This document shows, in pieces, positions 1 to 37,294 of a DNA stretch of 37,294 bases. The notes under the pieces were generated by a model, which saw nothing but the letters and a program-made list of their open reading frames with translations, did no database searches and was not told the DNA's origin. Position 1 is the first letter of the stretch; every line of letters begins with the position of its first letter. The DNA is from Candidatus Nanopelagicales bacterium (GTDB lineage Bacteria > Actinomycetota > Actinomycetes > S36-B12 > CAIYMF01): assembly GCA_017848795.1 (NCBI GenBank), contig JAFIHG010000015.1, positions 1-37,294 of the forward strand, read 5' to 3'. The position numbers were made by a program, and so were the translations under genes.

Positions 1-1
1 C

Positions 2-241
2 AACGAGGGCGCGCTGTGCCGCAGCCATCACCCCCCGAAGACCCACGGCCTCATCGACATCATCGACTCCGCCGCCGACGGCTCCGCCGTGCTGATCACC
101 GCACTCGGCCAACGCATCCCGATCCCACCCCGACCGGTCCTTCCCGAACCGCGCGAACCACTGCCGACCGACAACGACACCAGCCAGCACGACCCCGGCA
201 CGAACCCCACCGCGCAGAACGCCGACGAGCCCCCGTTCTGA
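2..241 (+). CDS. HNH endonuclease, C-terminal fragment (13E12/DUF222-associated type)
   Basis: The window opens inside this gene, and 79 C-terminal codons plus a TGA stop are visible. The first residues (NEGALCRSHHPPKTHG) match the last part of an HNH nuclease core: the N of the second motif, then LC..HH with the final catalytic His and a Lys-Thr-His. This is followed by about 20 residues ending in ALGQRIPIPP and a Pro/Asp/Asn-rich tail. That order is typical of the multi-copy actinobacterial HNH proteins that carry an N-terminal DUF222 domain (the mycobacterial 13E12 repeat family). The N-terminal part lies outside the window, so the DUF222 domain is inferred. A second gene of the same broad family, in the opposite orientation, ends the window. 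Cellular role unknown; these genes are often associated with repeats and rearrangement. Confidence 0.72.
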   Translation, partial: NEGALCRSHHPPKTHGLIDIIDSAADGSAVLITALGQRIPIPPRPVLPEPREPLPTDNDTSQHDPGTNPTAQNADEPPF

Positions 242-282
242 TTGTCAGGATCCCAAGGCCCTGCTGGAAGATCAGGCGACCC

Positions 283-636
283 GTCGGTGGCCGAGCGTAA
301 GTCGAGACCACGTCGGTGTCATGGTCTCGACTGCGCTCGACCAACGGGTGGTTTCGTCTCGCTGTCCGAGGGCGCTCGAACGGCCTGGGACGGCAGCGAG
401 TTTCCCGCGCCGGGAGCGGTCCCGGTCGGGTGACCCTGCGGTGGTCGAGCGTGGTCGAGACCCGCTTGCTGATCATGGTCCGACTGCGCTCGACCAACGG
501 CTGGTTGCGTCCGCTCTTTCCGAGCCGACCACGTCGGTGTTCATGGTCTCGACTGCGCTCGACCGTCGAGTGGTCTGGTCACGCTGTCCCTGACGGCGAG
601 TGGCGGTGGTCTCGACCATCGAGTGGTTTCGTCTCC
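283..636. repeat. cluster of degenerate GGTCTCGACTGCGCTCGACC repeats, direct and inverted
   Basis: This gene-free stretch holds at least six versions of a roughly 25-nt motif whose core reads TGGTCTCGACTGCGCTCGAC. Forward copies start near 321, 475 and 542, with a shorter version near 606. Reverse copies lie at about 283-310 and 440-462. Reverse/forward neighbours (283-310 with 321-345, and 440-462 with 475-500) form inverted pairs with 10-12-nt loops. A longer direct repeat of about 36 nt joins 306-342 and 527-564, differing by one inserted T. A 13-nt block, GTGGTTTCGTCTC, occurs at 348-360 and 623-635. Short palindromic intergenic repeats with GTCGAGACC ends are common in actinobacterial genomes. 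I see no supported coding sequence or RNA gene in 242-661. Confidence 0.8.
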
Positions 637-661
637 CGGCCCGTTGCGGGCGATGGGTTGG

Positions 662-1273
662 TCAGAACTCGTAACCGAACTCGGCGATGTCGTCGGCGAA
701 CAGCTCGGCGACGCGGGCTCGGGTGACGCTGTCGTAGTAGTCCTGGTACGGGCCGCGGCTGCCCTTGTGCAGGTGCGGCATCTTGGCCAGGGGCTTGAGT
801 CCGAGCCGCTCGCGCACCACGTTGAACCCCTCGAGCAGGTCCTCGAACCGGCCCACGAAGTCCGGTTTGCGGTCCGGTGCGTACAGCACACCCACCTGGT
901 TCAGGCCGAACCGCGGGTAGACCTCCGGGCCCCGGTCGAGGAACGTCGGGAAGTCCATGCCGCGCACCGAGCGCCACTCCTCGTACCGCTCGAAGCGCGA
1001 GATCTGCGCCTGGTCACCAGCGTCGGCGCGCTGCCGGGCCAGATCGATCATCGACCACCAGGACACCATGCGGTCCCACGGGTTGCGGACGAAGCCGAAG
1101 ATCCAGTAGTCCCGCAGCCCGGGGTCCTTCTCGAGCATCGCCGAGAGGCCGGAGTGGCGGCTGTACGGATGGCTGACGTCGGGAACGTTCTTCTCCATCA
1201 AGCGCTCCATGCTGGCACCGCCCGTCTTCGGGTTGTGCACGAACAGGACGCGCTTCGCTTCGGACATCCGCAC
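662..1273 (-). CDS. sulfotransferase family protein (Sulfotransfer_2-like)
   Basis: This predicted cytosolic sulfotransferase would use PAPS to sulfate an unknown carbohydrate, lipid or small-molecule acceptor. Near the N-terminus RVLFVHNPKTGGAS fits the 5'-phosphosulfate loop. The FVRNPWDRMVSWW segment in the first half fits the 3'-phosphate-binding motif (RNPxxRxxS). At about 203 residues it is short but complete for the family 2 carbohydrate type. The GTG at 1273 is chosen because a TAACCT -10-like hexamer sits 7 nt upstream, the spacing expected of a leaderless gene. ATG at 1267 and TTG at 1291 are in-frame alternatives, and none has a convincing ribosome-binding site. It is divergent from rex with no sulfation or polysaccharide genes nearby, so the acceptor cannot be inferred. 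The repeat cluster lies directly downstream. Confidence 0.82.
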   Translation of the reverse strand: MRMSEAKRVLFVHNPKTGGASMERLMEKNVPDVSHPYSRHSGLSAMLEKDPGLRDYWIFGFVRNPWDRMVSWWSMIDLARQRADAGDQAQISRFERYEEWRSVRGMDFPTFLDRGPEVYPRFGLNQVGVLYAPDRKPDFVGRFEDLLEGFNVVRERLGLKPLAKMPHLHKGSRGPYQDYYDSVTRARVAELFADDIAEFGYEF

Positions 1274-1280
1274 GGCGGCG

Positions 1281-1286
1281 AGGTTA
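1281..1286 (-). promoter_or_regulatory. -10-like hexamer for leaderless sulfotransferase start
   Basis: Read on the minus strand, TAACCT fits the actinobacterial TANNNT -10 pattern and lies 7 nt before the in-frame GTG at 1273. Transcription would begin at or next to that GTG. No -35 match is visible, as is usual for such promoters. Inferred from spacing only. Confidence 0.4.
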
Positions 1287-1383
1287 CCCAACCTGCAGGG
1301 CGTGCGGAGCCGTCGGCGTCACCGGCGATGCAGCCGCGCGCCGCGAGCGGCGTCCGGATACTGAGACAGCCGTGCGCGCAACT

Positions 1384-1412
1384 TTGTGCGCTCGTGCCCC
1401 GCTACCTACCCT
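1384..1412 (+). promoter_or_regulatory. candidate sigma-A-type promoter for rex
   Basis: A TTGTGC hexamer (1384-1389) and a TACCCT hexamer (1407-1412) are separated by exactly 17 nt, matching the TTGNNN/TANNNT layout of housekeeping promoters in high-GC Gram-positives. Transcription would start near 1419, leaving a leader of about 110 nt before the rex GTG. That leader contains an inverted repeat (GGCACGG at 1448-1454, CCGTGCC at 1474-1480). I find no Rex operator here, although autoregulation of rex is known in Streptomyces. Confidence 0.45.
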
Positions 1413-1529
1413 GGCCTGGCGCACGGGGACCTCGTAAGGGGACGGCCGGCACGGGACGGTCCGCTGCCAGCCGCCGTGCCCGGGGACGGTCGCAGCCAGC
1501 GCACCGCCACTTGCAGTCGAGGAGCCACG

Positions 1530-2219
1530 GTGCCGCTCACCAGCGCGAACGCCCGCAGCAGCCGTGGTATCCCGGACGCGACGGTGGCGCGGTTGCCGGT
1601 CTACCACCGCGCCCTGTCCGCGCTCGCCGACCGCGGCGTCACCGTGGTGAGCAGCGACGAGCTGGCGAGCGCCAGCGGGGTCACGAGCGCGAAGCTGCGC
1701 AAGGACCTGTCCCACCTCGGCTCGTACGGCACGCGCGGCGTCGGGTACGACGTGGACTACCTGCTCTACCAGATCGCGCGGGTGCTGGGCCTCACCCAGG
1801 ACTGGCCGGTCGTGATCGTGGGGGTCGGCAACCTGGGGCACGCGCTCGCGGGGTACGGCGGGTTCGCCTCCCGCGGCTTCCGCGTGGTCGGGCTCCTCGA
1901 TGCCGACCCGGCACGCGTGGGCGAGCAGATCATGGCCGGCGACCAGCTGCTGTCGATCCGGGCGCTCGCCGACCTCGAGCAGGTCGTCGCCGAGTGCGGC
2001 GTGTCGATCGCGGTCATCGCGACGCCGGCGGCCGCGGCCCAGCAGGTGTGCGACCGGCTCGTCGCAGCCGGCGTCACGAGCATCTTGAACTTCGCCCCTG
2101 CCGTGCTCGCCGTACCGGAGACGGTCGGCATGCGGCGCGTCGATCTCGCCGTCGAGCTGCAGATCCTCGCGTTCCACGAACAGCGCCGGCTCGGCCTCGG
2201 TGCGGTGGTGAGCGCATGA
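1530..2219 (+). CDS. rex: redox-sensing transcriptional repressor Rex
   Basis: Rex is a dimeric repressor that senses NADH/NAD+: it binds operators when NAD+ is high and leaves when NADH rises, derepressing respiratory genes. In this 229-residue protein, residues about 15-80 form the winged-helix DNA-binding domain, including LRKDLSHLGSYGTRGVGYDV with the conserved RKDL and GYxV signatures. IVGVGNLGHAL (about 96-106) is the Gly-rich NAD(H)-binding loop, and LLDADPARVG carries the acidic residue after beta-2. The C-terminal helix (VDLAVELQILAFHEQ) is the domain-swapped helix of the family. GTG at 1530 is chosen because GAGGAG sits 5 nt before it and the protein then has normal family length; the frame is open further upstream. 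A matching operator lies at 19471-19486. In many actinomycetes rex heads an operon with hemA, hemC and hemD; here hemA and hemC are missing. Confidence 0.96.
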   Translation: MPLTSANARSSRGIPDATVARLPVYHRALSALADRGVTVVSSDELASASGVTSAKLRKDLSHLGSYGTRGVGYDVDYLLYQIARVLGLTQDWPVVIVGVGNLGHALAGYGGFASRGFRVVGLLDADPARVGEQIMAGDQLLSIRALADLEQVVAECGVSIAVIATPAAAAQQVCDRLVAAGVTSILNFAPAVLAVPETVGMRRVDLAVELQILAFHEQRRLGLGAVVSA

Positions 2220-2329
2220 CCGCACTGCACGTCACGATGCCCAGTACAGCTTCATTCCCAGTCGTATCCGTTTCCGGCTCCGGCGAGCACTCGCCGGGGA
2301 CCGGTCTGCTCGGGGAGCGCATGCCGTGA
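2216..2329 (+). CDS. 37-codon ORF coupled between rex and hemD; possible remnant of hemA/hemC
   Basis: An ATG overlaps the rex stop as ATGA, and the ORF's own TGA overlaps the hemD start as GTGA, so it could be translated as the link between the two genes. The 37-residue product begins MTALHVTMPS and ends LLGERMP; it is Ser/Thr/Pro/Gly-rich with no recognised domain. Positions about 2225-2275 are clearly less GC-rich than the flanking genes. Many actinomycetes have hemA and hemC at this place. The ending resembles the short tails of some HemC proteins, so a scar left by deletion of hemA-hemC is possible, but this is inference from position. It may equally be a meaningless spacer that preserves translational coupling. 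Confidence 0.35.
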   Translation: MTALHVTMPSTASFPVVSVSGSGEHSPGTGLLGERMP

Positions 2330-3975
2330 GCGTCACTGCCAGGAACAGCACCACCACCGCCACCGCTCGGACCGCCGGTAGGTCCCGGGCGAAGAAACCG
2401 GTGGGCAAGGTCGCCTTCGTCGCGGCCGGCCCGGGCGATCCGGAGCTGCTCACGGTGCGCGCGGTGCGGCTGCTCGCGGACGCCGAGGTCGTGGTGGCCG
2501 ACGCAGGAGCCGGTGAACTGGTGCGCGACCTGCTGCGCGAGGACGCCGAGGTCGTCCTCGCGGTGGACGACGAGGGCCACCCGGTCGCACCGTCGGCCCG
2601 CGCGAAGCTGGTCGCCGATGCCGCCCGAGCCGGGCGTCAGGTGGTGCGCCTGCTCGCCGGCGACCCGATCATGGACGGCTCGCTCGCGCTCGAGGCAGCC
2701 GCCCTGAGCAAGTCCCGGCTCGGCTTCGAGGTCGCGCCCGGGGTGTCGCTGCTCAGCGGGGTGACGGCGTACGCCGGCGCCGGGCTGGTGGGCGGCAAGG
2801 CCCGGGAGGTCCGGGTCGTCGACTTCGACGACCCGGGTGTCGACTGGGCCGCGCACAGCACCTCACGGGTCTCCCTCGTCGTGCTCGGCGCGGCGGACCG
2901 GGTGGCCGAGCTGGCGCGCGTGCTGCTCGACGCCGGCCGCGCCGCGAGCACCCCTGTCGCGGTGACCCGCGGTGTCACGACGCTCGAGCAGTGCACGGTC
3001 TCGGCGTCCCTCGAGGAGATCGCCGCAGCGGCGAAGGCGGCCCGCCACAGCGGTCCCGGCGTGGTCGTGGTCGGAGAGGCGGTTGCGCAGCGCCGGCACC
3101 TGTCCTGGTTCGAGACCAAGCCGCTGTTCGGGTGGCGCGTCCTGGTACCGCGTACCCGCGAACAGCCGCAGGCGCTCACCGAGCAGCTGGTGCGCTACGG
3201 CGCACGTACCGAGGAGGTGCCGACGATCTCGGTCGAGCCGCCCCGCACGCCGCAGCAGATGGAGCGTGCCATCACCGGCATGGTCTCGGGCCGCTACCAG
3301 TGGGTCGCGTTCACCAGCGTCAACGCAGTGCGCGCGGTACGGGAGCGCTTCGAGCAGTACGGCCTCGACGCGCGCGCCTTCGCCGGGCTGAAGGTGGCCG
3401 CGGTGGGTGAGCAGACCGCTTCCGCCCTGGTCGCTTTCGGCGTACGCCCGGACCTGATGCCCACCGGCGACCAGACGACCGCCGAGCTGCTCGCCGACTG
3501 GCCCGAGTACGACCCGGTACTGGACCCGATCAACCGGGTGTTCCTGCCCCGGGCCGACATCGCCACCGACACCCTCGCCGGTGGGCTGGTCGAGCTGGGC
3601 TGGGAGGTCGAGGACGTCACCGCGTACCGCACGGTGCGCGCCGCGCCGCCGCCGGCGCCGATCCGCGACGCGATCAAGACCGGTGCGTTCGACGCGGTGC
3701 TGTTCACCTCGAGCAGCACGGTGCGCAACCTCGTCGGCATCGCGGGCAAGCCGCACGCCTCGACGGTCGTGGCGTGCATCGGCCCCGCGACCGCGAAGGC
3801 GGCCGAGGAGCACGGGCTGAAGGTCGATGTGCTCTCGCCCGAGCCGACCGTGTCGGCGCTGGCCGAGGCGCTCGCGGCGCACGGCGACGCGCTGCGCCTG
3901 GCCGCCCTGGAGACCGGCGAGCACGGCTGGCGTCCCAGCCGCCGGCGCAGCGGGGCGCGCCGCAAGGCGACCTGA
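2326..3975 (+). CDS. hemD: uroporphyrinogen-III synthase with N-terminal methyltransferase-like domain
   Basis: The C-terminal half (about residues 268-515) is HemD, which closes hydroxymethylbilane to uroporphyrinogen III in the cytosol. Recognisable segments include KPLFGWRVLVPRTREQ, VPTISVEPPRTPQQME, AFTSVNAVRAVRE, FLPRADIATDTLAGGL and DAVLFTSSSTVRNLVGIAGK. Residues about 27-260 form a tetrapyrrole-methylase fold beginning GKVAFVAAGPGDPELLTVRA, as in CobA/SUMT. The usual GDPxxFGR segment reads GDPIMDGS, and other substrate-site residues also differ, so this half may have no uroporphyrinogen methyltransferase activity. The same degenerate fusion (549 residues here) is usual in streptomycete-type hemD. 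A basic Arg-rich tail ends the protein. The GTG start overlaps the stop of the preceding 37-codon ORF. It lies downstream of rex, as in other actinomycetes, but without hemA or hemC before it and without hemB after it. Confidence 0.93.
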   Translation: MSVTARNSTTTATARTAGRSRAKKPVGKVAFVAAGPGDPELLTVRAVRLLADAEVVVADAGAGELVRDLLREDAEVVLAVDDEGHPVAPSARAKLVADAARAGRQVVRLLAGDPIMDGSLALEAAALSKSRLGFEVAPGVSLLSGVTAYAGAGLVGGKAREVRVVDFDDPGVDWAAHSTSRVSLVVLGAADRVAELARVLLDAGRAASTPVAVTRGVTTLEQCTVSASLEEIAAAAKAARHSGPGVVVVGEAVAQRRHLSWFETKPLFGWRVLVPRTREQPQALTEQLVRYGARTEEVPTISVEPPRTPQQMERAITGMVSGRYQWVAFTSVNAVRAVRERFEQYGLDARAFAGLKVAAVGEQTASALVAFGVRPDLMPTGDQTTAELLADWPEYDPVLDPINRVFLPRADIATDTLAGGLVELGWEVEDVTAYRTVRAAPPPAPIRDAIKTGAFDAVLFTSSSTVRNLVGIAGKPHASTVVACIGPATAKAAEEHGLKVDVLSPEPTVSALAEALAAHGDALRLAALETGEHGWRPSRRRSGARRKAT

Positions 3976-4015
3976 GCACCGCCTACCGCACGGTGCACCC
4001 CTGCTGAGGAGGAGC

Positions 4016-4666
4016 ATGTCCACCACCGTCGTGCACCTGCTGCGCCACGGCGAGGTCCACAACCCGGACCGGATCCTGTACGGCCGGCTGCCCGGGTTCC
4101 GGCTCTCCCAGCTCGGCGAGGTCATGGCGGCGCGGGCCGCTGCCACCCTCGCCGACCGCGACGTCGTGCTGGTGCGCTCCTCGCCGCTGGAGCGGGCGGT
4201 GCAGACCGCCGAGCCGGTCGCGGCCGAGCACGAGCTGGCGGTGGACACCGACGAGCGGCTGCTCGAGGCGGTGAACGTGTTCGAGGGTCAGCAGGTCAGC
4301 GTGGGCGACGGCGCGCTGCGCAAACCCTCGTCATGGCGTCACCTCTACAACCCGTTCAAGCCCAGCTGGGGCGAGCCGTACCAGCAGATCGCCGAGCGGA
4401 TGCGTGCGGCGATCGACGATGTGCGGCGCGCGGCGCACGGCCACGAGGCGGTGCTCGTCAGCCACCAGCTGCCGATCTGGGTGGCGCGGCTCTCGCTGGA
4501 AGGACGGCGCTTCGCCCACGACCCGCGGCGGCGCCAGTGCGGGCTCGCGAGCATCACGTCCCTGCGCTACGAGGACGAGCGGCTCGTCGCGCTCACGTAC
4601 GTCGAACCGTCCGCCGACCTCATCGCCGCCGCCGGCCCGCAGACGGCCAACGCGCACGGCGCGTGA
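4016..4666 (+). CDS. histidine phosphatase (phosphoglycerate-mutase-like) family protein
   Basis: HLLRHGEVHNP at residues 7-17 is the RHG phosphohistidine motif, SSPLERAVQTAEPVA is the conserved second Arg/Thr segment, and VLVSHQLPIW supplies the second catalytic His. At 216 residues this is a normal-length cytosolic branch-2 histidine phosphatase. The substrate cannot be read from the sequence, and an actual phosphoglycerate mutase role is unlikely. A strong GAGGAGGAG site lies just upstream of the ATG. A gene of this family precedes resA-ccdA-resB-ccsB in many actinomycetes, so co-transcription is expected, though a direct role in cytochrome c assembly has not been shown. Confidence 0.88.
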   Translation: MSTTVVHLLRHGEVHNPDRILYGRLPGFRLSQLGEVMAARAAATLADRDVVLVRSSPLERAVQTAEPVAAEHELAVDTDERLLEAVNVFEGQQVSVGDGALRKPSSWRHLYNPFKPSWGEPYQQIAERMRAAIDDVRRAAHGHEAVLVSHQLPIWVARLSLEGRRFAHDPRRRQCGLASITSLRYEDERLVALTYVEPSADLIAAAGPQTANAHGA

Positions 4667-4745
4667 CACGCCCGTGGGTACGCCGGTGACGCGGAACAAC
4701 TGGTCCGGCCGGCACGTCGGGCCGGGTGTGGGTGAGCGCGTGACG

Positions 4746-5297
4746 ATGCGGTGGCGCGCCGTGGCCGCGCTCGCCCTCGTCGCCGCGCTGCTCGCCAGCG
4801 GGTGCTCCGCGGCGGCGGGGTCCACCGAGGGACCGACCGCGCGCCTCGCGCCCGGTGAGCGCCACGACGTACCGGCGGTCAGCGGCACCACCCTCGACGG
4901 GGACCGGTTCGACCTGGACGGCTGGCGTGGCAAGGTCGTGGTCGTGAACTTCTGGGGCTCCTGGTGCGTGACGTGCCGCAACGAGGCCGGCAGCCTGGAG
5001 CGTACGTACACCGCGCTCGCCGACCGGGGGGTCGAGTTCCTCGGCATCGCGACGCGGGACACGGTGGCGAACGCGAAGGCGTTCCAGCGCTCCTTTCCGG
5101 TGTCCTACCCCAGCCTCGTCGACGACCCGTCGACCAACGACTTCCTGCTCGCCTTCCGCGGCGAGCTGCCGGTCGCGAGCACCCCCACCACGTACGTGCT
5201 CGACCGGCAGGGCCGGATCGCGGCCCGGGCCATCGGCGAGGTCGACGAGGCGCGGCTGCGCTCGATCATCGAGCCGGTGCTGGCGGAGGCGGGCTGA
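4746..5297 (+). CDS. resA: thiol-disulfide oxidoreductase ResA/TlpA-like, lipoprotein
   Basis: This extracytoplasmic thioredoxin-fold protein keeps apocytochrome c haem-binding cysteines reduced before haem attachment. The N-terminus is a lipoprotein signal (positive MRWR, hydrophobic core, lipobox LLASGC) predicting a membrane-anchored lipoprotein. The redox-active site is WCVTC inside VVNFWGSWCVTCRNE, and STPTTYVLD carries the cis-proline. The 183-residue length is usual. ATG at 4746 is chosen because GGGTGAG lies 9 nt upstream and the signal peptide then has a normal N-region. In-frame GTGs at 4740 and 4674 are alternatives; the latter would give an overlong N-region. It is followed after 3 nt by ccdA, its likely source of reducing equivalents. 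Confidence 0.9.
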   Translation: MRWRAVAALALVAALLASGCSAAAGSTEGPTARLAPGERHDVPAVSGTTLDGDRFDLDGWRGKVVVVNFWGSWCVTCRNEAGSLERTYTALADRGVEFLGIATRDTVANAKAFQRSFPVSYPSLVDDPSTNDFLLAFRGELPVASTPTTYVLDRQGRIAARAIGEVDEARLRSIIEPVLAEAG

Positions 5298-5300
5298 GGC

Positions 5301-6158
5301 GTGTCCGCCGTCGACACCGTCCTGACCGGTTCGCTGCTGCTGGCCGTGCCGGTGTCGGTCGCCGCCGGTGTCGTGTCGTTCCTCTCACCGTGCGTGCTGC
5401 CGCTCGTGCCCGGCTACCTGTCCTACGTGACCGGGCTCTCCGGCGCCGACCTCGCCGAGCGGGCCGCGAGCGCCCCACGGGCCGCCGCGACCGCGGCCGA
5501 CCCCGCACCGGGCGCAGCGGCCGGTCGCGCGGTGGCGACCGCGGTGCGTGCCCCCGAGGCGCCCGCGCCGGCGCCGTACCGGCGGGGACGGGTGCTCGTC
5601 GGGTCGCTGTTGTTCGTGCTCGGGTTCTCGCTGGTGTTCGTCTCGTACGGCACCCTCGTCGGGGCGCTGGGCGACCTGTTCCTCGCCCACGGCGCCCTCA
5701 TCTCCCGCATCGCCGGGGTCCTCGTCATCGTGCTGGGGCTCGGCTTCCTGGGTCTGGTGCCGGGACTGGCGCGCGAGTGGCGGGTGCACCGGATGCCGCA
5801 GGTCGGGGTGTGGAGTGCCCCGCTGCTCGGCGTGCTGTTCGGCCTGGGCTGGAGTCCCTGCATCGGGCCGACGATCGGCGCCGTGCAGTCCCTCGCGCTC
5901 ACCGAGGCGAGCGCGGCCCGCGGCGCGCTGCTCTCGTTCGCGTACTGCCTCGGGCTCGGGCTGCCGTTCGTGCTGGTCGGCCTCGCGTTCCGCCGCGCGC
6001 TGGGCGCGATCGGCTGGGTCAAGCGGCACTACGCCGTCGTCACCCGGATCGGCGGCGGGCTGCTCGTCCTGATCGGGCTGCTGCTGGTCACCGGGGTCTG
6101 GCAGCGGATCACCGCCGAGCTCACCACGTGGGCCGCCAACGTGACGACGGTGCTCTAG
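5301..6158 (+). CDS. ccdA: cytochrome c biogenesis protein CcdA
   Basis: This integral membrane protein passes electrons from cytoplasmic thioredoxin across the membrane to ResA. The two essential cysteines are in FLSPCVLPLVPGYLSYVTG (first membrane segment) and GWSPCIGPTIGAV (fourth), the hallmark of the CcdA/DsbD-beta family. About six hydrophobic helices are visible in 285 residues. Between helices 1 and 2 there is an unusually long Ala/Pro-rich linker (residues about 50-95), longer than in compact CcdA proteins. The GTG start lies 3 nt after the resA stop, and resB starts on the base after the ccdA stop, so the genes form one operon. Confidence 0.93.
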   Translation: MSAVDTVLTGSLLLAVPVSVAAGVVSFLSPCVLPLVPGYLSYVTGLSGADLAERAASAPRAAATAADPAPGAAAGRAVATAVRAPEAPAPAPYRRGRVLVGSLLFVLGFSLVFVSYGTLVGALGDLFLAHGALISRIAGVLVIVLGLGFLGLVPGLAREWRVHRMPQVGVWSAPLLGVLFGLGWSPCIGPTIGAVQSLALTEASAARGALLSFAYCLGLGLPFVLVGLAFRRALGAIGWVKRHYAVVTRIGGGLLVLIGLLLVTGVWQRITAELTTWAANVTTVL

Positions 6159-7754
6159 GTGGCCGGGCACAGCACCGCGACGGCGGCCGCTCCGGAGCCG
6201 GGCGCCGCCGGCCTGTCGACCGCGCCGGCGGAGGACCCGAGCGGCCCCCGCGGGCTCGGCCCGGTCGGCTGGCTGCGCTGGACCTGGCGGCAGCTGACCA
6301 GCATGCGTACGGCGCTGGTGCTGCTGTTCCTGCTCGCGATCGCCGCGATCCCCGGGTCGGTGTTCCCGCAGCGCACGCAGAACCTGCCCGCCGTCAACGA
6401 CTACCTGCGCGACAACCCGACGTGGGGCCCGTTCATGGACCGCCTCGGGCTGTTCGAGGTGTACGGGTCGGCGTGGTTCGCGGCGATCTACGTGCTGCTG
6501 TTCGTGTCGCTGGTCGGGTGCGTGCTCCCGCGCACGGTCACCCACCTGCGCACGCTGCGCCAACCGCCCCCGCCGGCGCCGCGGCTGCTCGGCCGGCTGC
6601 CCGAGCACCGTACGACGACGGCCGACGCCGACCCGGAACAGGTGCTCGCGCAGGCGCGGCAGGCGCTGCGCGCGCGACGCTGGCGGGTCCGCACCGGCAG
6701 CGACGCGGTCTCCGGCTGGGTGGCGGCAGAGAAGGGCTACGCCCGGGAGACCGGCAACCTGCTGTTCCACCTCGCGCTGCTCGGGATCCTGGTGGCCGTC
6801 GCCGTCGGCTCGCTGTTCGGGTTCTCCGGCAAGGTGATCGTCAAGACCGGCAGCGGGTTCGCCGACACCGTCTCGCAGTACGACGAGTTCTCACCGGGCC
6901 GGCTGGCCGGTGCCGATCAGCTCCCGCCGTTCTCGATGACGCTCGACGCGTTCCACGCCGACTACCAGCGCGGCGGGCGCCAGAACGGCGCGCCGCGCAG
7001 CTTCGAGGCGACCGTCACCTCCAAGGAGACCCCGGACGCCGCCCCGGTCACCACCACGGTCGAGGTGAACGAACCGCTCGAGGTGTCCGGCGTACGCATG
7101 TACCTGACCGGCCACGGCTACGCGCCCACCTTCACCATCCGCGACCGCTCCGGGCAGGTCGTCTTCCACGACACCGTGGTGTTCCTGCCGCAGGACGGGA
7201 ACTTCACCTCCACGGGCGTGGTGAAGGTCCAGGACACCGATCCACCGTTCGCGCTGCAGGGGATCTTCCTGCCGACCGCCGCCATCGACGAGCAGCGCGG
7301 TCCCTACTCCTCGTTCCCTGCGGCGGACAACCCGGCGGTGTTCCTGGCGGCGTGGACCGGTGACCTGCGCCTCGACACGATCCCGAATGTGTACCGCCTC
7401 GACACCACCGGTATGGAACGCGTGGGCATCAAGGCGCTCACCCCGGGGCAGAGCTGGACGGTGCCGCAGACCGGCCACCGGGTGAGCTTCGACGGGTTCG
7501 TCGAGTTCGGCGCGTTCTCCGTGGCGCGCGACCCGGGCAAGCTGCCGGCCCTCGTCGCGTCGGTGCTCGCCGTGCTGGGGCTCGCCCTCTCGCTGCTGGT
7601 ACGCCGCCGCCGTGTCTGGGTCCGCGCCCGCCGCGCCGCGGATGGGTCTACCGTGGTCGAGGTCGCCGGCCTGGCCCGCAGCGAGCACGCCACCGTGGCG
7701 GGCGACCTGGACACGCTCGTCGCGGCCCTGCCCGGCCCCGACCCGGGTCCCTGA
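6159..7754 (+). CDS. resB: cytochrome c biogenesis protein ResB (Ccs1)
   Basis: ResB is the large subunit of the System II cytochrome c synthase, pairing with CcsB to deliver haem and ligate it to apocytochromes outside the membrane. This 531-residue protein shows the family layout: hydrophobic helices near residues 48-70 (ending in SVFPQRTQNLPAVN), 107-127 and 205-230, then a large extracytoplasmic domain with many beta-rich stretches, and a last helix at about 470-490 before a cytoplasmic basic tail. The N-terminal 40 residues are Ala/Pro-rich and probably disordered. GTG at 6159 abuts the ccdA stop. Confidence 0.93.
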   Translation: MAGHSTATAAAPEPGAAGLSTAPAEDPSGPRGLGPVGWLRWTWRQLTSMRTALVLLFLLAIAAIPGSVFPQRTQNLPAVNDYLRDNPTWGPFMDRLGLFEVYGSAWFAAIYVLLFVSLVGCVLPRTVTHLRTLRQPPPPAPRLLGRLPEHRTTTADADPEQVLAQARQALRARRWRVRTGSDAVSGWVAAEKGYARETGNLLFHLALLGILVAVAVGSLFGFSGKVIVKTGSGFADTVSQYDEFSPGRLAGADQLPPFSMTLDAFHADYQRGGRQNGAPRSFEATVTSKETPDAAPVTTTVEVNEPLEVSGVRMYLTGHGYAPTFTIRDRSGQVVFHDTVVFLPQDGNFTSTGVVKVQDTDPPFALQGIFLPTAAIDEQRGPYSSFPAADNPAVFLAAWTGDLRLDTIPNVYRLDTTGMERVGIKALTPGQSWTVPQTGHRVSFDGFVEFGAFSVARDPGKLPALVASVLAVLGLALSLLVRRRRVWVRARRAADGSTVVEVAGLARSEHATVAGDLDTLVAALPGPDPGP

Positions 7755-7779
7755 CACGCAGCTCGAGAAGGGAACGCCG

Positions 7780-8778
7780 TTGCCGGTCGACCTCACGCTC
7801 GCCCAGCTGAGCAACGAACTGGTCTACGCGTCCATGGCGGCGTACGCCTGCGCCCTCGTCGCGTTCGCCGCATGCCTCGCCGCGCGGCCCGGCCGTGCGC
7901 TGGAGCCGGCCGCCGCGCCCGCCGGCGCGCTCGCCGCCCAGGGCGAGGGCGGCGTCGGCACGCTGACGCGGGTCACGAGCGGGCCACCCGCCCCGCCGGC
8001 GCCGCCCGCCTCCCCGGGCCGGCGCGCCGGCAACATCGGGCTGGCGCTGACCTGGCTGGCGACGCTGCTGCTGGGCGGTGGCGTACTGCTGCGCGGGCTG
8101 TCGGTGAGCCGGCCGCCGTTCGGGAACATGTACGAGTTCTCGATCGCCTCCGCGCTGGCGATCAGCGCCGCGTTCCTCGTGCTCTCGCTGCGGCGCGACC
8201 TGCGCTTCCTCGGGCTGTTCGTCACGCTGCCGGTGCTGCTGACGCTCGGCCTTGCCATCACGGTGCTCTACACCGACGCCGAGCAGCTGATGCCGGCGCT
8301 GCAGTCGTACTGGCTGGTCATCCACGTCACGCTCGCCACCATCTGCGGCGGCGCGCTCTGCGTGGCGGCCGCACTGACGGTGCTCTACCTGGTCGTCGAC
8401 GTCGGCGAGCGCCGTACCCGGGCCGGTCGCGCCTTCCGCCTCGCACCGCTCGTGGACCGGCTGCCGTCCGCCGCCCGGCTCGACGCGCTCTCCTACCGCG
8501 TCACCGCCTTCACCTTCCCGCTCTGGACGTTCACGATCATCGCCGGCGCGATCTGGGCCGAGGCGGCCTGGAGCCGGTACTGGGGCTGGGACCCCAAGGA
8601 GGTCTGGGCGTTCATCACCTGGGTGGCGTACGCCGCGTACCTGCACGCGCGGGCGACGGCCGGCTGGAAGGGGCGGCGCGCGGCGTATCTCGGCCTGGTC
8701 GCCTTCGCGTGCTTCCTGTTCAACTACTACGGCGTGAACATCTTCTTCAGCGGCCTGCACTCCTACAGCGGGCTCTGA
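7780..8778 (+). CDS. ccsB: cytochrome c biogenesis protein CcsB (CcsA/ResC family)
   Basis: This polytopic membrane protein is the haem-handling subunit of the System II synthase. The diagnostic Trp-rich haem motif reads WSRYWGWDPKEVWAFITW, the WD-domain signature of haem-handling proteins. Conserved His residues follow in YLHARAT and near the C-terminus (GLHSY), plus one in VIHVTLATICGG. About eight hydrophobic helices are visible in 332 residues, and an Ala/Pro-rich cytoplasmic linker (about residues 38-80) separates helix 1 from the rest. TTG at 7780 is chosen because GAAGGGA lies 7 nt upstream and no closer ATG/GTG gives a full first helix. It is the last gene of the operon and is convergent with the next gene across 29 nt. 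Confidence 0.92.
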   Translation: MPVDLTLAQLSNELVYASMAAYACALVAFAACLAARPGRALEPAAAPAGALAAQGEGGVGTLTRVTSGPPAPPAPPASPGRRAGNIGLALTWLATLLLGGGVLLRGLSVSRPPFGNMYEFSIASALAISAAFLVLSLRRDLRFLGLFVTLPVLLTLGLAITVLYTDAEQLMPALQSYWLVIHVTLATICGGALCVAAALTVLYLVVDVGERRTRAGRAFRLAPLVDRLPSAARLDALSYRVTAFTFPLWTFTIIAGAIWAEAAWSRYWGWDPKEVWAFITWVAYAAYLHARATAGWKGRRAAYLGLVAFACFLFNYYGVNIFFSGLHSYSGL

Positions 8779-8807
8779 GCGCGGACCGTCCCGTCGGCGC
8801 GGGCGCG

Positions 8808-9221
8808 TCAGGCGCGGGCTTCCGGGTGCGGGTCGTCCTCGGGGCTGCCGGCGGCGCGGCGCCGGCGCATCTTGCGCTCCCAGGCCGCCTGGTCCAGCCG
8901 CTGCAGGAACTCCGGGTCGTCGTCCGGTGCGACCGGCCCCCGCCGTCGCCCGGGCAGCCCCGGCACGCGCGGGGAGTACGGGCGGTCGCTGCCGCCGCCC
9001 CCGCCACCGCCGCCCCAGCCGCCGCCGCGGTCGTACGGGTCGGTGCGCGGCCGGCCGAGGAACAGCCAGGCGAGCGCGCCGAGCAGCGGCACCACCACGA
9101 TGAGCAGCAGCCAGAGCAGCTTGGGCAACGAGCGCGCCTGGTTCGACGGCGTCATCAGCGCGTCGATGAGGGCGTAGATCATGATCACGAAGGGGACCGC
9201 GAACAACAGGAACCTGCCCAT
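8808..9221 (-). CDS. small membrane protein with PLDc_N-type domain
   Basis: This 137-residue protein has two predicted membrane helices (residues about 3-20 and 33-53). The segment LPKLLWLLLIVVVPLLGALAWLFLGRP matches the short phospholipase-D-nuclease N-terminal (PLDc_N) domain. No phospholipase catalytic HKD motif is present, so it is not an enzyme of that type. A Gly-rich stretch (about 65-80) and a charged Arg/Asp tail follow and are probably cytoplasmic and disordered. ATG at 9221 is chosen because GGGGAG lies 6 nt upstream and the helix follows at once. Function unknown. A promoter, a small ORF and a hairpin lie upstream on the same strand. Confidence 0.75.
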   Translation of the reverse strand: MGRFLLFAVPFVIMIYALIDALMTPSNQARSLPKLLWLLLIVVVPLLGALAWLFLGRPRTDPYDRGGGWGGGGGGGGSDRPYSPRVPGLPGRRRGPVAPDDDPEFLQRLDQAAWERKMRRRRAAGSPEDDPHPEARA

Positions 9222-9319
9222 CGCAACTCCCCTCGTCCTGCGCACCGCCCGTGCGCGCGTTGCTACCAGCGTAAGCCCGCCGGCCGCGCGGCGTCGGCTC
9301 GAGGTCGTAGCAACGACGA

Positions 9320-9360
9320 CGGCCACCGCGCCCGCCTCGTGGGCGGTCCGGCGGTGGCCG
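9320..9360 (-). terminator. strong hairpin, possible terminator of a short minus-strand transcript
   Basis: CGGCCACCGC (9320-9329) and GCGGTGGCCG (9351-9360) form a perfect 10-bp stem, which can extend inward through CGCCC/GGGCG with a small bulge. It lies 36 nt beyond the stop of the small minus-strand ORF at 9396-9467 and about 100 nt before the PLDc_N gene. There is no T-tract on either strand, so intrinsic termination would have to be of the T-less kind often proposed for high-GC genomes. It could instead be an attenuator or a structural end for a small RNA. Confidence 0.45.
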
Positions 9361-9395
9361 TCAGGATCGGGTGGCGGGTACCCCGCCCCGCGATG

Positions 9396-9467
9396 TCAGC
9401 GAGTGCGCTTGTCGGACGTGCGGTCGGCATACCTGACGAAGACGCGGGCGACCTCGAGGGTCAGCAT
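9396..9467 (-). CDS. candidate 23-residue small protein or leader peptide
   Basis: The ORF encodes a 23-residue, Arg- and Asp-containing peptide starting MLTLEVARVF and ending DKRTR. It has an ATG preceded by a purine-rich GTGAGAG (spacing 3 nt) and GGAAGG (spacing 11 nt), a good promoter about 44 nt upstream of the ATG, and a strong hairpin downstream. I do not recognise the peptide. It contains no run of a single amino acid that would mark a classical attenuation leader. The same signals could define a small RNA of about 190 nt rather than a protein gene. Confidence 0.35.
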   Translation of the reverse strand: MLTLEVARVFVRYADRTSDKRTR

Positions 9468-9516
9468 TACTCTCACTACCTTCCGATGGTTCCCCGGTGG
9501 GTGACCGGGCAGGACC

Positions 9517-9522
9517 TACGAT
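9517..9522 (+). promoter_or_regulatory. -10-like hexamer upstream of the Lrp/AsnC gene
   Basis: TACGAT on the plus strand overlaps the minus-strand -10 TATCGT (9518-9523) almost base for base. It would start transcription near 9530, about 60 nt before the regulator ATG at 9589. No -35 is visible. A weak call resting on the TANNNT pattern. Confidence 0.3.
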
Positions 9523-9546
9523 AGCAAGGCTACTGACGAGTATCAA
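9518..9546 (-). promoter_or_regulatory. sigma-A-type promoter, minus strand
   Basis: On the minus strand TTGATA (9546-9541) and TATCGT (9523-9518) are separated by exactly 17 nt. They match the TTGACA and TATAAT consensus at 5/6 and 4/6 positions, the best housekeeping promoter match I see in the window. Transcription would begin near 9511 and run into the small ORF at 9396-9467 and then the PLDc_N gene. Confidence 0.55.
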
Positions 9547-9588
9547 AACGGGTTCCGATGCAGGAGCTCGCATCTGCCTAGGAACGGG

Positions 9589-10074
9589 ATGCTGATGGCC
9601 ACGTGGGACGGTGTCGACCGCGCACTGCTCGCGGAGCTGCGCCGCAACGGCCGGGCGACGTACGCCGAGCTCGCCCGGCTGGTCGGGCTCTCCGCGCCGA
9701 GCGTGCAGGACCGGGTACGCCGGCTCGAGGAGCGCGGCGTGATCGCCGGGTACCAGGCGGTGCTGCCGCCGGCCGCGCTGGGGCTGGACGTCACGGCCCT
9801 GGTCGGGATCGCCCTCGGCGAGCAACCGGGCCAGCAGGACGTGGCCGACCGGCTCGCGCAGGTGCCGGAGATCGAGGACTGCTACTTCGTCGCCGGGGAG
9901 GACTCCTTCTTCGCCAAGGTCCGCGTCGCCGACGTCGCCGCCCTCGAGCGCACCCTGGCGCGGCTGCAGGGCATCCCCGGGGTGGCGCGCACGCGCACCA
10001 CCGTGGTGCTCTCCACCCGGTGGGAGGGACGCCCGCAGGAGCTGCCCGAGCACCCCGTAGCGTCGTCCTCATGA
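9589..10074 (+). CDS. Lrp/AsnC family transcriptional regulator
   Basis: The 161-residue protein starts with an AsnC-type helix-turn-helix (DRALLAELRRNGRATYAELARLVGLSAPSVQDRVRRLEERGVI), followed by the RAM/AsnC ligand-binding alpha-beta domain (about residues 70-145), where VPEIEDCYFVAGEDSFFAKVRV is the typical GxxD-like strand segment. Lrp-family proteins form octamers or hexadecamers and respond to amino acids or related small molecules; the ligand is unknown here. AGGA lies 6 nt before the chosen ATG at 9589, and another in-frame ATG follows at 9595. Its TGA overlaps the next ATG (ATGA), coupling it to the DUF4229-type protein. Confidence 0.9.
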   Translation: MLMATWDGVDRALLAELRRNGRATYAELARLVGLSAPSVQDRVRRLEERGVIAGYQAVLPPAALGLDVTALVGIALGEQPGQQDVADRLAQVPEIEDCYFVAGEDSFFAKVRVADVAALERTLARLQGIPGVARTRTTVVLSTRWEGRPQELPEHPVASSS

Positions 10075-10397
10075 GCACGCCAGCGCCGCCGCCACCGCCG
10101 CCCGGCGAGGAGCCGCCGCCCGCACCGCAGGCGCGTGCCGGACGCGCGCACCCGTTCCTGCTCTACAACCTGGCCCGGCTGACCGTGTTCGCCATCGTGC
10201 TCGGGGTGTGCTACCTGCTCGGCTTCCGGGGGCTGCCGCTGCTGCTCGTGTCGCTGCTCGTCAGCGGGGCGATCTCCTTCGTCGTGTTGCGGCGGCTCGC
10301 CGACTCGGCCGGAGCGAGCTTCGTCGGCGCGTGGCGGCGGATGAACACGCGGATCGACGAGCGCTCGCGCTCGGAGGACGACCAGGACCCGTCCTGA
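10071..10397 (+). CDS. DUF4229-type small membrane protein
   Basis: The 108-residue protein has a Pro-rich N-terminus (residues 1-22), two membrane helices (about 30-52 and 55-75) and a charged tail rich in Arg, Glu and Asp. The segment HPFLLYNLARLTVF and the pattern AISFVVLRRLAD resemble the actinobacterial DUF4229 family, often found beside menaquinone genes. No function is known. It is translationally coupled to the Lrp/AsnC gene by ATGA and convergent with menA. Confidence 0.72.
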   Translation: MSTPAPPPPPPGEEPPPAPQARAGRAHPFLLYNLARLTVFAIVLGVCYLLGFRGLPLLLVSLLVSGAISFVVLRRLADSAGASFVGAWRRMNTRIDERSRSEDDQDPS

Positions 10398-10409
10398 GCC
10401 CGGCCGGTC

Positions 10410-10465
10410 GCGTGCAGTGCAGCCTGGCCGCGTTCAGTGCAGCCGGCCGCGTTCAGTGCAGGGCG
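10410..10465. repeat. three tandem 19-20-nt units at the 3' end of menA
   Basis: Three head-to-tail units with the core GCG(T)TCAGTGCAG start near 10410, 10430 and 10449. The third contains the menA stop (TCA on the plus strand, 10453-10455) and the last two codons. The other two carry copies of the Leu-His-stop end just beyond the gene. The array lies between the convergent DUF4229 and menA genes, so extra copies do not disrupt either. Replication slippage is the simplest origin. Confidence 0.75.
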
Positions 10466-11367
10466 GCGTCGGCGAGCACGCCGGCCGCGAGCGTGAGCGC
10501 GTACGCCAGCGTGAGGCGCCCGGTGCCGGACAGCACGGGGACGAGCTCGCGACCGGTGACGCCGCGGCGCACCCGCCGTACGAGCGGCACCGCCAGCGGG
10601 GACGAGGCGAACGCGAGCAGCGCGCCGCGGGGCCAGGCGTGCGCACCGGTGCCCGTGAGGCCGAGCAGCCCGACGGCGAGCACCACGAGGTACGCACCGG
10701 CGAGGCAGCCGAGGTAGAGCCGGCGGGTCCCGCCGTCGCCCAGGCGCACCGCCAGCGTGCGCTTGCCGTGCGCGGTGTCGCCCGGGATGTCGCGCAGGTT
10801 GTTCGCGACGAGGATCGCCACGATCAGCAGCCCGGTACCGGTCGCGAGGACGACGGCGAGCGCGGTGATGGCGCCGAGCTGCACGTACGCCGTACCGGCG
10901 GTCGCGACGAGCCCGAAGAACACGAAAACGAACAGCTCGCCCAGGCCCGCGTACCCGTACGGGCGCGGGCCCCCGGTGTAGAACCAGGCGGCCGCGACGG
11001 CGGCGGCACCGACGGCGAGCAGCCACCAGGCCCCGGTGAGCAGCACGAGCGCCAGCCCGGCGACGGCTGCGACGGCGAACGCGAGCAGCGCCGCGACGAG
11101 CACCTCGGACGCGGACGCGAGCTGCTGCCCGACGAGGCGGACCGGGCCGACCCGTACCGCGTCCGTGCCGCGCACGCCGTCGCTGTAGTCGTTGGCGTAG
11201 TTGACCCCGACCTGCAGGGCGAGCGCGACGACGAGCGCGATCGCGGCGCGGTCCCACACGACCGCGCCCTGGTAACCCGCAACGGCGGTCCCGACGAGCA
11301 CCGGGGCGAGGGCGGCAGGCAGCGTACGGGGCCGGGCGCCCGCCACCCAGTCCCGCGCGCTCGCCAC
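10453..11367 (-). CDS. menA: 1,4-dihydroxy-2-naphthoate polyprenyltransferase
   Basis: MenA is an integral membrane UbiA-family enzyme that joins DHNA to a polyprenyl diphosphate to give demethylmenaquinone. The first Asp-rich motif is NYANDYSDGVRGTD and the second is NNLRDIPGDTAHGKRT, both needed for Mg-diphosphate binding. About eight to nine hydrophobic helices cover the protein, and the substrate segment RPRTLPAALAPVLVG is at the N-terminus. GTG at 11367 is preferred (304 residues): GGGAGG lies 9 nt before it, whereas the in-frame ATG at 11376 directly abuts that site and would have no spacing. It runs convergent to the DUF4229 gene and downstream of menE. Confidence 0.93.
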   Translation of the reverse strand: MASARDWVAGARPRTLPAALAPVLVGTAVAGYQGAVVWDRAAIALVVALALQVGVNYANDYSDGVRGTDAVRVGPVRLVGQQLASASEVLVAALLAFAVAAVAGLALVLLTGAWWLLAVGAAAVAAAWFYTGGPRPYGYAGLGELFVFVFFGLVATAGTAYVQLGAITALAVVLATGTGLLIVAILVANNLRDIPGDTAHGKRTLAVRLGDGGTRRLYLGCLAGAYLVVLAVGLLGLTGTGAHAWPRGALLAFASSPLAVPLVRRVRRGVTGRELVPVLSGTGRLTLAYALTLAAGVLADAALH

Positions 11368-11446
11368 GGGGCGCATCCTCCCGCGTGCGGCGCCGTGCCT
11401 GCGGTGGTGGTCGCCTGCCGCGGTCGTGGGCGCCGGGTTCGCGCCG

Positions 11447-12619
11447 TCAGGACGGCGAGGCGGGTGCGGCGGCGAGCAGCGCCTGGCGGTCCGGTTTCCC
11501 GCTCGCCAGCAACGGGATCTGCGCCAGGCGTACGAACGCGCGGGGTACGGCCGCGGCGCCGAGCTCGGCGCGTACCGCGGCGCGCAGCGCGTCGTCCGGC
11601 GCCGGGGTGCCGGTCAGGTACGCGATAAGGCGCGCGCCCCGCACCCGGTCCGGTACGGCGACGACGTACGCATCCCGCACCCCCGGCGTCGCGCGCAGTG
11701 CGGCGGTGACCGCCGGCAGCGCCACGTTGGTGCCCGCGACGACGACGACGTCGTCGGCCCGCCCGACCACGGTGACCCGCCCGTCCGCACCGACGCGACC
11801 GAGGTCGCTCGTGACGAGCGTGCCGTCCCGCAGCGCCGGATCCGGCGCGAGCCGGTAGCCGGCCGCGACCGCCGCGCCGCTCACCGCGAGCCGGCCCAGG
11901 CTGCGCCCGTCGGGGGCGTCGGTGCGGATCGTGAGGCCGGGCTGCGGCAGCCCGTCGTACGCCGCGCCGCCGCACGTCTCGCTCGTGCCGTACGACACCA
12001 GTACCGCGATCCCGTGCGCGCGCAGCGTCTCCCGCAGGTCGCCGGGGGTCGCGGCCGCGCCGGAGAGCACCGCGTCGAACTCGCGCAGCGGGTCGAGCCG
12101 CCCGGCGTCGGCGAGGCGTTGCAGCTGGGCCGGTACGAGCGAGACGTACCGGCGGCGGGCGCCACGGGAGGCGGCGACGGTGGCGGCGAACCGCTCCGGG
12201 TCGAACCGGAGCGCGCCGCCGGTGGACGGGTCGACGTGCAGCGCGGTGCCGGCGAGCACGGTACGCACGAGCACCATGAAGCCCCCCACGGTGTGGGCGG
12301 GCAGCGCGAGCACCCAGTCGCCGGGGCCGCCGAGCCGCTCCTCCAGCGCGGCGGTGGCGGCGCGTACCGCACGCTCGGTGAGCAGCACACCACGCGGCGC
12401 CCCGGTGGAGCCGGACGTGGCGACGACGGCGACGACGTCGGCGCGCTCGAGCGGCAGGTCCGGACGCAGCGCGGCCCGCACGCGTGCGGCGTACCCGTCG
12501 CCGGAAGCCGGCACCGGCGCCACAGCGGGCCCGCCGGCGAGCGCGGTGGCGAACGCGTCGCGCAATGCGTAGGCTCCGGACGGCCCGGGCGCCACGGTCA
12601 CCTCGACCAGGTCCCGCAC
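11447..12619 (-). CDS. menE: o-succinylbenzoate-CoA ligase
   Basis: MenE activates o-succinylbenzoate with ATP and CoA. Adenylate-forming motifs are present in order: [17 protein letters not shown] (P-loop), a central [15 protein letters not shown] (A5 region), then [19 protein letters not shown] (A7/A8 hinge) and a C-terminal GKPDRQAL with the catalytic Lys. At 390 residues it is shorter than enterobacterial MenE but close to the compact actinobacterial form. The GTG at 12619 has a TAGGGT hexamer ending 7 nt upstream and no clear Shine-Dalgarno, so a leaderless mRNA is likely. It diverges from menB across 23 nt and precedes menA on the same strand after a 79-nt gap. Confidence 0.93.
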
Positions 12620-12625
12620 CCGCTC

Positions 12626-12635
12626 ACCCTAGGGT
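12626..12635. promoter_or_regulatory. palindromic shared -10 element between menE and menB
   Basis: ACCCTAGGGT is a perfect 10-bp palindrome near the middle of the 23-nt gap. On each strand it contains TAGGGT, matching the TANNNT -10 consensus. The plus-strand hexamer (12630-12635) ends 8 nt before the menB ATG at 12643; the minus-strand hexamer (12631-12626) ends 7 nt before the menE GTG at 12619. Both starts therefore sit at the expected transcription start, implying two leaderless mRNAs from one symmetrical element. Neither side has a convincing -35. It may also be a repressor site. Confidence 0.55.
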
Positions 12636-12642
12636 AGGCGGC

Positions 12643-13575
12643 ATGGACTCGCGCACCCGCTACCCGCTGCCGCCCGTCATCGCCCCGGGGAGTCCTGCGG
12701 AACGCGATCCGGCGCACTCGAGCATCGCGCCGGGTGCGCAGTGGGAGGCGCGCGGGGAGTACGGCGACATCCGGTACGAGGTGAGCACCGGCGACGACGC
12801 CGGGATCGCGAAGATCACGATCTGCCGCCCGGAAGTACGAAACGCGTTCCGGCCGCAGACACTTTTCGAGCTGGCCGACGCGTTCAACGTTGCCCGCGAC
12901 GACGATGCCATCGGGGTCATCGTGCTGACCGGGCAGGGCGACGCCGCGTTCTGCTCCGGCGGCGACCAGCGGATCCGCGGCGACGACGGCTACCTCGGTG
13001 ACGACGAGGTGGCGCGCAAGGGCATCGGGCGGCTGAACGTGCTCGACCTGCAGGTCCAGATGCGCCGTACTCCCAAGCCGATCGTCGCCATGGTCGCGGG
13101 CTACGCGATCGGGGGAGGCCACGTGCTGCACGTGTGCTGCGACCTCACGATCGCCGCGGACAACGCCCGTTTCGGCCAGACCGGCCCGAAGGTCGGCTCG
13201 TTCGACGGTGGCTACGGCTCCGGGCTGCTCGCCCGCGAGGTCGGGCAGAAGCGGGCCCGCGAAGTGTGGTTCCTGTGCCGGCAGTACGGCGCCGAGCAGG
13301 CGTACGACTGGGGGCTCGTCAATGCGGTCGTACCGCTCGCCGACCTCGAACGCGAGACCGTGCAGTGGTGCCGCGAGATGCTGGTGAAGTCGCCGATCGC
13401 GTTGCGGATGCTGAAGGCTTCGCTCAACGCCGCCGACGACGGGCTCGCCGGCCTGCAGCAGCTCGCCGGCGACGCGACGATGCTGTTCTACATGTCCGAG
13501 GAGGCGCAGGAGGGCCGCGACGCCTACACCGCCGGCCGGCGCCCGGACTTCTCGCGGTTCCCCAAGCGGCCGTAG
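12643..13575 (+). CDS. menB: 1,4-dihydroxy-2-naphthoyl-CoA synthase
   Basis: MenB is a crotonase-fold enzyme that cyclises o-succinylbenzoyl-CoA to DHNA-CoA. Family features include [16 protein letters not shown] (first oxyanion-hole Gly-Gly, with the MenB-specific loop after it), [21 protein letters not shown] (second oxyanion-hole turn), [15 protein letters not shown] (catalytic-site region with the conserved Asp and Tyr) and [12 protein letters not shown]. The 310-residue length fits the actinobacterial enzymes, which have an N-terminal extension. ATG at 12643 gives that length and lies 8 nt beyond a -10-like TAGGGT, so the mRNA is probably leaderless. menC starts 8 nt after its stop. Confidence 0.96.
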
Positions 13576-13583
13576 CGGTTCCG

Positions 13584-14573
13584 GTGCGGCTGCCGGTGCC
13601 GCCGGGGCTGGCCGCGGCGGGGATCGTGGAGGCGGTGCCGTACGCGCTGGCGCTGACCCGCACCTTCCGCCGCACCACGGTCCGCGAGGGCGTGCTGCTG
13701 CGGGGACCGGCCGGGTGGGGGGAGTGGGCGCCGTTCCCGGAGTACGACGACGCCGTCGCGGCGCGCTGGCTGGCGGCCGCGCGGGAGGCGGCCATCCGCC
13801 CGTTCCCGGCGGCCCGCCGCGCCGCGGTCGCCGTGAACGCGATCGTGCCCGCGCTGCAGCCGCAGGCGGCCGCCGCGTTCGCCCGTTGCGCCCACGACGA
13901 GTCCGGCTGCACCACGATCAAGATCAAGGTCGCGGAGCCGGGAGAGCCGCTGGAGACCGACGTCGCCCGGGTCGCGGCGGTGCGCGCGGCCGTACCGGCG
14001 GCCCGCATCCGCATCGACGCGAACGGCGGCTGGACGCTGCCCCAGGCCCGCGCGGCCCTCGCGGCGCTGGGGGACCTGGAGTACGTCGAGCAGCCCTGCG
14101 CCGCGCTCGCCGACTGCGCCGCCGTACGCGACCTGGCGCCGGTCGCGCTCGACGAGGCGGTCCGGCTCGGCGGTGCGGACCTCGCCGCGCTGCGGGCCGC
14201 CGCGGACCTGATCGTGCTCAAGGCGGCCCCGCTCGGCGGGGTACGCGCCGCACTCGCCCTCGCCGAGCGGTGCGGGCTGCCCGCGGTGGTCAGCGGTGCC
14301 CTCGACACCGCCGTCGGGCTCTCCGCCGGCATCGCGCTCGCGGCGGCGTTGCCCGAGCAGCCGTACGCCGCGGGCCTCGGCACCGGGCGGCTGCTGGCAC
14401 GCGACGTGACGGCCGACCCCGTCGTACCGCGCAAGGGCGTGCTCGCCGTACGCCGCTACGCACCGGACCCCCGCGCGCTGCAAGGCGCCGCCCCGGCGGC
14501 GGAGCGGTGCCGGTGGTGGGCGGCGCGCCTGGCCCGGGCGGCGGCGCTGCTGCCCCCGCCCCAGGACGACTGA
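13584..14573 (+). CDS. menC: o-succinylbenzoate synthase
   Basis: MenC, of the enolase superfamily, dehydrates SHCHC to o-succinylbenzoate. Key residues are in the right order: TIKIKVAEPG (the KxK acid/base Lys pair), RIDANGGW (first metal-binding Asp), YVEQPC (metal-binding Glu), ALDEAV (third metal ligand) and LIVLKAAPLGG (second catalytic Lys). The 329-residue length is normal for actinobacteria. GTG at 13584 is the first start after the menB stop; GTG at 13596 is an alternative, and neither has a strong ribosome-binding site, so translation may be coupled to menB. Confidence 0.93.
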   Translation: MRLPVPPGLAAAGIVEAVPYALALTRTFRRTTVREGVLLRGPAGWGEWAPFPEYDDAVAARWLAAAREAAIRPFPAARRAAVAVNAIVPALQPQAAAAFARCAHDESGCTTIKIKVAEPGEPLETDVARVAAVRAAVPAARIRIDANGGWTLPQARAALAALGDLEYVEQPCAALADCAAVRDLAPVALDEAVRLGGADLAALRAAADLIVLKAAPLGGVRAALALAERCGLPAVVSGALDTAVGLSAGIALAAALPEQPYAAGLGTGRLLARDVTADPVVPRKGVLAVRRYAPDPRALQGAAPAAERCRWWAARLARAAALLPPPQDD

Positions 14574-14630
14574 CGGGCGGGCCCGGCGGGCGGGCCGGTG
14601 ACGGCGGCGCCGGGTGGGGAGAATGGCGGG

Positions 14631-16613
14631 GTGAACCCGTCCACCGCGCAGGGTCTGGTGATCGTCGACGAGCTGGTGCGGTGCGGCATCACCGACGTGG
14701 TGCTCTCGCCCGGCAGCCGCAACGCACCGCTCGCCCTCGCACTCGCGGCGGCCGACGCCGCCGGCCGGCTGCGGCTGCACGTGCGGATCGACGAGCGCAG
14801 CGCCGGCTACCTGGCGCTGGGGCTCGCGCTGCGCAGCGGGCAGGCGACACCGGTCGTGACGACCAGCGGGACGGCGGTCGCGAACCTGCTGCCGGCGCTG
14901 ACCGAGGCGTCGTACGCCGGCATCCCGCTGGTCGCCATCACCGCGGACCGGCCCCCGGAACTGCGCGGGATCGGCGCCAACCAGACCATCGACCAGGTCA
15001 AGCTGTTCGCCGGCACCGTGCGGTGGAGCCACGACCTCGGCGTCGCGGAGGCGGCGCCGGGGCAGGTGGCCTACTGGCGCCGCACCATCGACCGCGCGCT
15101 CGACGTCGCGGTGGAGGACGCGACACCGGGGCCGGTGCACCTCAACGTGCCGCTGCGCGCTCCCCTCGTACCGGCCGACGACGACCCGGACTGGGTGGAG
15201 CCGCTCGCGCTCGTGCCGGACGACATCGACCCGGACGACCTGCCGGACCTCGCGCCGCGGACCGTCGACGGGCGACTCTCGCTCTCGGCGGCCGAGCCGC
15301 TGGACGAGGTCCTCGCTCCGGTGCTGGGCGGCGACGCCGGGCTCGCCGCGCTGGCCCTCGCCCTGGGCGGCGACGAGCTCGACCTGTCCGACGAGGACGC
15401 GGACGACGAGGACGAGAACGAGGACGAGCAGGACGCGGAGCTCGGGTACGGGAGCGCCCCCGGCGCCGCGCCGAGCGTGATCCCGACGCGTGGGGTGGTG
15501 CTGGTCGGCCACGACCCGGACCCCGACCATGGCGATGCCGCGATCGCCCTCGCCGAGTCGTGCGGCTGGCCGCTGATCGGCGAGCCCACCGGCAACGCCC
15601 GCAGCGGCGACACCACCCTCACCCACGGCGCGCTGCTGCTGGCCGACGAGCGCTTCGCCGCCGAGCACGTCCCCGACATCGCGGTCGTCGTCGGCACCGT
15701 CGGTCTGGAGCGCAGCGTGCTCGCGCTGCTCGCCCGTACCCCGCTCGTCGTGACGGTCGACCCGCGGGCGGCGGCGCTGCGCCCGGACCCGGCGGGCAAC
15801 ACGACGATCCACGTCTCGGACGTCCCCGAGCCGCCCGAGGACTACCCGGGGTACGACGACGGCTGGCTCGACTCGTGGCTGGCCGCCGACGCGCTCGCCC
15901 AGGCGGCCGTGGAGCGCACCCTCGACGCCACCGACCGGCTCACCGGCCCGGACGTCGCCCGCACGCTGTGGGACCTGCTCGGCGCCGACCACCTGCTGTT
16001 CGTCGCGGCGAGCTGGCCGGTGCGGCACCTGGGCACCTTCGCGCGGGTACGGGACCGGACCGAGGAGCCGCTGGTCATCGGCAACCGCGGGGCCTCGGGC
16101 ATCGACGGGCTCGTCGCGAGCGCCTGGGGCGCGGCACTCGCCCACCAGGCCGAGCAGACCGCCCTGCTGGAGGACGAGACCGGCGCGCTCAGCGTGATGA
16201 CGAGCGAGGGCGGGACCACGTACGCGCTGCTCGGCGACCTGGCGTTCCTGCACGACCACGGCGGGCTGCTCGCCGGCCCCGACGAACCCCGCCCGGACCT
16301 CGTGCTGGTCGTGATGGACAACGACGGGGGCGGGATCTTCAGCCAGCTCGAGCAGGCCGGGCAGCCGCACTTCGAGCGGGTCTTCGGTACGCCGCTCGGG
16401 CTGGACCTGGTCGGCGTCGCGCAGGCGGCGGGAATCCCGGCGCGCCGGGCGAGCGACGTCACGACGCTGGTGCGACAGCTCGAGGAGGCGACCGAGACCG
16501 GGGGCGTGCAGGTGGTCGTCGCGTCCCTCGCCGACCGGGAGGCGGAGGCGGCACTGCTGCGCACCGTGCAGCAGGCGGTGTCGACCGCGCTCGGGGCCGC
16601 GGCCACCGGCTGA
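14631..16613 (+). CDS. menD: SEPHCHC synthase (MenD), with acidic insertion
   Basis: MenD is the thiamine-diphosphate enzyme joining 2-oxoglutarate-derived succinic semialdehyde to isochorismate. The signatures are complete: NPSTAQGLVIVDELVRCGI and LSPGSRNAPLALAL at the N-terminus, RIDERSAGYLALGLA (ThDP-activating Glu), VVTTSGTAVANLLPA, ITADRPPELRGIGANQTIDQ, GNRGASGIDG, and MDNDGGGIFSQLEQ for ThDP/Mg binding. It is 660 residues, well above the usual 550-580. Much of the excess is a variable stretch at about residues 195-285, including a run of almost only Asp and Glu (about 250-272, DNA 15381-15441 built of GAC/GAG triplets). GTG at 14631 is preferred because GGGGAG lies 9 nt upstream and the protein then begins at the normal family start; GTG at 14598 is also in frame. 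Confidence 0.94.
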   Translation: MNPSTAQGLVIVDELVRCGITDVVLSPGSRNAPLALALAAADAAGRLRLHVRIDERSAGYLALGLALRSGQATPVVTTSGTAVANLLPALTEASYAGIPLVAITADRPPELRGIGANQTIDQVKLFAGTVRWSHDLGVAEAAPGQVAYWRRTIDRALDVAVEDATPGPVHLNVPLRAPLVPADDDPDWVEPLALVPDDIDPDDLPDLAPRTVDGRLSLSAAEPLDEVLAPVLGGDAGLAALALALGGDELDLSDEDADDEDENEDEQDAELGYGSAPGAAPSVIPTRGVVLVGHDPDPDHGDAAIALAESCGWPLIGEPTGNARSGDTTLTHGALLLADERFAAEHVPDIAVVVGTVGLERSVLALLARTPLVVTVDPRAAALRPDPAGNTTIHVSDVPEPPEDYPGYDDGWLDSWLAADALAQAAVERTLDATDRLTGPDVARTLWDLLGADHLLFVAASWPVRHLGTFARVRDRTEEPLVIGNRGASGIDGLVASAWGAALAHQAEQTALLEDETGALSVMTSEGGTTYALLGDLAFLHDHGGLLAGPDEPRPDLVLVVMDNDGGGIFSQLEQAGQPHFERVFGTPLGLDLVGVAQAAGIPARRASDVTTLVRQLEEATETGGVQVVVASLADREAEAALLRTVQQAVSTALGAAATG

Positions 16614-16640
16614 GCCGCCGACCACCCGGCGGCACGCCAG

Positions 16641-16666
16641 TATCGCTCGAGGGCGATATCATCGCC
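16641..16666 (+). promoter_or_regulatory. ArsR-type operator overlapping a leaderless -10
   Basis: Two overlapping inverted repeats are visible: TATCGC-6 nt-GCGATA (16641-16658) and GGCGAT-ATC-ATCGCC (16652-16666). They share the half-site GCGAT. TATCAT (16657-16662) fits a -10 element and ends 7 nt before the GTG at 16669, so transcription probably starts at the regulator's first codon. A repressor bound here would cover the promoter, fitting metal-relieved autoregulation of the regulator-pump pair. Confidence 0.6.
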
Positions 16667-16668
16667 GG

Positions 16669-17088
16669 GTGGCGATGACTGCGGCCGAGCCCGCGACCCT
16701 GGACGATGCGGCGACTGCCGCGTACGCGCACCTCTTCCAAGGACTCGCCGACCCGACCCGCCTGGTGCTGCTGCAGCACCTGGCCTCCGGCGAGCACCGC
16801 GTCCGCGACCTGGTCGAGCACATCGGCTTCGCGCAGTCGACGGTCAGCAAGCACCTGGCCTTCCTGCTGGAGTGCCGGCTGGTCGCCGTACGGCCCGACG
16901 GGCGCTCCTCCTGGTACTCGCTCGCCGAGCCCGTCCTGCTGGGATCGCTGATCGCCTCCGCCGAGGCGCTGCTCGACGCGACCGGCACCCGCCGCGTGCT
17001 CTGTTCCCACCTGCGCCACCCGGTCGCTGCGGCACCGGACGTGACAGCCGCGCCGGTCGCGGCAGCGCCCGGAACGGGTGAGGGCTGA
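16669..17088 (+). CDS. ArsR/SmtB family metal-responsive repressor
   Basis: The 139-residue protein carries an ArsR winged helix: FQGLADPTRLVLLQHLASGEHRVRDLVEHIG, then the recognition helix FAQSTVSKHLAFLLECRLVAVRPDGRSSWYSL. Such dimers leave DNA on binding metal. Possible ligands are the Cys in LLECRL after the recognition helix and the Cys-His-His cluster VLCSHLRHP near residue 110; the first position resembles one Cys of the cadmium/lead sensor CmtR. The metal cannot be assigned. GTG at 16669 matches the -10 spacing; ATG at 16675 is an alternative. Its TGA overlaps the pump ATG by one base (TGATG), so the two are co-translated, and the pump is the obvious target. Confidence 0.9.
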   Translation: MAMTAAEPATLDDAATAAYAHLFQGLADPTRLVLLQHLASGEHRVRDLVEHIGFAQSTVSKHLAFLLECRLVAVRPDGRSSWYSLAEPVLLGSLIASAEALLDATGTRRVLCSHLRHPVAAAPDVTAAPVAAAPGTGEG

Positions 17089-18029
17089 TGGGCGCGGGAC
17101 ACAGCCACGGCCCGGCGCCGGGCGACGTCGGGCACCCCGGGGACCACCGCCGCACGCTCGCTATCGCGTTCGCCATCACGATGGCGATCGTCTTCGCGCA
17201 GGCGTTCGGCGCCTGGCTGACCGGCAGCCTCGCGCTGCTGACCGACACCGCGCACGCCCTGACCGACGCGTCCGGGCTGCTCGTCGCACTCGTCGCCGGG
17301 ACGCTGATGCTGCGGCCCGCGTCCTCCCGGCGCACCTGGGGCTTTCGCCGCATCGAGGTGCTCGCGGCCCTTGGCCAGGCGACGCTGCTGCTGGGCGTCG
17401 GTGCGTACGCCGCCATCGAGGGTGTCCGGCGGCTCTTCGAACCGCCCGAGGTGCCCGCCGGCGAGCTGCTGATCTTCGGTGTCGTCGGCCTCGTCGCGAA
17501 CCTCGCCGCCATCGCCGTCCTCGCCTCCAGCCGGAGCGCGAACTTCAACATGCGCGCGGCGTTCCTCGAGGTGCTCAACGACGCGCTCGGTTCGCTCGGG
17601 GTCATCGTCGCCGCGATCGTCATTGCCACCACGGGGTTCGAGCGTGCGGACGCGATCGCGGGCCTGTTCATCGCCGCGCTGATCGTGCCGCGCGCCTTCC
17701 GGCTCATGCGGGAGACCTCGCGCGTACTGATGGAGTTCACCCCGGAAGGCCTGGACCTGGACGAGGTACGCCGCCACCTGCTCGCCCTGGACCACGTGCG
17801 CGACGTGCACGACCTGCACGCGTCGACGGTCGCGACCGGGCTGCCGATCCTGACCGCCCACGTCGTCGTCGACGACGAGTGCTTCACCGACGGCCACGCC
17901 GCGGAGATCCTGGCGCACGTCAAGGACTGCGTCGCCTCGCACTTCCCGGTCGCGATCCACCACTCGACGTTCCAGATCGAGACCGAGAGCGTGAGCCGCC
18001 ACGAGCCGGACTCGCTCAAGCACGACTGA
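17088..18029 (+). CDS. cation diffusion facilitator family metal efflux transporter
   Basis: This 313-residue CDF antiporter exports divalent metal, probably Zn or a related ion, in exchange for protons. A His-rich N-terminus (MGAGHSHG...HPGDH) precedes six membrane helices (about 25-200). The helix 2 metal site reads LTDTAHALTDASG, giving the DxxHxxxD pattern. The helix 5 site reads LEVLNDALGS, so the usual His of HxxxD is Glu (ExxxD). The C-terminal cytoplasmic domain (about 215-300) has conserved His/Asp positions (VRDVHDLHAST, TAHVVVDDE, HHSTFQIE). It is translationally coupled to the ArsR-type repressor, so it is probably metal-induced. Confidence 0.92.
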   Translation: MGAGHSHGPAPGDVGHPGDHRRTLAIAFAITMAIVFAQAFGAWLTGSLALLTDTAHALTDASGLLVALVAGTLMLRPASSRRTWGFRRIEVLAALGQATLLLGVGAYAAIEGVRRLFEPPEVPAGELLIFGVVGLVANLAAIAVLASSRSANFNMRAAFLEVLNDALGSLGVIVAAIVIATTGFERADAIAGLFIAALIVPRAFRLMRETSRVLMEFTPEGLDLDEVRRHLLALDHVRDVHDLHASTVATGLPILTAHVVVDDECFTDGHAAEILAHVKDCVASHFPVAIHHSTFQIETESVSRHEPDSLKHD

Positions 18030-18044
18030 CCGCCGGTACGCGCC

Positions 18045-19352
18045 TCAGTCGGGCTCGAGGGCGTCGCGCATCGCGACGAGCTTGGCCTGGGACTCGGCGA
18101 GCTCGGTCGCCGGTTCGGAGCCGGCGACGATGCCGCACCCGGCGTAGAGCCGGATGCTCCCGCCCTCCAGCTGGCCGCACCGCAGCGCGATGCCGAGCTC
18201 GCCGTCACCGCGCGCGTCGGTCCAGCCGACCGGTCCGGCGTAGCGCCCGCGGGCCATGCCCTCCAGCTCGCGGATCACCGTGAACGCCCGCTCGGTGGGC
18301 GTCCCGCAGACGGCGGCCGTCGGGTGCAGCGAGGCGGCCAGCGCGAGCACCGGCGCACCGTCCACGAGCTGGCCGGTGACGTCGGTGGCCAGGTGCTGGA
18401 CGTTGGCCAGGCGCAGCAGCGACGGCGCTTCCGGCACGCTCAGGTCGGTGCAGTGCACGGTCAGCGCGGCGGCCACCGACTGCACCGCGTACTCGTGCTC
18501 GGCGTGGTCCTTGGCGGAGGCGAGCAGCGCCGACGCGAGCGAGGCGTCGTCGTCCCGGTCGGCGGAGCGGCGCATGGTGCCCGCGAGGACGCGCGAGGTG
18601 ACCTCGCTGCCGGTCCGCCGTACCAGCAGCTCCGGCGTCGCGCCGACCAGGCCCGCGACGACGTAGGTCCAGCACGAGGGGTACGCCGCGGCGAGCCGGG
18701 TGAGCAGCCGGCGCACGTCGAGGTGGGGGCCGCTCGCCACGATGTCGCGGGCGAGCACGACCTTGTCCAGCTCGCCGGCCTCGATCCGGCGTACCGCCTC
18801 GGCGACCGCGCCCTGCCACTGCGGCGCCGTGAGGCTGCCCTCGGCCCAGCGCACCGAGCCGTGGACGGCGGGGCGCGGGCGGGCCACGGCTCCGGTGCGG
18901 ACCCGGCGCAGCAGCTCCCGCGCCCGGCGCGGCTCGGCCGCGGTGACCGTCGCCCAGGCCCGGCCGTCGCGCACCGCCAGCAGCACCTCGGGCACCACCA
19001 CGACGGACGCCGCGGTGCTCTGCGGGTCGAAGGCGAACGAGCAGAACGCGACCGGGCCGCTGGCCGGTGCGCCGACCTCGTCCTGCACCGCCGCCCGCGC
19101 GCACCACTGCGACCACCAGCGCTGGGCGCGGCTGAAGCGCTCCGGGCCGCTCACCTCGAGCCGCGCCGCCTCGCCCCAACCCACCAGGCCGGACTGGGCG
19201 TCCGTGCCGCCGCTGACCCAGGCGCCGGACGGCTCCTGCGCGAGCCCGGCCAGCAGCGACCCGACCTCGTCCGGCGGGAGCTCCACGGTGCGTACGGTCG
19301 TCCACGCCGGTCGCGACGCGCCCGCCGACGTGGTCGACGGGGCGGAGGTCAC
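18045..19352 (-). CDS. menF: isochorismate synthase
   Basis: This chorismate-binding enzyme converts chorismate to isochorismate, the entry step of menaquinone synthesis. Family motifs in the C-terminal two thirds: GELDKVVLARDI, LVGATPELLVRR, VLAGTMRRSADRDDD, KDHAEHEYAV, LHPTAAVCGTPTERA, RGRYAGPVGW and YAGCGIVAGSEPATE, supplying the Mg-binding Glu residues and catalytic Lys/Glu. At 435 residues it is normal for the MenF/EntC/DhbC group. No siderophore genes are near, and men genes flank it, so a menaquinone role is much more likely than siderophore synthesis. The GTG start lies 7 nt from a TAGCCT hexamer, suggesting a leaderless mRNA. It diverges from menJ. Confidence 0.92.
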   Translation of the reverse strand: MTSAPSTTSAGASRPAWTTVRTVELPPDEVGSLLAGLAQEPSGAWVSGGTDAQSGLVGWGEAARLEVSGPERFSRAQRWWSQWCARAAVQDEVGAPASGPVAFCSFAFDPQSTAASVVVVPEVLLAVRDGRAWATVTAAEPRRARELLRRVRTGAVARPRPAVHGSVRWAEGSLTAPQWQGAVAEAVRRIEAGELDKVVLARDIVASGPHLDVRRLLTRLAAAYPSCWTYVVAGLVGATPELLVRRTGSEVTSRVLAGTMRRSADRDDDASLASALLASAKDHAEHEYAVQSVAAALTVHCTDLSVPEAPSLLRLANVQHLATDVTGQLVDGAPVLALAASLHPTAAVCGTPTERAFTVIRELEGMARGRYAGPVGWTDARGDGELGIALRCGQLEGGSIRLYAGCGIVAGSEPATELAESQAKLVAMRDALEPD

Positions 19353-19358
19353 CGGCTC

Positions 19359-19364
19359 AGGCTA
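19359..19364 (-). promoter_or_regulatory. -10-like hexamer for leaderless menF
   Basis: On the minus strand TAGCCT ends 7 nt before the menF GTG at 19352. This TANNNT placement puts the transcription start at the start codon. No Shine-Dalgarno or -35 is visible. Confidence 0.45.
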
Positions 19365-19453
19365 GCCACCCGGATGCGCCGCGGCGCGCCGCGTGGTCCG
19401 GGCCGGCGGTCGCTGATCCTCCCGGGCCCGACGCGGGGACCCGACGCAGGCGG

Positions 19454-19459
19454 TAGGCT
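19454..19459 (+). promoter_or_regulatory. -10-like hexamer for menJ-nuo
   Basis: TAGGCT fits TANNNT and would start transcription near 19466, so the Rex operator (19471-19486) would cover the first transcribed bases. No -35 match is seen 16-18 nt upstream. The call rests on the pattern and its position next to the operator. Confidence 0.35.
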
Positions 19460-19470
19460 ACCGGCAGGTT

Positions 19471-19486
19471 CGTGAAGGAATTCACA
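19471..19486 (+). promoter_or_regulatory. Rex operator (ROP site)
   Basis: CGTGAAGGAATTCACA matches the 16-bp Rex consensus from Streptomyces (TGTGAACNNNTTCACA) with the TTCACA half perfect and the other half CGTGAA, one mismatch. The inner C after GTGAA is G here. It is the only such site I found between genes in the window. It lies between the proposed -10 and the menJ start, where bound Rex would block transcription of menJ and probably the nuo genes. Rex control of nuo is established in Streptomyces. Confidence 0.8.
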
Positions 19487-19534
19487 AGCGCACCAGCAGA
19501 TCCGGTCCCCCAGTCCCAGCGAGGTCCGAGCACC

Positions 19535-20791
19535 GTGGTCGTCCACGCTCCGTACGACGCCGACGTGATCGTCGTCGGCGCCGGTCCGGGCGGCAGCGCC
19601 GCCGCCTACCACCTGGCGCAGCAGGGCCTGGACGTCCTCGCCCTCGAGAAGACCACCTACCCGCGCGAGAAGGTCTGCGGCGACGGGTTGACGCCACGCG
19701 CGGTCAAGGCGCTCGTCGGCATGGGCATCGACACCACACCGGCGAGCGGCTGGGCGCGCAACCGCGGGCTGCGCATCATCGGCGGCGGGCACCTGCTGCA
19801 CATGGACTGGCCCGACCTCTCCACCTTCCCGGGGTACGGGCTGACACGCACCCGCAAGGACTTCGACAGCGTGCTCGCCGAGCGTGCCGGCGCCGTCGGC
19901 GCCCGCGTGCAGCAGGGCACCGCGGTCACCGGCCCGGTCCGCGACGACCGCACCGGGCGCATCGTCGGGGTGGAGGCCAAGTACGAGGGGCGCACGGTCA
20001 CCTACCGGGCGCCGCTGGTGGTCGCCGCAGACGGCAACAGCAGCCGGCTCTCCACCCGGTCCGGACGCCCGCGCCGCGAGGACCGCCCGATGGGGGTCGC
20101 GGTCCGCACGTACTACCGCAGCCCGCTAAGCGACGACGAGTGGCTCGAGAGCCACCTCGAGCTGTGGGACGAGGGCCGGTTGCTCCCCGGCTACGGCTGG
20201 GTGTTTCCGCTCGGTGACGGGACGGTCAACGTCGGGCTCGGCATCCTCGACAGCAGCCCGGCGTTCGGCAAGGTCGACTACAAGGCGCTGCTCACCCGCT
20301 GGGTGGCCGGGCTGGCCGAGAAGTACGAGTTCACCGAGCCGATCGAACCGGTACGCGGCGCCGCGCTGCCGATGGCGTTCAACCGTCGGCCGCACTACGC
20401 CGACGGGATGCTGCTGATCGGCGACGCCGCCGGCATGGTGAACCCGTTCAACGGCGAGGGCATCGCCTACGCGATGGAGTCGGCGCAGATGGCGGCGCAG
20501 GTGATCGGGCAGGCGCTGGCCCGCCCGACGCCGTACACCCGGGAGAAGGCGCTCGCCGACTACCCGCGCTTGCTGCGCGAGGAGTACGGCGGCTACTACA
20601 CCCTCGGGCGCATCTTCGTGAAGCTCATCGGGCACCCGGAGGTGATGCGGCTGTGCGTGACCCGCGGGCTGCCGCACCCCTGGCTGATGAAGGTGACGAT
20701 GACCCTGCTCTCCAACCTGCGCGACCCGCGGGGCGGGGACGCCGTGGACCGGCTCGTCAACACCCTCGCGAGAGTCGCCCCCGCCGCCTGA
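19535..20791 (+). CDS. menJ: geranylgeranyl reductase family FAD enzyme, likely menaquinone reductase MenJ
   Basis: DADVIVVGAGPGGSAAAYHLAQQG is the N-terminal FAD Rossmann motif, EKVCGDGLTPRAV the conserved CGDG substrate segment, and LLIGDAAGMVNPFNGEGI the second FAD motif (GD). The mycobacterial relative MenJ saturates one isoprene unit of menaquinone; geranylgeranyl reductases of lipid synthesis are close relatives. Position directly before nuoA and among men genes favours the quinone role. GTG at 19535 (418 residues) is preferred, with GAGG about 10 nt upstream and the Rossmann motif beginning at residue 8. The longest frame starts at GTG 19472, but that lies inside the Rex operator and would add a 21-residue tail unlike the family. 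A 60-nt gap separates it from nuoA. Confidence 0.88.
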   Translation: MVVHAPYDADVIVVGAGPGGSAAAYHLAQQGLDVLALEKTTYPREKVCGDGLTPRAVKALVGMGIDTTPASGWARNRGLRIIGGGHLLHMDWPDLSTFPGYGLTRTRKDFDSVLAERAGAVGARVQQGTAVTGPVRDDRTGRIVGVEAKYEGRTVTYRAPLVVAADGNSSRLSTRSGRPRREDRPMGVAVRTYYRSPLSDDEWLESHLELWDEGRLLPGYGWVFPLGDGTVNVGLGILDSSPAFGKVDYKALLTRWVAGLAEKYEFTEPIEPVRGAALPMAFNRRPHYADGMLLIGDAAGMVNPFNGEGIAYAMESAQMAAQVIGQALARPTPYTREKALADYPRLLREEYGGYYTLGRIFVKLIGHPEVMRLCVTRGLPHPWLMKVTMTLLSNLRDPRGGDAVDRLVNTLARVAPAA

Positions 20792-20811
20792 GAAGCCCGC
20801 CGCGCACCGCC

Positions 20812-20846
20812 TAGCATCGACGACTGCAGGAGCCGTCAGGAAGGAG
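20812..20846 (+). promoter_or_regulatory. possible internal promoter and strong ribosome-binding site before nuoA
   Basis: TAGCAT (20812-20817) could be a -10 element giving transcription from about 20824. AGGAAGGAG (20838-20846) is a near-ideal ribosome-binding site 5 nt before the nuoA GTG and decides that start. No -35 is visible, so the promoter part is weak; the ribosome-binding site is clear. Confidence 0.4.
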
Positions 20847-20851
20847 ACACC

Positions 20852-21217
20852 GTGGGTGAGGTCTACCTGCCGATCCTGATCCTCTTGGCGCTGGGTGCCG
20901 CGTTCGCCGCGTTCTCGGTGACGGCGCCGCTGCTGATCGGGCCGCGCAAGTACAACCGCGCGCTGCTGGACTCCTACGAGTGCGGCATCGACCCGACCCC
21001 CCAACCGGTCGGGGGCGGGCGGTTCCCCGTCAAGTACTACCTGACGGCGATGCTGTTCATCGTGTTCGACATCGAGATCGTGTTCCTCTACCCGTTCGCT
21101 GTCGCCTTCGACCAGTTGCGGCTGTTCGGGCTGATCGAGATGGTGCTGTTCATCGTGACGCTGCTGGTCGTGTACGGCTACGTGTGGCGGCGAGGGGGGC
21201 TCGAGTGGGACTACTGA
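20852..21217 (+). CDS. nuoA: NADH-quinone oxidoreductase subunit A
   Basis: This is a membrane subunit of respiratory complex I at the junction between the peripheral and membrane arms. It has three predicted helices (about residues 5-28, 62-84, 92-112). The loop after helix 1 carries LLDSYECGIDP with the conserved Cys-Gly of the flexible TMH1-2 loop near the quinone site, and helix 2 carries FDIEIVFLYPFA with the conserved acidic pair. The 121-residue length is normal. It is the first gene of a complete nuoA-N operon. Confidence 0.96.
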   Translation: MGEVYLPILILLALGAAFAAFSVTAPLLIGPRKYNRALLDSYECGIDPTPQPVGGGRFPVKYYLTAMLFIVFDIEIVFLYPFAVAFDQLRLFGLIEMVLFIVTLLVVYGYVWRRGGLEWDY

Positions 21218-21238
21218 GCGGGAACGAGGGCGTACGTC

Positions 21239-21793
21239 ATGGGTCTTGAGGAGAAGCTCCCCTCCGGGATCCTGCTGACCACGGTCGAGAAGGTCGCCGG
21301 GTACGGCCGGGCCGGCTCGCTGTGGCCCGCGACCTTCGGGCTGGCCTGCTGCTCGATCGAGATGATGGCTGTGGGCGCAGGACGTTTCGACAGCGCCCGG
21401 TTCGGCATGGAGATCTTCCGTGCCTCCCCACGCCAGGCCGACCTGATGATCGTCGCCGGTCGGGTGAGCCAGAAGATGGCACCGGTGCTGCGGCAGATCT
21501 ACGACCAGATGCCGAGCCCGAAATGGGTGCTGTCGATGGGCGTGTGCGCCAGCAGCGGCGGGATGTTCAACAACTATGCGCTGGTGCAGGGCGTCGACCA
21601 CATCGTCCCGGTCGACATGTACCTGCCCGGCTGCCCCCCGCGCCCGGAGATGCTGCTCGACGCGTTCATCCAGCTGCACAAGAAGATCCGCGCGACCAAG
21701 CTCGGGGCGAACCGGGAGGCGGAGATCACCGAGCAGGAGGACGAAGCGCTGGCGACGCCTCCCACGCACGCGATGAAGGGGCTGCTGCGGTGA
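21239..21793 (+). CDS. nuoB: NADH-quinone oxidoreductase subunit B
   Basis: NuoB carries the terminal Fe-S cluster N2, which hands electrons to quinone. The four ligands are visible: adjacent C37-C38 in [11 protein letters not shown]103 in [13 protein letters not shown], and C132 in [12 protein letters not shown]. The 184-residue length is normal, with a short charged tail. It starts 21 nt after nuoA behind GAGGG, and its TGA overlaps the nuoC GTG (GTGA). Confidence 0.97.
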
Positions 21794-22599
21794 CGACGCC
21801 CACGCCCGACTCCAAGCCTGGCGAGAAGCTCGCGGCCGCGACCGCCGGCGTCGACCCCGGCGCGCAGGAGCACGAGACCGGCACCGAGGTGCTCGTGCCC
21901 ACCGATGCCGAGCTCGTACCGCCGGGAACCCCGGTGATCCCCGTGGTCGAGGTGCGCCGCGGCATGTTCGGGGTGCACGGCACCGGCGACACCTCCGGCT
22001 ACGGCGGCGTGGTACGCCCGGTCGCCTTGCCGGCCCCCACCCCGCGGCCGTACGGCGGCTGGTTCGACGCCGCGACCGACGAGCTCGCGCTCGCGCTGCC
22101 GGACGCCGAGGGCATCTCGTACGACGACGCCGTCGAGGCGGTCGTCGTGGACCGCGGCGAGCTGACCTACCACGTGCGGCGCGAGCACCTGCTGGCGTTC
22201 GTGCGCCGGCTGCGCGACGAGCCTGCGTTGCGCTTCGAGCTGTGCCTCGGCGTCACCGGCGTGCACTTCCCCCACATGACCGGCCGCGAGCTGCACGCCT
22301 GCTACAGCTTCCTGTCCATCACGCACAACCGCCGGGTACGCGTGACCGTCTCGATCCCCGACGCCGACCCGCACCTGCCGAGCATCGTCGAGGTCTACCC
22401 CGCCAACGACTGGCACGAGCGCGAGGCGTGGGACATGTTCGGGATGATCTTCGACGGGCACCCGGCCCTGACCCGCATCCTGATGCCCGACGACTGGCCG
22501 GGACACCCGCAGCGCAAGGACTACCCGCTCGGCGGCATCCCGGTGGAGTACAAGGGCGCGACGATCCCCGCGCCCGACAACCGGAGGTCGTACTCATGA
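21790..22599 (+). CDS. nuoC: NADH-quinone oxidoreductase subunit C
   Basis: This is a peripheral-arm subunit (30-kDa homologue) that scaffolds NuoB and NuoD. The family signature is near the C-terminus: [21 protein letters not shown] and then [19 protein letters not shown]. At 269 residues it is long because of an N-terminal extension of about 85 residues rich in Ala, Pro and Glu, with a [22 protein letters not shown] segment typical of actinobacterial NuoC. It overlaps both neighbours by 4 nt (GTGA with nuoB, ATGA with nuoD). It is separate from nuoD, unlike the fused nuoCD of enterobacteria. Confidence 0.95.
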
Positions 22600-23966
22600 C
22601 CGACGTGCACTACGAGTCGACGACGGCCCCGGCGCCCGAGCCGGGCGCCGAGGACCTGTACGCCGGGGCGTACGAGACGACCGAGGGTCGGGTCTTCACG
22701 GTCACCGGCGGCGACTGGGACGACATCACCGCGCCGCCGGAGGGCGTACGCGAGCGGGTCATCGTCAACATGGGCCCGCAGCACCCGTCGACCCACGGCG
22801 TGCTGCGCCTGGTGCTCGAGCTCGACGGCGAGACCGTCACCGACTGCCGGGCCGTCATCGGTTACCTGCACACCGGCATCGAGAAGAACCTCGAGTACCG
22901 CACGTGGACCCAGGGCGTGACGTTCGTGACGCGCATGGACTACGTCGCCTCGCTGTCGAACGAGGCGACCTACGTCCACGCCGTCGAGCGACTGCTCGGC
23001 ATCAGCGACCAGATCCCGGTGCGCGCCAACCTGATCCGGGTGATCGCCCTGGAGCTGGCGCGGCTCTCCTCCCACCTGGTCGCGATCGGCACGGCGGGGA
23101 TGGAGCTGGGTCACACCACGGCGATGACCAACGCGTTCCGGGAGCGCGAAGAGGTCCTCGAGATGATCGAGATGCTTTCCGGGCTGCGCCTGAACAACGA
23201 GTACCTGCGCCCCGGCGGCGTCATCCTCGACATCCCGCAGGGCGGCGAGAAGAAGCTGCGCGACCTCGTCGCGTACCTCAACAAGATGCTGGTCGGCTAC
23301 CACGACCTGCTCGAGGGCAACGGCGTGTTCATGGCACGCCTGGTCGGGGTCGGCTACCTCGACCTCACCGGCTGCATGGCCCTCGGGGTGACCGGGCCGA
23401 TCCTGCGGTCGGCCGGCCTTCCCTGGGACCTGCGCAAGACCCAGCCGTACTTCGGGTACGAGAAGTTCGACTTCGACGTCCCGACGGTCGACACGTGCGA
23501 CGCGTACGGCCGGTTCCTCGTGCGGTTCCAGGAGATGTGGGAATCGGTGAAGATCATCGACCAGGCGCTCGACATGCTCGAGCCGGGCCCGGTGATGATC
23601 GAGGACAAGAAGATCGGGTGGCCGGCGCGGCTGTCGATCGGCCACGACGGGCAGGGCAACTCGCTGGACCACATCCGCCACATCATGGGCGAGTCGATGG
23701 AGGCGCTGATCCACCACTTCAAGATCGTGACCGAGGGGTTCCGCGTCCCCGCGGGCTCGGTGTACGCGGCCACCGAGCACCCCAAGGGGGAGCAGGGCTG
23801 CTTCGTCGTCAGCGACGGCGGCACGCGCCCGTACCGCGTGCACATGCGCGACCCGTCCTTCACGAACCTGCAGTCGGTCGCGGCCATGTGCATCGGCGGG
23901 CAGGTCGGGGACGTCGTCGCGGCTGTCGCGTCCATCGACCCGGTGATGGGCGGTGTCGACCGATGA
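22596..23966 (+). CDS. nuoD: NADH-quinone oxidoreductase subunit D
   Basis: The 49-kDa subunit shapes the quinone-binding pocket with NuoB. Landmarks include [16 protein letters not shown] with the conserved His of the beta-hairpin, [27 protein letters not shown], and a conserved C-terminus ending [11 protein letters not shown]. Its Asp-Arg ending is the family norm for hydrogenase-related subunits without the Ni ligands. At 456 residues it has an acidic N-terminal extension of about 50 residues. It overlaps nuoC and nuoE by ATGA. Confidence 0.97.
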
Positions 23967-24673
23967 CCGAGGAGTTCCGGACGCAGTGCCGGGAGCTGAT
24001 GGCGCGCTTCCCGCAGGCCCGTTCGGCGCTGCTGCCGATGCTGCACCTGGCCCAGGCCGAGGACGGCTACGTCACGCCGGAGGCGATCCGCGTCTGCGCT
24101 GAGCTGCTGGAGCTGTCCACCGCCGAGGTGGCGGCTGTCGCGTCCTTCTACACGATGTACAAGCGGCACCGTTCCGGCACCTACCACCTCGGGGTGTGCA
24201 CCAACACGCTCTGCGCGGTGCTGGGCGGGGACGAGATCTGGCGCACCCTGTCCGAGCGGCTCGACACCGGCCACGACGAGGTGAGCGCCGACGGCACCTT
24301 CAGCCTGGAGCGCATCGAGTGCCAGGCGGCCTGCACCCATGCGCCGGTGATGACGGCGAACTGGGAGTATCTCGACGACATGGACGTGGACAAGGCGCTC
24401 GACGTCGTCGCGCGGTTGGGGCGCGGCGAGGCGGTGCGCTCCACCCGCGGCCCGGTGATCCGCCCGTTCACCGACACCGAGCGGACGCTCGCCGGGTACG
24501 ACGACGGGCTGGCGGGCGAGGGCGGCACTGCCGACGCCAAGATGCTCGCCGGGGTGGCGTACGCGCGCCAGCACGGCATGAGCGCCCCGCAGGCTCCGGA
24601 GCGCTCTCCGTTCGACGAGACCAGCGGCACCGACGATGCTGGCGGCGCGCCTGCCGGCGACGGGGAGGGCTGA
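23963..24673 (+). CDS. nuoE: NADH-quinone oxidoreductase subunit E
   Basis: The 24-kDa subunit of the NADH-oxidising module has a thioredoxin-like [2Fe-2S] domain holding cluster N1a. Ligands are C79 and C84 (CTNTLC) and C120 and C124 (CQAAC). An N-terminal helical bundle precedes it. At 236 residues it has a disordered, Gly/Asp-rich tail of about 70 residues beyond the core, as in many actinobacteria. It overlaps nuoD by ATGA, with 3 nt before nuoF. Confidence 0.96.
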
Positions 24674-24676
24674 GCG

Positions 24677-25990
24677 GTGGCCCTGACACCCGTACTGACC
24701 GCGCACTGGGACGAGCCGGACGCCTTCACCATCGCCGGGTACCGCCGCCACGGCGGCTACGAGATGGTGGGCAAGGTGCTGGGCGCCGACCCCGACCGGC
24801 TGATCCAGGTGGTGAAGGACTCCGGCCTGCGCGGCCGTGGCGGTGCGGGCTTCCCCACCGGCCTGAAGTGGAGCTTCGTCCCGCAGAACGACGACAAGGA
24901 CCACTACCTGGTGGTCAACGCCGACGAGTCCGAGCCGGGCGCCTGCAAGGACATCCCGCTCATGATCGCGAACCCGCACGCGGTCGTGGAGGGCTGCATC
25001 CTCGCGGCGCACGCGATCCGGGCGCGGCGCTGCTTCATCTACATCCGCGGCGAGGTGCCGCAGGCCGTGCGCCGGGTGCGCGCCGCCGTCGGCGAGGCGT
25101 ACGCGGCAGGGTTCCTCGGCCGTGACGTGCTCGGCACCGGCATCGACGTCGACATCGACGTGCACGCCGGGGCGGGCGCGTACATCTGCGGTGAGGAGAC
25201 GGCGCTGCTCGACTCGCTCGAGGGCCGGCGCGGCCAGCCGCGGCTCAAGCCGCCGTTCCCTGCGGTCGCCGGGCTGTACGCGCGCCCGACGGTGGTGAAC
25301 AACGTCGAGACGATCGCGAACATCCCCACGATCGCCCGCAACGGTGCGGAGTGGCTGCGTCAGATGGGGACCGAGAAGTCGCCCGGGTTCAAGCTGTTCT
25401 CGGTGTCGGGCCACGTGAACCGTCCCGGGGTGTTCGAGTGCGCGCTCGGCACGACGATGCGTGAGCTGCTGGACTACGCGGGCGGCGTGCGCGACGGGCA
25501 CGAGCTGAAGTTCTGGGTGCCCGGCGGCTCGTCGGTGCCGCTGCTGATGCCCGAGCACCTCGATGTGCCCATGACCTACGAGGACATGCAGGCCGCCGGC
25601 ACCATGCTCGGCACCGCCACCGTCATGGTGTTCGACGAGACCACCTCGGTGGTGCGGGCGATCAGCCGCTGGATCCACTTCTACAAGCACGAGTCGTGCG
25701 GCAAGTGCACCCCGTGCCGCGAGGGCACGTACTGGCTCGAGCAGCTGCTCGCCGACTTCGAGCTGGGCCGCGCCGCGCAGGGCGACATCGCCAAGGTCGA
25801 CGAGGTCTGCAAGCAGATGTTCGGACGCAACTTCTGCCCGCTCGGCGACGCGGCGGCGACCCCGTACGCGCCGGCGCTGAAGTACTTCCGCTCGGAGTTC
25901 GAGGCCGGCACCCACACTCCCGCCCACGAGCTGTTCGACCCGCTGGCCTCCGCCGTGTTCACCCCCTCGACCGTGGGAGCAGCGCCGTGA
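24677..25990 (+). CDS. nuoF: NADH-quinone oxidoreductase subunit F
   Basis: The 51-kDa subunit binds NADH and FMN and carries Fe-S cluster N3. [15 protein letters not shown] (residues 51-65) is the NADH/FMN Gly-rich loop, and [12 protein letters not shown] lies in the FMN site. The N3 ligands are C341, C344 and C347 ([13 protein letters not shown]) and C387 (NFCPLGD). The 437-residue length is normal. It starts at GTG 3 nt after nuoE and overlaps nuoG by GTGA. Confidence 0.97.
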
Positions 25991-28461
25991 CGTCCCCTAC
26001 GAACGCTGTCACGCCGGCAGCACCGCAGGACGACCTGCTCGGGGTGACGATCGACGGCGTCGAGACCCGCGTGCCCAAGGGCACGCTCATCATCCGGGCC
26101 GCGGAGCAGCTCGGGATCGCCATCCCGCGCTTCTGCGACCACCCGCTGCTGGCACCCGCCGCCAACTGCCGGATGTGCCTGATCGAGATCGAGGGCCAGC
26201 CCAAGCCGCAACCGGCCTGCGCGGTCACCTGCGCCGACGGGATGTCGGTACGGACCGCGCGCACCTCCGAGCTGGCGCACAGCTCGCAGTGGGGGGCGAT
26301 CGAGTTCCTGCTCGTCAACCACCCGCTGGACTGCCCGGTGTGCGACAAGGGCGGCGAGTGCCCGCTGCAGAACCAGACGATGTCGCACGGCAGCGCCGAG
26401 GGCCGGTTCTACGGCCCGAAGCGGACGTTCCCCAAGCCCGTCAACGTCTCGGCGCAGATCCTGCTCGACCGCGAACGGTGCATCTCCTGCGCCCGCTGCA
26501 CCCGGTTCGCCGACGAGATCGCGGGCGACCCGTTCATCGCGCTCACCGAACGCGGCGCGAACCAGCAGATCGCCACCGGCCCCGACGACCCGTTCGACTC
26601 CTACTTCTCCGGCAACACGGTGCAGATCTGCCCGGTCGGCGCGCTCACCAGCTCCTCGTACCGCTTCCGCTCCCGTCCCTTCGACCTGGTGTCGACGCCG
26701 ACGGTCTGCGAGCACTGCGCGGCGGGGTGCGCCATGCGCACCGACGTGCGCCGCGGCGTGGTGCTGCGCCGGCTGGCCGGTGACGACCCGCAGGTCAACG
26801 AGGAGTGGAACTGCGACAAGGGGCGCTTCGCGTTCCCGTACCTGGCCGAGGGTCGGCTGACCCACCCGCTGGTCCGCGACGAGCACGGCACCCTCGTCCC
26901 GGCGAGCTGGCCGGAGGCGCTGGACGTCGCAGCGCGCGGTCTGGCCGCCGCCGGTAGCCGGGTCGGGGTGCTGCCCGGCGGCCGGCTGACCTACGAGAAC
27001 GCCTACGCGTACGCCAAGTTCGCGCGCGCGGTGCTCGGCACCGACAACCTCGACTTCCGCGCCCGCGCCGTGAGCCCGGAGGAGACCCAGTTCCTCGCCG
27101 CGCTCGTCGCCGGCCGTCCGGTCGGGCCGACCTACGCAGACCTCGAACGGGCACCAGTGGTGCTGCTCGTCGGGTTCGAGCCGGAGGACGAGTCGCCGAT
27201 CGTGTTCCTGCGGCTGCGCAAGGCGAGCGGGCGCGACACCCGGGTGTTCTCCGTCGCGCCGTACGCGTCGGTGGGCCTGCGCAAGATGCACGGCACGCTG
27301 CTCGCCAGCGTGCCCGGCGACGAGCCCGGGGTGCTCGAGCGGCTCGGCGGGGACGGCGGTTCGCCGGACGAGGCGGCCGCGGCGGCGCTGCTGCGCACCG
27401 AGGGTGCGGTCGTGCTGGTCGGTGAGCGGCTCGCGCAGGTGCCGGGCGCGCTCAGCGCCGCAGCGCGGCTCGCCGACGTGACCGGCGCCCGCCTCGGGTG
27501 GGTGCCGCGCCGCGCCGGGGAGCGCGGCGCGCTCGATGCCGGGGCGCTCGCCGGGCTGCTACCGGGCGGGCGCCCGCTCGCCGACCCGTCCGCGCGCGCG
27601 CAGGTCGCGGCTGCGTGGGGCATCGACGCCGGGACGCTCCCGGAGCACGCCGGGCTGGACCTGCCGGGCATGGTCGCGGCGATCACGGCGGACACCGCTG
27701 CGCTGGCCGCCGCGTCCGACCCGGGCGAGGTGACCCGCCAGCTCGACGCGCTCCTCGTCGCAGGTGTCGAGCCGGCGGATCTGCCGGACCGCGCCGCGTT
27801 CCTGACCGCGCTCGCGGCGGTGCCGTTCGTGGTGTCGCTGGAGCAGCGCCACAGCGAGGTGACCGAGCGGGCCGACGTCGTGTTCCCGGTCGCGGTCGTC
27901 ACCGAGCAGGCGGGCTCCTTCCTGAACTGGGAGGGACGCCGGCTGCCGTTCCCGCGGGTGATGGCCGAGGCGCGTGAGCTCACCGACGCCCGCGTCCTCG
28001 CACTGCTGGCCGAGGAGCTGGACGCCAAGTTCGGGCGCGGCGACGTCGCGACGCTGGCCGCCGAGCTCGTGGCCCTGGGGCGCTGGGACGCCGAGCGTGC
28101 CGGTGCGCCCTCGGTCGCGGCGGGCCAGGCGCCGGTCCCGGGGGCCGGCGAGGCGGTGCTCTCCGGCTGGCGCCAGCTGCTCGACTCCGGGGTGCTGCAG
28201 GAGGGCGAGCCGTTCATGGCGGCCACCGCGCGCCAGCCGGTCGTGCGGCTCTCGCCGGCGCGCGCGTCCGGTCTCGGTGTCGGCGACGGGGACCCCGTGA
28301 CGGTCAGCACCGAACGCGGTGCCCTCACCCTCCCCGCCGCGCTCACGCCGATGCCCGACCAGGTCGTCTGGCTGCCGCTGAGCTCTCCGGACTCCCACGT
28401 GTACGAGGCGCTGGGCGTCGAGGCCGGTGCGGTCGTACGGGTGACAGGAGGACCGCGATGA
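25987..28461 (+). CDS. nuoG: NADH-quinone oxidoreductase subunit G
   Basis: This is the large 75-kDa Fe-S subunit. In order it has a [2Fe-2S] ferredoxin domain (N1b; [25 protein letters not shown]), the N5 site [14 protein letters not shown], the N4 site RCISCARC...QICPVGAL, an extra N7-type site CEHCAAGC with a fourth Cys in EEWNCDKG, and then a molybdopterin-oxidoreductase-like domain without cofactor. The N7 cluster occurs only in some complexes I, including those of actinobacteria and Thermus. At 824 residues it has Ala-rich, less conserved C-terminal parts. It overlaps nuoF (GTGA) and nuoH (ATGA). Confidence 0.96.
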
Positions 28462-29831
28462 GCGCCCCGTCCACCGTGCTGGTCGCAGCGGCCGACCCCG
28501 CCGCGGCGTTCGCCGACACCCCGCTCTGGCTCACCCTGATCAAGATCCTCGTGGTGTTCGTCGCGCTGATCCTGCTGACGCTGCTCACCACGCTCTTCGA
28601 GCGCCGCGTGATCGCGCGGATCCAGCAGCGCATCGGACCCAACCGGGTCGGGCCGCGCGGGCTGTTCCAGCCGTTCGCCGACGGCATCAAGCTCGCACTC
28701 AAGCAGGGCATCATCCCGCGCGACGCGCAGGTGCTCGTCTACCTGCTGGCCCCGGCGATCGCGGCGACCTGCGCGTTCCTGACCTTCGCGGTGATCCCCA
28801 TCGGGCCGACCGTCAGCATGTTCGGCTACCAGACACCGTTGCAGATCACCGACTTCTCGGTGTCGGTGCTGTACGTGTTCGCCGTCGTCTCCATCGGCGT
28901 ATACGGCATCGTCCTCGCCGGGTGGTCGTCCGGCTCCACGTACTCCCTGCTCGGCGCGATGCGCTCGGGGGCTCAGGTCATCTCGTACGAGATCGCGATG
29001 GGCCTGTCGTTCGTGGCCGTGTTCCTCTACGCCGGCTCGATGTCCACCTCGCAGATCGTCGAGGGTCAGGCGAGCGCCTGGTACATCGTGCTGCTGCTGC
29101 CCTCCTTCGTGATCTACGCGATCGCGATGGTGGGCGAGACCAACCGCGCCCCGTTCGACCTGCCGGAGGCGGAGGGCGAGCTCGTCGCCGGGTTCATGAC
29201 GGAGTACTCCGGGCTGCGCTGGGCGATGTTCTTCCTCGCCGAGTACATCGCGATGATCAACGTCTCGGCGATCGCGGTGACGCTGTTCCTCGGCGGGTGG
29301 CGCGCGCCGGTGCCCATCTCGCTGTGGGCCGGGGCCAACGAGGGTTGGTGGCCGATCCTCTGGTTCATGCTCAAGTTGCTGGTGTTCCTGTTCGTCTTCG
29401 TGTGGCTGCGCGGGTCGCTCCCGCGGATGCGCTACGACCAGTTCATGCGCCTCGGCTGGCGCGTGCTCATCCCGCTCGGGCTCGCCTGGATCATCCTGGT
29501 CGGGGCGCTGCGCGCCGTACGCAACGAGTACACGCTCGACAGCCGCACGATCTTCATGTCGCTCGGCATCGCGCTGGTCGTCGTCGCGCTGGGCATCGTG
29601 GGCTACGACTACCTGCGGCCCGCACCGGCGCCCGAAGCGCACGAGGAGCCGCCGTTCGACCCGTACGCCGGTGGGTTCCCGGTGCCGCCGCTTCCCGGCC
29701 AGCAGTACACGGTGACGCCCCGCGCCGGGCGGGTCGCCGAGCCGGTCGCCGTACCGAGCGGGGGCCCGGCGACTGCGGCCGCGGACGTCCCGATGACCGA
29801 CGAGCAGAGCGAGGGCCGCGCCGATGGCTGA
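28458..29831 (+). CDS. nuoH: NADH-quinone oxidoreductase subunit H
   Basis: This membrane subunit links the peripheral arm to the proton pumps and forms the quinone entry channel. Signatures include [32 protein letters not shown] after helix 1 and [21 protein letters not shown], with the conserved acidic cluster. About eight helices are visible. At 457 residues it carries a C-terminal Pro/Ala-rich cytoplasmic tail of roughly 65 residues not present in enterobacterial NuoH. It overlaps nuoG by 4 nt and nuoI by 8 nt. Confidence 0.97.
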
Positions 29832-30420
29832 GCTTCCCCAGGTGGTGCGAGGGTTCGGTCTGACCTTCACCCAGATCTTCAAGAAGGTGACGACCGAGCA
29901 GTACCCCGAGGGCAAGGTGCCCACCCAGCCGCGCTACCACGGCCGTCACCAGCTCAACCGGCACCCGGACGGGCTGGAGAAGTGCATCGGCTGCGAGCTG
30001 TGCGCCTGGGCCTGCCCCGCCGACGCGATCTACGTCGAGGGCGCGGACAACACCGAGACCGAGCGCTACAGCCCGGGGGAGCGGTACGGGGCCGTCTACC
30101 AGATCAACTACCTGCGCTGCATCTTCTGCGGCTTCTGCATCGAGGCCTGTCCCACCCGCGCGCTCACCATGCGCAACGACTACGAGATGGCCGACGACTC
30201 GCGGGCCTCGCTGATCTTCACCAAGGACCAGCTCCTGGCACCGTTGCAGGAAGGCATGCTCGCGCCGCCGCACCCGATGCCGGAGGGCATGAACGAGAAG
30301 GACTACTACCGCGGCAAGGTGACCGGCGTGACCGCCGGCCAGCTGCTCGCGACGCAGGGCGACGAGCCGCGTTACCAGGAGGCGGAGCCGGGCAACAAGG
30401 GCGAGGGGTGGCGTCCGTGA
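29824..30420 (+). CDS. nuoI: NADH-quinone oxidoreductase subunit I
   Basis: This is the ferredoxin-like subunit carrying clusters N6a and N6b. The two [4Fe-4S] motifs are [12 protein letters not shown] (C54, C57, C60, C64) and [12 protein letters not shown] (C99, C102, C105, C109). The 198-residue length includes a C-terminal extension of about 60 residues rich in charged residues. The ATG lies 8 nt inside nuoH, and the stop overlaps the nuoJ GTG. Confidence 0.97.
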
Positions 30421-31427
30421 CCGGGCCCGCCACGGCACCGCTGCTGGCGGCCGCCGCGTACACGTCCGGGAACACCGGCGAGACCGTCGTGTTCTGGGTG
30501 TGCGCCGTGATCGCGGTGCTCGGCGGCGTCGGCATGCTGCTCTCGCGCAAGGCGGTGCACAGTGCGCTGTTCCTCGCCGCGACGATGATCGCGCTCGCCG
30601 TCCTCTACGTCGCCCAGGACGCTCCGTTCCTCGGGGCGGTGCAGGTGGTCGTCTACACCGGCGCGGTCATGATGCTCTTCCTGTTCGTCGTCATGATGGT
30701 CGGCGTCGACATGGCCGACTCGCCGGTCGAGACGCTGCGCGGCCAGCGCATCACGGCGGTCCTGTTCGGCGCCGCCGTCCTGGTGCTGCTCATCGCCGCC
30801 GTCGGCAGCACCGTCACCTCCAGCGCCGTCGGCCTCGACGAGGCGAACACCGCCGAGGGCGGCAACGTGCAGGGCATCGCCCGGCTCATCTTCACGCGCT
30901 ACCTGCTCGCGTTCGAGGTCACCTCCGCGCTGCTGATCACGGCGGCGCTGGGCGCCATGGTGCTCGCCTTCCGCGAGCGCCACCGTCGCGCCCGCAGCCA
31001 GGCCGAGGTCTCGCGCGCCCGGTTCCGCGACGGGGGCCACGTCACGCCGCTTCCCGGTCCCGGCGTGTACGCGAGGCACAACGCTGTGGGGACCCCTGGC
31101 CTGCTGCCGGACGGCACGACGTCCGACCTGTCCATCCCGGAGCCGATACGCGGCCGCGGCGTCATGATCGCCGCCGACAGCCGGGACGTGCGGGCCGTAC
31201 GCCACCTGGCCGTCGGCCGACCCGTGGTGTCGGACACCGCGATCGTCACCGGCGCCGGGACGTCCGACCCCGCGGGCCCGACCGCCTCGACCGAGGAGCC
31301 GGCGCCCGCACAGGGCCCCCTCTCGCCCGGACCCGAGGAGCAGGGCGTGGTCAGCCCGGCCGCGGCGCCGCGTGACGACGCCGCGCCACCGCCGGACGGG
31401 ACCGAAGAGAGCGGAGACGGGGCATGA
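30417..31427 (+). CDS. nuoJ: NADH-quinone oxidoreductase subunit J
   Basis: This membrane subunit lies between NuoH and the antiporter-like pumps. Five hydrophobic helices occupy about residues 20-185, including the conserved [19 protein letters not shown] helix 3 with its pi-bulge region. At 336 residues it is far longer than the 165-200 of most NuoJ proteins. The surplus is a hydrophilic C-terminal tail (about residues 190-336) rich in Pro, Ala, Gly and Asp, predicted disordered. The GTG start overlaps nuoI (GTGA) and the stop overlaps nuoK (ATGA). Confidence 0.95.
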
Positions 31428-31723
31428 ACCCGGAGAACTACCTCGTGCTGTCGACGGTGCTGTTCAGCCTCGGTGCCGTCGGGGTCCTGGTGCGGCGCAA
31501 CGCGATCGTCGTGTTCATGTGCGTCGAGCTGATGCTCAACGCCTGCAACCTGGCGTTCGTCACCTTCGCCCGGATGCACGGCACGCTCGACGGCCAGGTC
31601 ATCGCCTTCTTCGTGATGGTGGTGGCCGCGGCCGAGGTCGTGGTCGGCCTCGCCATCGTGATGACGATCTTCCGTACCCGCCGGTCGGCCTCGGTCGACG
31701 AGGCCAACCTGCTCAAGTACTGA
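31424..31723 (+). CDS. nuoK: NADH-quinone oxidoreductase subunit K
   Basis: This small membrane subunit (99 residues, three helices) is homologous to MrpC/MnhC. The two proton-channel glutamates are E35 in [14 protein letters not shown] and E71 in [13 protein letters not shown]. It overlaps nuoJ by ATGA and ends 14 nt before nuoL. Confidence 0.97.
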
Positions 31724-31737
31724 TCGGACGGTATGAC

Positions 31738-33669
31738 GTGACCTCGCTCGCGACCGTGGCCGCCCAGGGGGCCGACCTCGTCGCCCCCGCGGCACCGGAC
31801 GGGGTGTTCTCGCTCGTCTGGCTGCTGATCGCGCTGCCCCTCGCGGGTGCCGCGATCCTGCTCGTGGTGGGCCGGCGCGCCGACCGTTGGGGGCACCTGC
31901 TCGGGACGCTGATGCCGGTCGCGTCGTTCATCATCGCGCTTGTCATGTTCGCGCAGCTGCTCGGGCGCCCCGACGAACAGCGCAGCGTGGTGCAGCACCT
32001 CTACGACTGGATGGTCGTCGGCACCTTCCGGATCCCCATCGCGTTCCAGCTCGACCAGCTCTCGATGACCTTCGTGCTGCTGATCACCGGGGTCGGGTCG
32101 CTGATCCACATCTACTCGATCGGGTACATGCGCGGCGACCCCGGCCGGGTGCGGTTCTTCGGCGAGCTGAACCTGTTCGTCGCCGCGATGCTGCTGCTGG
32201 TGCTCGCCGACAACTACCTGCTGCTCTACTTCGGCTGGGAGGGCGTCGGGCTCGCCTCGTACCTGCTCATCGGGTTCTGGTTCGCCAAACCCGTCGCCGC
32301 GGTCGCCGGCAACAAGGCGTTCGTCATGAACCGCGTCGGCGACATGGGCATGTCGATCGCGGTGATGCTGCTGTTCGTCACGTTCGGCGCGGTCGGCTTC
32401 GGCGACGTGTTCGCCGCGGTGCCGCAGGCGGACGAGACGACGCTCACCTGGATCGGGCTGGCCCTGCTGTTCGGCGCGTGCGCGAAATCGGCGCAGTTCC
32501 CGCTGCAGGCCTGGCTGCTCGACGCCATGGAGGGCCCGACGCCGGTCTCCGCGCTCATCCACGCCGCGACGATGGTCACCGCCGGGGTCTACCTCGTCGC
32601 GCGCTCCAACCCGATCTTCGACGCGGCACCGGCCGCCGCCACCGCCGTCGTCGTCGTCGGTGCCATCACGTTGCTGATGGGCGCGATCATCGGCTGCGCA
32701 AAGGACGACATCAAGAAGAGCCTCGCCGGCTCGACGATGAGCCAGATCGGCTACATGGTCCTCGCCGCCGGGCTCGGCCCGGTCGGCTACGCCTTCGCGC
32801 TGTTCCACCTGCTGACCCACGGGTTCTTCAAGGCGACGCTGTTCCTGGGCGCGGGCTCGGTCATGCACGGCATGCGTGACGAGGTGGACATGCGCCGTTA
32901 CGGCGCGCTGCGCACCGTCATGATGCTGACCTTCGTCGGGTTCGGCGCGGCGTACCTCGCGATCCTCGGCATCCCGCCGTTCTCCGGCTTCTTCTCCAAG
33001 GACAAGATCATCGAGGCGGCGTTCTCGCAGGGCATCGTCATCGGCCTGGTGACGCTGGTCGGTGCCGGCATCACCGCGTTCTACATGACGCGGATGATCA
33101 TCATGACCTTCTTCGGCAAGGCCCGCTGGGACGACGACCAGCACCCGCACGAGTCGCCGCCCGTCATGACGGTCCCGATCCTGGTCCTCGCGCTCGCCTC
33201 GACCGTCGGCGGCATCGCGCTCGCCTGGAACAGCAGCATCGAGAGCTGGCTGGCACCGGTCGTCGGCTTCAGCGAACCGCACCTGGCGATCCCGAACTGG
33301 GGCCTGTCGCTGATCACGCTCGTCGTCGTGCTCGTCGGTGCGTTCCTGGGCTGGGCGCAGTACGGCCGGGCGCCCGTCCCGGTGACCGCGCCGCGCGGGG
33401 CGTGGCCGACCCGCGCCGCCCGCGCCGACCTCTACGGCGACGCACTCAACGAGTCGCTGTTCATGCGCCCCGGCCAGTGGCTGACCCGGGTGCTGGTGTT
33501 CGTCGAGAACCGCCTGGTCGACGGGCTGGTCAACGGGACCGCCGCGACGATCGGCGGGATCTCCGGGCGGACGCGGCGCTGGCAGACCGGATTCGTGCGC
33601 TCGTACGCGTTGTCCATGCTCGGCGGCGTCGTGCTCGTGGGTGCGACCTTTCTCCTGGTGAGGCTCTGA
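31738..33669 (+). CDS. nuoL: NADH-quinone oxidoreductase subunit L
   Basis: This is the distal antiporter-like proton pump with the long lateral helix. [17 protein letters not shown] holds the key Glu. [21 protein letters not shown] carries the conserved Lys of the half-channel, and [17 protein letters not shown] the following helix. At 643 residues it is normal. The GTG at 31738 is the first in-frame start after nuoK and precedes the first helix by about 20 residues; a weak GGACGG lies before it. It ends 3 nt before nuoM. Confidence 0.96.
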
Positions 33670-33672
33670 ACC

Positions 33673-35220
33673 ATGACGAACGTGCCCTGGCTCACCCTCG
33701 TCGCGGTCGTACCGCTTGTCGGCGCAGGGGTTCTCGCGTTGCTGCCGCGCGGACGCGACGCGCTCGCCAAGATGCTCGCCCTCGTCTTCTCCCTGGCTGC
33801 GCTCGCGTTGGCGATCGTCGTGACCGTACGGTTCGACGTCGGCCGCGCCGGCGACTTCCAGCTCGTCGAGTCCCACGAGTGGATGCCCACCTTCGGCATC
33901 CACTACTCGCTCGGCGTCGACGGCATCGCGCTGCTGCTGCTGCTGCTGACGACCGTGCTCGTACCGATCGTGGTGCTGGCCGGTTGGCACGACGCGGACG
34001 CCAACCCGCGCGGTTCGGTGAAGGGCTTCTTCTCGCTGATCCTGTCGCTCGAGGCCGCGACCGTGTGGGTGTTCCTGGCGACCGACGTGTTCCTGTTCTA
34101 CGTCTTCTTCGAGGCGATGCTCGTCCCCGTCTACTTCCTGATCGGCCGGTACGGCGGCCCGCAACGTTCCTACGCCGCCGTGAAGTTCCTGCTGTACGGC
34201 CTGTTCGGCGGGCTGATCATGCTGGTGGCGATGATCGGGCTGTACGTCGTCAGCGGTGGGCCGGGCAAGGGGACCTTCGACTTCCCGACCCTCGCCGGGC
34301 TCTCCATCGACCCCACGACGCAGAAGTGGCTGTTCGCCGGCTTCTTCATCGCTTTCGCGATCAAGGCGCCGCTGGTGCCGCTGCACACCTGGCTGCCGGA
34401 CGCTGCCGCGGAGGCGACTCCGGGAACCGCCGTGCTGCTCGTCGGCGTGCTGGACAAGGTCGGCACCTTCGCGATGCTGCGCTACTGCCTCGAGCTGTTC
34501 CCGGACGCGTCCCGCTGGGCCACGCCGCTCGTCGTGGTGCTCGCGCTGATCGGCATCGTCTACGGGGCGCTGCTCGCGATCGGGCAGAAGGACCTGAACC
34601 GGCTGATCGCCTACACCTCGGTCTCGCACTTCGGGTTCATCGCGCTCGGCATCTTCGCCATGACCTCCCGGGGCCAGAGCGGCGCCACGCTGTACATGAT
34701 CAACCACGGGTTCACGATCGCCGGGCTGTTCCTCATCGCCGGTTTCCTGATCAGCCGCCGCGGCTCGCGCCTGATCGCGGACTTCGGCGGCGTGCAGAAG
34801 GTCGCGCCCTGGTTGGCCGGCTCGTTCCTGCTGGTCGGCATGGCCTCGCTCGCGCTGCCCGGGCTGTCCTCGTTCGTCAGCGAGTTCCTCGTGCTCGTCG
34901 GCACCTTCGAGCGGTACCGCGCCGCCGGCATCATCGCGACCATCGGGATCGTGCTCGCGGCCCTCTACATCCTGCTGATGTACCAGCGCACCATGACCGG
35001 TCCGACCCCGGAGGTCGTCTCCGACCGGGTGCACGACCTGGGCGTGCGCGAGCGGGTCGTCATCGCGCCGCTGCTGGTCATCATCGTCGCGCTCGGCTTC
35101 GTACCGCAGCCGCTGCTCGACGTCATCAACCCCGCGGTCGACCGGGTCATGACGGCGGTCGGCACGACAGATCCGCCACCGACCGTGCCGGTGCAGACCG
35201 CTGAAGGGACAACGCCGTGA
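33673..35220 (+). CDS. nuoM: NADH-quinone oxidoreductase subunit M
   Basis: The second antiporter-like pump of complex I, with about 14 helices in 515 residues. FFEAMLVPVYFLIGRYGG carries the conserved Glu, and IKAPLVPLHTWLPDAAAEATPG the conserved Lys and loop. GTGAGG in the nuoL end is a likely ribosome-binding site for the ATG. It overlaps nuoN by GTGA. Confidence 0.97.
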   Translation: MTNVPWLTLVAVVPLVGAGVLALLPRGRDALAKMLALVFSLAALALAIVVTVRFDVGRAGDFQLVESHEWMPTFGIHYSLGVDGIALLLLLLTTVLVPIVVLAGWHDADANPRGSVKGFFSLILSLEAATVWVFLATDVFLFYVFFEAMLVPVYFLIGRYGGPQRSYAAVKFLLYGLFGGLIMLVAMIGLYVVSGGPGKGTFDFPTLAGLSIDPTTQKWLFAGFFIAFAIKAPLVPLHTWLPDAAAEATPGTAVLLVGVLDKVGTFAMLRYCLELFPDASRWATPLVVVLALIGIVYGALLAIGQKDLNRLIAYTSVSHFGFIALGIFAMTSRGQSGATLYMINHGFTIAGLFLIAGFLISRRGSRLIADFGGVQKVAPWLAGSFLLVGMASLALPGLSSFVSEFLVLVGTFERYRAAGIIATIGIVLAALYILLMYQRTMTGPTPEVVSDRVHDLGVRERVVIAPLLVIIVALGFVPQPLLDVINPAVDRVMTAVGTTDPPPTVPVQTAEGTTP

Positions 35221-36776
35221 GTGCGCTGCTGGCCGCCGACCTCGCGCCGTTCCCGGTCCCCTCGATCGAGTACTCGGCGATCTCCCCGCTCATCGCGATC
35301 TTCGGTGCCGCGGTGCTCGGCGTGCTCGTCGAGGCGCTGCTGCCCCGTACCGCTCGGCGGCCGGTGCAGCTCGTCCTCACCTTCGGGGCGCTGGCCGTGG
35401 CGTTCGGCCTGGTGATCTGGCAGCGCGACACCCGCGCCACCGTCCTCGAGGGCGCCGTCACCATCGACGGGCCGACGCTGTTCCTGCAGGGCACGATCAT
35501 CGCCCTGGCGTTCGTCGCGGCGCTGGTGATGGCCGAACGGCGGGTCGACGTGGCCGGGGACGACTTCGCCCCGCGCGCCTCCGCGCTGCCGGGCAGCGAC
35601 TACGAGCGCGACCTGACCCGGCTCGGCTGGCTGCAGACCGAGGTGTGGCCGCTGTTGTTGTTCAGCATCGGCGGCATGGTGCTCTTCCCCGCGAGCGGTG
35701 ACCTGCTGACGATGTTCATCGCGCTCGAGGTCCTCTCGCTGCCGCTGTACCTGCTCACGGGCATGGCACGGCGCCGGCGCCTGCTCTCGCAGGAAGCGAG
35801 CCTGAAGTACTTCGTGCTCGGCGCGTTCTCCTCCGCACTGTTCCTGTACGGCGTCGCGTTGCTGTACGGCTTCGCCGGAACGGTCTCGCTCTCCGGCATC
35901 GCCGAGGCACTGACCGACGACGCGCAGCAGTACGGGCTGGTGCTCGGCGGCACCGCCCTCGTCGCGATCGGGCTGCTGTTCAAGATCGGTGCCTCACCGT
36001 TCCACCAGTGGACCCCGGACGTGTATCAGGGCGCCCCTACGTCGGTGACCGGATTCATGGCCGCCTGCACCAAGGTCGCCGCGTTCGGAGCGCTGCTCAA
36101 GGTGCTCTTCGTCGCCCTCGGCGGGGTCCGCTGGGACTGGGCGCCGATGTTGTGGGTGATCGCAGTTCTCACCATGGTCGTCGGCAGCATCGTGGCGATC
36201 ACCCAGACGGACATGAAGCGCATGCTCGCCTACTCGGCGGTGGCGCAGGCCGGGTTCGTGCTCGTCGGGGTCGTCGCGGCCTCCCCGGACGGCATGGCGG
36301 GTACGCTCGTCTACCTCGTCGCGTACGGGTTCGCCAGCGTCGGGGCGTTCGCCGTCGTCACGCTCGTACGCGATGCGACCGGCGAGGCGACCCACCTCTC
36401 GCAATGGGCGGGGCTCGGCAAGCGCTCACCGCTCGTCGCGGGGGTCTTCGCACTGTTCCTCCTCGCCTTCGCGGGGATCCCGCTCACCAGCGGCTTCATC
36501 GGCAAGTTCGCGGTATTCACCGCAGGGGTCGCCAGCGGCGCCGTCGCGCTCGTCGTGATCGCGGTGGTCGCGAGCGCGATCGCGGCGTTCTTCTACATCC
36601 GCGTCATCCTGCTGATGTTCTTCCACGACCCCGCCCCCGACGGGCCGGCCGTCGTCGTGCCGAGCTCGATGACGACGATCGCGATCGCCGTCACCGTCGC
36701 CGTGACCATCGTCGTCGGCGTGATCCCGCAGCCGCTGCTCGCGCTCATCTCCGACGCCGGAGTGTTCGTCCGCTGA
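35217..36776 (+). CDS. nuoN: NADH-quinone oxidoreductase subunit N
   Basis: The third antiporter-like pump and last gene of the operon, 519 residues with about 14 helices. EVLSLPLYLLTGMARRRR contains the conserved acidic residue. FKIGASPFHQWTPDVYQGAPT contains the conserved Lys and is the best diagnostic for NuoN. No terminator-like hairpin is obvious in the 25 nt before the convergent HNH pseudogene. Confidence 0.97.
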   Translation: MSALLAADLAPFPVPSIEYSAISPLIAIFGAAVLGVLVEALLPRTARRPVQLVLTFGALAVAFGLVIWQRDTRATVLEGAVTIDGPTLFLQGTIIALAFVAALVMAERRVDVAGDDFAPRASALPGSDYERDLTRLGWLQTEVWPLLLFSIGGMVLFPASGDLLTMFIALEVLSLPLYLLTGMARRRRLLSQEASLKYFVLGAFSSALFLYGVALLYGFAGTVSLSGIAEALTDDAQQYGLVLGGTALVAIGLLFKIGASPFHQWTPDVYQGAPTSVTGFMAACTKVAAFGALLKVLFVALGGVRWDWAPMLWVIAVLTMVVGSIVAITQTDMKRMLAYSAVAQAGFVLVGVVAASPDGMAGTLVYLVAYGFASVGAFAVVTLVRDATGEATHLSQWAGLGKRSPLVAGVFALFLLAFAGIPLTSGFIGKFAVFTAGVASGAVALVVIAVVASAIAAFFYIRVILLMFFHDPAPDGPAVVVPSSMTTIAIAVTVAVTIVVGVIPQPLLALISDAGVFVR

Positions 36777-36801
36777 GACGGGTTCTCCTCAGCGGGCCTG
36801 C

Positions 36802-37294
36802 TCATCCGGCCCGGGGGTGGTGCAGGGCGGTGTGCAGTGCGAGCTCGATGGGGCTGTCCGGTTCGTAGGTCTGGCCGGGGAACCGTGGGGTGGCCGAGTA
36901 CAGCAATGGTGGGGCGGTGGAGTCGTAGCCGTATCCGAGAGGGGTGCGGACCCGGGTGCGGTGTGGTCGACCGCGGCTGGTGCCGTCGCGCACGTGGACC
37001 TGCCAGGCGGGGTGCTGTTTGGTGTGGTTGCAGCGCACGCACAGCCCTTGCCCGTTGCCCGCACTGGTCGGGCCTCCGGTGGCGTGGTCCCCTGGGCCCC
37101 CGCTGCGAGCGCCAGCGAGCAGTAGGGGAGGTCGGCGTGGCGGATGGGGGCGCCGCACCAGGGGGTGCGGCAGGTCTTGTCGCGGGCGATCAGGAACCGG
37201 CGCAGCCCGGCGTCGAACAGCCGCCGGGTGGTTTCCATGGCGACCAGGTGGCGGGAGTCGGGGGTGGCGTACAGGCGCCGCAGCCACACCCGCG
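36802..37294 (-). pseudogene. HNH endonuclease (13E12/DUF222-associated type), frameshifted by a 44-nt insertion, 5' end beyond window
   Basis: On the minus strand, one frame from the window edge gives [11 protein letters not shown]...[24 protein letters not shown], the zinc/first-His part of an HNH domain. A second frame gives [29 protein letters not shown], the rest of the catalytic core, and runs to a TGA at 36802-36804. The two parts join without loss if 44 nt (37087-37130) are removed, exactly between Asp and His of the conserved HADH segment. As the insertion is not a multiple of three, the gene is broken. Composition and motifs place it in the same broad family as the gene at the left edge. 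Confidence 0.8.
37087..37130. mobile_element. 44-nt hairpin-like insertion flanked by GTC direct repeats
   Basis: The sequence unexplained by HNH homology is 41 bp, and a GTC triplet (37087-37089) is repeated at its other edge (37131-37133). That is what a 3-bp target duplication would leave. The ends are roughly inverted (CCCCT near the left edge, AGGGG at 37124-37128), and the middle contains GCTGCGAGC and GCCAGCGAGC. It encodes nothing and could be a miniature palindromic repeat element. The mobile nature is inferred from one copy. Confidence 0.5.

Follow-up and report, generated by a model that had tools for sequence, protein, structure and literature searches.

Organisation of the locus

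The window, by which we mean the whole 37,294-nucleotide stretch of DNA analysed here, carries an Lrp/AsnC regulator gene on the plus strand (9589-10074; Pfam PF01037 and PF13404) and a PLDc_N gene on the minus strand (8808-9221; Pfam PF13396). Between them, divergent from the regulator gene, lies a minus-strand ORF of 23 codons (9467-9396) that starts with ATG and encodes the peptide MLTLEVARVFVRYADRTSDKRTR followed by a stop codon; it is called from the ORF list, its homologues and its codon pattern. The PLDc_N gene is the downstream neighbour of this small gene and is placed outside its unit. A promoter scan located the -35 element TTGATA at 9546-9541 and, after a 17-nt spacer, the -10 element TATCGT at 9523-9518, both on the minus strand; transcription of the small gene is predicted to start near 9511. 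Between positions 8000 and 11000 this is the sole sigma70-like site, where shuffled sequences lead one to expect 0.1, and under a stricter rule it is one of two sites in the whole 37 kb on both strands. A ribosome-binding-site-like GGAAGG (9484-9479, minus strand) precedes the ATG by 11 nt, and AAGG stands at the equivalent site in two related genomes, G001 and G012.

Folding of the predicted RNA reveals two hairpins on the minus strand. The first, of 6 bp (CCCGGT-caccc-ACCGGG, 9509-9493), lies at the 5' end and is absent from an earlier description of this DNA made from the letters alone (hereafter the initial annotation). The second follows the stop codon and is a probable terminator lacking a U-run; it has a perfect 12-bp outer stem (9362-9351 with 9329-9318) plus an inner stem, with a folding energy of -37.4 kcal/mol and a z-score of -3.2 against 20 shuffles. 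A classical intrinsic terminator was not called at any site by a terminator scan of 8000-11000, consistent with the U-less 3' stem. As a whole, the 213-nt strand of the predicted RNA barely beats shuffled sequences in folding (z -1.5; 14 of 200 shuffles fold as well). The initial annotation had proposed the TTGATA-17-TATCGT promoter, a purine-rich ribosome-binding region, the 23-codon ORF and a perfect 10-bp hairpin; the first three are borne out, the promoter at a level beyond chance, and the hairpin is likewise present, with the length corrected to 12 bp.

The surroundings, read from translations, comprise a CcsA-like ORF before the small gene, a MenA-like ORF (11376-10453) on the other side, and MenD-, MenF- and MenE-like ORFs further on, so that the region resembles a locus for cytochrome-c maturation and menaquinone.

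A family of small proteins linked to an Lrp gene

No second copy of the peptide is present in the genome of the window (next best E 0.2). In a set of 60 genomes, full-length relatives occur in G001, from the same genus (MFTVEIARVFVRYFERDTDRRNR, 61% identity), and in G012, from the same family (57%), and in none of the other genomes; a close orthologue of the Lrp protein (69-73%) is confined to the same three genomes. The ORF is divergent from the Lrp gene in both relatives. A profile built from these three peptides reached the family of the window only. Of a class-wide sample of 394 genomes, 73 contain an Lrp orthologue at E 1e-42 or better, and we inspected the upstream regions of these together with those of G001 and G012 (75 loci). 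At 41 of the 75 loci, spread over eight actinobacterial families (f1, the family of the window, 3 loci; f24, 15; f25, 12; f30, 4; f14, 3; f41, 2; f20 and f26, 1 each), there is a small ORF that is divergent from the Lrp gene and whose N-terminal motif is shared, and no copy of the peptide is detectable at the other 34. Conservation in related genomes, which the initial annotation had made a touchstone for the peptide, is thus seen at 61% in G001, 57% in G012 and across these 41 loci.

Profiles that leave out one family at a time give this ORF, on the divergent strand, as their best match at 41 of 41 loci. Sets of 60-900 shuffled regions, in which two-base units were shuffled in blocks and not by a strict dinucleotide shuffle, contain between 0 and 21 that equal the score. 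L062 fares worst (21 of 900), and the counts are 2 of 180 for the window, 1 of 180 for G001 and 0 of 180 for G012. Held-out scores are low for L038 (6.5 bits; 2 of 180 shuffled regions as high) and L039 (8.0 bits; 1 of 180), the N-terminus of L107 carried one wrong letter in this test, and L119 (f12) was found at 8.1 bits yet scored absent. In f16 (L054, L066, L071) the held-out profiles find the positional small ORF at none of three loci, which were scored absent. The f16 ORF upstream of Lrp is small and basic, ends in LRRLxxRxxAR and occupies the position of a family member; it could be either a diverged relative or a replacement.

The linkage holds in the reverse direction. A profile of 22 peptides (A3) has matches at E 0.01 or better in 59 of the 394 whole genomes. 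The strong ones, at E 9.6e-7 or better, number 39 in 39 genomes, and all 39 adjoin the Lrp orthologue in divergent orientation within about 220 nt, as does the ORF of the window, with none elsewhere; adjacency was judged by eye from coordinates. The remaining matches, from E 7.6e-5 upward, sit within longer open frames, of at least 129 aa, and are taken as chance. As A3 was built from Lrp-linked copies, distant unlinked relatives may escape it. Mapped on a tree of the 75 Lrp proteins, the distribution of the ORF takes 7 changes to explain, vs 24.8 in shuffles. At one f24 locus (L073, genome G308) the ORF upstream of Lrp is decayed but recognisable (VYTIGMTYAHMRADSLV...), and the promoter core and 5' hairpin described below are damaged. 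Weak matches in f7 (L025, L026, L028, L031), whose start is alike (MFTLNIGIVVVRNADIPTTSG), were set aside because the fetched DNA held no Lrp gene. The small f7 frame starting MFTLNIGIVVVRNADIPTTSG, at about 1501-1560, recurs in several genomes of one genus. At L071, L120, L122, L124 and L125 a short helix-turn-helix gene (LFRVDPKTVTRWA...GHRRFRE), whose product we take to be BldC-like, lies beyond the Lrp promoter on its far side.

The neighbours, again from translations, differ among families. G012 keeps the order of CcsA, small ORF and Lrp and has PLDc_N inverted, on the opposite strand and convergent with the ORF; this inversion was noted beside positions 9373-9410 of the window and L008. 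The order in f30 is ResB-like, CcsA-like, PLDc_N-like, ORF and Lrp, with a MenA-like gene further on. In f24 a UbiX-like gene lies beyond the ORF and is oriented towards it, followed by a UbiA-like gene, and an MqnE-like radical SAM gene sits on the far side of Lrp; f16 has UbiA-like, positional ORF, Lrp and MqnE-like genes in that order. Taken with the window, these arrangements indicate that the pair of Lrp and ORF keeps company with menaquinone genes, whichever of the two pathways these belong to.

Selection on the reading frame

Family peptides measure 23-48 aa and share the motif [YF][TS][LI]ExA...[IVM]..L...A and a basic tail. The most constant positions among the 41 are A7 (41), E5 (40, in an alignment anchored on E5, which biases that column), L14 (38) and A18 (37). 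The peptide of the window, LTLEVARVFVRYA, agrees with the broader N-terminal motif [YFVL][TS][LIV]ExA...[IVM]..L at T3, L4, E5, A7 and V11, and has A at position 14, a place taken by L in 38 of the 41 peptides. Its 23 residues stop short of the Arg-rich C-terminal tail that most others possess. Lengths are 23 residues in the family of the window, 27 in one further family and 39-48 in the others, and the family of the window is therefore a short form.

The codon-substitution pattern, a check proposed in the initial annotation, points to selection in the ORF frame in four families and does so weakly in f1. Over codons 2-24, pN/pS in the ORF frame is 0.26 in f24 (15 rows), 0.41 in f25 (12), 0.19 in f30 (4) and 0.33 in f14 (3), with values of 0.95-2.79 for the two alternative frames in these families. 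Beyond codon 24 the f24 tail is without such constraint (1.11). The family of the window offers three rows only, and its value of 0.61 (0.81 and 2.71 in the other frames) is weak alone, as is that of f41 with two rows (0.69; 0.98 and 1.65). Judged from the substitutions, the ORF is probably translated in its own frame. With hydrophobic residues conserved at positions 4, 7, 11, 14 and 18, the peptide may fold as a short amphipathic helix that has a single binding face. Its hydrophobic moment exceeds that of shuffled peptides (at about 2-5%) in f1, L095 and L116, and does not in f24, f25, L110, L101 and L107.

A conserved core with facing -10 elements

Facing the Lrp/AsnC gene on the plus strand is a second -10 element, TACGAT (9517-9522), which forms with TATCGT the symmetric 7-mer TATCGTA (9517-9523), within which the two readings overlap fully; facing, overlapping -10 elements with symmetry are one mark of bidirectional promoters. 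The initial annotation had noted this overlap and suggested that the two directions may compete, and the idea gains support from the relatives, where a facing core is kept. The core TAnnATCnnAGG, with facing -10 elements inside it, recurs between the small ORF and the Lrp gene across the 41 ORF-bearing loci. Counts of 40 for T1, 38 for A2, 39 each for A5 and T6, 37 for C7 and 40 for A10 are inflated, since sites were picked for their resemblance to the core, and six of the 41 cores were positioned manually. Towards the small gene the core gives TAGAAT as the -10 element in 26 of the 27 f24 and f25 loci, and towards Lrp it gives TATGAT, TACGAT or TAGATT. The -10 hexamer TATCGT of the window falls within the core, 3 nt off its aligned position, and the register of the relatives would correspond to TGCTAT (9526-9521). 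The -35 element TTGATA shows no conservation at fixed spacing among relatives. With each start predicted 7 nt past its -10 element, the two RNAs of the window would begin at 9511 and 9529, 18 bp apart.

Loci of f24 that have lost the ORF are informative here. At all 15 f24 loci with an ORF, TA precedes GAATCtAAGG (one of them reads GAATCGAAGG). Among the 23 f24 loci without one, five retain the full GAATCTAAGG, and in all five the TA is replaced (AC, AT, AT, AC and CT); L073, the ORF pseudogene, retains the TA in a damaged core, and the remaining 17 have no good core. The five TA-less loci group together as a clade in the tree of Lrp proteins (support 85/84), so they may reflect a single loss event. 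A further locus, L108 (f13), fits the pattern poorly, as it has a near-complete core including the TA, yet the ORF was not found. Loss of the TA together with the ORF is the best evidence for a shared promoter, and from comparison of these sequences we consider it likely that the small gene and the Lrp gene are started from a bidirectional promoter with facing -10 elements.

Hairpins in relatives and alternative explanations

Just past the core, f24 loci can form a 7-bp helix in which 97.1% of 105 cells are paired, U-G pairs included, and four of the seven pairs show compensatory changes on both sides. None of 500 shuffles matches the paired cells or the covariation score. Kinship alone can beat shuffles without any structure, so a control with a slid partner is safer, and it reaches at most 55.2% pairing. 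One locus (L074) is misaligned in the helix alignment, which counts against the helix. More widely, the 34 nt past the core fold at a mean of -10.6 kcal/mol in 36 loci, vs -6.3 kcal/mol in shuffles; five of the 41 loci are without the motif under the automatic rule used for this set, and L113 is misplaced in it. At several f25 and f14 loci the 5' hairpin is weak or absent and the peptide is kept. The 3' hairpin reaches z below -2 in 14 of 41 loci and is therefore not generally conserved: the window and G001 (-37 kcal/mol) have a strong one, as do several f25 and f14 loci, and G012 and most of f24 have none. Covariation, a check proposed in the initial annotation, speaks for the 5' hairpin through the compensatory changes in f24. 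L103 (f25) has, about 6-54 nt past the stop codon of the small ORF, a nearly perfect stem-loop (about 20 bp, -41 kcal/mol).

The dyad past the -10 element might be an operator for the Lrp protein, that is, a DNA element and not an RNA hairpin. Binding to dyads close to the regulator's own promoter is common among Lrp proteins, which speaks for this reading. Against it, the stem sequence varies among families with pairing kept, and the U-G pairs of f24 are possible only in RNA of the small gene's strand, which makes an operator unlikely. We give still less credence to the idea that the locus serves mainly to make a regulatory or dual-function RNA, whose structure, chiefly the 5' hairpin, would matter more than the peptide. 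The compensatory changes in f24 and the better average folding of the 36 loci would fit such an RNA, but the frame-specific selection on the ORF, the f25 and f14 loci that keep the peptide with a weak or absent hairpin, and the complete lack of Rfam matches in the window and 10 related loci all speak against it.

A leader peptide or attenuator controlling PLDc_N is very improbable. It is suggested by the window and G001, where ORF, strong hairpin and PLDc_N are collinear on one strand; against it, PLDc_N lies on the opposite strand in G012, the UbiX-like gene of f24 runs towards the ORF, and the codon pattern keeps an N-terminal helix motif in place of single-amino-acid runs. With the flip in G012 and other neighbours elsewhere, the ORF is not consistently upstream of and collinear with PLDc_N, and we reject this explanation. 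A chance ORF beside the Lrp promoter, with only promoter and hairpin DNA conserved, would suit the shortness of the ORF and the weak frame statistics of f1 and is hardly credible given the held-out profiles that find the ORF (41/41), the pN/pS values of four other families and the presence of all 39 strong copies at a single type of locus; unless the alignments are in error, these results refute it. Small protein, PLDc_N leader and regulatory RNA were the three options of the initial annotation; the first is upheld by homologues and codon pattern, the leader is contradicted by G012 and by the UbiX-like gene of f24, and the codon pattern speaks against a solely regulatory RNA, even if the transcript may gain a further role from its 5' hairpin.

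A model for the small gene

Conservation, frame-specific selection, strict linkage to Lrp, a conserved facing core and, in one family, a 5' hairpin make up the computed support. On this footing the ORF is very probably a real small-protein gene, conserved in several actinobacterial families. Our best explanation as a whole, which we hold to be quite likely, is that it is a gene of its own for a small basic protein, sharing a bidirectional promoter with the Lrp/AsnC gene and giving an RNA separate from PLDc_N. The small gene would stand back to back with the Lrp/AsnC gene of a menaquinone and cytochrome-c-maturation locus, both being started from facing, overlapping -10 elements. Its RNA would begin with a stem-loop, continue through the ORF and, in the genus of the window, end at the strong hairpin, and so be separate from PLDc_N. 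RNA polymerase may take the core in either direction, such that both promoters fire and each excludes the other; regulator and small protein would then compete for starts and share control by Lrp, whose autoregulation could set the dose of both products. The amphipathic helix, with the Arg-rich end, may have as its partner the Lrp protein itself, or else polymerase or nucleic acid at Lrp targets.

What the peptide does can be proposed only tentatively. Possibly, and this is the simplest reading of the sequences, the peptide is a helical protein made alongside the menaquinone-locus Lrp protein and serves as a partner or modulator of that protein or its complexes. A bolder and somewhat less likely proposal is a new family of dedicated Lrp/AsnC partners, made from one bidirectional promoter with mutually exclusive halves, with the ratio of regulator to modulator set at transcription start and tuned by the 5' hairpin. 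If true, a partner-protein system would couple respiration genes to a nucleoid-associated regulator across actinobacteria. A conserved protein of 23-48 residues outside the searched family libraries offers a handle on the role of the menaquinone-locus Lrp/AsnC protein, and the Streptomyces-like decay series, in which ORF and TA are gone and the Lrp half is kept, is a ready test of selection on the directions of a bidirectional promoter.

Comparison with known systems

The peptides searched against Pfam, NCBIfam and PHROGs matched no family, and Rfam at gathering score gave no matches for the window and 10 related loci; on these results we reject a known protein family and a known RNA family, respectively. 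The similarity of one f25 peptide to Pfam DUF1192 (PF06698; E 0.011, 16.3 bits against a cut-off of 25.5) was also rejected and is read as chance arising from helical composition, since it falls below the curated cut-off and concerns one of seven peptides. Within open-licence PMC papers the peptide strings are absent, and no description of a small gene at the Lrp/menaquinone locus was found.

Among characterised small proteins, TrpM (SCO2038) modulates tryptophan biosynthesis in Streptomyces (PMC5036795) and by its description resembles the present peptide as a small actinobacterial protein encoded within a biosynthetic locus; locus and operon arrangement differ. For the regulator, the nearest counterpart is SCO4493, listed as an AsnC-family transcriptional regulator in the menaquinone synthesis cluster of S. 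coelicolor (PMC6190872) and found in the nucleoid proteome of that organism, its function being listed as unknown (PMC3784963). The setting is alike in that f24 also has an Lrp gene beside an MqnE-like radical SAM gene. From gene order we infer that f24 may be Streptomyces and its Lrp protein SCO4493. The passages on SCO4493 in these two papers mention no small ORF.

The closest parallel for the promoter is the class of bidirectional promoters described by the Grainger group (PMC10268837), in which 18 bp is the commonest spacing of starts in bacteria. There the defining feature is a pair of mapped divergent starts 7-25 bp apart; the starts of the window are predicted, and its likeness in spacing rests on the putative positions 9511 and 9529, 18 bp apart. 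The likeness extends to the symmetric TANNNTA of the window and to the core kept in its relatives.
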